The notes beneath the pieces were generated by a model, which was given only the letters and a program-made list of their open reading frames with translations, was not told the origin of the DNA and searched no databases. Source: a virus. From it: a stretch of DNA of 52,473 nt. The stretch is taken from positions 1 through 52,473 of the IMG/VR virus record IMGVR_UViG_3300009597_000016; one strand, 5' to 3'. Made by a program: the position numbers and the translations under genes. Positions 1 through 52,473 of the stretch are shown here, piece by piece (the first letter of the stretch is position 1; each line of letters begins with the position of its first letter).

Positions 1-696
1 CAGTTATTATCCAAGGGAACAACCAACGCGAAAACGATTAAAAACGTGTTGCCCACATTTATACTATACCTTGCGCCTTATCGGACTGCATTAAGTTCGT
101 ACAACGTATGCCCAATGGCCACAAAAGGATGCATCGAAAGTTGTTTGTTTACTGCAGGACGTGGAATATTCAATAATGTAATGAGCGCACGTATCCGCAA
201 GACTAAATTTTTCTTAGAAAATCAACTAGGGTTTTTGGTTCAATTGTCTAACGAGCTTACAAAGATCAATAGCAAAGGTATTAAGACTGCCATAAGGTTA
301 AACGGTACAAGCGATATTGATTTAATTAAGTTGTTAAGGGTAAAATTAAACTTTGATTGCCTAGCCTTGAAACATCTTGTGTTTTATGATTACACCAAAA
401 TACCTAACAAGGTCGAAAACTACAAAGGGCAAAAGTATACTCTAACTTTCTCCAGATCGGAAACCAATTGGTCGGACTGTCTTAACATGCTGAATGCTGG
501 AATAAATGTTAGCGTGTTGTTTGATCACAAAAAACCTTTGCCCAAAGTGTACGAAGGTTTCAAGGTAGTCGACGGCGATAAGTCCGACATAGTAATGATG
601 AAACATAAGGGAGTAATTCTCGGATTACGTGCTAAGGGCAAAGCAAAGAAAGATGCAACCGGTTTTGTAGTAAGGGACTTAAACAAGGTAGCATGA
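1..696 (+). CDS. Gp88-like phage protein, 5' truncated by window edge
   Basis: The reading frame is open from base 1, and the residues before the first possible start (GTG at 46) already look like protein (QLLSKGTTNAKT), so the true start lies outside the window. The sequence resembles the phage Gene product 88 family: a conserved NVCPMAT-x-GC-x-x-x-C cysteine cluster followed by a TAGRG motif near the N terminus. These cysteines suggest metal or Fe-S binding, but the function of the family is unknown to me. It ends with an ATGA overlap with the next gene, so the two are probably translationally coupled. Family recognition is from memory and moderate. Confidence 0.7.
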   Translation, partial: QLLSKGTTNAKTIKNVLPTFILYLAPYRTALSSYNVCPMATKGCIESCLFTAGRGIFNNVMSARIRKTKFFLENQLGFLVQLSNELTKINSKGIKTAIRLNGTSDIDLIKLLRVKLNFDCLALKHLVFYDYTKIPNKVENYKGQKYTLTFSRSETNWSDCLNMLNAGINVSVLFDHKKPLPKVYEGFKVVDGDKSDIVMMKHKGVILGLRAKGKAKKDATGFVVRDLNKVA

Positions 697-908
697 AATT
701 GCACGGACGTAAAAAAGAAGTAATAGTAACTATTGATATTAATACGTACGTGTTATTGATTGATAGTGCAAACAAGGTTGTAAAAATTCAGTATACTGAA
801 CAAACAACCTTAAGGGAATTGCGCGACAAAATTGATCATCTAATAAATGAGCTGGGTTTTGTCCCTGTCAAAATTGTATCTAAGAAAGTAAAACAATTTA
901 AATTTTAA
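693..908 (+). CDS. Hypothetical 71-aa phage protein
   Basis: This short protein starts inside the stop of the Gp88-like gene (ATGA) and ends four bases before the next ATG, which fits a coupled early operon. It is basic, with a beta-rich first half and a helical stretch around residues 33-52. I recognise no family. The coding call rests on tight spacing and on composition matching its neighbours. Confidence 0.6.
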   Translation: MKLHGRKKEVIVTIDINTYVLLIDSANKVVKIQYTEQTTLRELRDKIDHLINELGFVPVKIVSKKVKQFKF

Positions 909-912
909 ACTT

Positions 913-1299
913 ATGAGAAACACAATAAAAGAAATTGAACAATTTTTCGCCCTTGCTATTGAGCAAATAAGAAAGGACGACAACTATGGTATGCCGACTA
1001 CTAAAGAGGAGTGGATAAAATACGTTGACACGTTAGGACTGCAGGTTAATTGGATATTACGTGATAGTGATAAGATACCGTCTAACGATATCGAGATGTG
1101 TAAGGACTTATTTGATACAAGGGATACTGACGGGGTTACGTATTACATGCATCCTGTCAATAACGAGGGTTATGGTAACAAGGTGCACTATGTACAATTC
1201 CCTAGTGGTGAATATCAATGTTTCATTTGTAACGATAGTATTGAAACGTACGACCTTGATGAGCTTAAGGCGTGGATAGATAAGCAAGCCAGTCTATAG
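913..1299 (+). CDS. Hypothetical 128-aa phage protein
   Basis: This is an acidic soluble protein with no signal peptide or membrane segment. It has tryptophans at the predicted start of a helical part and two cysteines near residues 103-106 (CFIC). It is the last gene before a strong terminator, so it closes the left-hand operon. A nested frame at 1061-1279 is a shadow. I do not recognise the family. Confidence 0.65.
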   Translation: MRNTIKEIEQFFALAIEQIRKDDNYGMPTTKEEWIKYVDTLGLQVNWILRDSDKIPSNDIEMCKDLFDTRDTDGVTYYMHPVNNEGYGNKVHYVQFPSGEYQCFICNDSIETYDLDELKAWIDKQASL

Positions 1300-1320
1300 T
1301 ACTTCTACCTTACTACATTC

Positions 1321-1351
1321 AATCCCTGACCTGATAAGTCAGGGATTTTTT
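1321..1351 (+). terminator. Rho-independent terminator of the left operon
   Basis: A perfect 10-bp inverted repeat (AATCCCTGAC at 1321-1330 with GTCAGGGATT at 1338-1347) encloses a 7-nt loop and runs into a T stretch at 1346-1351. It lies 22 bases after the stop of the 128-aa gene and is followed by the start of the non-coding spacer. Confidence 0.9.
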
Positions 1352-1763
1352 GTGCCCAATCCCAGGCACGTTTCCCAAACCAGGAATCAGGTCCAATTCA
1401 GGATATAGGTACCAAATAGGGAAACATATCAGATCTGAGAAAACATATCGAAATCGGGCCATTCATACCAGACCTGTATCGAAGTCTATTCATTGTGTAT
1501 ATCGTACACAATGGAGACTATTATCCCAACTTGAGACACCTTGTTAGATAACTAGTATTATGTTAAGTAGTGCAACGATCATCGCAACACATAGGGGGGT
1601 ATCCTCGCAATCGATTGCACCAGACAAAGGGGGCCGTCGCATCGACCAGAAACCTATTTCATGGTATATAAACGGGCTTACAGCTATTTTTACAGGTAAA
1701 TTTACGTATATATATTATATCGTAGGGCTTAGAAATTGGGAAAAAACGCATATTTTTAGTGCC
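1352..1763. other. Non-coding spacer upstream of terminase
   Basis: No convincing gene is seen in about 410 bases. Two open frames here (1350-1547 and the 5' extension 1560-1763 of the small terminase frame) have low-complexity, non-protein-like translations. The spacer contains a repeated AAACATATC word (about 1422-1450), a perfect inverted repeat at 1491-1513, and an AT-rich run before the terminase start. Its position between a terminator and the terminase genes makes it a candidate for a late promoter or a packaging site, but no canonical promoter was found. Confidence 0.6.
1491..1513. repeat. Perfect 9-bp inverted repeat
   Basis: CATTGTGTA (1491-1499) and TACACAATG (1505-1513) are exact complements separated by TATCG. 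There is no T run after it, so it does not look like a terminator. An operator or a packaging-related site upstream of the terminase genes are the reasonable alternatives. Confidence 0.7.
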
Positions 1764-2144
1764 ATGGAGAAGAAAGAATGGGTTCCTGTAGAGGTTGTAG
1801 ACCCTGAAACGGGGGAGACTCACATAGAAGAGCGGCTTTATAACAAGAATGGCTACCTGACTAAACCCCCGAAGGGTGTCCCGCAGAATCGCGGTGCAGG
1901 CCGTAAGAAGAAGATCCCCGAGCTGGATACCTTGCTTGCTGACATTCTGGGTCAGAAGGACAAGTCAGGTAACACCGCTGCCATGCTGATCCTGGCGGCC
2001 ATCCGCAAGAAGGCACTGGCAGGCGATGTCCGGGCAGCTGAAGTGCTGATGGACCGTGCCTGGGGTAAAGCACGGCAGGAGATTAACGTGAATAAGACCG
2101 AGCGTCAGTTTATCCTCATCGGAGAACAGAAGATCGAATTTTAA
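1764..2144 (+). CDS. Putative small terminase subunit (DUF5681-like)
   Basis: The frame is open from 1560, but the first 68 codons read like non-coding sequence; the ATG at 1764 gives a sensible 126-aa protein. The middle (NRGAGRKKK, then a helical KALAGDVRAAEVLMDRAWGK region) resembles the DUF5681 type of phage protein. It lies directly upstream of the large terminase, where the DNA-recognition small subunit is expected. It is basic and predicted helical. The terminase role is inferred from context and family resemblance. Confidence 0.65.
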   Translation: MEKKEWVPVEVVDPETGETHIEERLYNKNGYLTKPPKGVPQNRGAGRKKKIPELDTLLADILGQKDKSGNTAAMLILAAIRKKALAGDVRAAEVLMDRAWGKARQEINVNKTERQFILIGEQKIEF

Positions 2145-2167
2145 CTCTCGTGGCATCCCCCTGAAAC

Positions 2168-2371
2168 ATGGCTAACCTCTTCACTCCCGCTGCGCGGGTT
2201 CGTCCCACAAAACTCCCAACGATTAAGATGGGACATAATAGCACTACGTTCATTGATGTTGACATGTCAAAAGGAAAATGGACTAAGATAAGAACCATTG
2301 ATGGTGACCAGGAGACTGTTGTTAAGAATACTCTGTGGTATAGAATTAAACGTTTTTTTCATCGTGGCTAA
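2168..2371 (+). CDS. Small hypothetical protein between terminase genes
   Basis: A 67-aa basic protein fills the gap between the small and large terminase genes and overlaps the preferred GTG start of the large subunit by 8 bases. An internal ATG at 2228 would give a 47-aa version starting MGHNSTTF. The C terminus is strongly basic (RIKRFFHRG). No family was recognised. The coding call depends on position and gap length. Confidence 0.45.
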   Translation: MANLFTPAARVRPTKLPTIKMGHNSTTFIDVDMSKGKWTKIRTIDGDQETVVKNTLWYRIKRFFHRG

Positions 2372-3689
2372 AGTCTTTGAACCGTTCCCCAAGCAAGAGG
2401 AGTTCATACAGGCGGTACTCTCTGGCAAATATTCATTATTATGCTACGGAGGGGCTATGGGAGGAGGCAAGTCCTATGTGTGCTTGATGACCTTGATTCT
2501 CCTCGCTAAGATCTACCCTAAGAGCAAATGGTGCGTCATAAGAGAATCCTTACCAACAATAAAAAAAACCACCCTCGAAACATTCAACAAGCTGGTCCCC
2601 CAGAGTTTCGTTACGACATATAATCAGCAGGAATTTACTTACACCTTCAACAATGGATCACAAATATTCTTCATGGCCGAGGACTTCCGTAACGACAAGG
2701 ACTTCGACAGATTCAAGGGCCTCGAGGTTAATGGCTTCTTACTCGAGCAGATCGAAGAACTCCAGGAAGAACTCCTCAGTGTTTGCTTCGTTCGTGCAGG
2801 AAGGCATAATATTGAGAAGATGCCGCCACGTCCTCTCATCTTGTGCAACGTTAACCCTACACTGGCATGGCCCAAGCAGAAGATTTACGATCGACACAGG
2901 GAAAACAATCTACCGCCGGATTGGTATTATCAACCAGCGCGAATCATGGATAACCCCGTACTGTACAACGATGTCCAGTACATGCACAACGTGACAGCAC
3001 ACTTGGACGATCTCACAAGACGTCGATTAATCGAAGGAGACTGGTCTGCATTCGCCATTGACAAACCTTACTTATACAATTTTTCATTAGACCGTCATGT
3101 AAAAAAGGCGTTTACGCCTAACCCTTACATTCCAATAATGATATCCTTCGACTTCAACGTAGAACCGATGACCGCTATCATCGGGCAGAAGTTAGATGGG
3201 AGGACCGGATACATCTTTGACGAGATGGAGATCTCCACTGGCTCAACGGAGGAGATGTGTAACCTGATCGTAGCGAAGTACAAGGATTGGATCTACAATG
3301 ACAATGCGCACATCACTGGTGACGCGACTGGACGTAACAGACAGGCGCTACTGGAAGGGAACCTCAATCATTACAGAGTGATCAAGGAGACGCTGGAGTT
3401 GCGTGACTCAGCATTGAAGGTTCCACTACAGAACCCAGCCCACAAGGATTCAAGGGTGTTGGGTAATTCTCTCCTGCAACATGCGAATTACTTCATCACC
3501 GAGAATTGCAGACGGACCATCAACGATTGTATCTACGCCGAGGTGAATGATATAGGGGAGCTGATCAAGACCAAGCAGGCGGGGAGGCACTTCTTCGATA
3601 ACTATCGGTACATGTACCACGCGTGGTATCCTGACTTCATTAGTAAGCCGTGGAAGTATGCACCTGAACAATTTGAATCGGCAGCATGA
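2364..3689 (+). CDS. terL: Terminase large subunit
   Basis: This is the DNA-packaging motor: an N-terminal ATPase and a C-terminal RNase H-like nuclease. The Walker A loop GGAMGGGKS is at residues 29-37 and a probable Walker B (NGFLLEQIEEL) follows. Nuclease acidic residues are seen in MISFDFN (D263), GDATGRNR (D320) and FFDNYRY (D412). I chose the GTG at 2364 (441 aa) because the residues after it (AKVFEPFPKQEEF) begin as terminases do, while the upstream extension to 2298 does not. The length is normal for the family. It overlaps the next gene by 4 bases. Confidence 0.92.
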   Translation: MAKVFEPFPKQEEFIQAVLSGKYSLLCYGGAMGGGKSYVCLMTLILLAKIYPKSKWCVIRESLPTIKKTTLETFNKLVPQSFVTTYNQQEFTYTFNNGSQIFFMAEDFRNDKDFDRFKGLEVNGFLLEQIEELQEELLSVCFVRAGRHNIEKMPPRPLILCNVNPTLAWPKQKIYDRHRENNLPPDWYYQPARIMDNPVLYNDVQYMHNVTAHLDDLTRRRLIEGDWSAFAIDKPYLYNFSLDRHVKKAFTPNPYIPIMISFDFNVEPMTAIIGQKLDGRTGYIFDEMEISTGSTEEMCNLIVAKYKDWIYNDNAHITGDATGRNRQALLEGNLNHYRVIKETLELRDSALKVPLQNPAHKDSRVLGNSLLQHANYFITENCRRTINDCIYAEVNDIGELIKTKQAGRHFFDNYRYMYHAWYPDFISKPWKYAPEQFESAA

Positions 3690-4252
3690 TCTTCACCATC
3701 GTAGGCTGCGGAGACAGCGCGAAATCATGGACACCCATCGGCACGAGTATCGGATCCAACGACTGCGAGAAGTGGGGAAGAGGAGTCGATCATCTTATAT
3801 TAGCAAATCACCCAGGTAAATTTAAGAATGGAAGACTCAACATCATCAAACGAACGAAAGCGCAAGTTCATACTACATCACGCAGGCTCTGGCAACAAAA
3901 CCTCCCATGTTGTTTGCAGCTTAATCGAGTGGTGTCGTTTAACACACGTTTGCTCAACGGGTTTATCTACACCTCCTCCACAACTCCCATCATGTGCATG
4001 TCGCTGGCGATCCGTATGGGCGCGACTGAGTTGATACTATGGGGAGTAGATATGCTGAATCATCATGCGTACTATCAGGGGAGCAAGTTGGGTAACCGCG
4101 AGATCGGCGTGTATCATAAGTTCTTCCAGGCATGTACAGCGAAAGGAATTAAAGTCTATCTTGGCGCACATGGAACCGCATTCGACAAAACACTACCGCT
4201 ATGGACTACTGTACCATCACTCCCACTCGAGATGACAGACCCCAGTTCCTAG
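3686..4252 (+). CDS. Sialyltransferase/MptE-fold-like protein
   Basis: A Rossmann-like N terminus (IFTIVGCGDSA at the start, IGSNDCEKWG after it) and a later TTPIMCMSLAIRMGATELIL-like strand-helix-strand followed by GVDM resemble the DUF115/MptE and CstII-type sialyltransferase fold, in which a nucleotide-sugar or pterin substrate binds. It opens the glycan-enzyme cluster, coupled to the terminase stop (ATGA). Its last 52 bases overlap the next gene in another frame. The specific reaction cannot be told from sequence. Confidence 0.5.
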   Translation: MIFTIVGCGDSAKSWTPIGTSIGSNDCEKWGRGVDHLILANHPGKFKNGRLNIIKRTKAQVHTTSRRLWQQNLPCCLQLNRVVSFNTRLLNGFIYTSSTTPIMCMSLAIRMGATELILWGVDMLNHHAYYQGSKLGNREIGVYHKFFQACTAKGIKVYLGAHGTAFDKTLPLWTTVPSLPLEMTDPSS

Positions 4253-4827
4253 CGTTCTGTAAACATCAGCTTGATCGAATGAGTGAGGGCAGACCTAACT
4301 TCATTGTCGATTATAAGCCGCGAGGTACATTCCCGGATCTGGTCCCACGCATACAGGTTGGTATTGAACTAGCCAAGGAAGCTGGATGCGAATATATTTT
4401 CATTGTGGAAAACGATGACTATTATCCGATCGATTATCTTAGGACCAAAGTGTTAGACTTCGATTTCTGGGGATGTGAAACCACAACGTATTACAATTTA
4501 AAAACAAGATCGTATGCAAGATACCCGCATAAGAATAGATCTTCACTCTTCTGCACTGGATTTAAGGTGGAAGCTATGCAGGACTTTCATTGGCCTAGCG
4601 ATACATCGGTTTTTCTTGATCTGGAGATCTGGGACTATGCAGTCAGGAAGAGGAAGCGTATCTCGCTGGACCAGCATAACCCGTGCCTTGGCATTAAGCA
4701 TGGCATTGGTATGTGTGGTGGTCGTGGTCACAAGTGGGATATGGTTCACAAGGACAAGGATCTCTCCTACCTCAAGAATACCGTAGATGAAGATGCATTT
4801 GAATTTTATAAAAGTTTGCAACTATGA
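4201..4827 (+). CDS. Glycosyltransferase-like protein (GT-A fold)
   Basis: The protein begins MDYCTITPTRDDR, the first strand and loop typical of GT-A enzymes, and has an acidic metal-site-like motif VENDDYY near residues 72-78. The later FLDLEIWDYA and HGIGMCGGRGH segments are compatible with the acceptor half. It would transfer a sugar from a nucleotide-sugar donor. The 52-base overlap with the previous gene is unusually long but both frames read well. Confidence 0.6.
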   Translation: MDYCTITPTRDDRPQFLAFCKHQLDRMSEGRPNFIVDYKPRGTFPDLVPRIQVGIELAKEAGCEYIFIVENDDYYPIDYLRTKVLDFDFWGCETTTYYNLKTRSYARYPHKNRSSLFCTGFKVEAMQDFHWPSDTSVFLDLEIWDYAVRKRKRISLDQHNPCLGIKHGIGMCGGRGHKWDMVHKDKDLSYLKNTVDEDAFEFYKSLQL

Positions 4828-5018
4828 ATATCACCGTGGACTATTCCAAACACATGATCAATGCCGCTGAACACAAGATCATGGATATACTCAATGACCT
4901 GGAGAAAGACATTGGAATGAGTGTCATCAACATCCGGTATCAGGTGATCAAGGAAGAGGGGTTCGGTGTCAAGCCGATTGAGACATTGATAGACCTGAAG
5001 ATCGTAGTGGAGCTATGA
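4824..5018 (+). CDS. Hypothetical 64-aa protein in the glycosyltransferase cluster
   Basis: A small predicted alpha/beta protein coupled on both sides by ATGA overlaps (4824-4827 and 5015-5018). It has no membrane segment or recognisable motif. Its coupling suggests co-expression in fixed ratio with the flanking glycosyltransferases. Confidence 0.6.
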   Translation: MNITVDYSKHMINAAEHKIMDILNDLEKDIGMSVINIRYQVIKEEGFGVKPIETLIDLKIVVEL

Positions 5019-5731
5019 AGATCAGTATTCTCCATCCCTCAAGAGGAAGATCCGAACAGGCGTTCCTGGCTATGTGTAACTTCACGGATATGATGTCGCA
5101 CACTATTGACTATGAGTATATCCTCTCCGTTGATACCGATGATAAGAGTCCGTATACCTTCATCGATGTGGGGTTCGGTGAACGGTACAAGAAGATCATC
5201 AACGACAATCATAACGTAGTACAGGCAGCCAACGCTGCTGCTGAGATAGCCACTGGTGATATATTGATCTTAATATCTGATGACTTCACGGCGCATAGGC
5301 ACTGGGATATAACCATCACCCAGGCATTGGAAGGTAAGAGTGGTATACTCAAGACCTATGACGGGGTGCAACGCTGGATTGTTACCTTGCCTATAATGAC
5401 GGGGGATTACTACGATGAGCAGGGACACATCTACTATCCCAAGTTCGAACATATGTTCTGCGATACCGACCAAACGCATAAGGCCGACCTTGAAAAAAAA
5501 TTAATAATAAGAAATGATATCGTCTTTCTCCACCATCATTATTCAACCGAAGGAGGCTGGCCCAAGGATGCCATCAGCAGGAAGGCTGATCTCACCTGGA
5601 AGCAGGGTGAGGCCGTGTACCTACAGCGTTGTATGAATAGGTTCGGACTTGGGGATATAGACATATACGACCTATCACCGGAAGCCAAGAAGGCAGGACA
5701 TGTAGCGTGGTTAAAGAAGAAGTTACGATGA
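5015..5731 (+). CDS. Family 2-like glycosyltransferase
   Basis: The N terminus KISILHPSRGR and the acidic SVDTDD motif (about residues 39-44), followed by ATGDILILISDDF, match the nucleotide-sugar-binding half of GT2 enzymes. A second acidic patch (FCDTD) and a WPKDA segment lie in the C-terminal half. The likely role is sugar transfer to a virion or cell-surface glycan; donor and acceptor are unknown. It is coupled to its neighbours by 4-base overlaps. Confidence 0.75.
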   Translation: MKISILHPSRGRSEQAFLAMCNFTDMMSHTIDYEYILSVDTDDKSPYTFIDVGFGERYKKIINDNHNVVQAANAAAEIATGDILILISDDFTAHRHWDITITQALEGKSGILKTYDGVQRWIVTLPIMTGDYYDEQGHIYYPKFEHMFCDTDQTHKADLEKKLIIRNDIVFLHHHYSTEGGWPKDAISRKADLTWKQGEAVYLQRCMNRFGLGDIDIYDLSPEAKKAGHVAWLKKKLR

Positions 5732-6300
5732 AGCTCTCTGTTCTCATCGCTACTACTGTTGATCGCCGCGAGATGTTCGGTAAGCTCATGGAAGAGTTCG
5801 CCACACAGGCCACCGATGAAGTTCAGATCTTATTCGAAGAGGATGACAAGAAGATGTCCATTGGTCGTAAGCGACAGCTACTCCTTGAACGCGCTGAAGG
5901 CGATTATATCGTATATTTCGATTCGGATGATTTCCCTTACCCTAACTATTTGTCAGAGATCCTCACAGCGCTGGATAGTGGTCCAGACTGTGTGGGGTTT
6001 CTGATACATATGACAACCAATGGGAAGCACCCACAAGTATGCTGTCATTCACTCAGGTTCAAGGCCTGGGCCAAACATGTACATGGTTATGATTATGTAC
6101 GAGGTGTGACACACTTCAATCCAGTTAGACGGGAGCTTGCGTTAAAGATTGGGTTTCCTGATCTTCGGTTCGGGGAAGACAAGATCTACAGTGATCGTAT
6201 CACCAGGATCTGCCGGAAGGAAGTATTCATTAACAAGAAGCTGTTTCATTACAGATATACCAATGCAGTCCCACATCGTCAAAAATACGGAATCAAATGA
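5728..6300 (+). CDS. Family 2 glycosyltransferase
   Basis: The classical GT2 signature is present: LSVLIATTVDRREMF at the N terminus, then IGRKRQLLLERAEGDYIVYF and the metal-binding DSDD (about residues 70-85). I chose the ATG at 5728, which overlaps the previous stop as ATGA, over a GTG seven codons upstream. The 190-aa length covers just the catalytic domain. A conserved GEDKIYSDRI element resembles the GT2 ED motif that holds the catalytic base. Confidence 0.8.
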   Translation: MKLSVLIATTVDRREMFGKLMEEFATQATDEVQILFEEDDKKMSIGRKRQLLLERAEGDYIVYFDSDDFPYPNYLSEILTALDSGPDCVGFLIHMTTNGKHPQVCCHSLRFKAWAKHVHGYDYVRGVTHFNPVRRELALKIGFPDLRFGEDKIYSDRITRICRKEVFINKKLFHYRYTNAVPHRQKYGIK

Positions 6301-6998
6301 ACGCAGCTATAGTCGCATTAATCAGAGGATATAAAGATCAGGATGGGTACAAGACGCTCATTAACCGTAATACAGCGGTTGAACGGTTTTTCGGCGATAA
6401 GTATCCCCTGGTCTTCTTCCACGAAGGCAACATCAAGCAGCGGGATCAGTTGCATATCAAAGGGCAAACACCCACGCTGAACATGTCCTTCGTGGATATC
6501 TCTGATCGCTGGACCGGAGGCTATGAAGGGATGTGCAGATTCTATGCATATGACTTATGGGAGGTATGCCAGTACTACGAATACATCATGCGCATTGACG
6601 AAGATTGTATCCTGCTGGAGCGGGATCGGGATCCGTTTGATAACATCGGTGGTAACGTATACCTGAAGTCGGTCTTCTTCGCCGAGAGTCATAGCGAAAC
6701 CAATGCCACGCTGCCGCAGGAGATTGAACGTATCACCGGCAGGGAGAAGGCTACCTTCTACAACGACAAGTTCGTGTACACTAATGTCAGCCTGAGCAGT
6801 GTTAAGTTCTGGCGGGAGGGAGAAGTAGCCGATGTACTCCAGCTCCTAGCTAAGTCCAAAGAACAGCGCAGGAACAGATGGGGTGACCTTCCGATGTTAG
6901 GATCGCTGTTGAACATCTACGCACCGGATAGGATCGGTACATTGACGGGAATCAGGTACGCTCATATGTCACATGCTAACGTCATTACCTGTGAGTAG
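6297..6998 (+). CDS. GT15-like (mannosyltransferase-type) glycosyltransferase
   Basis: The protein resembles the Ktr/Mnt1 group of alpha-mannosyltransferases: an N-terminal block with DGYKTLINRNTAVERFFGDK, a central YIMRIDEDCIL (metal-site aspartates about residues 100-102), and a C-terminal RWGDLPMLGSL similar to the RWGD-P-H element of GT15. GT15 is best known from fungi, so a phage homologue is noteworthy, but related short forms exist in viruses and bacteria as far as I recall. Family assignment is by motif only. Confidence 0.6.
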   Translation: MNAAIVALIRGYKDQDGYKTLINRNTAVERFFGDKYPLVFFHEGNIKQRDQLHIKGQTPTLNMSFVDISDRWTGGYEGMCRFYAYDLWEVCQYYEYIMRIDEDCILLERDRDPFDNIGGNVYLKSVFFAESHSETNATLPQEIERITGREKATFYNDKFVYTNVSLSSVKFWREGEVADVLQLLAKSKEQRRNRWGDLPMLGSLLNIYAPDRIGTLTGIRYAHMSHANVITCE

Positions 6999-7659
6999 CT
7001 GGATTGATGAGATAGGGAACCAGCATTATAAGAAGTACAGCCAGTACGGGGAAGAAGGCTATCTCAAATTCATACTAAAGAACATTGGAACAACCAATCG
7101 CTTCCTCGTTGACATCGGAGCAAGCGATGGGAAGTACCTGTCGAACACGAAGATCTTCAGGGATGCAGGATGGGAATCAGTACTCATCGATGGCCGGAAG
7201 TTTCCAGGTGTAGTACAGAGCTACGTGACCGTTGAGAATATACTTAAGACATTGAATCTATATGGTGTACCTAAAGAATTCGATCTCCTCTCCATCGATA
7301 TTGATGGCAACGACTACTGGGTACTTAGTAAGTTACTCACTGAGTTCAGACCCAGACTCATCATATCTGAATATAACTCTGAATTTACCGACTCAAGGAC
7401 CATCGAGTACGATCCTACATTTTACTTTCGGGGAACCGACTATTATGGATATACGTTTGCGGCTGGACTTAAATTGGCAGAGCGAACAGGGTACAAAGTG
7501 ATCTTTCAGAATGCGCATTTGAATATGTATTACCTTCGCAATGACATAGCAGCTGGTGCATCGATAGAAGCTCCCAAGAAGGAGCATCTGTGGTGGCGCT
7601 TGAATGATGGACCGTATAAGAATAAAACCGATAATAGACTGGAATGGGTTCACGTATAA
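6973..7659 (+). CDS. FkbM-like SAM-dependent methyltransferase
   Basis: The YSQYGEEGYL opening followed by LVDIGASDG (SAM-binding motif I) and a later LLSIDIDGNDYW match the FkbM-like methyltransferase group that modifies sugars or polyketides. The ATG at 6973 gives 228 aa with a 26-base overlap; a GTG at 6991 (8-base overlap) is also possible and gives a more typical N terminus. In this cluster it probably O-methylates a transferred sugar. Confidence 0.7.
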   Translation: MLTSLPVSSWIDEIGNQHYKKYSQYGEEGYLKFILKNIGTTNRFLVDIGASDGKYLSNTKIFRDAGWESVLIDGRKFPGVVQSYVTVENILKTLNLYGVPKEFDLLSIDIDGNDYWVLSKLLTEFRPRLIISEYNSEFTDSRTIEYDPTFYFRGTDYYGYTFAAGLKLAERTGYKVIFQNAHLNMYYLRNDIAAGASIEAPKKEHLWWRLNDGPYKNKTDNRLEWVHV

Positions 7660-8240
7660 TGGAGAGGGCGTATGAGGCCCGTAACTTAAGCGGGTTTGAA
7701 GGTGATACTATCATGGCCGATAAGATCAGGGAGCTGATCAAGTTCCATGCTATCGATCTGGTGATAGAATGCGGTACGTATCTCGGAGGTACTACACGCA
7801 GATTAGCCATGATGTGTAAGGAGGTAGCGACCATAGAGGTAAACCCGGATCATTACGGCAGAGCGAGGGCACTGCTTGAACCCTGCAAGAACACGGAGAT
7901 CTTCTGCGGATCAACGGTGGATATCCTGCCCATGCTACTGGATATCTATAAGGATCGTAATATGCTGCTGTTCATCGACAGCCATTGGGAAGAGCATAAT
8001 CCACTGCTGGAAGAATTAGAAATCATTCACAGGGTAGGCATCAAACCTGTGATTGCCATACATGATTTTAAAGTACCTGACCATCCCGAACTCGGTTACG
8101 ATATTTACAAAGACATTGTCTACGAGTGGGGGTGGATCAGGGAAGCCATTGAGCGTATCTATGGCAAAGATTATCGTATAGAATATAACTCCAAGGCTAC
8201 TGGTGCAATGAGGGGAATCATTTACATATGCGCCTTGTAA
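7659..8240 (+). CDS. Class I SAM-dependent methyltransferase
   Basis: The protein has motif I in VIECGTYLGGTTRRLA (about residues 35-50), an acidic strand ATIEVNP and an LLFIDSHWEEH strand, as in the Methyltransf_24/cephalosporin hydroxylase-like group. The ATG at 7659 overlaps the previous stop (TAATG) and is preferred over the ATG five codons upstream. It sits among glycosyltransferases, so a sugar is the likely substrate. The exact acceptor is unknown. Confidence 0.7.
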   Translation: MERAYEARNLSGFEGDTIMADKIRELIKFHAIDLVIECGTYLGGTTRRLAMMCKEVATIEVNPDHYGRARALLEPCKNTEIFCGSTVDILPMLLDIYKDRNMLLFIDSHWEEHNPLLEELEIIHRVGIKPVIAIHDFKVPDHPELGYDIYKDIVYEWGWIREAIERIYGKDYRIEYNSKATGAMRGIIYICAL

Positions 8241-8980
8241 CGATCATATCTGCTTGGGGGGACACGATTGAACTCCTGCCGCACTGTATTGAGAATCATT
8301 TGTCTTTTGCTGATGGAGTAATCGTGGTGTGGAGTGAGATGAGTAACTACGGAGTACGGGATCCGAGGATGAAAGCCTTCACCCATCCGAAAGCGATATT
8401 TTTACAGTTAGAACCTACTCCCCGTCAGACACCAGCACGTAATGAACGCAGGAAGCGTAATGCCGGACTCGATGAAGCCAAGCGAAGAGGGTTCACCCAT
8501 TTTATCATTGCAGATGCGGATGAGTTTTACGATGCGCACCAGGTAGAGGTGGAAAAGCAGAAGTTCGACTCACCGCAGCTGCTTGGATTAGTCTGCGGAC
8601 TCAAAGTGTATATCCGTTATCCAACGCTGCGTACAGTGGACCACACGCTGGTCCCTTTCATTCATAAGTTAACACCTGAGATCATCTGTAAGGAGAACTA
8701 CGCTTATCCATTCTCCTCTGATAGAAGTGGTACACACATTGATCATACCAGACGGTTCAACATCAACAAGGGTGTGCAATGGTCTACCATTTTGATGCAC
8801 CACATGAGTTATGTACGCAAGGATATCAGTATGAAGATCAATAACTCCACAGCGAACTTGCGTGGATACAGAGCTGTCATTGAAGAGGAGCTAAAGAATG
8901 CCTGTCCTGGATATAAATCCAAGCTATACAACCGTGAGTTGGAAGAAGTCGAGAATATCTTTACATTACCAATATGGTGA
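8228..8980 (+). CDS. Glycosyltransferase (GT2-like, DADE motif)
   Basis: The N terminus LVTIISAWGDTIELLPHCIENHL is typical of the glycosyl transferase 2_4-like proteins that act on surface glycans. The metal-binding motif is FIIADADEFYD at about residues 93-103, preceded by a basic NERRKRNAGL helix. It is the last sugar-modifying enzyme of the cluster and overlaps both neighbours by a few bases. Donor and acceptor are unknown. Confidence 0.75.
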   Translation: MRLVTIISAWGDTIELLPHCIENHLSFADGVIVVWSEMSNYGVRDPRMKAFTHPKAIFLQLEPTPRQTPARNERRKRNAGLDEAKRRGFTHFIIADADEFYDAHQVEVEKQKFDSPQLLGLVCGLKVYIRYPTLRTVDHTLVPFIHKLTPEIICKENYAYPFSSDRSGTHIDHTRRFNINKGVQWSTILMHHMSYVRKDISMKINNSTANLRGYRAVIEEELKNACPGYKSKLYNRELEEVENIFTLPIW

Positions 8981-9297
8981 CGTTCTTTCAATCCATTGCC
9001 ACTGTGTGCCTGGGCATCTGGGGAATACACATCCTCTTTCAAGAAGGCCATTTACTTGAGCGCCCGGGCAACTGGATGCGTGATCGATCGCCTGAACCCT
9101 GGTGGACCAAGCCCTTGTTCGATTGTGCAGTCTGCATGAGTAGTGTGTGGGGGATCATCGGGTTCTTTGCAGTGGATTACTTCTTCAGTTTGCACATGCC
9201 GTACAGGCAGATAGTACCTTTTATATTCTGCTTGTGTGGACTCAATACCATCATTGCCAAGCTGACTACCAAGGAAAGGATAATCGTAGATGAATGA
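8974..9297 (+). CDS. Integral membrane protein (DUF1360-like)
   Basis: Two to three hydrophobic segments are visible: residues 4-23, about 49-72 and about 79-96. The FDCAVCMSSVWG motif resembles the C-x-x-C-x-x-x-WG signature of small phage and bacterial DUF1360 membrane proteins. It follows the glycosyltransferases and precedes the tail genes, and would lie in the host inner membrane. Role unknown. Confidence 0.6.
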   Translation: MVTFFQSIATVCLGIWGIHILFQEGHLLERPGNWMRDRSPEPWWTKPLFDCAVCMSSVWGIIGFFAVDYFFSLHMPYRQIVPFIFCLCGLNTIIAKLTTKERIIVDE

Positions 9298-9419
9298 GGC
9301 CGATACAGGAAATAGTGGTCTGGATAAAGACAGGTGAACTTAAGATCCTCGTCTACGGAGGTGTGACCATCGAGTACTATCAGTCCAAACCATTTATTGT
9401 AAGATTAACATTAAACTGA
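9294..9419 (+). CDS. Small 41-aa protein
   Basis: An ATG inside the previous stop (ATGA, 9294) opens a 41-codon frame whose TGA at 9417-9419 overlaps the next ATG at 9419. The translation (MRPIQEIVVWIKTGELKI...) is beta-strand-like and protein-like. Coupling on both sides and the absence of any other gene in this 120-bp gap make it likely real. Function is unknown. Confidence 0.65.
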   Translation: MRPIQEIVVWIKTGELKILVYGGVTIEYYQSKPFIVRLTLN

Positions 9420-9691
9420 TGAGCATTATAGAAAAACTTTCAGACCGCGGTGGCTTTATTTACGAAGTCATCATGGTTACCTTGAAGAACAATCCTCCAA
9501 TGAACAAAGCGAAGTTACAGTACGAACTACTGAAGTGCGGAGTGTACATAAAAGCACCGCTGTTAGAGGCGGCCATAAATACATTGATTGAAAAGAAGTT
9601 ACTACCACCACCGAATGAAAAGAAAGAAGCCAGTCCCCAAGCGGAAACCGGTAAAACCCCCACTCCCATCGTACAACTTGAGCCACGATGA
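9419..9691 (+). CDS. Hypothetical 90-aa tail-module protein
   Basis: The N-terminal 60 residues look like a winged-helix or helical domain (FIYEVIMVTLKNNPPMNKAK), and the C terminus is proline-rich and disordered. It overlaps the next gene by about 77 bases in the +1 frame. It lies just before the candidate tail-assembly chaperone and the tape measure gene. A DNA-binding role is only a guess from the fold impression. Confidence 0.6.
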   Translation: MSIIEKLSDRGGFIYEVIMVTLKNNPPMNKAKLQYELLKCGVYIKAPLLEAAINTLIEKKLLPPPNEKKEASPQAETGKTPTPIVQLEPR

Positions 9692-10253
9692 TGTCAAGCA
9701 CAAGATAGAAGTAGCGTTCGAAGCAGCAGGGAGAAAATACTATCGGTTCATTGACGATCATCAGATTCCGGTGGGGAGATACAAATATATCTATGCAGCG
9801 CTGAAAGAGGTGGATCTTCGGATGAACCTGGAGACATTGCAATCCTATATCAAGGAGATGAAGAATATCTTGGATGGTGGTATGAAGAAGAACCAAGTAT
9901 CAATGGGCGAATTGTGGAAGATTGTGCTAAACATGGAATCAAGGATATCGCTTGCTTTTGAACCGGCCAGTGTAGAGCGGTTAGCTGCGGTTATATTTTT
10001 TGATGAGACAGAAGATTTACGAAGTTATGATCGTAAGTATGGATTGGATAAGGTAAAGTTTTGGCAAGATAACAATGTCACCGATTTTTTTTTGACGATG
10101 CCTATCATAGAGTTGTTAGGACTGAAAGGTATTTCGCAAACATCTTTGGAGGAATATATTCTGGACGCGAATCTGCTGCTTCAGGATTTGAGCATAGATC
10201 CACAGACTCAGTCATCGGAGAATTTATCAGAGAATGGGAAGAGTCCTTCGTGA
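9615..10253 (+). CDS. Putative tail assembly chaperone, upstream part
   Basis: The preferred ATG at 9615 gives 212 aa with a basic proline-rich N terminus and a helical body (HKIEVAFEAAGRKYYRF onwards). Position between upstream genes and the tape measure gene, with a short second frame following, is the usual arrangement of tail tape-measure chaperones in siphoviruses. The frame contains a T9 run at 10085-10093, and the -1 frame is open from 10073 to 10396. A TTG at 9588 is a less likely start. The chaperone role is inferred from gene order. Confidence 0.6.
   Translation: MKRKKPVPKRKPVKPPLPSYNLSHDDVKHKIEVAFEAAGRKYYRFIDDHQIPVGRYKYIYAALKEVDLRMNLETLQSYIKEMKNILDGGMKKNQVSMGELWKIVLNMESRISLAFEPASVERLAAVIFFDETEDLRSYDRKYGLDKVKFWQDNNVTDFFLTMPIIELLGLKGISQTSLEEYILDANLLLQDLSIDPQTQSSENLSENGKSPS
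10085..10093 (+). promoter_or_regulatory. T9 run: candidate -1 ribosomal slippery site
   Basis: In the upstream chaperone frame the ribosome reads T TTT TTT TTG here, a heptamer that permits -1 slippage. The -1 frame has no stop from 10073 to 10394, so slippage here or anywhere later would append the small downstream domain. The codon texture of the zero frame still looks good past this site, so a later shift or independent initiation at the GTG at 10250 remains possible. Confidence 0.4.
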
Positions 10254-10396
10254 ACTTATCAGACGGAGATCCTATCATGGAGCGTGAACTTCGCTGGATG
10301 CCTGTTTATGACTTTAATTTTCGTATTTTAGCACTCAATAAGCATAGGGCCAAGCAGGAGAACTCTCTTGAGTTCGAACCCTTCGGCCTTAAGTGA
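10250..10396 (+). CDS. Small tail-assembly ORF (48 aa alone, or frameshift extension)
   Basis: A GTG overlapping the upstream stop (GTGA) opens 48 codons. The frame continues upstream without a stop to 10073, and residues before the GTG (GEFIREWEESFV) also look like protein, suggesting it is the C-terminal part of a -1 frameshift product. The core (MERELRWMPVYDFNFRIL) resembles short proteins encoded just before tape measure genes. Whether it is made separately or as a fusion cannot be settled from sequence. Confidence 0.55.
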   Translation: MNLSDGDPIMERELRWMPVYDFNFRILALNKHRAKQENSLEFEPFGLK

Positions 10397-10443
10397 TGTT
10401 CGCTCGGCGAAGAATTCCATAGTCGCATTCTATCTTTTTGAAG

Positions 10444-13050
10444 ATGGCTGATAAGACGCAGAACATCAACATCAACTATAAGTTCAATACGGCCGAGATC
10501 GATAAGGCCGCACAATCGCTGGCCAAGGTTAATCAGGCATCAAACAAGTTACAGCAGGACGCTGGTAAGGTGGGGCAAGCCGGAGCTAAAGGAGTTCAGG
10601 ATTGGAGTAAGAGTATTGCCGGATTAGAGTCAGAGATGCAACGGTTAAAGTTCAGGGCCAGAAATGCGGTTGATCCTGCTGAAGCAAAGAAGTACGGCGA
10701 TGCGTGGGCTGGCGTTAAGAAACAACTTGATGAGACTACAAAGTCAGCAGGGCTGTTTAATAAAGCAGCTGGTATGACTAACAATCAACTGGCTAGTATG
10801 ATCACCAGTTTTAAAGGGTTGTCAAAAATAGCGGGTGTCGGTTTGCTTGCTACTGCTACTAAGGAGGCGGTGGATTTCAGTCTGGAGATGGCCACGTTGC
10901 AAGGACAAGTAGAGGGTGTTGAGCGGGGATTTGAGAGGGCTTTTCCAGCTAGCAGCGCACTGATTCGTGATTTACAAGCAGCTACCCATGATACGATGAC
11001 CGATTTCGATTTAATGAAGCGGTCATTGCAAGCTACTAACCTCGGTGTGGGTGTTGAACATTTAGCCACACTATTTGAATTTGCCGCAGCCCGTGCTCAG
11101 CAGACCGGGGAATCTGTGGATTACCTTGTTGATTCTATCGTCCGTGGTATAGGTCGTAAGTCTCCGCTGGTACTTGATAATTTAGGTATATCTGTCACAG
11201 CGTTGAAGGATAAGTTTAACGGAGCCTCTATTGCTTCTGTATCTGTTGCTGAAGCTACTCGCGGTGTTGCTGAGATTGCTAAAGAGCAGTTGGAAAAAAT
11301 GGGAGGCTATGTTGATACAGCCGAGACAGCGGTGAAGCGATTGGGCAAGACCTGGGAAGAAGTTAAGATAGCTATAGCGAAAGGACCGATAGGAGACTTC
11401 GGTGCTGGGTTTGCGAATTTTTTTGCTGATGTGTTACAGGGGTGGGCCGATCTTGGTAAGAATAAGGACAAGCAGTTGGAGGATATACGCGCTGCACAGG
11501 AGATAGAATCCTTAGTTGCTGTGGAATTGAACTCTAAGATGATTAAAGATCAGGAAAAGCTAAACGCAGCATTTCAGAGCGAGTTAAAGAAACGTTTTGA
11601 TATGCGTAAGCAGAATCTTGTTCAGTTAGCCATACTTGAGGAGCAAGCAAACAAGATACAGTTGGAACGGTCTTCTGCACTTAAGTCGGGAGACAGCGAC
11701 AGCTTCTTCCAGCTCGGATTTGCGCTGGATGCAGTAGTTCAGAAATCTTTGCCGCTTATTTCCTCAAATCGAGAACTCTCCGAGAGTTTAAAACTGTTGA
11801 AGATAGCTTTTGACTCTGCGTTCCCTAAGCCTGGTGATAATAACCTGACTGCTATGCGGGAGGAGTTGAAAGGGTTGATAGATACCTTTAATGAATTGAA
11901 GTTACAAAAAGATGATCGAACTAAGTTCGTTGATCCTAAAGAAGCAAATGAGACAATAGATAAGATAAAAAAGTTATCCAAGGAAATAAAGTTCTTGGAG
12001 GATTTGCTCAAAGATCCTAAAACGTTGAAGGTAAAAGTTGAGTTCTCTAAAACGATAGAGGATTTTATAGAGGAGTGGAAAGGTGACATCCATAAGTTCT
12101 TTGGTGAGGGAGGGGACTTGAAAGATGTAGAATTGAATCCGTTCTCTGGGGTGGTGTTTGACAGGAAAGCTATTGAAGCGACAGAGATATTTGATCAGTC
12201 TACACTTGATGCTATGGATGCCGATGTTGCTGAGAAGGCAGAACATGTTGCTGATAGTTTCTGGACCAGATTCAAACTTGCGTTTAAGCGTAAGTCTGTT
12301 ACTGATAAAGACCTTGAGTTGCAGGATGCTATAGTGACTGCCGAGTTAACCGGAATTGATATTTTATCAGACCAGTTTCAATCCATAGCAAGTCAGGAGG
12401 CAGAGTTATTTGATGCCAGATTAAAACGTACTAAGCAGTTCTTCGAAGAGCAGCAACGGCTGGCCGGTAACAATGAGAAAGCGAAAGACTTGTTACGTAA
12501 TCTTGAAGACAGGAAAGTAAAAGAGTTAAGAACTCGTCAGTTTATAGCTGAACAAAAAGCGGCCAAGCAACGGGCGTTGATAGATGGTGCTGCTGCTATC
12601 GTAAAGACTTTTGCTACAGTAGGATGGCCAGCAGGAGCAGTACTTGCTATTGCTCAGGCAGCAGCCACAGCATCACAGATCGCTATCATCGATCGTCAGC
12701 AACCACGATTTGCAAAGGGTGTGATCGACTTGCAAGGCCCAGGTACAACAACTAGTGATTCCATACCAGCAAGGTTATCCAAGCACGAATCTGTAATGAC
12801 AGCCTGGGAGACAAAGAATGCAGGAGGTATATTGAAAGAGATCCGTGCCAAGAAACTTGATGACAGGGTACTTCGAAGTCTTCGTGAGTCAAGACATCCG
12901 GTTCAGGGTATGAGTGATCAGGGTATCATACGCGCTATAAAAGAAAACAAGTCACCGGATGTTATTGTGCAGAGCGGCATTGTGTATAAGGCAACCAAGC
13001 GGTCAGAAGATTACATTAAAAAGCAACGTGCTAAGTCAATACGGATATGA
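10444..13050 (+). CDS. Tail tape measure protein
   Basis: This 868-aa protein sets tail length. It is long and helical, with an early alanine- and glutamine-rich coiled-coil part, a TP901-like core (VDFSLEMATLQGQVEG to DYLVDSIVRGIGRKSPLVL) at about residues 140-240, long charged helices, and a C-terminal hydrophobic AAIVKTFATVGWPAGAVLAI stretch followed by the FAKGV...PGTTTSDSIPARLSK...ESVM tail characteristic of tape measures. I chose ATG 10444 over TTG 10438. About 870 residues predicts a tail near 130 nm by the usual 1.5 A per residue rule. It overlaps the next gene by 4 bases. Confidence 0.9.
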   Translation: MADKTQNININYKFNTAEIDKAAQSLAKVNQASNKLQQDAGKVGQAGAKGVQDWSKSIAGLESEMQRLKFRARNAVDPAEAKKYGDAWAGVKKQLDETTKSAGLFNKAAGMTNNQLASMITSFKGLSKIAGVGLLATATKEAVDFSLEMATLQGQVEGVERGFERAFPASSALIRDLQAATHDTMTDFDLMKRSLQATNLGVGVEHLATLFEFAAARAQQTGESVDYLVDSIVRGIGRKSPLVLDNLGISVTALKDKFNGASIASVSVAEATRGVAEIAKEQLEKMGGYVDTAETAVKRLGKTWEEVKIAIAKGPIGDFGAGFANFFADVLQGWADLGKNKDKQLEDIRAAQEIESLVAVELNSKMIKDQEKLNAAFQSELKKRFDMRKQNLVQLAILEEQANKIQLERSSALKSGDSDSFFQLGFALDAVVQKSLPLISSNRELSESLKLLKIAFDSAFPKPGDNNLTAMREELKGLIDTFNELKLQKDDRTKFVDPKEANETIDKIKKLSKEIKFLEDLLKDPKTLKVKVEFSKTIEDFIEEWKGDIHKFFGEGGDLKDVELNPFSGVVFDRKAIEATEIFDQSTLDAMDADVAEKAEHVADSFWTRFKLAFKRKSVTDKDLELQDAIVTAELTGIDILSDQFQSIASQEAELFDARLKRTKQFFEEQQRLAGNNEKAKDLLRNLEDRKVKELRTRQFIAEQKAAKQRALIDGAAAIVKTFATVGWPAGAVLAIAQAAATASQIAIIDRQQPRFAKGVIDLQGPGTTTSDSIPARLSKHESVMTAWETKNAGGILKEIRAKKLDDRVLRSLRESRHPVQGMSDQGIIRAIKENKSPDVIVQSGIVYKATKRSEDYIKKQRAKSIRI

Positions 13051-16000
13051 GATTCAGATTCACGTTAACGCATCGAGGATCTGAGAGCGCACCGTTCGCT
13101 GTACCAGCACTGAATACTTGGGATACCGAGACAGGGGCAGATGTTGAGTGGTCGCTTGGTCCTGCCCCGAATGTAACTGTGGTAGGGACTGGGCCATTTA
13201 CCACAGAGAGTTCAGAATATCTGTGGGTAAACTATGGCTTTGAGGCTGGTGTTATATACAGTATCACTCTCGCTTACACGGCAACCTATTTAAGCGGTTC
13301 ATCAAATCCAAGGTTAGCATACCTGAGAATTCTTGATAATTCATTTGCTACTGTATTCACTGAGTCAGATAGTACACCTATAAGTCCTGGAGGAACAGGT
13401 TCTCTTACAATATCTTTTACAGCCGACAGTTCCTGCGATAAAATAGCTTTCAAAGTACAGCAAGCGTCAGAAGTTACTTTCGTAGTCAATTCAGTGTCGG
13501 GTACAAGTGTGGATCCTAACGATGTAACGTTGACTCAGGAGATTAATGAGCCGGACGGATGGAAGGAATCTATACTCAAACTTGAAAGAGATAAAGACTA
13601 CAGATCGCTTGTTGAGTTTTTTGAAGGCTCGTTCATTTTCTACGGTGACAATGGAGTAGTCAACGGGGGCATAGAATTTATCAAGGCGCTTGAGTTGGTG
13701 TATGGGCCGGATGTATCTATTGAAATGCTGATAGAGCTTACTGAGGATGATTATACCTGGGATCAAGTGTTTCTCGGACAACTGGATTTGTCGCTTGCCG
13801 AAGAGTTGATGGATAACAAGTTTCGCATTCCAATCATTCGCGATAACTTCTGGGCCAAGTTTATGAATCGCAAGGATACTCCTGTCGATTTAAATGCGTC
13901 TACGGATCTTGATCTGGCGGCTATAACAGATCCGGTTGATTCGATTGAGTTAATTTTACCTAGCCAGATCGTTACATATTATACTGAAGCACATGCGAAT
14001 TATGGGTTAACGTACCCGCCATCTGTTGGCCCTGATCCTCAACCAGCACTCTTAATTAACTTTGATAATATACTTAATGATGACATACCGCTATTCACTA
14101 TAGCCAGAGCGCCAGCTACCAATGAAGTAGCTAAAATATTGGGCCTGTTTGAAGCTCCTTATAATGGTGAGTACATCATCGAAATAAAATTGCCTGTTGG
14201 CTTATGGGATGAAACATCATTTCCTGGGGAGTGGAGCGGACCAGGTCTGGTCAGGTTAAGATTAAACAAGACCAATAGCGAGGCTGTGGATATTTATGAT
14301 TATACAGACGGTGATGGGTTTGCATTGAGTGATGGCGCTGACAATATCGGGGTGTTTCATCTTACGCTTACTTATAGTCTGTTTAAGGGAGAACAATTAG
14401 CTATAAGATTACACCGATCCGATGTGGGAGATGCAGTTACTGTGTTTGGAGAGATACGATTGGTATGGCATACTGATGTTCAACTGGCCACTACACAGGC
14501 TATCACATTGTCAGGAGAGCAAACTATAGATGGTGTGATGACTTCCACCGACAGGGTGTTGGTTAAGAATCAGGGTAACTGGGAAGAGAATGGCATTTAT
14601 GTTACGGGGGCTGGGGCGTGGACCAGAGCTACGGATATGGATTCGGGAGATGAAGCGTACCTGGCCGCTGTGTATATTACTGCTGGAGATAACCAATCAG
14701 ATAGTTCGTGGTATCAAACGGAAGATATTGCAGATATTGGTATTGGTCCACAAATCTGGACGATAACCGATAATTCAGATGAGCATATTAACGCATTACC
14801 ACTGTCAATATTCGAAGATGATCGGTTTGGTAACTTTATTAAGATCACAGCAAAGACTAAGTTTCGTCAGACGCAACAGCCAGCTTCATTGATGCATGAT
14901 GCAGGAGCAGCAATATTAAAATCATACGGACTTGGAGAAACCAATCCGTTTTATTCGGAGGTGATGGGGTCTGAGTTTACGTTGGCCAGACAATACGAAC
15001 AGAATGGATGTATATGGAAACACGCTGTGCTGAGAGGTCTTCAGCTGCGTGGATATACTCTTGCTGAGAAACCGTTTTTCACCTCGTTTAACGAGTGGTG
15101 GAAAGGATGTAATCCGATATTTAATCTCGGTCTTACTTATGAGTTCAGGGAAGGATATACTGTAACTCCTATAGGCAGTGAAGTTGCTGCCCTTGCAGAT
15201 TGGGAAGACGCTCTCGGATCCAACCCTGGTGCATGGACGTATACTTCACCCAACGTTCCGCATACATCGGTTAACGGGGATGCCGGTGTTGAAGGATATA
15301 CCAAAGGGGCTGTGGCCACTGTTGCAGGTCAGACATATGCATTCTCCTATGTACTGCATATCGCTGATACCGGTGTTGAAGATCCTCTTATAGTAGTTAC
15401 TGTTGCTATACTTGATGCATTTGATAATGAAATCGTGACCATTGAATTAAATCATATAACGGCCGGATATAAATTTGAAACATTCACGCTGACTCCGCTC
15501 AGTGACGGTACAAGTGTTGCCATGAGACTGTTGAATAATACTGTCATGGAGACAAAGACGTTTGTCTTACGCTTGTTCACGGGTGCTGCCTGTGAGCAGT
15601 TTTTGTTGGACCCTGAATTCCTTACCGGTTCTCCCTGGACGCACGATGCGGCCGGAACGCCGTGGGTAATTACCGGAGGAGCCGCTACGTTGAGTTTGGC
15701 GTCAGGTGATTCTGAGCGTTTGATACAGTCTTTTGCTGGTGGAGGAATCGGGGATTACTTAATAGTCTATCAGCGGACAACTACGAATTTCGCTGTTAGC
15801 GTGGACTCCATGAACCTGGCTATAAGTTGTTATGACGAGGACGATAATCTTATCAGCGGATTAGGTGCATTCATTGTTGTAGATACTTCGATAGAGTCTA
15901 CCGCAGCGTTTACCAGTGTTGTACCTGTGGCCACCATAAAGATCATAGCTGAGGTCAATTCTGGCGCTGATATGGATATTAGTCTTGGGTTTGTAGAGTT

Positions 16001-17021
16001 GTATGGACCCACACTGATAACACCCATTGTTGTTCAGGATGAGAATGTGATCCGGGTGGAGGAGGTGGAACATTTTTATGATCCTGATTTTGTGCTGGAG
16101 ATATCGAACATTAGAAACATCACCAGATCATATGACAACGATAAAATATTTAACAAGATAAATATAGGTTATACGACTTGGAAGTCGGAAGACATTTCCG
16201 GTATTGACGATCCTCAGACTCAGCATATCTACTCAACACGTTTTGAGAAGATAGGCACTACCCTGACATTGTGGAGCGATTGGATCGCTGCATCGCTGGC
16301 CATAGAGACAACACGGCGTAAGACGATAGCGGAGTCAACCGATTTTAAGTTTGACGACAGTGTATTTATCGTGGCCATAAATACAGATGACGTATCCCCT
16401 GATGTCTATCGCCCGGAGTTGGATGAGAATTTTACTGATGTACAAAATCTTTTAGATCCTGAGACACGCTATAATCTCAGTCTTACTCCCACCAGGAATC
16501 TGCTGCGTTGGAGTAAATGGCTGAACGGATGTCTTCAGAACTACCTTAGTTCATACTACAAGTTTGTACGGGGAGAGGGTAACTTTGATATGATCTCCGA
16601 GATGATAGAGGAATCCCCTGATTGTCTTGATCAGGATTATGGCGGGGAACCACTGTCTGAAAAGCAGGATGTAGAAGTAACTGATGATATTATTCATCTT
16701 CCAAACTATTATGATATTGAGATCCCTTTGACTTGGCAGGATTACAAAACTATCCGCGAGAACAGGAAGAAGGCCATAGGTATCAGCATGACCGATGAGA
16801 ATCACGTAGCTCTTTTTATAGATGAGCTGGAATACAATATCATGCATGCCAGGGTCAAGATCACTGGCTGGACCAACGTGTTCCTGGAGCTTAGTGTGAT
16901 CGAAGATGACGTAGCCGATCAGCTTTGTATGATTCCTGAGGGGGAATGCGCGAATCCGATTACGGACGAGAATGATGTGGTGCTTACTGACGAAAATGGG
17001 GTATGTATAGAGTTTGCCTAA
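13047..17021 (+). CDS. Giant baseplate/tail appendage protein
   Basis: At 1324 aa this is the largest protein and directly follows the tape measure, where baseplate or tail-tip proteins lie. The N-terminal 150 residues form a beta-sandwich-like module, then a conserved core (VTLTQEINEPDGW...LERDKDYRSL, about 160-300). Residues about 478-580 carry a module (ATTQAITLSGEQTIDG, DRVLVKNQ, NGIYV, WTRATDMD) widespread in phage fibres. Two further carbohydrate-binding-like beta domains lie about 690-990. The C-terminal 330 residues return to a basal domain. It probably forms the tail tip and contacts host glycans; no enzyme motif was found. Confidence 0.75.
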   Translation: MRFRFTLTHRGSESAPFAVPALNTWDTETGADVEWSLGPAPNVTVVGTGPFTTESSEYLWVNYGFEAGVIYSITLAYTATYLSGSSNPRLAYLRILDNSFATVFTESDSTPISPGGTGSLTISFTADSSCDKIAFKVQQASEVTFVVNSVSGTSVDPNDVTLTQEINEPDGWKESILKLERDKDYRSLVEFFEGSFIFYGDNGVVNGGIEFIKALELVYGPDVSIEMLIELTEDDYTWDQVFLGQLDLSLAEELMDNKFRIPIIRDNFWAKFMNRKDTPVDLNASTDLDLAAITDPVDSIELILPSQIVTYYTEAHANYGLTYPPSVGPDPQPALLINFDNILNDDIPLFTIARAPATNEVAKILGLFEAPYNGEYIIEIKLPVGLWDETSFPGEWSGPGLVRLRLNKTNSEAVDIYDYTDGDGFALSDGADNIGVFHLTLTYSLFKGEQLAIRLHRSDVGDAVTVFGEIRLVWHTDVQLATTQAITLSGEQTIDGVMTSTDRVLVKNQGNWEENGIYVTGAGAWTRATDMDSGDEAYLAAVYITAGDNQSDSSWYQTEDIADIGIGPQIWTITDNSDEHINALPLSIFEDDRFGNFIKITAKTKFRQTQQPASLMHDAGAAILKSYGLGETNPFYSEVMGSEFTLARQYEQNGCIWKHAVLRGLQLRGYTLAEKPFFTSFNEWWKGCNPIFNLGLTYEFREGYTVTPIGSEVAALADWEDALGSNPGAWTYTSPNVPHTSVNGDAGVEGYTKGAVATVAGQTYAFSYVLHIADTGVEDPLIVVTVAILDAFDNEIVTIELNHITAGYKFETFTLTPLSDGTSVAMRLLNNTVMETKTFVLRLFTGAACEQFLLDPEFLTGSPWTHDAAGTPWVITGGAATLSLASGDSERLIQSFAGGGIGDYLIVYQRTTTNFAVSVDSMNLAISCYDEDDNLISGLGAFIVVDTSIESTAAFTSVVPVATIKIIAEVNSGADMDISLGFVELYGPTLITPIVVQDENVIRVEEVEHFYDPDFVLEISNIRNITRSYDNDKIFNKINIGYTTWKSEDISGIDDPQTQHIYSTRFEKIGTTLTLWSDWIAASLAIETTRRKTIAESTDFKFDDSVFIVAINTDDVSPDVYRPELDENFTDVQNLLDPETRYNLSLTPTRNLLRWSKWLNGCLQNYLSSYYKFVRGEGNFDMISEMIEESPDCLDQDYGGEPLSEKQDVEVTDDIIHLPNYYDIEIPLTWQDYKTIRENRKKAIGISMTDENHVALFIDELEYNIMHARVKITGWTNVFLELSVIEDDVADQLCMIPEGECANPITDENDVVLTDENGVCIEFA

Positions 17022-17075
17022 AAATGAATATATTTACAACGCTGTTCCGCAAAGGAAGATATCAAATTTATTGTC

Positions 17076-17861
17076 ATGGTACTTTCTGACGCGCAACCTA
17101 TTCAATTCTGGCCTGTAGACTGTGACACGTTTAACGAGCATGTCTCTGACGGTGTACATCATGTATGCTTCTGTCAGCCCGTCAACTGTGATGATACGAT
17201 AGTCATTCAAGGATATGTGGTAGGGGAAGGATCTCCTCCTGTAGCTGATGATTATACGCTTACGATCGTAGCAGAGAATGGAGGAACACTCGCTGAGATT
17301 CCCTTTGATGTGCAGGAGGTAGGTGACAAGTTTGTATACAGTGTGACGTTGAATCTGGAGACAATGAGTCCTGACCTATGCAGTACCAGGGTCCAGTTTC
17401 AAATAAATAATGCCTCCACTGTTACCTCTGTAGCCAAGTCTGACTGCATAGACATCGCCGATCACGACAATACAATACTCATCACCTATTCTAACCATAG
17501 AAACTTCGCCGGATTAGTTTATCAGAATGCCTCTCCAGAGTTTGAATTCTACCTTCGTGTTCCCGCTATATTTTATCATCAGCGATTCCCCGAAGAGGAT
17601 GAAGTCATTGAACTATCATCATCATTAGTTGCACTTACCGGAGAGTTGAAGCGCACCAGACTAATGGATACAGACTACATGCCGTATTACATGCATGAGA
17701 AAATTAAGCTTGTACTAAAGCATCAGTTCGTGTCCATCTACAACAAGGAGTGGGTGAAGGAGGCTGCTTACGAATTATCAGATACCGATAGAAGGTGGCC
17801 AGTCACCAAAGCAAAGTGCTGGATAACAGAGAAAGAATTTGTTCATAGAAATGTTTTATAA
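17076..17861 (+). CDS. Tail/baseplate-associated structural protein
   Basis: This is a 261-aa beta-rich protein with cysteines grouped in the first half (VCFCQPVNCDD, CSTRVQ, SDCIDIAD) and a conserved-looking second half (HRNFAGLVYQN, FYLRVPAIFYHQRFPEEDE). It follows the giant tail protein and precedes a candidate tail-tube gene, so a baseplate-upper or adaptor role is plausible. I recognise no named family. A 21-codon frame upstream (17024-17089) is not convincing. Confidence 0.65.
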   Translation: MVLSDAQPIQFWPVDCDTFNEHVSDGVHHVCFCQPVNCDDTIVIQGYVVGEGSPPVADDYTLTIVAENGGTLAEIPFDVQEVGDKFVYSVTLNLETMSPDLCSTRVQFQINNASTVTSVAKSDCIDIADHDNTILITYSNHRNFAGLVYQNASPEFEFYLRVPAIFYHQRFPEEDEVIELSSSLVALTGELKRTRLMDTDYMPYYMHEKIKLVLKHQFVSIYNKEWVKEAAYELSDTDRRWPVTKAKCWITEKEFVHRNVL

Positions 17862-17879
17862 CCTTAAACTTTAAAAAAG

Positions 17880-18536
17880 ATGAATGTTTTAGTATTGCCT
17901 CAACAGAATGATGTGGTACAGGAGATGTCTCGCGTAATAAGAGAAGCCTACAAGGTATTCGCTGACATTTTCTGCGATGAAGATCAGCCGGATTACATCC
18001 AGCTTGAATGCGGATCAGAACTCGGTGGTGTTATCGCCATTGGTTTGATCAAACCCGGGTCCGATGTCGGAGATACCGATGTAGAAAAGATCGCCAACTT
18101 CGAAGATGAAGCCTGGTGGGCAGCAGCGTTAGCCGCTTCTCCGCAGGAAGCCTGGGTGATCCTTGACACTCGCGGCTCTCTTCCAGCAGGAACACCCACT
18201 GAGGAAGAAGGTTTCGGTTTGATCCCTACAGAACGTACGGGGGACGATCGTGAACTTACTTTCGAAGCACTTGGTGTGATGGAGAACCGTGACTTCGTAG
18301 CTGCTACCAACAAGCGCAGAGGCTGGGGTCTGATCTATGTAACGGCTGGTAAGGATACGACCACAGGAGGATACGAATCTTTCTATGTGTCGAACGTATC
18401 GGTGTACATGAGTGATTTGATCGAACAGTCTATCAAGACGCGCAAGCGTTGGTCAGGATCGGCCAAGTGGTCTACTGACATGACGCCAGGTCTTCCATTC
18501 ATTGCTCCTGCTTCGATCTTTACCACGACTGCTTAA
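17880..18536 (+). CDS. Putative major tail (tube) protein
   Basis: The 218-aa protein is moderately acidic with alternating beta segments and ends in a short hydrophobic tail. Its codon usage is tuned like that of the capsid gene, suggesting abundant expression. It lies between tail-tip genes and the portal, with an A-rich leader (TTAAAAAAGATG) that could help ribosome binding. Tail tube is inferred from size, position and expression-like codon choice; a minor structural protein is the alternative. Confidence 0.5.
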   Translation: MNVLVLPQQNDVVQEMSRVIREAYKVFADIFCDEDQPDYIQLECGSELGGVIAIGLIKPGSDVGDTDVEKIANFEDEAWWAAALAASPQEAWVILDTRGSLPAGTPTEEEGFGLIPTERTGDDRELTFEALGVMENRDFVAATNKRRGWGLIYVTAGKDTTTGGYESFYVSNVSVYMSDLIEQSIKTRKRWSGSAKWSTDMTPGLPFIAPASIFTTTA

Positions 18537-20369
18537 ATGTTATACGGCTCAACCGAGTTTCGGGATCTCCTGATTGAAATTATCAGGAAGGAATACAGGC
18601 ATCATAACTATGCGCTCACTGTGAAGTTAGCCAAGGAGATGTCTGTGCATGTGTACGGAGAAAGACCGGATAGTCTGCTCTCCCGTGTTCGTCCCGGAGA
18701 GGACGCAGATATCATGCAGTACCGACTCGATAACTTTGAGCCAACCACCAAAGCGCCCTGTGGTAAGGCGCTTAAGATCGTATCCAAGATCTTCAATCCT
18801 AACCTGTACTCTATCATCTGGCCCAAGGATAATCCTGTAGCCGAGGAGTTGCGTATCTACACCACGTATTATTTTCCGGTGTATAATTCGCTGATGGTGT
18901 ATAACAAGGATGTTACGCTGAAGAAAATGATCGCGGATGCCAACGCTGTGATGGCCGTCAAGCCACAGCGTATCCCACAGAATGATGCCGAGAAAGTCAA
19001 GCCGATCGTTACCATCTACTGTTCAGAGGATATCTGGAACTATGATCTTGATCATTACCTGTTCCACATATCGGAAGAAAAGCTAAATGGAGATACCATT
19101 CATACCTTTGAGTATTATGACTTCACACAGTTCATCCGGTTCCAAACCTCTTCGCCTAACTATCCCGACCTCAAGATCACCGTTATCGAGTCCTACCAGC
19201 ACAGCTTTAAGGATGAACGGGGGGAACAAGAAATTCCATGTTGGAAGTTACGTGGTAATACATTAACAGTCACAGACGGCGACCCTGTATACGAGTCCTT
19301 CTTTGCTGATGCCCAGCCGCACTGGAATCTTTCGCTCATCCATGAAAGCGATGTTCTCGGTTCGTTCGTAAAACACATGAACCCTCAGCGCTACATTATC
19401 GGGGAAGAATGTCAGAACAAAAAAGAAGTCGATGGCATCATGCTGCGTTGTCACAACGGTACGCTTAGAGGCGGCAGCAAGGATGGTAGAGGACTCTCCA
19501 TGCAGTGCGACATGTGCGGCGGTACGGGCAAGGTAGCTTCCTCTCCGTACGAGGATATGATCATGCTGCGCCACAAGCTCGATGAGATGACCAACCTGAC
19601 CATGGATCCTGTAGGCTATGTCCACGTACCCGTGGATGCTACCCGGATGCTGGCCGATCGGGCTGACATTATGGTACAGCGGGGTAATGCAGCGATCAAC
19701 ATGCTGATCGAAGATTATGTCGGCGCTAATCAATCGGGTGTAGCCAAGATCTATGATCGCTCCGCACAAAGCGATACGATCTATGATATCGGTATGGCGA
19801 TGTATGATGTTCACTTCCAGAATCAATACTACTTCATCAACAAGTACATGAATGAAGTAGCGGATAGGTCGGCGGGTAAAGCAACGGATGAGAACCTACC
19901 ACAGGTTAACAAGCCGACACGCTTCAATGTTGAAACCATGGCAGAGTTAGTTAACTCATTCCGTGAAGGTGTAGCTGCCGGACTCGATCGTAACTTCATG
20001 CAAGTAAAACAGATCGAGATCCTCTCGAAAGACCTGGATACCAACCCTGATCTGAAGAAGTACTACGTGACTATTGTGAACCTTGATCCCCTGTTTGGTA
20101 TGACACAGGTAGACATTGATGCCAACCTGGCCAAGACCTTAATCAAGAAGGAAGACGCTGTGATCCACGCTAATCTGAAGCCCTTCGCAGATCGGGCGGT
20201 AGCGGAGAACAAGGGATTTTTGGATTTTGACCAGACGGTGAAGATGGATATCTTGCGCAAATACGCCCAGGAATTGATCAAAACGGAAAAGCCGATGATC
20301 GATCCAATGGCCATACCGCCGGATGACACCACAGGAACTAGCTCTACTGATCGAGACACTGATACTTGA
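18537..20369 (+). CDS. Portal protein with embedded zinc-knuckle-like segment
   Basis: The portal is the dodecameric ring through which DNA enters the capsid. Supporting this are length (610 aa), position upstream of a MuF-like gene, and a conserved-looking C-terminal half (DPVGYVHVPVDATRM, AINMLIEDYVGANQSGVAK, YDRSAQSDTIYDIG). Residues about 292-327 hold four cysteines (C292, C305, C324, C327) around CDMCGGTG, like a DnaJ-type zinc knuckle. The gene starts at the base after the previous stop and its end overlaps the MuF gene by 47 bases. Confidence 0.8.
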   Translation: MLYGSTEFRDLLIEIIRKEYRHHNYALTVKLAKEMSVHVYGERPDSLLSRVRPGEDADIMQYRLDNFEPTTKAPCGKALKIVSKIFNPNLYSIIWPKDNPVAEELRIYTTYYFPVYNSLMVYNKDVTLKKMIADANAVMAVKPQRIPQNDAEKVKPIVTIYCSEDIWNYDLDHYLFHISEEKLNGDTIHTFEYYDFTQFIRFQTSSPNYPDLKITVIESYQHSFKDERGEQEIPCWKLRGNTLTVTDGDPVYESFFADAQPHWNLSLIHESDVLGSFVKHMNPQRYIIGEECQNKKEVDGIMLRCHNGTLRGGSKDGRGLSMQCDMCGGTGKVASSPYEDMIMLRHKLDEMTNLTMDPVGYVHVPVDATRMLADRADIMVQRGNAAINMLIEDYVGANQSGVAKIYDRSAQSDTIYDIGMAMYDVHFQNQYYFINKYMNEVADRSAGKATDENLPQVNKPTRFNVETMAELVNSFREGVAAGLDRNFMQVKQIEILSKDLDTNPDLKKYYVTIVNLDPLFGMTQVDIDANLAKTLIKKEDAVIHANLKPFADRAVAENKGFLDFDQTVKMDILRKYAQELIKTEKPMIDPMAIPPDDTTGTSSTDRDTDT

Positions 20370-21174
20370 CGCTGATGCCAGGTATGCCAAGACCTTACAA
20401 CGCTTTCAGAATGTCCTTTACGATGAGCTTGCGCTCATCCTGAAAGACCTTGATCTCACTAATGGTTATATCCAGCAAACCACTGCCAACCGGCGTATCT
20501 TAACCGAGGCTTATAATGCTATCGATACGGCATACACCTCCCCTACCTATTCGCTTGCTGTTAGCAATTACGTGGCGATTGTTCCCAAAATCGATGCGGC
20601 GAATATTGCATACTTCACCTCGCTTGAATCGGGTTTTGCGCCGAAGAAAGTATATCTGAAGTCTATCCAGAAGGAACTCATTACTACGGTTAATCAGTAC
20701 GTGATGCAGGACGGATTACAGTCTCAGGTGATCCAGCCGCTTAATCAAATCTTAAATCAGAACATCAATGCCGGAGGATCTTACTCAGGCTTCATTGATC
20801 AGGTACGTACCTATGTGAGGGGATCCTCTGAAGTGGAATCCAAGGCTATGCAGTACACCAGGACGTTCGTCAAAGACACGCTGTTCACATATTCCAGAAC
20901 GTATCAGCAGGCCGTAAGCGCTGATCTGGGGTTGACGTATTACTACTATTCAGGATCGTTGATGGATACCTCCAGGCCATTCTGTGTAGAACGATTCGAT
21001 CAATACTATTCCAAGAAAGAAATTGAATCATGGGCTGGACTTGAATGGAAAGGGAAGAAACAAGGTACAACGGAGAGTTCCATATTTCATTTTGCGGGAG
21101 GGTGGAATTGTGGGCATCAGATTATTCCTGTGTCCGAATTGATAGTACCCAAGGAGGTTAAGGATAGACAATAA
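20323..21174 (+). CDS. MuF-like minor head morphogenesis protein
   Basis: The protein has a long helical N-terminal region and the compact C-terminal MuF-type motif: YSGSLMDTSRPFCVERF followed about 50 residues later by GGWNCGHQIIPV. Members of this family are minor capsid proteins packaged with the portal. Its ATG at 20323 lies inside the portal gene. A 200-bp gap follows it. Confidence 0.85.
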   Translation: MTPQELALLIETLILDADARYAKTLQRFQNVLYDELALILKDLDLTNGYIQQTTANRRILTEAYNAIDTAYTSPTYSLAVSNYVAIVPKIDAANIAYFTSLESGFAPKKVYLKSIQKELITTVNQYVMQDGLQSQVIQPLNQILNQNINAGGSYSGFIDQVRTYVRGSSEVESKAMQYTRTFVKDTLFTYSRTYQQAVSADLGLTYYYYSGSLMDTSRPFCVERFDQYYSKKEIESWAGLEWKGKKQGTTESSIFHFAGGWNCGHQIIPVSELIVPKEVKDRQ

Positions 21175-21371
21175 GAAAGGGAATCCGATCGCCTACCAGA
21201 TTCCCTGTCTACCAGAGAATTTTAGAATTTATGAAGAAGTAAAGATAATTAAAAAGGCCAGCTATTGTGAGAATAACCGACCTTCCATGTTCTTAGTAGT
21301 TTACCACTCGGGGCAACACTCACTCCTACTACAAATGTAATTTACTATATTTATCACAAAATCAATTCATT
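21175..21371. other. Intergenic gap with weak hairpin before head genes
   Basis: The gap holds a 7-bp inverted repeat (GGGAATC at 21179-21185, GATTCCC at 21199-21205) with a 13-nt loop and no T run, so a terminator is doubtful. A -7-like box TATATTTA (21346-21353, one mismatch from TAnnTTTG) lies 19 nt before the next ATG, but no -33 element is seen. This is the only sizeable gap inside the head module, so an internal promoter for the scaffold and capsid genes is possible. Confidence 0.35.
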
Positions 21372-21773
21372 ATGTATGCTAAAGTAAAGGATCGCAGGAC
21401 TGGGGTGCTTAAAACCGTGATGGCCAAGGCGTATCAATTAATCCCACACCGCTATGATTTGTTAGGTTACATAGACGAGGATGGTAATCCTGTCGAAGTA
21501 GCTGCTCCCACTCCCCATGTAAAAAAAAGTCTAGCAAGGGCTGTCGCTCCTGCGGCGGCTAAGGCCAAGCTCACCCGTGAAGATCTTGAGCGCATGAATG
21601 CAGAGGCGATGGAGAGAGCTAAGAAGAATAAGGCAGAACTCGATTCGCTTAGAGTACCAGAGGGTTTTGGATTGAATCCTGATATACTCGATGAGGTTGA
21701 TAAGCAGATTGCTGCTATCCCACCTAGGCCATCCGCTACTAAAGTCAAATCCGTAAAAACATTTAAAAAATGA
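21372..21773 (+). CDS. Hypothetical 133-aa head-module protein
   Basis: The N-terminal 45 residues (MYAKVKDRRTGVLKTV, YQLIPHRYDLLGYIDEDG) form a small beta domain that I recall upstream of scaffold genes in Bacteroidota phages. The remainder is alanine- and lysine-rich, helical and probably disordered. The gene is coupled to the scaffold gene (ATGA). It may assist capsid assembly, which is inferred from position. Confidence 0.65.
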   Translation: MYAKVKDRRTGVLKTVMAKAYQLIPHRYDLLGYIDEDGNPVEVAAPTPHVKKSLARAVAPAAAKAKLTREDLERMNAEAMERAKKNKAELDSLRVPEGFGLNPDILDEVDKQIAAIPPRPSATKVKSVKTFKK

Positions 21774-22645
21774 AGACCAAAGATTTCTATTCCAAATTGA
21801 AAGAACAGGGAAAAATAGATTCCCCCGACTTTGATGCATTTATTGAATCGCTGCAGGACAGTGACGTACCCGATGCAGTGGTGAAAGCGATTGAAGATAA
21901 CTTCCTTACTCGCGAACGAGCGATGTCCGATCGCCAGGTCAGCATGGACATCTGGGGCAAGGCACTAGTGCCTGTCGATAAAGAGATTGATCGTATTACC
22001 ACCTTCATTGAATCGCTCGACAAAGGACTGGCCAATGATATTCGCTGGATGGTAAAGGATCTTGGACCAGATAAGAGAGTACCAGATACCTTCAAACAAC
22101 TGGGAAAGATTTCTCAATCATTACCGAAGATACTGGAGAAAGTTAAGGCTGCACCAGTGGATGATGAAGCTACCAAGAAGAAGTTAGCCGATTACGAGCG
22201 TAACATACAAGAGTTAACCGGCAAGTTTACCGAAGCAGAGAAAGCATACAATACCCAACTGGAGCAACAGAAACTAGAATCAGAGAAGTATCTCAATGAC
22301 TACAAGATAGATACTCAGTTGCAAAGCATGGGAAATAAGTTTACTTTAGCAGAAGCTTACGAAAAGAACCGCGAGGATTTTACGCAAGTGTTCCTGTCCA
22401 AAATTAAGTCAGACAATGACTTGAGACTTGGAGATAAAAATGAGATTCAGGTCTACGATCGCGAGTCTGGAAAACCGAAGTTCAACGGTAACTCCCCAGT
22501 TACTATTACTTCATTGCTGGAAGAAAAGTTTAAGCCCTTCCTGAAACAATCAGGACAAGCCGCAGCTCCAACCCAGGAAAGTAATCATCGTCCACCTGAA
22601 CGCAAAGAAGGCCACAGAGCCGGATCCCGTACAACGGTGGAGTAA
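21770..22645 (+). CDS. Putative capsid scaffolding protein
   Basis: This 291-aa charged protein lies immediately upstream of the major capsid gene. It is strongly helical, with a coiled coil at about residues 130-185 (KLADYERNIQELTGKF, YNTQLEQQKLESEKY) and a basic disordered C terminus, which is the usual layout of scaffolds whose tail binds the capsid lattice. No protease domain is visible. Assignment rests on position and composition. Confidence 0.7.
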   Translation: MKTKDFYSKLKEQGKIDSPDFDAFIESLQDSDVPDAVVKAIEDNFLTRERAMSDRQVSMDIWGKALVPVDKEIDRITTFIESLDKGLANDIRWMVKDLGPDKRVPDTFKQLGKISQSLPKILEKVKAAPVDDEATKKKLADYERNIQELTGKFTEAEKAYNTQLEQQKLESEKYLNDYKIDTQLQSMGNKFTLAEAYEKNREDFTQVFLSKIKSDNDLRLGDKNEIQVYDRESGKPKFNGNSPVTITSLLEEKFKPFLKQSGQAAAPTQESNHRPPERKEGHRAGSRTTVE

Positions 22646-22657
22646 CACTCCTAACAC

Positions 22658-23755
22658 ATGCCATTCAACTTAGACATAGTTGGCGCTTGCGAGAACATTC
22701 GTAAGGAAGCCGAAACTATGGCTGGCGAGAACTACGCCTATAATCTCAAGCGCAAGACTGGCGCTTTGGATTTCATTACTTCCCCCGAGAACGGTGGAGT
22801 AGATGCATCATTAATCTCTTACGATCAAGGTAAGAAGATCGCCACGCTGAAACTGCTCTATGATCAGCGTACCAAACCCTGTCAGATCTCCACCAACTGT
22901 GCGCAGAATGTCTGCGATGAAGGCGCTTCTCCGCTTCGTAAGCAAGCCCTTATCGAGATCTCAGGGTGTATTAAGACGCCTGTACGTGCATACAATAACG
23001 ATGACATGGTAGCGCTGTGCAAAGACACTGGCGCATTCATGCGTGATCGTGGTGTTCACGACATCATCGCTGCCCATCAGAAACTCGATGAGCTTATTCT
23101 CGCTGAGATGGATAACCAGATCGGTGTCAACTATGAGTTTGATGGTACTACCACAGCTGCAGGAGCGTATAAGTCAATCCAATTGACAGTTACTTCGTCT
23201 TCCCAGAAAGTACCGCTGCCAGGTAACTTCGCTGAGGTTGTCCTGGACTACGAGAACAACCAGCTTAATGGTACTCCTGCTATCATCGGTCAGGGTATTG
23301 TTCAGCAGTTCTATAAACTGCATGACTGGTCCTGCTGTAATGCTACCACTCCTTACGGAGAAGAGAACATTGAAGGCGATGCACGGTTCTACTTAGACCA
23401 GGCCGCTAACTCGGTACTTGGATCTAACAAGTTCATCATGGCTGCGTACAGGATACTTCACCTGTTGACATTCAATGAGAACCGTAACATTATGATCAAT
23501 GATGAAGCACAGGTTCACACCGTCATCAGAGATCCAATGGGTTATCCATTTGATTGGAACCTTGACTTCTATTTCGACAAGTGCGATAAGCAGTGGAAGT
23601 CAATGTATTCGCTCACCTGGGGAATGTTCAATGTGTATCAGCCCGATTCGTTTGCTGCTGCTGGTGAAGATTCATCTCCTGATGTGTCTCCTGATTGCAA
23701 TGACGATCTCGATGGTATGCTTGGTGTGTTTGGCTACACAGCCACAACCGCTTGA
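22658..23755 (+). CDS. Major capsid protein
   Basis: The 365-aa protein follows the scaffold, has highly uniform, expression-like codon usage, and its C-terminal part (VIRDPMGYPFDWNLDFYFD, KQWKSMYSLTWGMF) is typical of capsid proteins I have seen in Bacteroidota phages. It is rich in cysteine (about 11), including CQISTNCAQNVC near residue 75 and WSCC near residue 225, suggesting metal sites or crosslinks that stabilise the shell. It overlaps the next gene through TTGA. Confidence 0.8.
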   Translation: MPFNLDIVGACENIRKEAETMAGENYAYNLKRKTGALDFITSPENGGVDASLISYDQGKKIATLKLLYDQRTKPCQISTNCAQNVCDEGASPLRKQALIEISGCIKTPVRAYNNDDMVALCKDTGAFMRDRGVHDIIAAHQKLDELILAEMDNQIGVNYEFDGTTTAAGAYKSIQLTVTSSSQKVPLPGNFAEVVLDYENNQLNGTPAIIGQGIVQQFYKLHDWSCCNATTPYGEENIEGDARFYLDQAANSVLGSNKFIMAAYRILHLLTFNENRNIMINDEAQVHTVIRDPMGYPFDWNLDFYFDKCDKQWKSMYSLTWGMFNVYQPDSFAAAGEDSSPDVSPDCNDDLDGMLGVFGYTATTA

Positions 23756-24699
23756 GTTGCTATAGTGATTATATAACAATTGACAGAAGTATCCCCTCGA
23801 GATCAGGCTTATATGCTGTTGATCTCCCGGGGGTCGAACTGTCGATGCTGGATCTCCTGACAAAAGAGGACCAAGCGGATTATCTTGAGTTCTGGGAGAT
23901 GATCTATGACAAAGCCTGGCAAGGCTTCGTATCCGATCTCACGCATCAACTGCAAGAAAAATTCTTCGTTGATTCCAAATTAGTTTCACGGGAAACATCT
24001 CAGTTCTTAACGGATGTCAATGCTGGAGGATTAGCCGGAGTTACTATAGAATTTCAATTACCACGCTATGCAAAGATGCATGTGGTATCGATTAATTTAT
24101 GGAGCGCTCTTGACTATGCATCTCCAGGTATTGAGATCAAGATCTTCGATCAGGATGCAGATGGTGATGAACTGTACTCAGAGTTCCATGAGGTGACTGC
24201 CGGACTTAATACGATCTTCATCGATACTGATTTTGAGACTGACAAAATTCTTGTAGTATACGACTCTGACACCTATTCGCTCCGTCAAACCGAGATCAAG
24301 CGCTACTATAACACTACGTATAGTGACTATTCCTGTGATACCTGTGCCTTCGATTGTGGAGGGTACACGGGTCGCATCACCGAGTACAACGGAGGTGGAC
24401 TTAATGTAAAGTACAATGTGTTCTGTTCGGTGGAGAAGTTCGCCTGTGAGAACATCAACCTGTTCAAGCAAGCGATATTCTATCGTGTAGGTCTTGAACT
24501 CCTATACGAGCGCATGTTCGGTAACCGTATCAATAAGTACATGACCATGACGATCGAACGCAAGGATGAGTTACAGCTCTACTTCAACACGGAGTACGAG
24601 AAGAACTTAACTCGTTCAGTGCGGAATCAAGGTATGGGTGAAGATCCATACTGCTTTACGTGTAAGGGTATAGTAACAGCAAGAGCAGAATTACCATAA
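23752..24699 (+). CDS. Head-tail connector/adaptor protein, cysteine-rich
   Basis: The preferred TTG start at 23752 overlaps the capsid stop and keeps the conserved-looking N terminus SCYSDYITIDR and GLYAVDLPGVE, a motif I associate with adaptor proteins in this phage group. No in-frame ATG precedes that motif. The 315-aa protein has cysteine clusters CDTCAFDCGGY (about residue 200) and CFTCKG near the C terminus, which could bind zinc. Position after the capsid supports a connector role. Confidence 0.6.
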   Translation: MSCYSDYITIDRSIPSRSGLYAVDLPGVELSMLDLLTKEDQADYLEFWEMIYDKAWQGFVSDLTHQLQEKFFVDSKLVSRETSQFLTDVNAGGLAGVTIEFQLPRYAKMHVVSINLWSALDYASPGIEIKIFDQDADGDELYSEFHEVTAGLNTIFIDTDFETDKILVVYDSDTYSLRQTEIKRYYNTTYSDYSCDTCAFDCGGYTGRITEYNGGGLNVKYNVFCSVEKFACENINLFKQAIFYRVGLELLYERMFGNRINKYMTMTIERKDELQLYFNTEYEKNLTRSVRNQGMGEDPYCFTCKGIVTARAELP

Positions 24700-24737
24700 T
24701 GGCAAAGAAGAAAGGCAAACGTTGCGGATGTGGATGA
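24699..24737 (+). CDS. 12-codon mini-ORF, basic and CGCG-ending
   Basis: A TAATG overlap with the connector stop opens a frame MAKKKGKRCGCG that stops at 24735-24737 inside the next gene. It could be a coupling leader, or the N terminus of the next protein if ribosomes slip +1 at the UGA. It is too short to be certain it is functional. Confidence 0.3.
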   Translation: MAKKKGKRCGCG

Positions 24738-25200
24738 AATCCGCAATATATCTGTCAAGTTAAGTGCAGCACTTAAGTCCGACAGGGCTAAACGTGTTGC
24801 AATCAATACGGTATTGGCTGTACACAAGAAACGAATCTTCGACCAGGGACTTGACGCTGGCGGTGCTGTCATTGGAACCTATAGCACGGAGCCTATTGAT
24901 ATCCCTCCACGCAAGCAAGCCCGTAATACGGGTAAGCGACATTTCGCCGGAGGATACGCTGAGTACAAGACCGCGATCGGTAAGAATCCTGGGTACGTGA
25001 ACCTACAGAATTTCGGCCAGATGATGGCCGATTATGGTTTGATAGTCAATGGACAGGATTACGGTTTAGGCTATAACAATTCCCACAACTACGACAAGTC
25101 CATCTGGCTGCAGGATAAGTACAAGAAGGAAATATTCCATCATAGCCAATCAGAAATTGATCTGTTGATGAACGTGTTAATGTTCGAACTTAATAAGTAA
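24730..25200 (+). CDS. Neck/virion morphogenesis protein (HK97 gp10-like)
   Basis: The frame begins at a GTG (24730) within the mini-ORF. The 156-aa protein has an N-terminal helix and the block AGGYAEYKTAIGK, then NLQNFGQMMADYGL, which resembles phage morphogenesis or tail-completion proteins encoded after the capsid adaptor. It shares an overlap (TAATG) with the next gene. Family-level confidence is moderate. Confidence 0.65.
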   Translation: MDEIRNISVKLSAALKSDRAKRVAINTVLAVHKKRIFDQGLDAGGAVIGTYSTEPIDIPPRKQARNTGKRHFAGGYAEYKTAIGKNPGYVNLQNFGQMMADYGLIVNGQDYGLGYNNSHNYDKSIWLQDKYKKEIFHHSQSEIDLLMNVLMFELNK

Positions 25201-25835
25201 TGCCTGGGATCATAGACACCATATCGCTTTCGATGGAGGACTGGGTGCTAGACTACTTCGGTGACGTATCCGCTGACATGCACTTCAAGAATTGGGGGTT
25301 TGTCGAGCTTGCCTATCGTGGATCGAAAGGTAAGACAGGCAATACTTCTCAACAGCCCATACCAGTTACCATCAACGGTACAGGGCAGCGTGACCAGGTA
25401 TCGCTGGATGACCGCTACGATTATATGCACTGGATCCGATGGCCAGAACCGCTGACATCCGTTGATTCAGAGGAAGACAGCTGGGGATTGAGAGCAGGGA
25501 AACGAATGCATTTACCCTTGCGTATTGTGGTGGCTACTAAAGTCGGTGTGGGAGAGAATTTTATTCTAGAGCTTGTTAATGGACTACCCGAGAACGTGGT
25601 CGTGCCAGGGTTCGACTTTGTGTTCCTGAATTCTGATTACTCCATTGATCCCGATCACGAAGAGATCTATCGTACTGAACTGGGCAACACGGTGTACGAA
25701 CAACACCGTTTCGATTGGAATTTATACGTGATTAACCTGTCGGTGGAATTTGTACAGGGACTACTATGTATTGAAGGATCACCCGATGTACAGGGTAAGA
25801 TATTTGACGAGACATTTGATTCAACTTTTGAATAA
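25200..25835 (+). CDS. Putative tail terminator/neck protein
   Basis: A 211-aa beta-rich protein coupled by TAATG on both sides, in the position of neck or tail-completion proteins. Notable segments are YDYMHWIRWPEPL and RFDWNLYVINLSVEFVQG. I do not recognise a named family; the role is inferred from gene order between the morphogenesis protein and appendage genes. Confidence 0.5.
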   Translation: MPGIIDTISLSMEDWVLDYFGDVSADMHFKNWGFVELAYRGSKGKTGNTSQQPIPVTINGTGQRDQVSLDDRYDYMHWIRWPEPLTSVDSEEDSWGLRAGKRMHLPLRIVVATKVGVGENFILELVNGLPENVVVPGFDFVFLNSDYSIDPDHEEIYRTELGNTVYEQHRFDWNLYVINLSVEFVQGLLCIEGSPDVQGKIFDETFDSTFE

Positions 25836-26695
25836 TGGAATATAGCGACTACGTTGAAACTAGATCAGATGCCTCTACTCCTACAGGAGCTGAGTTAGTT
25901 GCTGTGAGTCAGGGAGGCACGGCTAAGAAGATGACCGCTTCGCAGATAGCTAACCTGGCAAGTGTGGCAGCGTGGAACACGACAACAGCAGGAACAGTAC
26001 AACGCTCTACACAAGCACAGGCACAGGCAGTCGCCACTCAGGCGGGACTGGGATCTTCTTCAGGACAGGATGATGCCAGAGCGCCTTCAGAGTTAGGACT
26101 GCTCGACATGCTCATTCAACTGTTCAGCACAGCGGTGACCTGGGTAGCGAAGATGACTTTCACCGCTGCACCAAGATTTAATTCAACAACAGCTTCTCAG
26201 TTTCTACGGGTAGATTCCAACAAAGATCTCGAGTCCGTGGCTGCAGCTACGCAGGCAGAGATGGTCACGGGTACGAACGACACCAAGCCAGCCACTGCCA
26301 AAAGCGTTGAAGACAAGCGGAGTATCACGCTGAAGTCGTTCTCCAACTCAGCGACAGGTTCAAGCACGATAGATTGTTTGAGTTCACAAGAGGTGACGGT
26401 ATTTTATAATACAACAGTGACAGGGGCAATTACCATTGCACTCAGTAACGATTCTAACTTAGAAATATTAAACGTTGTAATTCCAATAACAGGTTCTGGC
26501 ATAGGGATTACAACACCAAGTACTACCAGAATGTCGCGGTATACAGAGGTGAGTGCTGGAGATGGGTGGTATCAATCGACAAAAATTTTACAGGTATCAA
26601 GTGTTGGAACGGCTGATACGCATGAGCTTTCTTTTAAGAGAGTATCAGCAGGACCTACATTCAATTTACAATATGACGGACCTTTTAGAGCATGA
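25835..26695 (+). CDS. Tail fibre/appendage protein
   Basis: The N-terminal 50 residues (ETRSDASTPTGAELVAVSQGG, with an internal polar linker) and the motif TQAEMVTGTNDTKPATAKSV are typical of phage fibre proteins that attach to the virion and trimerise. The C-terminal 100 residues form a predicted beta domain. It lies at the start of the appendage block and overlaps the next gene by 4 bases. Confidence 0.65.
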   Translation: MEYSDYVETRSDASTPTGAELVAVSQGGTAKKMTASQIANLASVAAWNTTTAGTVQRSTQAQAQAVATQAGLGSSSGQDDARAPSELGLLDMLIQLFSTAVTWVAKMTFTAAPRFNSTTASQFLRVDSNKDLESVAAATQAEMVTGTNDTKPATAKSVEDKRSITLKSFSNSATGSSTIDCLSSQEVTVFYNTTVTGAITIALSNDSNLEILNVVIPITGSGIGITTPSTTRMSRYTEVSAGDGWYQSTKILQVSSVGTADTHELSFKRVSAGPTFNLQYDGPFRA

Positions 26696-27411
26696 GTTTA
26701 CTACGTCACCATAACCTATTAGGCGGACCATTTCCGCTACCGTATTTATACACTTATGGAACGGTTCCTGCTGATAATACCTCTAATACTTCTTCCCCAA
26801 TGACTCCCTATGTCTCTATAGGAAGCATCGGCATGAGACAAGGGGATTTAGTTCATGTGTCAAACTATGTAGGTGATAGTAATAGCAGAACGTTGACAAT
26901 AACAGCGGGTGGTCAGACGTGGACCACCACTAAGGAGCGTAATGGTGGTATTCCGGAGATATGGACAAGCTGGTGTACGTTTAACGGGACCTGGTCAGCA
27001 GACCCAACATTTGCAATCTCAGGTTCAGCGGTAATGAAGTCTACGCAGATGTTTATCATCAGACCTCCAAAGGTTAACGCGGTATGGACTGTAGATCAAG
27101 GCCCGACATTTAACACTACAGGAGGCGCATCTGTAACACATGTGGTAACCGGGGTAACAAACACTATGAATAATAATATCACTATCGCAAGATTAATAAC
27201 GAATACCACAACGGGTACATATAATGCGCATAGTCCCCTGTCATGGGTGCAAATTGGGACAGCTAACTTCAGGAACACTGGGCCGAACAATAAGAATGGT
27301 ATGTATTTTATTTTAAACCAGCGCGTTCCCTCTGCCACAGGTAACTTAACGGTGACCACTAATGCGCTGGGTAACGGATTTGGCACAATGCATTCACTTT
27401 ACTACACTTAA
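26692..27411 (+). CDS. Appendage/receptor-binding-type beta protein
   Basis: The 239-aa protein is rich in Thr, Ser, Asn and Gly and predicted almost entirely beta, like a jelly-roll fibre tip. It starts MSLLRHHNLLGGPFPLPYLYTYG and has no enzyme motif. Coupling to the preceding fibre gene suggests the two form one appendage. Confidence 0.55.
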   Translation: MSLLRHHNLLGGPFPLPYLYTYGTVPADNTSNTSSPMTPYVSIGSIGMRQGDLVHVSNYVGDSNSRTLTITAGGQTWTTTKERNGGIPEIWTSWCTFNGTWSADPTFAISGSAVMKSTQMFIIRPPKVNAVWTVDQGPTFNTTGGASVTHVVTGVTNTMNNNITIARLITNTTTGTYNAHSPLSWVQIGTANFRNTGPNNKNGMYFILNQRVPSATGNLTVTTNALGNGFGTMHSLYYT

Positions 27412-27422
27412 AAAAATATAAA

Positions 27423-27791
27423 ATGGCAACATCAATCACTCCCGAACAAATGACAGCACTGGAAACCCATCAGCGGCATAAGGATATTTCAAAACAATGG
27501 GTTAAAGACATCGCAACTTTCCTCCGTGGCACTGCGAATGGTGATGAGACTTGGGCAAAGAAAAGAATTATCGCGGCGGGTGTTGCTCACCATCCTAACT
27601 CCCAGGATTACGGAGAGTGGATCGCGCAGATGACTGCTACACTCAAAGGGGCAGTGGTGTGGGATGGGGTCGATGCAGAGATAACACCAGAGAACCTGGA
27701 TGCCACGGTTGATTTCCTGGTAACGGGAAATAACTACGATACTATGGCCAATGACATTTACACACTCAGAGCTTCAAGAATAGAGTTCTAA
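27423..27791 (+). CDS. Hypothetical 122-aa protein in the appendage block
   Basis: A soluble, mostly helical protein starting after an A-rich leader (AAAAAATATAAAATG). No motif was recognised. It and the next gene interrupt a series of fibre genes, so they may be appendage chaperones or connectors, but that is only inferred. Confidence 0.6.
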   Translation: MATSITPEQMTALETHQRHKDISKQWVKDIATFLRGTANGDETWAKKRIIAAGVAHHPNSQDYGEWIAQMTATLKGAVVWDGVDAEITPENLDATVDFLVTGNNYDTMANDIYTLRASRIEF

Positions 27792-27792
27792 C

Positions 27793-28077
27793 ATGGCAAC
27801 CAAGAAAGCAGTACTGGAGGATGATGATTACGAACCCGCTGTAGTCATAGGAATGATAATGGCCGCACGAACAATTGCTTCAGATTTAGATTCCCGTAAA
27901 CGACAGTTTGCCCGGATTGTGTTAACCAATCCGGTAGACTATATCCCCATATTCAAGTATCTCATCATCGTAAATCTTGACACCACAAATTGGGGTTCAA
28001 TGAGCGAACCGCAGAAAATAGCAGCCACAGAAATAGAGGCCTATAATGTATTCAGTCAAGCAGGAAACATAATATAA
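27793..28077 (+). CDS. Hypothetical 94-aa protein in the appendage block
   Basis: A small helical protein following its neighbour by one base. It has the segments VVIGMIMAARTIASDLDSRKRQ and FKYLIIVNLDTTNWG. The hydrophobic parts are short for membrane spans. No family recognised. Confidence 0.6.
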   Translation: MATKKAVLEDDDYEPAVVIGMIMAARTIASDLDSRKRQFARIVLTNPVDYIPIFKYLIIVNLDTTNWGSMSEPQKIAATEIEAYNVFSQAGNII

Positions 28078-28078
28078 G

Positions 28079-28750
28079 ATGGCACAGAAATCAGACGCAG
28101 ATCTTCAGATCCAACGCGCACAAATAGAAGACGAGACAGCTATAGGCGCTAACACGGCATCCAGGATTGGACAGATGCATGAGGATGAGATTGATTCCAA
28201 GATCAATAACGACAAGATTATTGACGAGGACAACATGGCCTCTGATAGTGCTACCAAAGTTCCCACGCAGCAGAGTGTTAAGGCGTATGTAGATGCCAGT
28301 ACTGGTGGTCACGTTATCGAAGACGAAGGAACGCCATTAACCCAACGAACTAAGTTAAACTTTGTAGGCGGGGGCGTAGCGGTTACCGACGATTCAGGAG
28401 ACGATGCCAGCGTGGTGACAATTCCTTTACAGGGGGTTCGATCCGTAGCGGTAGCAAGTACTGCAACACTAACTCCAGACCTGGACAACTATGACTCTTT
28501 CACTGTTACTGCGCAAGCCGCGGGGCTAACGATAGCAAATCCAACCGGGACCTTACAGGATATGCGTGAATTTACGATACGTATTAAAGATAACGGAACA
28601 CCACGTGTAATAAGCTACGGCACACAATACAGGCAGATGGAGATTAGTTTACCTGTACTTACCATAACAAGCAAGTACTTATTCCTCCAGTGTAGTGTAA
28701 ACACTGTAGATACTAAAATGGATGTAGTAGCAGTAGTCAACGAAATATGA
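28079..28750 (+). CDS. Tail fibre-type protein
   Basis: The motif IIDEDNMASDSATKVPTQQS followed by VKAYVD is a common element of phage tail fibres, placed at about residues 43-67. The first 40 residues are a charged helical segment, and the rest is beta-rich. It probably forms part of an appendage with the downstream sialidase-like spike, to which it is coupled by an ATGA overlap. Confidence 0.65.
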   Translation: MAQKSDADLQIQRAQIEDETAIGANTASRIGQMHEDEIDSKINNDKIIDEDNMASDSATKVPTQQSVKAYVDASTGGHVIEDEGTPLTQRTKLNFVGGGVAVTDDSGDDASVVTIPLQGVRSVAVASTATLTPDLDNYDSFTVTAQAAGLTIANPTGTLQDMREFTIRIKDNGTPRVISYGTQYRQMEISLPVLTITSKYLFLQCSVNTVDTKMDVVAVVNEI

Positions 28751-30675
28751 TCTGGTCACAGAAGAAATACGGCATTCCTGCCACACCGAATTACGCCGCA
28801 CTAACAGGTGCGGATGTGTTCGATTCTACCGGGCTGGTATATAACGCCACAAATTCATATGGACAGGTAAATTCATTTGGTGTCGTCGTACTATGGAAAT
28901 CGCTTATAAATTCCAGTAAAACATTTACAGGAATAGATTCAAAAGGGGCCGGAAATTTATACTTTGAGAAAAATAAAAGGGCAAATGTAATACATAATAC
29001 AGGCGCTGGGTTATTCAGGCAGGCTAGCGCAGTACAGTCTAGAACAGACTTTAGCTATCTGTGGCACCATGCTTCAGGGTTCTCAAGCATGAGATGGACT
29101 GTTCATTGTGTGGCCAAGTTTGGAATGGAAGATTTTTACGGATCGCTGTTTTCGATACTGGCTAACAATCAGGGCGGCGCGGCAAGGCCTGGAGTACTTA
29201 TATATCAAGGCGATCGCTTAGCCGCTTCACAAGATGACACAGTAAGCGTTCAAATAACAAAAGCCACAGCGGGGAATATAATTAATAGCACGAACAACAA
29301 TAAGGTAACTTCTGGTTCGTGGCATTTAGTTACGATAGAGTTCAACGGATCGCTTGGTGCTACAAATTCTGTAATACTTTATGTCGATGGGGTGTTGCAA
29401 ACTATCACCACGACATCAGCGTCAACTACAACAAACATAACGAACTTAGATGCACTTGAGATTATGGGGTTGGGTGGTGCTGCATTAACTACAACATCCT
29501 TTAAAATGTCACACTTGATTATTCAGAATGTGGTGGAATCTTCAGGGGTTAGGAATACGATCATGTCAGAACTTGGGGCATGGACGTCTTATTTTAACGA
29601 GTCTGATAATGGTAATGAAATTACAACTTCTGGACAATTAACAAAGTTAATTCAGGAGAACCGATACTACCTGACCGCTAAAATTATACAGGATGTAACT
29701 GACGACAATAAAATGGTTACCCTATTTACTAATGGCACAAACGCCAACGGGAATGCTGGGAAACGATTGTCTATAATCAAAAGCACTAATTACGGTAAAA
29801 CATGGGGGGCTATTTCTACAGTATACGATCCGGCTGGAACTGAATTTGTCCAGTGTAGTACAGCTGGAGTTACCCCAGCTAATAAATACGTGTGCATTTT
29901 TAATACGAATGTCAACACTTCTGGTACTGTAATAGCTAACCCAACTAAGCTATATGTTACATTTTCAACTGATCAGGGGGCAACATGGTCCGCACCTGTA
30001 GATATTACATCTTCAGTTCCATCTGACAGTCTTAATAATTTCAGTTGTGAGAGTCAGGTAATTTGTAATAACGGTCGCATACTGTTTGTGTTGAATAAAC
30101 AAACTGACCCAGGCGTAAGCACCAATTCAGCCAATTATTGTATGTACTCCGATGATGACGGGGCGACATGGGCAACTACCACTATCCGGGCATCGCATTC
30201 AGACTATGTTACAGAAGCTGCGTGTCTTCATCTTGGAGGTGATAATATATATGTATTGATTGGAAGTTATCAGGACAACGAATGGAGATGTTTTACAAGT
30301 TCTGACAATGGTGATACATGGACATACGAGGGTCTTATGGATTTCACAACTTCAGACACTACACCGTCCACGCTACACAAATTTAAAATTAATAATACAG
30401 AAGTAGCGAGGTTTAATTACTATGTACATGGTTCATTCACCTATAAATCATCCTATGCACTGGTAGCGGATCTTTTGACTGATCCATTAACGGCTTGGGC
30501 CTTAAAACAGGTAACCATGAATCAGTTTATAATGCATGGTGACTTCTGCCATTATAACAATGGTATAGAAACGATATTTGTTACACCTGTTCAACCGGAT
30601 ACATTTTCAGGAACTATTGATTCAATGGGCTACGGTTACGGATTGGTGCCTGTTTTAACGTCACTTGTGCCGTAA
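28747..30675 (+). CDS. Tailspike with LamG-like and sialidase-like propeller domains
   Basis: The 642-aa protein carries four Asp-box repeats (S-x-D/N-x-G-x-T-W): STNYGKTWG at about 346, STDQGATWS at 407, SDDDGATWA at 468 and SSDNGDTWT at 519. Their spacing of about 60 residues is that of a sialidase-type beta-propeller. Residues about 105-280 look like a concanavalin/LamG fold (SGSWHLVTIEFNGS, VILYVDGVL). I could not identify the FRIP motif or the catalytic Arg/Tyr/Glu set, so glycan binding or another glycoside hydrolase activity is as likely as true sialidase. Position indicates a host-surface spike. Confidence 0.75.
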   Translation: MIWSQKKYGIPATPNYAALTGADVFDSTGLVYNATNSYGQVNSFGVVVLWKSLINSSKTFTGIDSKGAGNLYFEKNKRANVIHNTGAGLFRQASAVQSRTDFSYLWHHASGFSSMRWTVHCVAKFGMEDFYGSLFSILANNQGGAARPGVLIYQGDRLAASQDDTVSVQITKATAGNIINSTNNNKVTSGSWHLVTIEFNGSLGATNSVILYVDGVLQTITTTSASTTTNITNLDALEIMGLGGAALTTTSFKMSHLIIQNVVESSGVRNTIMSELGAWTSYFNESDNGNEITTSGQLTKLIQENRYYLTAKIIQDVTDDNKMVTLFTNGTNANGNAGKRLSIIKSTNYGKTWGAISTVYDPAGTEFVQCSTAGVTPANKYVCIFNTNVNTSGTVIANPTKLYVTFSTDQGATWSAPVDITSSVPSDSLNNFSCESQVICNNGRILFVLNKQTDPGVSTNSANYCMYSDDDGATWATTTIRASHSDYVTEAACLHLGGDNIYVLIGSYQDNEWRCFTSSDNGDTWTYEGLMDFTTSDTTPSTLHKFKINNTEVARFNYYVHGSFTYKSSYALVADLLTDPLTAWALKQVTMNQFIMHGDFCHYNNGIETIFVTPVQPDTFSGTIDSMGYGYGLVPVLTSLVP

Positions 30676-30687
30676 AAAACATTACAA

Positions 30688-32514
30688 ATGAAATATTTAA
30701 TTCTCCTGTTGTTTCCCCTGTCACTGCTGGCGCAGGACTCGCTACACATAGAAGAACTCGGTGTGTACGTGAAAACAACCGAAACGCCTCCACCCATCCC
30801 CGTGGATTCCTTCCTTACTATTGATAATGCCGTGAAAGGCATTCAGGGATACCAGCATAATTATACGGGTAGCTGGACCGAAGGAACCAGTGCCAATTGG
30901 TATGCCAGTACATTAACCTACACAGCGAATGGAACTGTAACCTTCCGCTTCAATGGAACCAAAATTGAATGGTACACGGAGAAAGGGCCGACTCATGGTA
31001 AGGTAGGAGTAACGGTCGATACTTCACCAGAAGTTATCATCGACCTGTATGCTCCTGCATTTGCTCAGAAGGTAAAAGTGTTTGAGCGTATCACCACGCA
31101 GGATATTCATACGATCAAGCTACGCTCAACTGGTACAAAGAATCCTGCATCCAGCAACACGTATTTGCTAACGGACTTCTTCAAGATCAAAGATCCTGGG
31201 TTTGTACCTGATACTGTACCGCCTATTCCTCCACCAGTAACTGGTGATATCATCGTATCACCCGGGCAATCCATCAAAGCCGCAGTAGAATCAGCGGCAT
31301 CGGGTAAGGTCGTAAGTCTATTGGAGGGTACTTACAACGAGAACCTAATCAATGTGCCGGTAGGAGTATCCGTGGTTGGGGCTGGTAAGCTGAAGACTAT
31401 TATCAACTTCACCGGAAGCATGCCACAGCAATCCGAGGCAGCGATGTTCCAACTTAAAGGCGGATCTCTGGTCCGTATTATGCCGATGACTATGGGTATC
31501 ACTGGCATCATGCTACTGGTTCTCTTGTGGTTAATAGCTAACTACGGACCGTGGGCAGCACGAATTAAAATAATAGTTACATCAGTCATCGTCGTTATCA
31601 TTATTGCAATCATCATCTACATTGTTAATGCTCCCAGGGCTTCTCAACAGGCAGCGGGTAACCAAACCATATCCGGGTTTACGATAAATGGAAAGTTTCA
31701 ATGCAACGGTGGCATTATGGTAGACGGTAGGGATGCGGTCAAGATATTGGATGTCAAAGTACAGGAAACAACCTACTTCGGAGCATGGTTAAAGAACACA
31801 ACGGGTAGTGAGTTTGCTAATAACGAACTAATAAATGGTAGTTGGGCTTCTGTTGGATGGGTAACCGGCGAACTTTGTGTGCATAATATTACTAACACTA
31901 TCATCCATCATAACTTCTTTAAGACTACACGCAATGATAAAGGATACGGTATCAAAGCACTGTGGCCTGATGGAACTGTAACTAATTCAAAGTTCTATAA
32001 TAACAAGTTTGAATTGACACACTTCTCTCTATGGAACAATGGGTCAGCGCCGAACATTGATATTGAACTGCATAATACGTTCTACAATGGCATTGAGATC
32101 TATGAGAATGACTTCTCCACGATGGGGTTATCATTAGCCTCTCACAGACCGACTAAAGGAGGTAGGACCATCGTACGCAACAATCGTTTCGTATGGTGTT
32201 CAACCGCTCACATCGAACTGGTATGCTCCAACATAACCATTGGTCCGGGTAACGTGTTCAACGGAGCGCCGATGCTGACGGCGAATTTCCAGCCCAATGG
32301 AAAGTGGACGGATATCATCGTAACCGGTAATACCTTCACCAGTAACGGGGCGAATCCATCCTGGGGAGGAACGCATTTGATAGGTGCTAACGGAATGGAC
32401 ATGACCATTACCAACAACACCTACAATCATTTAGGTGGCTATACCTTTGTAAAGCACATGGGGGCGCCTGCGAACAGTACAATAGTGGATACAGGCAACA
32501 CCAAGAACCAATGA
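30688..32514 (+). CDS. Beta-helix spike with signal peptide and transmembrane hairpin insert
   Basis: Residues 1-16 (MKYLILLLFPLSLLAQ) read as a signal peptide, unusual for a virion protein. Residues about 45-170 resemble a galactose-binding-like beta-sandwich, and about 185-600 a right-handed parallel beta-helix (QSIKAAVESAASGKV, SGFTINGKF and many NN...F turns) as in pectate lyases. Between them, residues about 265-318 form two strong hydrophobic segments (MGITGIMLLVLLWLIA and KIIVTSVIVVIIIAIIIYIV) that do not fit a beta-helix. The insertion is in frame. Likely roles are a glycan-degrading spike or a secreted enzyme. Confidence 0.65.
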   Translation: MKYLILLLFPLSLLAQDSLHIEELGVYVKTTETPPPIPVDSFLTIDNAVKGIQGYQHNYTGSWTEGTSANWYASTLTYTANGTVTFRFNGTKIEWYTEKGPTHGKVGVTVDTSPEVIIDLYAPAFAQKVKVFERITTQDIHTIKLRSTGTKNPASSNTYLLTDFFKIKDPGFVPDTVPPIPPPVTGDIIVSPGQSIKAAVESAASGKVVSLLEGTYNENLINVPVGVSVVGAGKLKTIINFTGSMPQQSEAAMFQLKGGSLVRIMPMTMGITGIMLLVLLWLIANYGPWAARIKIIVTSVIVVIIIAIIIYIVNAPRASQQAAGNQTISGFTINGKFQCNGGIMVDGRDAVKILDVKVQETTYFGAWLKNTTGSEFANNELINGSWASVGWVTGELCVHNITNTIIHHNFFKTTRNDKGYGIKALWPDGTVTNSKFYNNKFELTHFSLWNNGSAPNIDIELHNTFYNGIEIYENDFSTMGLSLASHRPTKGGRTIVRNNRFVWCSTAHIELVCSNITIGPGNVFNGAPMLTANFQPNGKWTDIIVTGNTFTSNGANPSWGGTHLIGANGMDMTITNNTYNHLGGYTFVKHMGAPANSTIVDTGNTKNQ

Positions 32515-33917
32515 ATATAACATTCACCGAAGACATCGAAGCTGGTAATTATATCCTGCTTCCTGAAGACGGATCTCCTGATCCTGATGAGCCGTGTATA
32601 TGTCTGGCCCAAGCCGGTACAACAACCACACTACCTGCTGGATCTCCGGCTGTAGTCACTTCACGGCTTGTAGATGATATAAATTACTTTGATTTTAAAA
32701 TTCCGCAAGGAATTCAGGGCATTCAGGGCATACCTGGACCAACGGGGCCACAAGGTCCTCCAGGCACAGGTGGTGGGTCAGGCGGTGGAACGCTTAAAGG
32801 TTACTTTGATGTCACTGCATACGGTGCTAAAGCCGATAGTACGTTCGATTGTGCGCCAGCATTTCAGGCCGCCATTGATGACGCCATCAGAGCGAAAGGA
32901 ACGGTATACATTCCAGCTACAGGTGCTGGATTCAACTACTATAGATTAAACAGCGGGTTAAATATCGTTGCTGATCCTAAGTACCCGGATAATCAGATCA
33001 ACATACGAATAACTGGTGATGGTCACTTGGCCCGACAGATAGTTTATCACGGTCCGAGCAACGGCTCCGTGTTTAAAATAATAGGGATGAAAGGTGGCTA
33101 CTTTGATAATGTAAAAGTAAACATTGCTGCTGGCGTTACCGGTGTTAAATGTTATGACATAGGAACAAGTGCTTACGCAGGTTCAACAGGTGGATTTTCT
33201 TTCCGGGATTGTCAAGCATTACTCAACTCAGGCGAAGGTAATACAGGGTGGAGAGTTGGCGCTGTATCCGCTGGCAGCGGTGCGGACATTTCAAACATTA
33301 CGTGGAGCAATTGTACCGTTGGTGGTGGACGAGTCTACGGGTATCCGGGACAGTATGGTTTTCACATCAATGGTGGAAATTCCTTACAGTTTACTTGGGT
33401 GGGTGGTGGAGCCTACTGGTGTGAGAATGCTTTCCGTTTGGATGCAGGTGGCTGTATGTATTGTTATGGTGTGGGTGGATCCGGTAACGCAATTGACTTT
33501 AAACAGAACTATGTAAACTCGCTTACAGTTGATGGAAATCGTTGGGAAAATGGAAAATTATTCTTAGATGTATCGGGTGCTGAAGGACACTCAAATATAA
33601 TGATCTCAAATCTTCACTTAGGAGATTATCGTCCAACGGACGGATACCTTTTCAGAACTAAACAGCCTGGAACCCTTATCATAGATGGATTATTCTTTTA
33701 TAATGAGGGGCTTCGGTTAATGACTGCTCCAATAGTACTCTTAGAGAGCAACTTTCATATCGGAAACTTCCACATGAGAGGAGGAGCCGTAATGAGTAAT
33801 GCTGCTTCACTTATACAGGTCGTTAGCCCTATCAATTGGAAAATAAGAACAACAACAGTAGGTAAAATGACTAAAGGATATTATTCGGATGCTTATTTCC
33901 CCGATATAACAACTTAA
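32511..33917 (+). CDS. Tailspike: collagen-like stalk plus pectate-lyase-like beta-helix
   Basis: After a 65-residue N-terminal domain comes a short collagen-like run of Gly-x-y triplets (GIQGIQGIPGPTGPQGPPG, about residues 67-85), which should trimerise the spike. It is followed by a glycine linker and the pectate-lyase signature YFDVTAYGAKADS with AFQAAIDDAI (about residues 98-125), then a long parallel beta-helix. It probably depolymerises a surface polysaccharide. It overlaps the preceding gene by 4 bases. Confidence 0.8.
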   Translation: MNITFTEDIEAGNYILLPEDGSPDPDEPCICLAQAGTTTTLPAGSPAVVTSRLVDDINYFDFKIPQGIQGIQGIPGPTGPQGPPGTGGGSGGGTLKGYFDVTAYGAKADSTFDCAPAFQAAIDDAIRAKGTVYIPATGAGFNYYRLNSGLNIVADPKYPDNQINIRITGDGHLARQIVYHGPSNGSVFKIIGMKGGYFDNVKVNIAAGVTGVKCYDIGTSAYAGSTGGFSFRDCQALLNSGEGNTGWRVGAVSAGSGADISNITWSNCTVGGGRVYGYPGQYGFHINGGNSLQFTWVGGGAYWCENAFRLDAGGCMYCYGVGGSGNAIDFKQNYVNSLTVDGNRWENGKLFLDVSGAEGHSNIMISNLHLGDYRPTDGYLFRTKQPGTLIIDGLFFYNEGLRLMTAPIVLLESNFHIGNFHMRGGAVMSNAASLIQVVSPINWKIRTTTVGKMTKGYYSDAYFPDITT

Positions 33918-33935
33918 CTTTAAACAATAAAAATT

Positions 33936-34283
33936 ATGGCACTAGCAGGAACAATGAACACCACGCAAAAGATGCCTTTTACTTTTGCACCGGATCAACC
34001 ACTCGATGGACCTCTCACTTCTGTAGTAGAGGGAGATGCAACGGTAACAGTTGATGACCCGGAGACTGGCCTCACGGGCTTTATCGTATCGGGTGAAACA
34101 GCCGGAGCGGATGTAGTGGTAACTTTTACCGGTGACGGTGAACTTGGCCCAGGTGTAGCACACTTGCAGGAAGTGGTTACCATCACCATCACTGCACCGA
34201 ATGCAACTACGCTTGGTGGAACACTTGGAACACCAGTACCGAAAGAAGAGATAAATCCGCTGAGTAAAGCGAAGAAAAAATGA
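33936..34283 (+). CDS. Small Ig-like virion/decoration protein
   Basis: The 115-aa protein is a beta-rich, threonine- and valine-rich domain of the Ig-like type (FTFAPDQPLDGP, VTVDDPETGL, VVVTFTGDG). Its C terminus contains APNATTLGGTLGTPVPK followed by a basic tail, a segment repeated at the end of the next protein. It may decorate the capsid or an appendage. Function is inferred from composition and position. Confidence 0.6.
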   Translation: MALAGTMNTTQKMPFTFAPDQPLDGPLTSVVEGDATVTVDDPETGLTGFIVSGETAGADVVVTFTGDGELGPGVAHLQEVVTITITAPNATTLGGTLGTPVPKEEINPLSKAKKK

Positions 34284-34594
34284 AAGTCAATATCATCTTT
34301 GAGTCTGTCAAAATCTACGATGTCGGGGATCGCCTCGATGTCGTAGTAGGACAGGCGTTCGGCATCGAAGTATTAGAGGCTGAACCTATGCCAGAGATAT
34401 TCACTAACCGGGATCCTATCCTGGAGATTGACAACGATGGCATTCATGCAAACGCACTATCACTCGGAGAATCGATCATCCGGTTTATGGATGGCGTTAC
34501 AGTGGTGAAGGATTTAACAATTGCAGTTGTTGAAGCTACTTCTCCTAACGCTACTACACTGGGTGGTATACTCGGTGATCCTGTACCAAAATGA
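34280..34594 (+). CDS. Small Ig-like protein with shared C-terminal motif
   Basis: A 104-aa beta-rich protein with an Ig-like core (EIDNDGIHANALSLGESIIRF) resembling bacterial Ig-like group 2 domains. It ends in SPNATTLGGILGDPVPK, nearly identical to the C-terminal region of its neighbour. The two genes overlap by 4 bases and probably act together. Confidence 0.6.
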   Translation: MKVNIIFESVKIYDVGDRLDVVVGQAFGIEVLEAEPMPEIFTNRDPILEIDNDGIHANALSLGESIIRFMDGVTVVKDLTIAVVEATSPNATTLGGILGDPVPK

Positions 34595-34827
34595 AATTAC
34601 TCCTCCTGCTGATTCTACTGTCTGCTTGTAGCGCTACGCGACAACGGACAGTAGTAGTCAGCGTGTATGAGTATCCCATGCAACTCGATTCGGTAAAGAT
34701 ACCGGCAGATTCGATAGTTCATTACCGTCAGGAGATCCGCAAGCAGGAGAACAAAAAGAACTTCTGGAAGGGAGCCACCATCACCATGCTGCTGTTCATC
34801 CTACTGGAAATATTCCTCACTATATGA
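34591..34827 (+). CDS. Candidate unimolecular spanin (lipoprotein with C-terminal TM)
   Basis: The N terminus MKLLLLLILLSAC is a lipoprotein signal peptide with lipobox LLSAC, predicting an outer-membrane anchored cysteine at residue 13. The C terminus (GATITMLLFILLEIFLTI, about residues 61-78) is a transmembrane helix. That combination is the hallmark of u-spanins, which fuse inner and outer membranes in the last step of Gram-negative lysis. At 78 aa it is shorter than T1 gp11 (about 134 aa as I recall), so a plain small lipoprotein cannot be excluded. No endolysin was found beside it. Confidence 0.5.
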   Translation: MKLLLLLILLSACSATRQRTVVVSVYEYPMQLDSVKIPADSIVHYRQEIRKQENKKNFWKGATITMLLFILLEIFLTI

Positions 34828-35252
34828 TCGCATTTTCTTACGGTATAATGGTAGCGATTTCCTTTGTCACGCTGATAGGAGTGATCTACTCATGGATTGA
34901 AATGAAATTCGATCAGCGTTCGACAGTGGTATTTGATATGGATGGAGTTCGTTCCCCTGAAGAAATGAAGATCATCCACGAATACTATCTTCCCACCAGA
35001 GCAGCGGTGTTGATCCTGTTAACAATGGCCGCGGATATCCAAGCCTTCTGGCCATGGCTGGCGCTGTTTGTATTCTGTATGTCCATCTTCTGGATATGCT
35101 TCGATATCTTCTGTGCAGTGGTATGGCTGGGTAAGCCCTGGTATTATGCGGGAGATCCTCCACCGTTCGGGTGGGATCCTATACTGTTCTTCTTTCTGAA
35201 GGGAGCCATCCTGGCGGCAAGCTTATGGATCTACATCCGGTTGTCGACATAA
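34824..35252 (+). CDS. Polytopic membrane protein, possible lysis or host-membrane function
   Basis: Hydrophobic segments are visible at about residues 5-26, 58-75, 78-103 and 122-140, with a loop rich in charged residues at 27-57 and a proline-rich loop GDPPPFGWDP near 110. It is coupled to the candidate spanin gene by an ATGA overlap and is the last plus-strand gene of the late block. A holin-like role is possible by position only; the 142-aa length and four segments are not diagnostic. Confidence 0.55.
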   Translation: MIAFSYGIMVAISFVTLIGVIYSWIEMKFDQRSTVVFDMDGVRSPEEMKIIHEYYLPTRAAVLILLTMAADIQAFWPWLALFVFCMSIFWICFDIFCAVVWLGKPWYYAGDPPPFGWDPILFFFLKGAILAASLWIYIRLST

Positions 35253-35274
35253 AATAAAAGGGGCCGAAGCCCCC
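35251..35274 (-). terminator. Terminator after Ro60 gene, UUCG tetraloop
   Basis: On the minus strand GGGGC-TTCG-GCCCC is followed directly by TTTTATTTT, an ideal intrinsic terminator 11 bases after the Ro60 stop. On the plus strand the same hairpin lacks a T run, so it is mainly a minus-strand terminator, though it also lies 8 bases after the last late gene and may block transcripts from both sides. Confidence 0.85.
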
Positions 35275-35284
35275 GTTATCACAA

Positions 35285-36694
35285 TTAAAGCAGAACAACA
35301 GAATTGATTTCATTAATGAGCGCTTTCTTATCCTGTTCCATCAACTTCATTATGTCAAACACTTTTTCGCTGAAGCCAGCAAGCGCATAGACATTGTGTT
35401 GTGGGAACTGCATGGATCCGTATCCTTGCAAGTCAAACGAATATACAAAAGGATCAGCCTTCAACTTTTGTTTGTATTGATTAAAAGTTGACACTGGTGA
35501 GTTACCACCCATCCACCCTTGCATATCAGACAGGATTATAATCCGATCATACGCTTTGTTAGCGGTCTGAAAGATTGCATGGAAGTTAGTTCCACCTGAA
35601 GAAAACTTCACCGAGTTTGCGATAGTGATCACTGAATCAGAGGAGTTAACGTTCACGTATTTAGCGTTCTCTTGAAACAGAATCAAATCGCAATCATTGG
35701 ACTTCACCAGCACCGCTGCAAAGAGCGACCCTATCTGCGCTGGCTTGCCATTCATCGAGCCGGACACATCCAGCACCACCAGGGTCCGTCCATCGAATTT
35801 AGGCACATTCGCACAGGCGATATCCACGGCTTGATTTAGGGCCTTTACAGTAGCTCTCACCTCTTGTGAGGAATCCAGCTTGTTAATTTCCTCAAACGCA
35901 GTGGTGAAACGGAAAGGCAGTACCAGTGACTTCCTGATCAGCTTCTCATCAACGAGCATCTCCAATGCTTGATCCAGCACCTCTGGAGCCTGTTCAATGA
36001 TGTTCCGCAGGTTCCGTAACAGGGCGAAGTAGCCGATCTTCCTGGTGAGGATAAGCTCCTTCCACGCATCCGACTTTGCCTCCGCTGCATCCTCAGCCTT
36101 GCCAGCCTCGGATAGCTTGGCCTCCCAGGTATCTTCAGACTTCAGCGTACCCGCTATTAGGGAGGCTAGCGCCTTCGCGTTCTTATCGACTGGCGTTGGG
36201 TGCAGGATGTTCGCTGCGTCCACCAGTGAGAATCCCTTGCCCTCTCCACGGTACTTGGCCAGCTGGTAGCCATCGAACTTGTCGAAAGCTTTAGCCAGAC
36301 CAGCCTTCATCGCGTGAGTCATCTTGCCCTTGGCATAGGACAGGATCTCGGTGATATCGTCAGGCCGGTACACCACGGAGTTATAGAAGCCTTTAGCACA
36401 TGGATTACCCTTGAGGAACCCCCCTAATTTCACTGCCGCTACGTGTGATATGGATCGCATACCAAACTTGGTACGTCCATACACAATGGCCTTGGCCGCA
36501 AATTCAGGATTGATCTTAGGCAAGAGAGACTCTAATCTATCGAAGCCAGTTTCTTCCTTCTGGTAGAACTGATTTTGCGCGAATGAAGTAAGCAGGATGG
36601 AAACGAATTCCAATTCTGGTGTCTGGGAGAAGGCCTCGCCTCCGGCCAGGTTGGTCACCTTGGTAGGTGATTCTTTAACATTGAACTTTGCCAT
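35285..36694 (-). CDS. rsr: Ro60/Rsr ring protein (TROVE domain)
   Basis: Ro60 proteins form a HEAT-repeat ring closed by a von Willebrand A domain; they bind Y RNAs and the ends of misfolded RNAs. Residues about 15-290 show the helical TROVE region (ELEFVSILLTSFAQNQFY, AIVYGRTKFGMRSISHV, AANILHPTPVD). The vWA part begins at FDGRTLVVLDVSGSM with the metal-site DVSGS at residues 309-313, and FSSGGTNF and LSDMQGW supply the other site residues. At 469 aa it is slightly shorter than typical bacterial Rsr. It is preceded by Y-RNA-like units and a terminator on the same strand, which strongly supports the assignment. Confidence 0.93.
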   Translation of the reverse strand: MAKFNVKESPTKVTNLAGGEAFSQTPELEFVSILLTSFAQNQFYQKEETGFDRLESLLPKINPEFAAKAIVYGRTKFGMRSISHVAAVKLGGFLKGNPCAKGFYNSVVYRPDDITEILSYAKGKMTHAMKAGLAKAFDKFDGYQLAKYRGEGKGFSLVDAANILHPTPVDKNAKALASLIAGTLKSEDTWEAKLSEAGKAEDAAEAKSDAWKELILTRKIGYFALLRNLRNIIEQAPEVLDQALEMLVDEKLIRKSLVLPFRFTTAFEEINKLDSSQEVRATVKALNQAVDIACANVPKFDGRTLVVLDVSGSMNGKPAQIGSLFAAVLVKSNDCDLILFQENAKYVNVNSSDSVITIANSVKFSSGGTNFHAIFQTANKAYDRIIILSDMQGWMGGNSPVSTFNQYKQKLKADPFVYSFDLQGYGSMQFPQHNVYALAGFSEKVFDIMKLMEQDKKALINEINSVVLL

Positions 36695-36700
36695 ATAATT

Positions 36701-36738
36701 AAAATAAAAAGGTCACTAATCATCCTCTGATAGTGACC
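36701..36738 (-). terminator. Intrinsic terminator between Y-RNA array and Ro60
   Basis: On the minus strand GGTCACTA (36738-36731) pairs perfectly with TAGTGACC (36718-36711) around a 12-nt loop, followed by TTTTTATTTT. Only a few bases then separate it from the Ro60 ATG at 36694. It should define the 3' end of the small RNA, while partial read-through would give Ro60 mRNA. Confidence 0.85.
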
Positions 36739-36749
36739 CTTCAATAACA

Positions 36750-36874
36750 TGACAGGAAATACCTCAATCGGAAATTTAGCGCTCTACCATTGAGCTACTG
36801 GGTTTCCCCAGATTGGATTCGAACCAATAACCACTCGATCCACAGTCGAAGTAACCGATTAATCGTCACTGTCA
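36750..36874 (-). ncRNA. Y-RNA-like unit 3 with circularly permuted tRNA-like module
   Basis: Read on the minus strand: outer stem TGACAG (36874-36869) pairs with CTGTCA (36755-36750); TGACGA; inner stem TTAATCGG (36862-36855) pairs with CCGATTGA (36771-36764); then a hairpin with a 7-nt loop, a canonical T arm (ATTGG-TTCGAAT-CCAAT, 36828-36812), a closed 5-bp stem with a GAAA loop (CTGGG-GAAA-CCCAG, 36811-36798), TA, and a canonical D arm (GCTC-AATGGTA-GAGC, 36795-36781). T arm before D arm with the acceptor-like stem capped is a circular permutation of tRNA order, as in tRNA-mimicking YrlA RNAs known from bacteria with Rsr. It lies just upstream of Ro60. Confidence 0.85.
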
Positions 36875-36880
36875 AGATCA

Positions 36881-36948
36881 TTGATAGGAGAAATCGCTGC
36901 TGGGAGTGTTTCATTGCTCGAAGTATCCCAATGGCTCGTCACTATCAA
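36881..36948 (-). ncRNA. Y-RNA-like unit 2
   Basis: On the minus strand an outer stem TTGATAG (36948-36942) pairs with CTATCAA (36887-36881). Inside it are TGACGA, an inner stem TTGGGA/TCCCAG (36931-36926 with 36905-36900), the conserved TACTTCGA after the inner 5' strand, and ATTTC on the 3' side. The layout is the same as in units 1 and 3 but stem sequences differ with pairing kept. It lacks the tRNA-like module and has a simple loop. Confidence 0.75.
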
Positions 36949-36955
36949 ATATGTA

Positions 36956-37024
36956 TAAGAGGAAATAATGTAGCTGGGTGTTTTCTGTAAGCTTTCGAAG
37001 TAACCCAACTGCTCGTCACTCTTA
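36956..37024 (-). ncRNA. Y-RNA-like unit 1
   Basis: On the minus strand TAAGAG (37024-37019) pairs with CTCTTA (36961-36956), followed by TGACGA, then inner stem AGTTGGGT (37010-37003) with ACCCAGCT (36979-36972), apex sequence TACTTCGA and 3'-side ATTTC. It shares TGACGAGC and TTGGG with unit 2. The outer stem includes the TAA stop codon of the small RHH gene upstream, so the array starts exactly where that gene ends. Confidence 0.75.
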
Positions 37025-37156
37025 ATGTTTTTTTTCAATAAATTCTTGTACGATCCGTCTGATCATACTGGACACTGTCCTCTCCCCGTAATCGGGGGCC
37101 ATCTTCTTTAATTTTTTGACCCATTCGTGGTCTATCCAGAAGTTGAATCTCGTCAT
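37022..37156 (-). CDS. Small ribbon-helix-helix protein upstream of Y-RNA array
   Basis: A 44-aa protein starts at ATG 37156 and ends in TAA at 37024-37022. It reads as a complete RHH fold: beta strand TRFNFWID, helix HEWVKKLKKMAP, turn DYGERT and helix VSSMIRRIVQEFIEKK. RHH dimers bind DNA operators, and this one likely regulates its own transcript, which would continue into the Y-RNA units. A -7-like CACCTTTG (one mismatch to TAnnTTTG) lies about 25 bases upstream of the start. Confidence 0.75.
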   Translation of the reverse strand: MTRFNFWIDHEWVKKLKKMAPDYGERTVSSMIRRIVQEFIEKKH

Positions 37157-37218
37157 GGCGGTAGCAAGGTACAAAGGTGCGTATTAAATACATACAATTT
37201 TATTAACTATATTTACAT

Positions 37219-37404
37219 ATGCCTATACTATACCTAATCCTGCTGCTGGCCATACTGGGTGTGGTCATGTATCTAATCAACAAACATGTACCAATGGACG
37301 AGCCGTATAAGAAGCTACTTAACTGGGTAGTCATCGTCGCTGTAGTTATCTGGCTCTTGCGCGAGTTCGGTGTGTTTCATTACTTACGTGACATCACCGT
37401 CTAA
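37219..37404 (+). CDS. Small two-TM membrane protein (Thivi_2564-like)
   Basis: The 61-aa protein has two membrane helices, residues 2-19 and about 36-50, separated by INKHVPMDEPYKKLLN. This matches the widespread Thivi_2564 family of tiny membrane proteins found in bacteria and phages. It is the lone plus-strand gene between two leftward blocks and converges with the next gene, overlapping its 3' end by 11 bases. A TATATTTA box lies just upstream. Function unknown. Confidence 0.75.
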   Translation: MPILYLILLLAILGVVMYLINKHVPMDEPYKKLLNWVVIVAVVIWLLREFGVFHYLRDITV

Positions 37405-37615
37405 GCTGGATAAACCATACTACTCCGCAGAAGGTAGTGAACATCACCATCAGGTACACACCGTACATCATCTCCTCATTAGTCTTGGCGTGTGAATACC
37501 ACATCGGTACAATGATGAAGGCCAGTGAGATGATCACGCCTAACATGATGCAGAGGAGGAATCTACCAGCATAATACCAGATCGATACATCGTTTGGTTT
37601 TTCAAATGGATCCAT
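37394..37615 (-). CDS. Hypothetical membrane protein, 73 aa
   Basis: Two hydrophobic helices are visible, about residues 15-38 and 48-69, with charged ends. It is the last gene of the leftward early operon and its start overlaps the preceding gene by 14 bases. No family recognised. Confidence 0.6.
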   Translation of the reverse strand: MDPFEKPNDVSIWYYAGRFLLCIMLGVIISLAFIIVPMWYSHAKTNEEMMYGVYLMVMFTTFCGVVWFIQLRR

Positions 37616-37916
37616 TATGTTTAGTTATAAGTGAACATATATAATATCTTGTACTCTCCCACCCTTCTGCTGGTAAACACATAACTATATTCTCAAGGCA
37701 TTTCAATAGTTCCGCTTTGTCAACCTGAAGTTGTTCACATTTATAATATAACTCATCTTTGACCTTTATTATTTGCTGTAGCCTCTCATTTTCTGATCGG
37801 GAAGCGGTAGCACCGTGTATGTAACCCTTTGCGTACATACGTTCATCATAGTCTGAGTGTCCCTGTCCAATGGAATACTTTCTAGCCTCGAGTACTATTT
37901 GTTCGTCATCCATCAC
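37602..37916 (-). CDS. Early coiled-coil protein (paralogue A)
   Basis: This 104-aa protein has a helical heptad region (SENERLQQIIKVKDELYYKC, EQLQVDKAELLKCLENI). The block KDELYYKCEQLQ is shared, with changes, with two other proteins in this operon (39201-39491 and 42212-42640), pointing to a paralogous family. A preceding YAKGYIHGA segment is shared with the 142-aa member. Function unknown. Confidence 0.65.
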   Translation of the reverse strand: MMDDEQIVLEARKYSIGQGHSDYDERMYAKGYIHGATASRSENERLQQIIKVKDELYYKCEQLQVDKAELLKCLENIVMCLPAEGWESTRYYICSLITKHNGSI

Positions 37917-38455
37917 GATACTATGATTGTTCGGTTGACTAATTTCGCTCCAGGTACGTCAATGCCCTCCATCAGATCGTGTTTGAGCCTTGCCTCATTC
38001 AGGTCAAAGTAGATCAGCGGGATCTTGGTGAGGTCAGTCACCGCTACTTCACGCTTGTTACGTGTATGTCCGTTGACCTGTACTTCTGTCTCTGCCAGCT
38101 TGCGCTCCAGTGTCTCAGGCTTGGTGATACGGCTATCCTCCAGTATCCGATACTTAGCTACAGCAGCGATACGCTCCTGCTCAGTATACCAGCTGTCCAT
38201 CTGTTCCTTGACTTGCTTGATACACGCCTCCAGTTTCTCTTCCAGCGGCTTGAAGTATTCACGAATCTGCTTGGTAGTTTCCAGCGATGGCTTGAGCGAC
38301 TTATCCTTGAGTGCCTTCGCTTCCTTCTCAGCCAGCTTGAAGGTTTTGAGCAAGCTGCCACCAGCCTCAAACTCTGCCTTGCTGTTACACTTGTAATCTG
38401 TTGCGCGGTTGATTTCACTCTTGAGTGATTTCTCCATTTTTACGATCTCTTGCAT
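37913..38455 (-). CDS. Hypothetical helical early protein, 180 aa
   Basis: Residues 10-110 form a long charged coiled coil (KPLEEKLEACIKQVKEQMDSWYTEQE), and the C-terminal 50 residues are a small mixed domain (TDLTKIPLIYFDLNEARLKHD). It resembles DUF1351-like or recombination-associated phage coiled-coil proteins only in layout. It starts in a TAATG overlap with a small upstream membrane gene. Confidence 0.65.
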   Translation of the reverse strand: MQEIVKMEKSLKSEINRATDYKCNSKAEFEAGGSLLKTFKLAEKEAKALKDKSLKPSLETTKQIREYFKPLEEKLEACIKQVKEQMDSWYTEQERIAAVAKYRILEDSRITKPETLERKLAETEVQVNGHTRNKREVAVTDLTKIPLIYFDLNEARLKHDLMEGIDVPGAKLVNRTIIVS

Positions 38456-38628
38456 TATTCTTCTATGTTTAAAAAGTTAACGTATCTTTTATAAATATCT
38501 GATTCCTTACCAAATGTCCACCTGACTACAGGCTGAACCAACCACTGCAAAACAACAAGTATCAGTACGATGATGAATAGCATTAACAATCTGATGACTG
38601 TCCATACTACCGCTGCTATTTTTTCCAT
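38455..38628 (-). CDS. Small single-TM protein, 57 aa
   Basis: ATG at 38628 opens a 57-codon frame whose TAA overlaps the ATG of the next gene. Residues 5-29 (AAVVWTVIRLLMLFIIVLIL) form a membrane helix, followed by a short charged domain. It also overlaps the upstream 52-aa gene. Tight coupling on both sides supports it; function unknown. Confidence 0.65.
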   Translation of the reverse strand: MEKIAAVVWTVIRLLMLFIIVLILVVLQWLVQPVVRWTFGKESDIYKRYVNFLNIEE

Positions 38629-38774
38629 CTGTTTTCAAGGTACTGTAAAACGTACTTGGCAAACTCGGTGAGAAACTCATGGTCATCGAACATGAAAATC
38701 TTTTCCTTTCGGATAACAGCGAGGTCATATCTTTCCTTCAGACGCTTGGCTGATTCTTTATTGAACTGGATCAT
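38616..38774 (-). CDS. Hypothetical 52-aa early protein
   Basis: ATG at 38774 overlaps the stop of the VRR-NUC gene (ATGA) and the frame runs to TAG at 38618-38616. The protein is charged and helical (NKESAKRLKERYDLAV, FLTEFAKYVLQYLENRW). No family recognised. Coupling and protein-like composition support the call. Confidence 0.65.
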   Translation of the reverse strand: MIQFNKESAKRLKERYDLAVIRKEKIFMFDDHEFLTEFAKYVLQYLENRWKK

Positions 38775-39223
38775 TTTTTCCATGACTTAAACCTGTAATA
38801 AAAATCTTCCCAGCTCTTCACAATCACGTATATGCCACCAGCCCTTTCTAATCTGGACTGAAATTCTTTTTGGACTTCACTCTGTGTATCCCGGCCAATC
38901 TTCACTTCGATCGAATAGATCCGTCCTTTGAGAACAATCTGCAAATCTCCCTGACCAACGTTATGTCCTGGTAGCCACATGCCCTTCATCTGACGAGTAC
39001 GACCGATCACATCCACTACCGTAGCTCCGTTACGGAATCTTCCTTCGGATCCGGTACGCTGACACATGATGCCTTGAATTGTACAGAAGTCAAGGATGGC
39101 CAGGGTCAATCCATTGGCCGTCTTGTCGGAGTATACCTTGCGATAACGGCCATGTTCAGGTACGTTCGGATGCTTGGCCAAGTCGTACTGGAAGCGGGCT
39201 TCAGTTAGGTCTTTGAGTGTCAT
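38771..39223 (-). CDS. VRR-NUC domain nuclease
   Basis: The 150-aa protein shows the virus-type replication-repair nuclease signature of the PD-(D/E)XK fold: GQGDLQIVL (catalytic Asp, about residue 93), IYSIEVKIG (E-x-K, about 103-107), then QKEFQSRLERAGGIYVIV with the conserved Gln and GG. Such stand-alone phage VRR-NUC enzymes cut branched DNA during replication or repair. Length is normal for the stand-alone form. Confidence 0.85.
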   Translation of the reverse strand: MTLKDLTEARFQYDLAKHPNVPEHGRYRKVYSDKTANGLTLAILDFCTIQGIMCQRTGSEGRFRNGATVVDVIGRTRQMKGMWLPGHNVGQGDLQIVLKGRIYSIEVKIGRDTQSEVQKEFQSRLERAGGIYVIVKSWEDFYYRFKSWKK

Positions 39224-39491
39224 GTTTGGAGAGAACTTCTTTAGCTTTTAACAACGTTGGATTTTCCATTGCTGCTTCGTATTGGTATGATTCAACCATG
39301 TCATTCAACGCCTCAAGTAGTTCCGCTTTGTCGGCTGCTAGTTTTTCACATTGATATACGTAGGCAATATACAGTTCCTTCAGTCGCTCGTTCTCTGCCT
39401 TGAGCGCAGCGAGTTCATCCCTCAGTGTTTTATCCCGCCTGTCATTAGCGGCTGACATACCGTAATAAGCTTCCATGTCTTCGGGTGTCAT
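39201..39491 (-). CDS. Early coiled-coil protein (paralogue B)
   Basis: I prefer the ATG at 39491, which forms ATGA with the upstream small gene, over a start ten codons earlier. The 96-aa protein is helical (LAALKAENERLKELYIAYVY, CEKLAADKAELLEALNDM) and shares the ENERLK...CE-L-ADKAELL pattern with the 37602-37916 protein. It overlaps the nuclease gene by 23 bases. Function unknown. Confidence 0.65.
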   Translation of the reverse strand: MTPEDMEAYYGMSAANDRRDKTLRDELAALKAENERLKELYIAYVYQCEKLAADKAELLEALNDMVESYQYEAAMENPTLLKAKEVLSKHDTQRPN

Positions 39492-39643
39492 ATTTTCCTC
39501 CGTTTCCGTAAGTACCACCATCCCAATAGCAATCCAGCGATGAGCAGGATCACCGTACCTGTGAGCGGAACAGGTTGTCCTGTGCGTGGATCAACTTCCC
39601 CTGGATTCCCCGGAGGTTGTGGTTGAATTAGTGTGTATGTCAT
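39488..39643 (-). CDS. Small protein with sorting-signal-like C terminus
   Basis: ATG at 39643 opens 51 codons ending in TGA within the next gene's ATGA. The first half is proline- and glycine-rich (QPQPPGNPGEVDPRTG); the second is PVPLTGTVILLIAGLLLGWW followed by YLRKRRK. A short motif, a hydrophobic helix and a basic end is the tripartite layout of C-terminal sorting signals, though no N-terminal signal peptide is present. A simple tail-anchored membrane protein is the conservative reading. Confidence 0.65.
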   Translation of the reverse strand: MTYTLIQPQPPGNPGEVDPRTGQPVPLTGTVILLIAGLLLGWWYLRKRRKI

Positions 39644-39978
39644 CGGTAATAAAAAGCATCCTGTAATTTCTCAGGGTCCGACTCTACGATGTAGCCTCTA
39701 ATGGTTACATCAGGGTTGTACCCGAATCGATATGAGCTTCTACTTTCATATCCGTAATTAATTTCAATATTCATTGGATCAATCGTAGCCACCACAATAT
39801 TATCTTTATTGACAATGTACAACTTGGCCCTCTCAAGATCCCCATCAACATGGACGAAGTTCTTCACTTCTTCCGGCTGATATATCTCTATACGATCCGA
39901 CTTCTTAACTATTTCCTTCCCCAGGAATGGCAACGCACTCAGGGAAGGTATTATCGCCAGGAATTGACTTCTGTTCAT
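39640..39978 (-). CDS. Hypothetical 112-aa protein with hydrophobic N terminus
   Basis: The N terminus MNRSQFLAIIPSLSALPFLG resembles a weak signal peptide or Tat-like leader. The body is beta-rich (KLYIVNKDNIVVATIDP, RSSYRFGYNPDV). It is coupled to the downstream small gene by an ATGA overlap. No family recognised. Confidence 0.6.
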   Translation of the reverse strand: MNRSQFLAIIPSLSALPFLGKEIVKKSDRIEIYQPEEVKNFVHVDGDLERAKLYIVNKDNIVVATIDPMNIEINYGYESRSSYRFGYNPDVTIRGYIVESDPEKLQDAFYYR

Positions 39979-40102
39979 TTGTTTCTATTCGTTTACGCGC
40001 TGCATATTCTCGTTGATACTCGGCTTCCTTGTCAGCCCGTGTGTACTTAGTGCGAGTCCGATAGACCCGCTGATATAATTTACGTTCTTCTCTTGAATAC
40101 AT
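39905..40102 (-). CDS. Small basic protein, 65 aa
   Basis: The first 40 residues are very rich in Arg, Tyr, Glu and Lys (REERKLYQRVYRTRTKYTRA), as seen in small phage nucleic-acid-binding or HNH-linker-like proteins. It starts in a TAATG overlap with the upstream gene. Its last 74 bases overlap the following gene in another frame, where one of the two must be less constrained. Confidence 0.55.
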   Translation of the reverse strand: MYSREERKLYQRVYRTRTKYTRADKEAEYQREYAARKRIETNEQKSIPGDNTFPECVAIPGEGNS

Positions 40103-40275
40103 TACTCTTGAATTAGTTCTAACTCAGGTTCCTTACCTCCCTTAATCGTGTGATAACCATTGAAATTTAACTTGATCTTAGTTCCGTCCTCAAACTCAAT
40201 CAAGAGTTTATTGATATCACATTCATAGCAATCGACAATGCGCTTGCCTTTCAGGTCTTGGGGTAGGATGTTCAT
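40102..40275 (-). CDS. Small hypothetical protein, 57 aa
   Basis: ATG at 40275 overlaps the upstream stop (ATGA) and the TAA overlaps the next ATG. The protein looks like a small beta barrel (RIVDCYECDINKLLIEFEDG, KIKLNFNGYH). No family recognised; coupling on both sides supports it. Confidence 0.65.
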   Translation of the reverse strand: MNILPQDLKGKRIVDCYECDINKLLIEFEDGTKIKLNFNGYHTIKGGKEPELELIQE

Positions 40276-40418
40276 TTTTTGGTTCCTCGTTTAATTAAGT
40301 CTGCTAATGCGTCTTCTTTGTTTTGTTTTGTCTGCAGTGCATAGAGATGCCAACGCATCACCACATCCTCAGGCAACCTGGAATTGATCGCCTTCCTTGA
40401 TTTTTCTTTGTCTTTCAT
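40272..40418 (-). CDS. Small RHH-like protein, 48 aa
   Basis: ATG at 40418 overlaps the stop of the nuclease gene (ATGA). The translation AINSRLPEDVVMRWHLYALQ, then KQNKEDALADLIKRG, fits a strand-helix-helix layout like CopG-type regulators, but the strand is short and the assignment is tentative. Confidence 0.6.
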   Translation of the reverse strand: MKDKEKSRKAINSRLPEDVVMRWHLYALQTKQNKEDALADLIKRGTKK

Positions 40419-41083
40419 TTTGGTCCAAGTTTTAATATAGAATCCTTTTTGTTCTCGTAATGTTTTCGCAGCACCAGGTGGATATCGATCAGGTGATTCA
40501 ACTCTTCTCTTCCTTCCTTCAGGTAATCCGGGTAATCCAGTACCGGCAGGAAGAACAACGGGTGGCCTACTACCTTCTTAGCCTGACCAATAAACTCAAA
40601 GCTCTTAATACCCGGGGCTGACATATACAATGCAGCTTGCCGGAAATAATCGAACTCACGGCTCTTCTTAAGAAAGTCATCCTCGCTCGTACAACTGGTT
40701 CCCTTAAGATCCCATACCTTCTGCGCCTTGCGTATATCGAGGTACATAAGTATAAGCGCACCACGATAAATAAACTGAATCTCGACCTCTGTCTCGGCTC
40801 CACGTAAGATCGGCTTAACTCTAGGATCCTCACGGAAGCTCTTCGCCATCTGTCCGCACAAGTAATCATCTTTCTCCAGGACTGTTTCTTCTTCATCGGG
40901 TTCTAATGCTCGTTTATGATGCTCTGTACCAAAGGTTAGAAAGGACTCGGACCCGAACCACTGGCTCTCTCCGATCAGCGCTCGTTTCAACGTACTCAAG
41001 TATGAGTTGCTGATGTGAGGCTTGTCCGTACGCACTACGTGTGCAAGGTGTAACACTTTCTCAACTCCGGTTTTAGCCTTCAT
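40415..41083 (-). CDS. PD-(D/E)XK exonuclease-like protein
   Basis: The protein has the RecB/Cas4-like nuclease layout: ISNSYLSTLKR with FGTEHHKRA (N-terminal helix region), LILMYLDIRKAQKVWDLKG (Asp, then D-x-K in place of E-x-K), and FDYFRQAALYM with the conserved Gln-Tyr helix. It likely resects double-stranded DNA in phage recombination, with the putative ssDNA-binding protein of the same operon. ATG 41083 (222 aa) is preferred to an upstream TTG at 41110. Confidence 0.75.
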   Translation of the reverse strand: MKAKTGVEKVLHLAHVVRTDKPHISNSYLSTLKRALIGESQWFGSESFLTFGTEHHKRALEPDEEETVLEKDDYLCGQMAKSFREDPRVKPILRGAETEVEIQFIYRGALILMYLDIRKAQKVWDLKGTSCTSEDDFLKKSREFDYFRQAALYMSAPGIKSFEFIGQAKKVVGHPLFFLPVLDYPDYLKEGREELNHLIDIHLVLRKHYENKKDSILKLGPK

Positions 41084-41339
41084 GCCTATTGGGATCAAGT
41101 AACTTCTCAAAGTTCTGCCGTTGCTCCAGGTGAGCCATCAGTCCGTCCACACCGTCCTTGTGCTGCTCGGCAGCAAACTTGGACATTACCATCAGGCACA
41201 GCGCCATGACAGATTGCTTATGGTCCTCGTTTGATTTCTCCAGGTAATCAAAGCAAGCTCTTGCCAGCTCCAGTATAAGCGGCTTCTCGGGAGATGAACC
41301 CCCAAGTTCAACGAGTATATCTATATGATCTTTTCTCAT
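41073..41339 (-). CDS. Hypothetical helical protein, 88 aa
   Basis: A fully helical small protein (PLILELARACFDYLEKSNE, QSVMALCLMVMSKFAAEQ) coupled by ATGA to its upstream neighbour and overlapping the nuclease gene by 11 bases. No family recognised. It may partner the nuclease. Confidence 0.6.
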   Translation of the reverse strand: MRKDHIDILVELGGSSPEKPLILELARACFDYLEKSNEDHKQSVMALCLMVMSKFAAEQHKDGVDGLMAHLEQRQNFEKLLDPNRHEG

Positions 41340-41668
41340 AGCGCTTCAAGTTGTTCAGCTAACCGCTGAGTTTGGTCTTCAACATATGACTCGGAACAAG
41401 TGATAAGATTATCACCATAATGGGCGGTATCGAATCCAACGATCCAATGACCTTTGAAGTCTTCAGGCCAGCTAAAGCCATCCGGCATTTCTCCATCGTG
41501 ATAGTGGTTGCTATATGTGAGTCCACCGTGAACGTCCACAGGGATATCATAATAAGGTACACCATAATACTTGTGTCCTTCAGGGATAGCAACGTAACCA
41601 CATCCCCAGCCTGCCTGCATGTATGCTCTCATACCACCCCATGGTGCTGGTCTTACTACTGTCTTCAT
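41336..41668 (-). CDS. Conserved phage protein of unknown function, 110 aa
   Basis: The pattern GWGCGYVAIPEGHKYYG, then VHGGLTYS, GHWIVGFDTAHYGDN and YVEDQTQRL, is one I recall from many phage genomes, where it is always annotated as hypothetical. The conserved His, Asp and Tyr residues suggest a small enzyme or metal-binding fold. Coupled to both neighbours. Confidence 0.7.
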   Translation of the reverse strand: MKTVVRPAPWGGMRAYMQAGWGCGYVAIPEGHKYYGVPYYDIPVDVHGGLTYSNHYHDGEMPDGFSWPEDFKGHWIVGFDTAHYGDNLITCSESYVEDQTQRLAEQLEAL

Positions 41669-41862
41669 AACTCTCTAAGGTTTGAGATTCGTACTACATC
41701 TTCCAGTAACTCGATGATCTTCTCCTGATTCTTGACTCTGACATTGATCTTGTAATACCACAGGACAAATTCCCTGACCAGCACAAAGACAACGATAGAG
41801 AGTACTACAAAGGCAACAATGAAAATGGCTGTTGTTGCCGGATTGAAATTATTATAGTTCAT
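41665..41862 (-). CDS. Small single-TM protein, 65 aa
   Basis: Residues 10-35 (TTAIFIVAFVVLSIVVFVLV) form a membrane helix, followed by REFVLWYYKIN and a short coiled coil (KNQEKIIELLEDVVRI). This resembles tiny membrane proteins of Bacteroidetes mobile elements. Function unknown. Confidence 0.65.
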   Translation of the reverse strand: MNYNNFNPATTAIFIVAFVVLSIVVFVLVREFVLWYYKINVRVKNQEKIIELLEDVVRISNLREL

Positions 41863-42104
41863 AGTTTGCGACTCTTAAGTTCTTGTCTAAATATTTTTAT
41901 CCACTTAACTTTTCCACCGAGATACCCTCTAGGTATAGTCATTTCTCCTTTACCATTCAAACACCTGATCACATTCTTGATGTGGTCGGTAGTCATATCC
42001 TTTACAGGTAGATGTCTCTTATCAGCGGTGATCCATACTGGACCACTGTCAATTGTGAAATCCAATTCATCGCGATCCCTGTAATACTCTGCCATGTTTC
42101 CCAT
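41859..42104 (-). CDS. Conserved small phage protein, 81 aa
   Basis: The segment PVWITADKRHLPVKDMTTDH followed by IKNVIRCLNGKG is a pattern I recall from phage proteins that are annotated hypothetical. A second in-frame ATG at residue 4 is an alternative start. It is the first gene downstream of the two-copy structured leader element at 42132-42188. Confidence 0.65.
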   Translation of the reverse strand: MGNMAEYYRDRDELDFTIDSGPVWITADKRHLPVKDMTTDHIKNVIRCLNGKGEMTIPRGYLGGKVKWIKIFRQELKSRKL

Positions 42105-42131
42105 ATACGTTGTGTGATCTTAAAGATCTTC

Positions 42132-42188
42132 GACCGAGTCGGGGAGGAGGAAAGACCCTCTCTGTAAAACCCCCTCCCGTTCCCAGTC
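42132..42188 (-). ncRNA. Structured leader element, copy A
   Basis: On the minus strand GACTG (42188-42184) pairs with CGGTC (42136-42132), an internal loop follows, and GGGAGG (42178-42173) pairs with CCTCCC (42147-42142), enclosing a loop with GAGAGGGT. It lies 28 bases upstream of the 81-aa gene. It matches copy B at 42676-42723 in sequence and fold, with changed bases in the outer stem. Possible roles are a leader regulating the downstream genes, a processing site or a small RNA. Confidence 0.55.
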
Positions 42189-42211
42189 TAGGTTTAGGAC
42201 TTTATTATGAC

Positions 42212-42640
42212 TTATTCATTTTTGTAAATATTCAGTGTGGTTTGCATCCCTCTAATTTTTGCTTTTAAATCTTTTATCTGTTCCTCTAGAATCTTGTTTT
42301 TATCCCTTTCTACTTTTAAAGCCATCCTGAAATCTTTACGTTGACCGACTACCCCCAACTCTCGTTTTTCAATTTGCTCGATCTCTGCCTGCATACCGAT
42401 CTGAGTTATCCTAAGAACCTCTTTAAGTCCGTCATTTTCTTGTTGGAGCGCCTCACATTTGAAATAGAGCTTATCTTTAACATCAATAACATCATTCAAT
42501 CTCTCCTGTACCAAGACGAGATCATGGGTATCAAGTGATCCATGAATAAAGCCAGCCACATAAGCATCATACATTACGTTATCAATATCATGGAATGTAT
42601 TTTTTTTAACGTATTCTTTTGCAGATTCTTCTTTATTCAT
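42212..42640 (-). CDS. Early coiled-coil protein (paralogue C), 142 aa
   Basis: This is the longest of three related helical proteins. It shares AYVAGFIHGS and VKDKLYFKCEALQQENDGLK with the 37602-37916 protein, then continues into a long coiled coil (RMALKVERDKNKILEEQIKD). It lies downstream of structured leader copy B. An A-rich leader (AAAAAAAATTATG) precedes the start. Function unknown. Confidence 0.65.
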   Translation of the reverse strand: MNKEESAKEYVKKNTFHDIDNVMYDAYVAGFIHGSLDTHDLVLVQERLNDVIDVKDKLYFKCEALQQENDGLKEVLRITQIGMQAEIEQIEKRELGVVGQRKDFRMALKVERDKNKILEEQIKDLKAKIRGMQTTLNIYKNE

Positions 42641-42675
42641 AATTTTTTTTAGTTGAGATGAACCTCTCTTTTAAG

Positions 42676-42723
42676 ACTGAGTCGGGGAGGAAAACCCTCT
42701 CAAATAAACCTCCCCGGTCCAGT
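42676..42723 (-). ncRNA. Structured leader element, copy B
   Basis: On the minus strand ACTG (42723-42720) pairs with CAGT (42679-42676) and GGGGAGG (42715-42709) with CCTCCCC (42690-42684); the loop contains TTTGAGAGGGTTTT. It sits upstream of the 142-aa coiled-coil gene. Conserved with copy A are the inner stem, GAGAGGGT, CCGACTC on the 3' side, and the outer pairing. Confidence 0.55.
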
Positions 42724-42820
42724 TCAGGTAATCAAAAATGGGGGGACAGATGAGAGACAGTCGTAACCCATCACGGAAATCCCTGTATGACACCCATCCC
42801 CTTTTCTTGTGTGAGGTATA

Positions 42821-43462
42821 CTACCTCTTCTTCCCTTTCCCAGCAAACGCTGATACCTTTGCAGGTACTTTCACCGGAGCCTTAGTAGGTACAGGAACAG
42901 GGACCTTAGGTCCTTCTGCAATCGCAGCAGCGCCTTGTGGTGACTTGGCGATGTTGTCCTTCTTGTACTGAGGCAACAGATCAAAGTTGTCCACATCGAA
43001 GTTATCCAGGTCCAGCACGAATTGATCGGTGTAGGATGGATACTTCTTCTTGGCCTGATCCTTACCCAGCGGCATGAGCGACTTGATCTCCACGTTCATG
43101 TAATCGCCTGACTCAATCAAGGCGATGTTCATCTGGCACATCGTGCCAAGCAATGAATCGAGTTCTTCGTCCTTGCCCCACTTACGGCCCAGCATCTCTT
43201 CGATGCACTTCAGCATCGCGGATCCTTTACCGATCGTGTTGCCGAACTTACGATCAACGAGCAAGGGTTGTTCTCCCTTGTCCTCATTGAAGACGTGTAG
43301 GTCATGCTCTTCCAAGAGTTCCCACACGAACTCAACCTTGGCTCTGCCGTCTGGTGCATAGTTGTCGACCTGTTCACCATAGTCGAGAATCTGCACTAGC
43401 CGTGCGATGTGAATACCTGGCTCGGGATTGATACGAGCGCCTCCTGATTTTTTAGCTTTCAT
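42821..43462 (-). CDS. Putative ssDNA-binding protein
   Basis: The N-terminal 140 residues look like an OB-fold-type domain (GIHIARLVQILDYGEQ, RAKVEFVWELLEEH, EQPLLVDRKFGNTI, MLGRKWGKDEEL), a layout I recall for phage replication-associated proteins of about this size. The C terminus is a Pro-Val-Lys-rich linker ending KGKKR. In the same operon as two nucleases and a DNA methylase-like gene, ssDNA binding during recombination or replication is the likely role. Confidence 0.6.
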   Translation of the reverse strand: MKAKKSGGARINPEPGIHIARLVQILDYGEQVDNYAPDGRAKVEFVWELLEEHDLHVFNEDKGEQPLLVDRKFGNTIGKGSAMLKCIEEMLGRKWGKDEELDSLLGTMCQMNIALIESGDYMNVEIKSLMPLGKDQAKKKYPSYTDQFVLDLDNFDVDNFDLLPQYKKDNIAKSPQGAAAIAEGPKVPVPVPTKAPVKVPAKVSAFAGKGKKR

Positions 43463-43510
43463 AGTTTTTAAAACTTTTATTAGCTTGTTCTGGCAATATT
43501 GCCATTATCT

Positions 43511-44068
43511 TTAACCCCACTGGGTGGCCATTGCATGCGCAATCCCCCTGTAAGTTGTTGAACGTTCCTTCCATCTCGTTTCTGATGGTCCCATCTTCCA
43601 TACCCGTTGCTCACGACCCTCGACAATATTTGTCGGAACCAGCTCGGGTAGGTTGTACTCCCAAATGCAGGTCGCTTTCATTTCACCGTGACCGAACTGC
43701 CATGGGTGAATGATCTGCGTGTACTTCGGGATCCTAGCATGTTTGTGCGGGATCGGATTCTCGATGGCCACCTTCTTGCCACTTTCTCCCAGTCTCACAA
43801 AGTAGTTGAAGAATTCAACGGCTGCATCAAGCTCACTCCACAAGTTGCGTTCAGCAAGCCATCTGACTCCGCTGTTAGCGATCCGTGTGCAGGGAGGATG
43901 AGCAATGATCAGATCAAACGCTGTCATGTCTATGTTCATCACATCTCCCTGACAATGCTTACCCGGACGTTCCGATGGAAGCAGGTCGCAGGACCATGCG
44001 TCATGTCCACGGGCCGTAAATGCATCCCGCACTATACCGCTATACTCACAGGCTACCAGTACTTTCAT
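43511..44068 (-). CDS. Cytosine-C5 DNA methyltransferase-like protein
   Basis: The N terminus KVLVACEYSGIVRDAFTARGHD is the SAM-binding motif I region of C5 methyltransferases. LIIAHPPCT supplies the PPC catalytic-cysteine motif and VAIENPIP the ENV-like motif. At 185 aa it lacks a normal target-recognition domain, which is common for the short phage members of this family, so true methylation activity is uncertain. It may protect phage DNA from host restriction. Confidence 0.75.
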   Translation of the reverse strand: MKVLVACEYSGIVRDAFTARGHDAWSCDLLPSERPGKHCQGDVMNIDMTAFDLIIAHPPCTRIANSGVRWLAERNLWSELDAAVEFFNYFVRLGESGKKVAIENPIPHKHARIPKYTQIIHPWQFGHGEMKATCIWEYNLPELVPTNIVEGREQRVWKMGPSETRWKERSTTYRGIAHAMATQWG

Positions 44069-44289
44069 AACATTGACTTTAGTTCGGCCTTGATCCTACG
44101 TGCTGTTTCGCCGCGCCAGGTTTTAGCGTTGACAAGGAAATAATTCACGACAGTCCTGCCATCATCAGCTCCATAGTTCTCATCGACAGCATGCATAGTC
44201 AGCATGGCCTGAAGATACGGCACGGCTGCAAAGTACGGTGGCTGCCAGTCCACGCAAATTTCAATGGCAATCTCTCGTAGTGTTCTCAT
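44065..44289 (-). CDS. Conserved small phage protein, 74 aa
   Basis: The frame is open further upstream, but the ATG at 44289 begins a compact protein (MRTLREIAIEI, CVDWQPPYFAAVPYLQAM, FLVNAKTWRGETARRIK) that I recall as a conserved phage hypothetical. It is coupled to the methyltransferase-like gene by ATGA. A 71-bp gap separates it from the upstream lipoprotein gene. Confidence 0.7.
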   Translation of the reverse strand: MRTLREIAIEICVDWQPPYFAAVPYLQAMLTMHAVDENYGADDGRTVVNYFLVNAKTWRGETARRIKAELKSML

Positions 44290-44360
44290 GTTAGTAGAAG
44301 CGAAACCGGGACTTGAGGTAATCTCCTCCCGGAACTCGCAGTTTTTGCTTTTAAAAGCTT

Positions 44361-44513
44361 TTATCGTTTGTGATAATAGTTTACATATGAATTCGGATGC
44401 GACTGAAACCCACCTTGATGGTAGTACCGGTACTGAACAGATCCTGTGCGTCTGGTCTTCTCCATGGAGGCGTAGGAACAACACAGCAATAATAAAATGC
44501 TAAGAATTCTCAT
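44361..44513 (-). CDS. Small lipoprotein, 50 aa
   Basis: ATG at 44513 begins MRILSILLLLCCSYAS, a lipoprotein-type signal peptide with cysteine at residue 11 or 12. The mature part is short, basic and rich in Tyr, His and Gln. It overlaps the stop of the upstream gene by 14 bases. A frame extending upstream to 44633 is less protein-like. Role unknown. Confidence 0.55.
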   Translation of the reverse strand: MRILSILLLLCCSYASMEKTRRTGSVQYRYYHQGGFQSHPNSYVNYYHKR

Positions 44514-44703
44514 TGTACCGATCCTCCAGCTCGATAATCTCATGTACCAAATCGTAAATAATCTGATCGTATTTCCAGTACTCGTCAGAGAATGGTTTGA
44601 TCTCTCCTGACATAACCTTATCATACAACTCATCTTCCATCTCTGTCTTCTGCCTCGACAGGGATCTGATCCCCACCTGAAGCTGATGTCCTAGTCCTTC
44701 CAT
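44500..44703 (-). CDS. Hypothetical helical protein, 67 aa
   Basis: ATG 44703 is preferred over the longer frame because MEGLGHQLQVGIRSLSRQKT starts a clean helical protein that continues KYDQIIYDLVHEIIELEDRY. It overlaps the upstream gene by 13 bases, like its neighbours. No family recognised. Confidence 0.6.
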   Translation of the reverse strand: MEGLGHQLQVGIRSLSRQKTEMEDELYDKVMSGEIKPFSDEYWKYDQIIYDLVHEIIELEDRYNENS

Positions 44704-44873
44704 ATCACTGCTCCCTCCTCGATGAGCGCTTGTGCCATACGGCCATACGATCCTTGTAACTGCCATGCCATACCGTTGTCTACCAATGCCTGGAAGAGTT
44801 CAACCACCTCGTCCCAGTCCAATTCCCCGGCCTCGTAGGCCATGATCTGTGCGGTAATGTCCATGTCAGTCAT
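44691..44873 (-). CDS. Conserved small phage protein (DUF7417-like), 60 aa
   Basis: From ATG 44873 (coupled to the upstream stop) the protein reads MTDMDITAQIMAYEAGELDW followed by EVVELFQALVDNG and WQLQGSYGRMAQALIEEG. The LQG-YGR-A-LI pattern is one I associate with DUF7417, a frequent phage hypothetical. Function unknown. Confidence 0.7.
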   Translation of the reverse strand: MTDMDITAQIMAYEAGELDWDEVVELFQALVDNGMAWQLQGSYGRMAQALIEEGAVIWKD

Positions 44874-45084
44874 TGTTTGCTCTGAAGTACCCAGGCTCAT
44901 TTGGTGCGTCACAAAGCGATTCAAATTTCCACTTATTCACCGCTGCTATGTAATCCGTAAAGGTAGGATACTCAATTTGCATCGGCTTGCGTTTCTCACA
45001 TGAAGCCTCATGTTCCTTCACTGCGATCTCATAGCGGTCCCACTGTGCTTGCGTGGTTCCTGCTGGTAATTTTTTGATTTTCAT
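44866..45084 (-). CDS. Hypothetical 72-aa early protein
   Basis: The protein is charged and mostly helical (TTQAQWDRYEIAVKEHEASC) with no recognised motif. Its start lies one base downstream of an 18-nt leader sequence that is repeated upstream of the RHH gene before it. It ends within the next gene's ATG region. Confidence 0.6.
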   Translation of the reverse strand: MKIKKLPAGTTQAQWDRYEIAVKEHEASCEKRKPMQIEYPTFTDYIAAVNKWKFESLCDAPNEPGYFRANND

Positions 45085-45085
45085 C

Positions 45086-45103
45086 TGCGAGTTTTAGTTT
45101 ATA
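45086..45103 (-). repeat. 18-nt leader repeat, copy 1
   Basis: The minus-strand sequence TATAAACTAAAACTCGCA lies directly before the ATG of the 72-aa gene and is exactly repeated at 45256-45273 before the RHH gene. An A-rich upstream context is how Bacteroidota ribosomes often recognise starts, so this may be a translation enhancer or an RNA-level regulatory site. Confidence 0.8.
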
Positions 45104-45254
45104 GTGATAATGGATCTTTTCTCTTTCTTTTTTCAAAAGCGATCTCAGTCAGTCTCTTCTCAATATAAGGCTTGAGAAGCATCCCCTCATCGGCAGCCTT
45201 GATGCGCAAGGCTCTCTTTACTTCTTCGTGCAGGTCAATTAATAGTCGTGCCAT
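45099..45254 (-). CDS. Ribbon-helix-helix regulator, 51 aa
   Basis: ATG at 45254, TAA at 45101-45099. The sequence ARLLIDLHEEVKRALRIKAA followed by GMLLKPYIEKRLTEIA is a typical Arc/CopG RHH: strand, helix, short turn, helix. It is the first gene of the leftward early operon and lies beside a divergent promoter region with a palindrome, so it is the likely autorepressor of that region. Confidence 0.75.
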   Translation of the reverse strand: MARLLIDLHEEVKRALRIKAADEGMLLKPYIEKRLTEIAFEKRKRKDPLSL

Positions 45255-45255
45255 A

Positions 45256-45273
45256 TGCGAGTTTTAGTTTATA
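45256..45273 (-). repeat. 18-nt leader repeat, copy 2
   Basis: Second exact copy of TATAAACTAAAACTCGCA on the minus strand, one base before the ATG of the RHH gene. The spacing to ATG is nearly the same as in copy 1, which argues for a function at the translation start. Confidence 0.8.
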
Positions 45274-45288
45274 AGCGATCTAACGGTG

Positions 45289-45320
45289 TAAAGATATCAT
45301 AGGTTTCATAGATTTGCAAA
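45289..45320 (-). promoter_or_regulatory. Promoter of the leftward early operon
   Basis: On the minus strand TTTG (45320-45317), 20 nt, then TATCTTTA (45296-45289), one mismatch from the Bacteroidota -7 box TAnnTTTG. The spacing is in the accepted 19-21 range. Transcription would start near 45282, just upstream of the RHH leader. Confidence 0.7.
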
Positions 45321-45321
45321 T
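45312..45321. promoter_or_regulatory. Palindromic operator candidate ATTTGCAAAT
   Basis: A perfect 10-bp palindrome overlaps the -33 element of the leftward promoter. The core TTGCAAAT recurs at 45379-45386 over the -7 region of the rightward promoter, with a weaker relative CTTGCAAT near 45352. A protein binding here, most simply the adjacent RHH, could control both directions. Confidence 0.55.
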
Positions 45322-45352
45322 TTATTTTCTGTTCCGGCAACAAATTTATTTC

Positions 45353-45382
45353 TTGCAATATATGATTTATTTTATAACTTGC
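45353..45382 (+). promoter_or_regulatory. Weak rightward promoter of the polymerase gene
   Basis: TTG (45353-45355), 19 nt, then TAACTTGC (45375-45382), which matches TAnnTTTG imperfectly. It lies 20 bases before the polymerase ATG and overlaps the second TTGCAAAT site. Position and spacing are right; the -7 box has two mismatches. Confidence 0.45.
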
Positions 45383-45401
45383 AAATCACTTAAACACTTT
45401 T

Positions 45402-47141
45402 ATGGATCACGATATTATCAAAACGGCCGCTGCCGCCAGGGCATTGGCCAAAGACCTAAAGCGCTGTCCCACAGTGGCTTGGGATACAGAAACCGATGGG
45501 CTGGATTGGATCCGGGGACACATGTTTTGGATGCAATTTTCAGACGGTAAGAAAGCATGGCTTGTTGATATTCGCAAGGTTGATCCCCTGATTTTTAAAT
45601 CCTTACTTGAGGGTGAGGGAATAAAAATTATACATAATTCTGCCTTCGACGCAGCCTGGGTCAAACGGGAATTCGGCATCAACGTCCGTAACATTATAGA
45701 CACCAGGTATCAGGAACAGATGATCCTCGGCATAGCGCTACCTCGCGGACTGAAGAAAGCTGAGCGGGAAATGTATGAGCCTCTTTTTAGTGCTTCTCTC
45801 AAGTGGTGCTTGAAACGTAGGGGATGGGCAGACAAGATGATCTTCACTCCGTTCTTCAAAGATGTTGAGCCTGATGCCGAGCAAATCGAATACATGGTCA
45901 GGGATGTGGAGTTCCTCCATGCACTCGCGCAGGACCAGCACTGCAAGATCGAAGCGATGGGGTTGCAGAATGTTCAGATTCTGGAGAATGAGATCTGCGA
46001 AGTCGTAGTGGAGATGATGAACAACGGGTTCGGGATTGATAAGGAAGGATGGCTAAAGTATGCACAATCAGAAGAGAGAATCGTCAATCGTGCTTCCCGA
46101 AAGCTTAAGAAGATTGCTGACATCAACTGGGGATCCTGGCAGCAGTTCTGTAACTACTTCGGCGTACATCGCACAGATGACCTAGCCGGATACCAGTACA
46201 GATCCGACAGAACTCCACAGCAACATGAAGCCTATGAATTATTCAGTGCTATCCGTGACGGGCATGTTAAGAACACCACCACCTACGGAGTAGACTGGAT
46301 CACCAACCATGTCCATCGTGGACTGGTACGTTGCCAGTACACCCAGATGGTGAACACCTCCCGATTCAGCTGCGACAATCCGAATCTTCAGAATATCCCG
46401 GCTGAAACGAAGCACCGGTCCTTTATGATCCCGGGGCATGGTAAGAACAACGTGTTTATCGCCGCCGACTTTTCCTCCCAGGAGATGGCCATCATGGCTG
46501 TAGGCGCACAGGAACAGGGCTGGCTGGAGTGCTTACGAAAGGGTGATGATCTGCACGGCAAGATCGCCAGCGAGATCCTGAGCGATTGGGACAGCTATGA
46601 CGAGGCGGAGAAGAAGCGTCAGCGGAAGATCGTCAAGATCATCAACTTCAGTATCGCCTACGGAGCAGGGACTGCCACCATCGCTGAACGGGCTGGTGTG
46701 GATGAGGATACCATCGTCACCAGGTTATCAGCCATGAAACGGAAGTATCCTGCGCTGTTCAACTGGCTGAATACAAACGGGAAGAAAGCCAAGGTCACCT
46801 GGGAGTCGTACTCGATGCCCCCGTTCAATCGGTACAGATCCCTGGTGATGGAAACCGAGGGCTGGAGGCGAGTGAACATTGGTAAGAACAATCCTGTCCA
46901 GGCTACTGCGGCTGATCTTAGCAAGCTGGCGATGTACCTGATGTGGCAGAAAATAAAAGGCGGACTCAAGGCGTGGTTCATCCACATGTTGCACGATGAA
47001 CTGATCATCGAGTGTCATCAGAAAGATGCTGGTAAAGTATCAGCTGTGCTGGTGGCATGCATGAACCAGGCGTGTATAGAAATACTGGGGGAACCATTAT
47101 CGAACCCCGAAGTAAAGATTAAAACCAACTGGTCGAAATAA
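45402..47141 (+). CDS. polA: Family A DNA polymerase with 3'-5' exonuclease
   Basis: This is the replicative polymerase. The exonuclease begins at AWDTETDG (D28, E30). Polymerase motif A is AADFSSQE (D356); motif B, the O helix, is RKIVKIINFSIAYG with R408, K412, F416 and Y420; motif C is MLHDELII with H531, D532, E533. A phenylalanine at the ddNTP-discrimination site is as in E. coli Pol I, not T7. There is no 5'-3' exonuclease domain, and 579 aa is compact for a phage PolA. It starts the rightward replication module. Confidence 0.95.
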   Translation: MDHDIIKTAAAARALAKDLKRCPTVAWDTETDGLDWIRGHMFWMQFSDGKKAWLVDIRKVDPLIFKSLLEGEGIKIIHNSAFDAAWVKREFGINVRNIIDTRYQEQMILGIALPRGLKKAEREMYEPLFSASLKWCLKRRGWADKMIFTPFFKDVEPDAEQIEYMVRDVEFLHALAQDQHCKIEAMGLQNVQILENEICEVVVEMMNNGFGIDKEGWLKYAQSEERIVNRASRKLKKIADINWGSWQQFCNYFGVHRTDDLAGYQYRSDRTPQQHEAYELFSAIRDGHVKNTTTYGVDWITNHVHRGLVRCQYTQMVNTSRFSCDNPNLQNIPAETKHRSFMIPGHGKNNVFIAADFSSQEMAIMAVGAQEQGWLECLRKGDDLHGKIASEILSDWDSYDEAEKKRQRKIVKIINFSIAYGAGTATIAERAGVDEDTIVTRLSAMKRKYPALFNWLNTNGKKAKVTWESYSMPPFNRYRSLVMETEGWRRVNIGKNNPVQATAADLSKLAMYLMWQKIKGGLKAWFIHMLHDELIIECHQKDAGKVSAVLVACMNQACIEILGEPLSNPEVKIKTNWSK

Positions 47142-47229
47142 ACCACCAGTTCCATAAGTGAAGATGACCTTGTCGGGTTCTCAGTGTCTGATCAGGGGAA
47201 ACCCCCTTCAAAACGTTCGGTTCGGTGGT
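47142..47229 (+). ncRNA. Possible structured leader after polymerase gene
   Basis: ACCACC (47142-47147) can pair with GGTGGT (47224-47229), enclosing a GGGG-AAA-CCCC hairpin (47195-47205). It occupies the gap between the polymerase stop and the next gene. There is no second copy, so support is thermodynamic impression only. Confidence 0.3.
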
Positions 47230-47300
47230 ATGATTGTGACTCATGGACGTAATGATCAGAAAAGACTGACTGATGGAAAGACATCTTTAATTTTACAACT

Positions 47301-47747
47301 ATGAAAACATATCTATTAATTAAAGACGGTAAATTACTTTGTGCCTTTGTACCTGACGAACCAAAGTTTGATAAGGGTATAGTGCAATCTATTACATATC
47401 AAAAGAAACAACGGGAACAAGCTAAGGTCGAAGCTATAGCCAACGCGTTGCCGGTTATCAATCCACAAGTGTTCGTTGACTTCTATAGCAGAGGTTTAGG
47501 AACATTCAAACAAAATGAATTGATTGCTTGGGACGGTGGCGCAGAAGTGGAAGAATATTTAGGTGGTGACCCGTTAGAATACACCAGCTATCCGCCGTAC
47601 AAAAAAGTTGTTCGCTTGTCCCTGGAAGAAAACCAAGAGCAGCTATGGGATGAAGTAGCTAGTATAATGGATTTACCTTGGGAAGGATTAACCAGAACAA
47701 AAGCAATAGATGATGTAATGAAAGAATTCACCTTAACCCGCAAGTGA
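47301..47747 (+). CDS. Hypothetical 148-aa protein in the replication module
   Basis: A soluble mixed alpha/beta protein beginning MKTYLLIKDGKLLCAFVPDE. A stretch around residues 60-105 (VDFYSRGLGTFKQ, LIAWDGGAEVEEYLGG) is aromatic-rich. Located between the polymerase and the primase genes, it may serve replication, but no motif is recognised. Confidence 0.65.
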   Translation: MKTYLLIKDGKLLCAFVPDEPKFDKGIVQSITYQKKQREQAKVEAIANALPVINPQVFVDFYSRGLGTFKQNELIAWDGGAEVEEYLGGDPLEYTSYPPYKKVVRLSLEENQEQLWDEVASIMDLPWEGLTRTKAIDDVMKEFTLTRK

Positions 47748-47750
47748 GCC

Positions 47751-47930
47751 ATGAAAAGAAGCCTGTTATATGTTTTAGCGTACGAGCTATTTATTTACTT
47801 TTTGTTTGCTGTATGCTTCGGTATAAATCCGATGAGTTGGGTAGACTCTATCAGAATAATCTTTATTTTGTTGGAAACAGTAGTTCTCATTCTTCTTATA
47901 GCCTACACTCTTTCAGATGACTACTTCTGA
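47751..47930 (+). CDS. Small two-TM protein, 59 aa
   Basis: ATG at 47751, three bases after the previous stop, opens a 59-codon frame with membrane helices at residues about 5-24 and 35-54 (IRIIFILLETVVLILLIAY). The C terminus is acidic (LSDDYF). Protein-like and tightly spaced, so likely real; function unknown. Confidence 0.65.
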   Translation: MKRSLLYVLAYELFIYFLFAVCFGINPMSWVDSIRIIFILLETVVLILLIAYTLSDDYF

Positions 47931-47977
47931 GTTTCATGTACTTTTGTGCCTTATCAAAAAATAACTATATTGTAAGC

Positions 47978-48075
47978 GCTGTCCAATTATGAAGAACTTA
48001 AAAACATCCCCACATTATACTTGCCTTTGACCGTCAGGTCCATTGGACAGCCTTGTATTTTGTGGGGGATTTTTT
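47978..48075 (+). ncRNA. H-type pseudoknot RNA with terminal U run
   Basis: GCTGTCCAAT (47978-47987) is a perfect 10-bp complement of ATTGGACAGC (48042-48051). Interleaved with it, CCCCACA (48008-48014) pairs with TGTGGGG (48061-48067). The order A-B-A'-B' makes a pseudoknot or two mutually exclusive folds, and a T6 run follows at 48070-48075. The element fills the gap before the primase gene. A conditional terminator, ending where the B stem forms, is the simplest interpretation; a stand-alone small RNA is possible. Confidence 0.6.
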
Positions 48076-48079
48076 ATTT

Positions 48080-48625
48080 ATGTTCCATGTATACTATCCT
48101 GGTGAGGGAAAGAATGGTTACTACTTACGCTACGATGGCGAAGCAACACTAGAGGACATCATTGATTCCATATGCAATGATCCTGTCAAACCAAAGACAG
48201 AATGTCCCGGTATAATACTCAATAGATTCAAACCGTATGAATCAAGAAACGGTCCAACTATCCGTAATCGTTATGCAGATCTTGAATACACCACAGGATA
48301 CTTCGCTCTTGATGTAGACAATATCGGACCGATGACTAATCTTATACGTAAGATCCTTTTCGGCCTACCCGAGGTTATCGTATCTTGGATATCCTCCTCT
48401 GGAAACGGAGTAAAGGCCATTGGATATAGTCCAAAATTAATCAACCAAACACCGCGCATGTTCAGTATGAAATACAGAATCCTGTGCGGCGAACTTCGAA
48501 TGAAATCAGGGATGCGTATCAATTTCGATCAGGCGATGGGTCGATGCCACCAACCTGTATTTATTAATTCTGATCCTAACGCACTGTATAAAACTAAAAA
48601 ACAAATTTATGACACATTACACTGA
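48080..48625 (+). CDS. Primase (BT4734-like/VirE N-terminal, AEP type)
   Basis: The protein carries FALDVDNI with the D-x-D of archaeo-eukaryotic primases (D78, D80), then VSWISSSGNGVKAIGY, which matches the SGNG-K-I element of BT4734-like N-terminal domains, and GRCHQPVFINSDPNAL near the C terminus. It should make primers at the origin. I chose ATG 48080, immediately after the U run, over 48053, whose extra residues overlap the terminator stem. At 181 aa it is the primase half only. Confidence 0.7.
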   Translation: MFHVYYPGEGKNGYYLRYDGEATLEDIIDSICNDPVKPKTECPGIILNRFKPYESRNGPTIRNRYADLEYTTGYFALDVDNIGPMTNLIRKILFGLPEVIVSWISSSGNGVKAIGYSPKLINQTPRMFSMKYRILCGELRMKSGMRINFDQAMGRCHQPVFINSDPNALYKTKKQIYDTLH

Positions 48626-48806
48626 CACCGCAGAAATCCTGATGAAGGAATACCCAACATTAACTCCTTATGAAGCATTAAGAATCGCTCTTGAAGAAGA
48701 GCGCAACATCATACTTGAGGAAGCTCTGGGTACACGCAATGGACAGATGTCTCCGGTATACCTTGAAGCTATAGGTATGGCACTTGGATTTAAACCACAA
48801 CATTAA
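48609..48806 (+). CDS. Small linker protein between primase and helicase, 65 aa
   Basis: The gene overlaps the primase end by 17 bases and ends in a TAATG overlap with the helicase gene. The helical protein (TDTAEILMKEYPTLTPYEAL, RIALEEERNIILEEALG) could be a docking domain joining the split primase and helicase. No family recognised. Confidence 0.6.
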   Translation: MTHYTDTAEILMKEYPTLTPYEALRIALEEERNIILEEALGTRNGQMSPVYLEAIGMALGFKPQH

Positions 48807-50302
48807 TGAAAGCACACAATATAAACCCACCTAAGAAACACTCCGGTAATCACACCCACATCTTAAACTTCGTTAAGCGATGTATTGAGATGGGAGATGA
48901 TGACTACGAGAAAGCTGCGTGGCGTATCCATGATGGAGAATGGATGTCACCTGATTCCAACACTGGAGGAGACTTCAACAAACTTAAGAAAGACTGTAAA
49001 ACCTGCTGGAAGAAAGCCTTATCAGAACTGGAGGCTGGATCCGCTCCACCCACCAAGAAGCTCAGAAACTTCGAGAAGCTTCGTACGGCTAAAGACTGGG
49101 TAGATCTCAGGGTAGTATACGATACATTTCTCGGGCAATATTTATGTGAGGGTATCCCAACTAATCCGGCCGCTGAATATGATCTCTACAACTCCCAGGC
49201 CGATGAAAATTCATTCATTGAGAAGCCCCACTTCATTAATGCATTTGAAGTAGACCGTATGCCAAGAGTGTCCGCTATTAAAACATGGGCAGAGAACTTA
49301 CCTAAGCGGTCAGGTACTAAAGAAATCGACAAGTTATGCTCTTTCATCCCAGCCATTGATCCTCTACAAGCAAACATGTTTATGAAGGGGTGGCTGATTC
49401 GCGCCTACATTCAAGCAGTGAATCCGACTGGGCTGGATGGTAATTCTATTGTCAATCGCTGGATGCTTATCCTACATCAGCAGAAACAGGACTCCGGCAA
49501 GAGTGGATTCTTCCGCTGGTTATCTCCCTATCCAGCTTGGGTCAAGGAGAATGGGCTGGAAGATAACAAAGATGGATATATCGCACTGGGCAGATATTTA
49601 TTCGTGCTTGATGATGAACTTGGGGGACTCACCAGGGTAACACAACACGAACGTATCAAAGCGATGATTAGTACATCTAAGGTAGACGTTCGCCCCCCCT
49701 ATGCAAGAGTCGATGTCAAACTAGATCGTACTGCTTCCTTCTGTGGATCCACTAACAACACTGATGTTTTTCCTTCAGCAGAGGGAACCACCAGGTTCTT
49801 ATTACTTCCTCTCAAGGAGGATGTATTCAAGTGGGAAGAATACACCAAGCAAGTAGACCGTACCAAGCTGTGGGCTGAAGTCAAGGCTCTTGTGGCCACC
49901 GATTGGCTTAAGATCAACACACCAGCCATCATCGAGTATCGTACTGCTACTAACATTGGCTATGCGCGTGATGATCAGGAATCGTATGTGGTGGAACGTT
50001 TCATCCGGGCCTCAGAGGTTGATGACGGCAAAGTCTTACGTGCCGGCGACATCATGCGTGAGATGTGTGACACGGAATATGGATACGCTAATCTTAATAT
50101 TGTGAGGCTTGGTCAAGCACTTAGAAAGATATTTGGAGAACGGGTTTTCGGGCACAGTCCAGATGGCAAGGAATGTAGGGGTTATAAGGTGACTATTATC
50201 CCTGCCAATCCTGCCCCTACTGTCAGTAAAAAAGACGTTTCAGTGGCAGAAATAAAAAACAAAAGTTTTAAGGCCAAACGAAAAAAGCTCTCGCAACGGT
50301 AG
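48806..50302 (+). CDS. VirE-type (D5-like) replicative helicase
   Basis: Residues 10-85 resemble a PriCT-like domain (DDDYEKAAWRIHDGEWMSPD). The AAA+ core has a degenerate Walker A (QQKQDSGKSGF, K232), Walker B FVLDDE (D269-E271) and a sensor-like GSTNNTDVFPSAEGTTRF, as in the virulence-associated protein E family. It would unwind DNA with the upstream primase. The C-terminal 90 residues look like a winged-helix domain with a basic tail (KRKKLSQR). Confidence 0.8.
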   Translation: MKAHNINPPKKHSGNHTHILNFVKRCIEMGDDDYEKAAWRIHDGEWMSPDSNTGGDFNKLKKDCKTCWKKALSELEAGSAPPTKKLRNFEKLRTAKDWVDLRVVYDTFLGQYLCEGIPTNPAAEYDLYNSQADENSFIEKPHFINAFEVDRMPRVSAIKTWAENLPKRSGTKEIDKLCSFIPAIDPLQANMFMKGWLIRAYIQAVNPTGLDGNSIVNRWMLILHQQKQDSGKSGFFRWLSPYPAWVKENGLEDNKDGYIALGRYLFVLDDELGGLTRVTQHERIKAMISTSKVDVRPPYARVDVKLDRTASFCGSTNNTDVFPSAEGTTRFLLLPLKEDVFKWEEYTKQVDRTKLWAEVKALVATDWLKINTPAIIEYRTATNIGYARDDQESYVVERFIRASEVDDGKVLRAGDIMREMCDTEYGYANLNIVRLGQALRKIFGERVFGHSPDGKECRGYKVTIIPANPAPTVSKKDVSVAEIKNKSFKAKRKKLSQR

Positions 50303-50518
50303 GCTATGTGTGGCAGGGTGACAGTAAAAACATGCGTTTTTAGCCCCTCCCGCTGCACCTGCCAGCCTGCCAGTGATTTATTAACATTATAAGTATATTT
50401 TATTAGTAGGGGTAGGGGAGGAGCGTACGAGATGTTGGAATATGTGTGGCAGGGTGGCAGTGGGAGTAGTCTGCGCCTGGGGCCGTAAGGCCGTTATAGG
50501 ACGAAATCAACCAAGAAA
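50303..50518 (+). other. Candidate replication origin with iteron-like repeats
   Basis: The gap after the helicase has two copies of TATGTGTGGCAGGGTG (50305-50320 and 50441-50456), each followed by [A/G]CAGT, and an inverted relative (CTGCCAGCCTGCCAGT near 50358-50374). Between them is an AT-rich stretch (about 50375-50407), with GC-rich blocks around. A GGCC-GTAA-GGCC hairpin (50481-50492) precedes the next gene. Iterons beside an AT-rich unwinding element next to the primase-helicase is what an origin would look like. Confidence 0.5.
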
Positions 50519-50728
50519 ATGAATATGAATTATCCACCATTAATCGTCGCCGGAATATGGCGATACAAACAACTGAGCGGAGAGGTGTATACCCGCTACA
50601 ATGAACACACCAAGAAGCTGGATGGACTATCCCGCTATGTAGGGAATGGAGATTTTGAGAAGTGCGGACTGGATAAACTATTACAAGCCGTCAATGAAAG
50701 CAAAAGGAACAAAGGATGCTGTCTCTGA
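50519..50728 (+). CDS. Hypothetical 69-aa protein
   Basis: The protein MNMNYPPLIVAGIWRYKQLS onward is small and basic, with tyrosines and a C-terminal CCL. It overlaps the next gene by 35 bases. No motif recognised. Confidence 0.55.
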   Translation: MNMNYPPLIVAGIWRYKQLSGEVYTRYNEHTKKLDGLSRYVGNGDFEKCGLDKLLQAVNESKRNKGCCL

Positions 50729-50972
50729 TAAGCGTTACATCCCCATTGATGAGGATCTCTATCCCGAGACAGCTGAGGACAATGGAGTGATCTTCTATCG
50801 GTTCTGGTGTAGACCACACTTTATCGTTTATGAGAAGGCCAAGAACGGGGTCAGGTTGGGTTATCTTATAATGCCCATGGAGAAGGAGCTTTATCCGTTC
50901 GATGCAATGGTGAGCTTCTGTGAAGGTTTGCGAGGGGGTCAGGAAATCTGCAAAGTCATTTCTGAGAAATAA
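50694..50972 (+). CDS. Hypothetical 92-aa protein
   Basis: ATG 50694 is preferred over a start at 50646. The protein is mixed alpha/beta (YRFWCRPHFIVYEKAKNG, GYLIMPMEKELYPFD) with no recognised family. Its 3' end (VISEK) lies in the first copy of a 145-bp tandem duplication. Confidence 0.55.
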   Translation: MKAKGTKDAVSDKRYIPIDEDLYPETAEDNGVIFYRFWCRPHFIVYEKAKNGVRLGYLIMPMEKELYPFDAMVSFCEGLRGGQEICKVISEK

Positions 50973-51235
50973 AAATTTTGGACATGCGATTTCGCTGGGG
51001 ATAATTGTGTGTACAAATGTTCAGATTTTCGAGAAAGCTGAACAACGAATCCAGCAGTGTTCAAAATCCTATCCTATTTCAGAAAGTGATTTTTGAAAAG
51101 TCATTTCTGAGAAAAAAAAATTTTGGACATGCGTTTTTCCCTGGAATTTTTGCCTGGGTAAAACCTGGAAATTTCTGTCCGAAAAAAATCGGATCCAGCA
51201 GAATTCTGAAAATCCTATTTTTTATTTTTTTTCTG
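50952..51235. repeat. Degenerate 145-bp tandem duplication
   Basis: AAAGTCATTTCTGAGAAA and the following TTTTGGACATGCG occur at 50952-50998 and again, with few changes, at 51097-51144. A later part (ATCCAGCAG...AAATCCTAT) recurs at 51049 and 51193 with the same offset of 144-145. The first copy begins in the 3' end of the preceding gene; in the second the stop codon has been lost. It lies in an AT-rich non-coding area. Confidence 0.8.
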
Positions 51236-51447
51236 GTCCGTTGCTTCGCGCGCGAGAAAAAAAATTTTCCAGAATTTGAAAACTAAGGATTTAGTTCTCA
51301 AATCGGGAAAATGTCCTGGTTTGGGATTTTTTCCAGGGATGGGAAAATTGCCTGGGTTTCGTGTTGCTCCGATTATCATTAAAAAAATATTTAAAAGATT
51401 TCTATGATATCTATTGTATATATAAAATATATGTATACCTTTGATCT
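50973..51447. other. Non-coding AT-rich region
   Basis: About 475 bases without a convincing gene. The 93-codon frame at 51005-51286 has a Phe/Lys-rich, low-complexity translation that merely reflects A and T runs, and it spans the tandem duplication. Other features are several TGCCTGGGT words (near 51150 and 51348) and a GCGCGCG block. It ends in the promoter at 51414-51443. An origin, recombination or packaging function is conceivable but not shown. Confidence 0.6.
51414..51443 (+). promoter_or_regulatory. Bacteroidota-type promoter
   Basis: TTG (51414-51416), 19 nt, then TACCTTTG (51436-51443) exactly matches the housekeeping consensus TTTG-N19-21-TAnnTTTG of Bacteroidota apart from the first T of the -33 box. 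The spacer is very AT-rich. The ATG of the next small gene starts four bases downstream, so that transcript would be leaderless or nearly so. Confidence 0.8.
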
Positions 51448-51555
51448 ATGATAACAGCAAAAAAACTTTTCATCGCCTTCCTAGTCTTAATGACTGGAAT
51501 CATTTCAGCGCTTATTTTCTTAATGTTTAATACACAACTAATTCTAAACTTTTAA
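51448..51555 (+). CDS. Tiny membrane protein, 35 aa
   Basis: ATG 51448 lies at the predicted transcription start. The protein MITAKKLFIAFLVLMTGIIS continues ALIFLMF and ends NTQLILNF: one membrane helix after a KK. Small hydrophobic proteins are common at the start of phage early operons. Function unknown. Confidence 0.6.
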   Translation: MITAKKLFIAFLVLMTGIISALIFLMFNTQLILNF

Positions 51556-51566
51556 ATTTTACTACT

Positions 51567-51707
51567 ATGAGAAACACAACAAAAACAGCAACCGAAAAGC
51601 AAGTATCTTTCATCGTTAACGTTGCGACCGTTTTAATGACGGCCGGTCTTATCGCATATGCTTATAAGGCTAGCGTAATTTTTTTCGCTAACACTTTAAT
51701 TCCTTAA
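51567..51707 (+). CDS. Tiny membrane protein, 46 aa
   Basis: ATG 51567 opens 46 codons: a charged N terminus (RNTTKTATEKQ), then a hydrophobic segment (SFIVNVATVLMTAGLIAYAY) and a short tail. It follows the 35-aa gene by 11 bases, in the same transcript. Function unknown. Confidence 0.6.
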   Translation: MRNTTKTATEKQVSFIVNVATVLMTAGLIAYAYKASVIFFANTLIP

Positions 51708-51710
51708 GCT

Positions 51711-51797
51711 ATGCAAACTCAGATCAACTACATTCCAGAAAGGAAAGTTATATACTTTCTTTGCTGCAAATATTACCTAACATCGTTTCAAAACTAA
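51711..51797 (+). CDS. Possible 28-aa ORF
   Basis: ATG 51711, three bases after the previous stop, opens MQTQINYIPERKVIYFLCCK and ends at 51797, just before the next ATG. Spacing is gene-like, but the translation is not diagnostic; the stretch could instead be the leader of the next gene. Confidence 0.35.
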   Translation: MQTQINYIPERKVIYFLCCKYYLTSFQN

Positions 51798-51808
51798 ATT
51801 TTACTTAT

Positions 51809-52207
51809 ATGAAAAATTATCAAAAAGAAGCTACCGATTTTTTAACAAGTCATAGCATTAATTTCGAAGCTCGTTTGTTTGCGCACACTAAATATTTTCC
51901 TGATGACAAGGAAAAAAGGGATGTGTATACTTGTCTTTTTGAGCGCGAAGGAAAGTATTTTGAAATAAGGTTCGGTCAATCTATTGTTAATTCCTTGCCA
52001 AATAGAAAAGCGCCAACGTCTTATGATGTGTTAGTGTGTTTGCAAAAATATGACGTTGGAACGTTTGAAGATTTTTGTTCTGAGTTTGGTTATGATAATG
52101 ACAGTAGAAAAGCTTTTACCACTTATGGCAAAGTTTGTGAGGAGTGGGAAAAAGTTAATGCGTTTTTTTCGTCTGAGGAAATAGAAGAATTACAAAACAT
52201 TCAATAA
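51809..52207 (+). CDS. Conserved phage protein of unknown function, 132 aa
   Basis: From ATG 51809 the protein ends YDVLVCLQKYDVGTFEDFCS then EFGYDNDSRKAFTTY and VCEEWEKVNAFFSSEE; this block is one I recall from many Bacteroidetes phages and mobile elements, always annotated hypothetical. The frame extends to 51761, but the extra residues are unlike protein. Its wide occurrence suggests an early or anti-host role. Confidence 0.75.
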   Translation: MKNYQKEATDFLTSHSINFEARLFAHTKYFPDDKEKRDVYTCLFEREGKYFEIRFGQSIVNSLPNRKAPTSYDVLVCLQKYDVGTFEDFCSEFGYDNDSRKAFTTYGKVCEEWEKVNAFFSSEEIEELQNIQ

Positions 52208-52208
52208 C

Positions 52209-52473
52209 ATGAAAACAACAACGTACAAAGGACACGATTTAGGAAGGGATTTTAAGTCGTATGCGAGAAAATGTAGAAAAGCTTTTCAAATAGCTTTTAA
52301 TGATTTAGGAGGAGAGTTAACGGATTTTTCAATAGGTTTTTATTACTTCTCAGGGTTCGGTATTGTTAACGGTCAATATTATTATTTTTCAATATCTGAC
52401 GTTAGACATTTTCCCGATAGTAAAATACTATTCAGGACTGCAAAAAGTAATAAAGACTATTCAGGAGGGACAA
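52209..52473 (+). CDS. Conserved phage protein, 3' truncated by window edge
   Basis: ATG 52209 opens a frame still open at the last base (88 complete codons). The part seen (YYFSGFGIVNGQYYYFSISD, then LFRTAKSNKDYSGGT) matches a small conserved phage protein that I recall ending shortly after a D-Y-x-GG motif, so only a few residues are probably missing. It is co-transcribed with the 132-aa gene. Confidence 0.7.
   Translation, partial: MKTTTYKGHDLGRDFKSYARKCRKAFQIAFNDLGGELTDFSIGFYYFSGFGIVNGQYYYFSISDVRHFPDSKILFRTAKSNKDYSGGT

Follow-up and report, generated by a model that had tools for sequence, protein, structure and literature searches.

We tentatively read an RNA element upstream of a predicted phage primase gene as a promoter-proximal 5′ leader of an early operon, one of a recurrent class, that most likely acts as a conditional attenuator. 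The element lies in a 52,473-nt stretch of viral DNA (IMG/VR record IMGVR_UViG_3300009597_000016, positions 1 to 52,473), referred to below as the window. Comparison with other phages indicates that its pseudoknot is real, conserved as a design and not specific to primase genes. Because this design recurs with different letters before varied genes, it looks like a family of phage gene-control RNAs.

Interlocked helices precede the primase operon of the window

Helix A pairs GCTGTCCAAT (47978-47987) with ATTGGACAGC (48042-48051) over 10 bp, and helix B pairs CCCCACA (48008-48014) with TGTGGGG (48061-48067). The helices stand in A-B-A′-B′ order and are followed by T6, just as the initial annotation had described them; every coordinate and sequence that it gave was exact. 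Helix A can be extended by UAAG (47973-47976) with CUUG (48052-48055) across a bulged C, and helix B by a U48007-G48068 pair. The leader and the genes behind it, all on the plus strand, consist of the following parts.

47939-47946 (+): putative promoter box, a Bacteroidota-type -7 box TACTTTTG (TAnnTTTG), 31 nt 5′ of A
47951-48079 (+): predicted leader RNA, its start placed from the promoter box and its end from ATG 48080
47978-47987 (+): A5, 5′ arm of helix A; optional extension at 47973-47976 with C47977 bulged
47988-48006 (+): loop L1, 19 nt, A-rich
48007-48014 (+): B5, 5′ arm of helix B
48017-48023 (+): 5′ side of inner stem P3, AUAC then G48023, in the constrained and the free minimum-energy fold
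48029-48040 (+): small hairpin GACC-gtca-GGTC, immediately 5′ of A3
48042-48051 (+): A3, 3′ arm of helix A, within the apical domain of the B/P3 hairpin
48052-48058 (+): 3′ side of P3 (C48052, GUAU 48055-48058) in the constrained fold
48061-48068 (+): B3, 3′ arm of helix B
48070-48079 (+): U-tract TTTTTTATTT, adjoining the start codon; T6 is 48070-48075
48080-48625 (+): first gene, a BT4734-like N-terminal domain protein of the VirE_N/primase type (PF08800, E 8.5e-7)
48806-50302 (+): VapE-like helicase (PF05272, E 8.2e-23), downstream in the same operon

Taken alone, the interlocked pair in the window is only modestly unusual. Of 40 versions of the window shuffled by a first-order Markov model, 6 contained an interlocked 10-bp and 7-bp pair (mean 0.175 per shuffle), and the fold z-score of the window RNA is -2.3. 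The finding exceeds chance because the design recurs in related phages and covaries there. The same holds for the putative promoter: TAnnTTTG occurs in the window at chance frequency (34 seen, 35.4 expected), and the promoter is inferred from an exact box 7-31 nt 5′ of A in 13 of the 22 curated members described below, together with the enrichment of box plus pseudoknot over shuffles.

When transcription reaches about position 48052, helix A is predicted by the folding model to form with high probability. After B′ is made, a model without pseudoknots gives -27.9 kcal/mol for the nested B hairpin, compared to -20.5 for A alone. With pseudoknot energy taken as the computed helix energies plus literature penalties, the pseudoknotted and nested folds of the window RNA are predicted to be about equal in energy, within error. 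Helix A shares no base with the core of helix B and overlaps only inner pairs of the nested fold. Since the hairpin closed by B carries A′ in its apical loop, both helices could coexist. Two alternatives had been offered in the initial annotation: a pseudoknot, which covariation in relatives supports, and competition between helix A and the terminator helix, which is not supported, as the two share no base. For the latter reason the leader does not resemble a classical antiterminator switch; the window leader has no antiterminator helix sharing bases with the terminator stem. The compensatory changes that keep both helices of an apical-loop/H-type pseudoknot were found in relatives.

The start of the first gene at ATG 48080 agrees with its alignment to the VirE_N proteins of the isolated phages FPSV-S8 and phi18:2. 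Single-sequence searches of IMG/VR and of phage and plasmid collections gave no relative of the primase protein, and those with the helicase, run against IMG/VR and species genomes, were likewise negative; to judge from these searches, the primase module of the window phage is very divergent. Alignment searches with the primase and helicase gave matches of at most 31-39% identity, which did not carry the window leader, and terminase relatives of the window phage exist but lack its replication module. No direct homologue of the window leader was found. The exact letters of helix A matched at four places elsewhere, all in unrelated contexts and at a number estimated to be near chance, and these were rejected as homologues.

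The design recurs with unrelated sequences in Bacteroidota phages

A first scan for A-B-A′-B′ pairing with a U-run, in DNA retrieved from relatives, found a like layout in other phages. The design was seen again, with unrelated letters, in Bacteroidota phage contigs, giving 22 curated members and four more, one of them in the isolated Cellulophaga phage phi10:1. Members include L121, L109, L108/L035, L107, L016, L023, L025 and L029, as well as L132, L057, L238, L226, L227, L234 and L152, among others. In phi10:1 the element is at about 10259-10345, before the gp024-gp026 replication operon with a TOPRIM primase/helicase; under the attenuation reading, its transcript is predicted to start just after the upstream sequence TATATTTA.

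Descriptors were used for counting. They were refined on their own finds with U-rich tails preselected, so descriptor counts and tail scores are partly circular; the new loci and covarying pairs are independent of this. With an energy descriptor tied to the start codon, five loci were clearly beyond the best shuffle value of -32.8 (L121, -38.8; L109, -38.7; L035, -36.7; L016, -36.3; window, -36.0). When an exact TAnnTTTG 8-60 nt upstream was included, 7 loci were at or below -28 (0.0 per shuffle) and 11 at or below -22 (0.7 per shuffle). Applied to 1.56 Mb of phage DNA, an architecture descriptor yielded 34 unique sites with scores at or below -30, compared to 2 in an equal shuffle; at or below -34 there were 11 compared to 0, and at or below -28 with the exact promoter box 9 compared to 0. 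Some descriptor sites fall in coding or low-complexity DNA, and not all are true members. The signal in the host control, 0.4 Mb of a Chryseobacterium chromosome, was near background (3 sites at or below -30, 1 in the shuffle; 0 with the box). A regular expression for the loop motif of a sub-family was also tried and rejected as too lax for counting. No convincing member turned up in the isolated phages phi46:1, phi18:1 and FPSV-S1 or in the portion of BS-TP1 that was scanned.

One contig, IMGVR_UViG_3300048849_000134 (G030), holds at least five pseudoknot leaders behind copies of one repeated promoter. Many operons of this contig, which includes L107-L109, are preceded by copies of a promoter-like sequence that reads approximately TTTTTATTATCGTTAATAA and is followed by a TAnnTTTG-like box; several of these operons have pseudoknot leaders and others have short plain leaders. 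A search of IMG/VR viral contigs with the G030 promoter pattern, which was too strict, found no match.

The architecture shared by the 22 curated members can be summarized as follows. A hairpin that contains internal loops and the inner stem P3 is closed by helix B (6-12 bp) and followed by the U-tract. The apical part carries A3, which pairs with the upstream A5 over 6-16 bp. L1, from A5 to the hairpin, is 15-29 nt; L3 is 5-19 nt, and 5-8 nt in half of the members (11/22). The ATG follows helix B by 9-12 nt in 10 of 21 members; spacing elsewhere ranges up to 27 nt and is wider still in phi10:1 (about 37 nt) and L171 (82 nt). L023, L132, L171 and L238 form a sub-group with a common internal loop like GGAU/UGAA, which is GAAU/UGAA in phi10:1, and L016 has a small hairpin at the place matching the GACC/GGUC hairpin of the window.

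Helices A and B covary in related phages

Three homologous pairs of leaders allow the helices to be compared directly. Between L152 and L154, helix A changes from UGUGCG/CGCACA to UUCGGG/CCCGAA. Three of its six pairs thereby differ at both bases, and B, P3 and the greater part of L1 and L3 are unchanged. Helix A of L116 and L120 likewise differs at both bases in three of its six pairs, with B unchanged. For L226 and L227 the changes are in helix B, one double and three one-sided, and every pair is kept. Sliding the partner by 1-3 columns abolished the covariation signal in all three homologous pairs. Shuffles reached the observed value in 63/500 (L152/L154), 65/500 (L116/L120) and 255/500 (L226/L227) cases, a weak control with two sequences each, which lowers the weight of any one pair of leaders. 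Covariation in related phages had been proposed as a check on the initial annotation; no homologue of the window leader itself was found for this purpose, but both helices covary in related-phage leaders of like design.

The L116/L120 leaders open a conserved non-coding stretch of about 280 nt (L116 about 4015-4300, minus strand; L120 about 6320-6590, minus strand; possibly also L115, minus strand). It begins with a pseudoknot of like design and runs past the U-tract into a second domain, where there are apparent compensatory changes from GACGC/GCGUC to GAUGU/ACAUC. The stretch had no Rfam match above background.

Leaders precede replication, recombination and homing-type genes

Products downstream of the members are diverse. 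They include an SF2 helicase (L025), an SNF2-like/methylase fusion (L132), an HTH regulator (L109) and ERF recombinases behind L226 (Pfam) and L227 (by eye), and a replication-type protein common to L152 and phi10:1 gp025 was recognized by eye. Endonucleases were GIY-YIG/NUMOD3 (L035), NUMOD4-HNH (L057), HNH_3 (L016) and, by eye, HNH (L121, L023, L238); products behind the remaining members are unassigned. Given these endonucleases, helicases, ERF proteins and the HTH regulator, a reading as primase-helicase control is too narrow. What stands from the initial annotation is that the primase operon is preceded by a leader of the pseudoknot type whose U-tract resembles that of a terminator.

Six of the 22 curated members (L121, L016, L023, L057, L238 and L035) precede homing-type endonucleases of the HNH or GIY-YIG type, an arrangement suggesting that the two might travel together as a single cassette. 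In a separate observation, a close relative (L008, 4201-4740) has an HNH-type gene between two structural genes, where the window (6267-6283) has none.

The U-tract is distinct from the initiation region

T makes up 0.59 of the last 12 nt before the ATG in 10 pseudoknot leaders, selected on pairing regardless of U content, compared to 0.26 in 129 promoter leaders without a pseudoknot; a U-rich tract is thus specific to leaders with the pseudoknot. The tail score is 4.03 for the window and averages 4.37 over the 22 members, which were selected for U-rich tails, compared to 2.23 for random sequence; 21 of 22 members score at least 3.5. In phi10:1, L226, L132 and L057 an A-rich initiation region is separate from the U-tract and 3′ of it, which makes the U-tract a distinct element. 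Since it is not a usual initiation region, a terminator-like role, and hence attenuation, is favoured over a purely translational element.

As in an intrinsic terminator, the window has a GC-rich stem with a U-rich tract within 0-2 nt (48007-48014/48061-48068, then A, then T6). The usual short loop of 3-8 nt is absent, as the B arms of the window are 46 nt apart; a simple terminator scan missed the element because it allowed only such loops. When P3 is counted, many members have a shorter apical loop with A3 inside.

Candidate mechanisms

Under conditional attenuation, RNA would start just after the TAnnTTTG box, and A5 would pair with A3 once A3 is transcribed. P3 and B would close next, followed by the U-tract, and the clamped hairpin plus U-tract would stop or pause RNA polymerase just 5′ of the gene. 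Read-through, by way of kinetics, a host or phage factor or changed A pairing, would then allow the early replication or homing gene to be expressed. Several observations argue against this mechanism. Helix A leaves B unsequestered and no antiterminator is evident in the sequence; the nested and pseudoknotted window folds are comparable in energy; the 9-12 nt spacing from B to the ATG in 10 of 21 members is not needed by a terminator; and conserved non-coding sequence runs beyond the U-tract in L116/L120.

The clustered spacing speaks for the main rival, a translational gate, in which pseudoknot folding, or binding by the operon product or a phage or host protein, controls ribosome loading. 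Nucleic-acid-binding proteins are common among the downstream products (primase, helicase, ERF, HNH), and the diverged leader RNAs of T4 and RB69 are repressed by either gp32 (PMC535899). However, the spacing is as wide as 27 nt in other members and wider again in phi10:1 (about 37 nt) and L171 (82 nt), and initiation regions in these phages are not usually U-tracts. A single common autoregulator is unlikely because the downstream products are unrelated. We regard translational gating as a possible but rather unlikely explanation.

Among the 13 members with an exact box, A5 starts 7-15 nt behind it in 10. This position would also suit an mRNA stabiliser, with A5 near the transcript 5′ end tucked into a stable hairpin loop that slows early-mRNA decay. 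This is improbable, as it leaves the specificity of the U-tract unexplained and the box-to-A distance is 31 nt in the window. A promoter box, compact fold and terminator-like tail, and the L116/L120/L115 elements with no gene start right after them, could instead describe a self-contained small RNA of about 115-130 nt, terminating at the U-tract and acting in trans, with leakage as the only route to expression of the downstream gene. The element nearly always abuts a start codon, and a shared trans target is not expected because helix letters are not conserved between phages; we consider this reading very improbable. Chance inverted repeats or DNA-level operators are scarcely credible: pairs of like size do occur in 6/40 window shuffles and the box count in the window is at chance, but recurrence is far above shuffles and host DNA, compensatory changes occur with flanks kept, and a DNA operator would keep its letters, which the members do not.

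We put forward with still more caution that the leaders could form a phage-wide RNA regulon of Bacteroidota phages, in which many early operons of a genome open with a like-shaped, 5′-end-clamped terminator hairpin whose letters turn over and which is recognized either by RNA polymerase or by a single shared factor. Bacteroidota are a dominant phylum in gut and water and, to our knowledge, little is known of early-gene timing in their phages. A structure-defined leader family common to replication, recombination and homing-endonuclease genes offers a concrete, testable control point, and one member is in a cultivated phage, phi10:1 of Cellulophaga baltica.

Comparison with known systems

The leader exemplifies an RNA with conserved shape and sequence turnover, so sequence-based RNA searches miss it. 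Rfam, which has no such leader, gave no gathering-level match in the window or in seven member loci; a relaxed threshold gave only weak chance matches. The literature search found no description of such a leader, an absence that is not proof, and the class is apparently undescribed.

Other identities were considered and rejected. HDV-like, group I intron and tmRNA readings do not fit the order of elements and have no Rfam match, and ARAGORN found no tmRNA-type gene in the window and six loci. A Y RNA reading was rejected because the Ro60-like gene and YrlA-like RNA of this phage lie at 36.8 kb, not at the leader. There, a YrlA-type Y RNA (36758-36852, minus strand; RF02553, E 8e-8, 44.3 bits, under the gathering score, 69) is directly upstream, on the same strand, of a TROVE/Ro60-like protein gene (35285-36694; Pfam TROVE 3.6e-16, PHROG 850), making a phage-borne Ro60-Y RNA pair. 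In an unrelated phage contig (L002, 1961-2180), the palindrome GCTGTCCAATTGGACAGC, exact or slightly varied, is scattered in several copies.

Three systems come closest in kind: the gene 32 pseudoknot of T4, put of HK022 and STAXI. None has this architecture. The gene 32 leaders of T4 and RB69, an autogenous translational operator, have diverged letters and similar structure (PMC535899) and, as here, join a phage replication gene to a 5′-leader pseudoknot. The present leader differs in that its 5′ segment base-pairs within the apical loop of a longer hairpin, in having a U-tract behind it, and in standing before many genes that are unrelated to one another. The antitermination RNA put of HK022 is a promoter-proximal structured RNA of early operons with more than one copy per genome (PMC9378689), a likeness that extends to the inferred position of our leader. 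However, put consists of two stem-loops without such a pseudoknot or a U-tract of its own and acts on terminators kilobases away, and its two-stem-loop fold is absent from the window leader. STAXI (RF01728) pseudoknots occur near single-strand-binding-protein, topoisomerase and antirestriction genes (PMC2864571); they are tandem repeats of Enterobacteriales, often with UUCG loops, whereas the leader here is a single unit with no Rfam match. With intrinsic terminators and attenuators the leader shares a GC-rich stem directly before a U-tract, a promoter upstream and a gene downstream. It differs from them in having no stem-overlapping antiterminator and a long apical domain (46 nt in the window) that is clamped from upstream.
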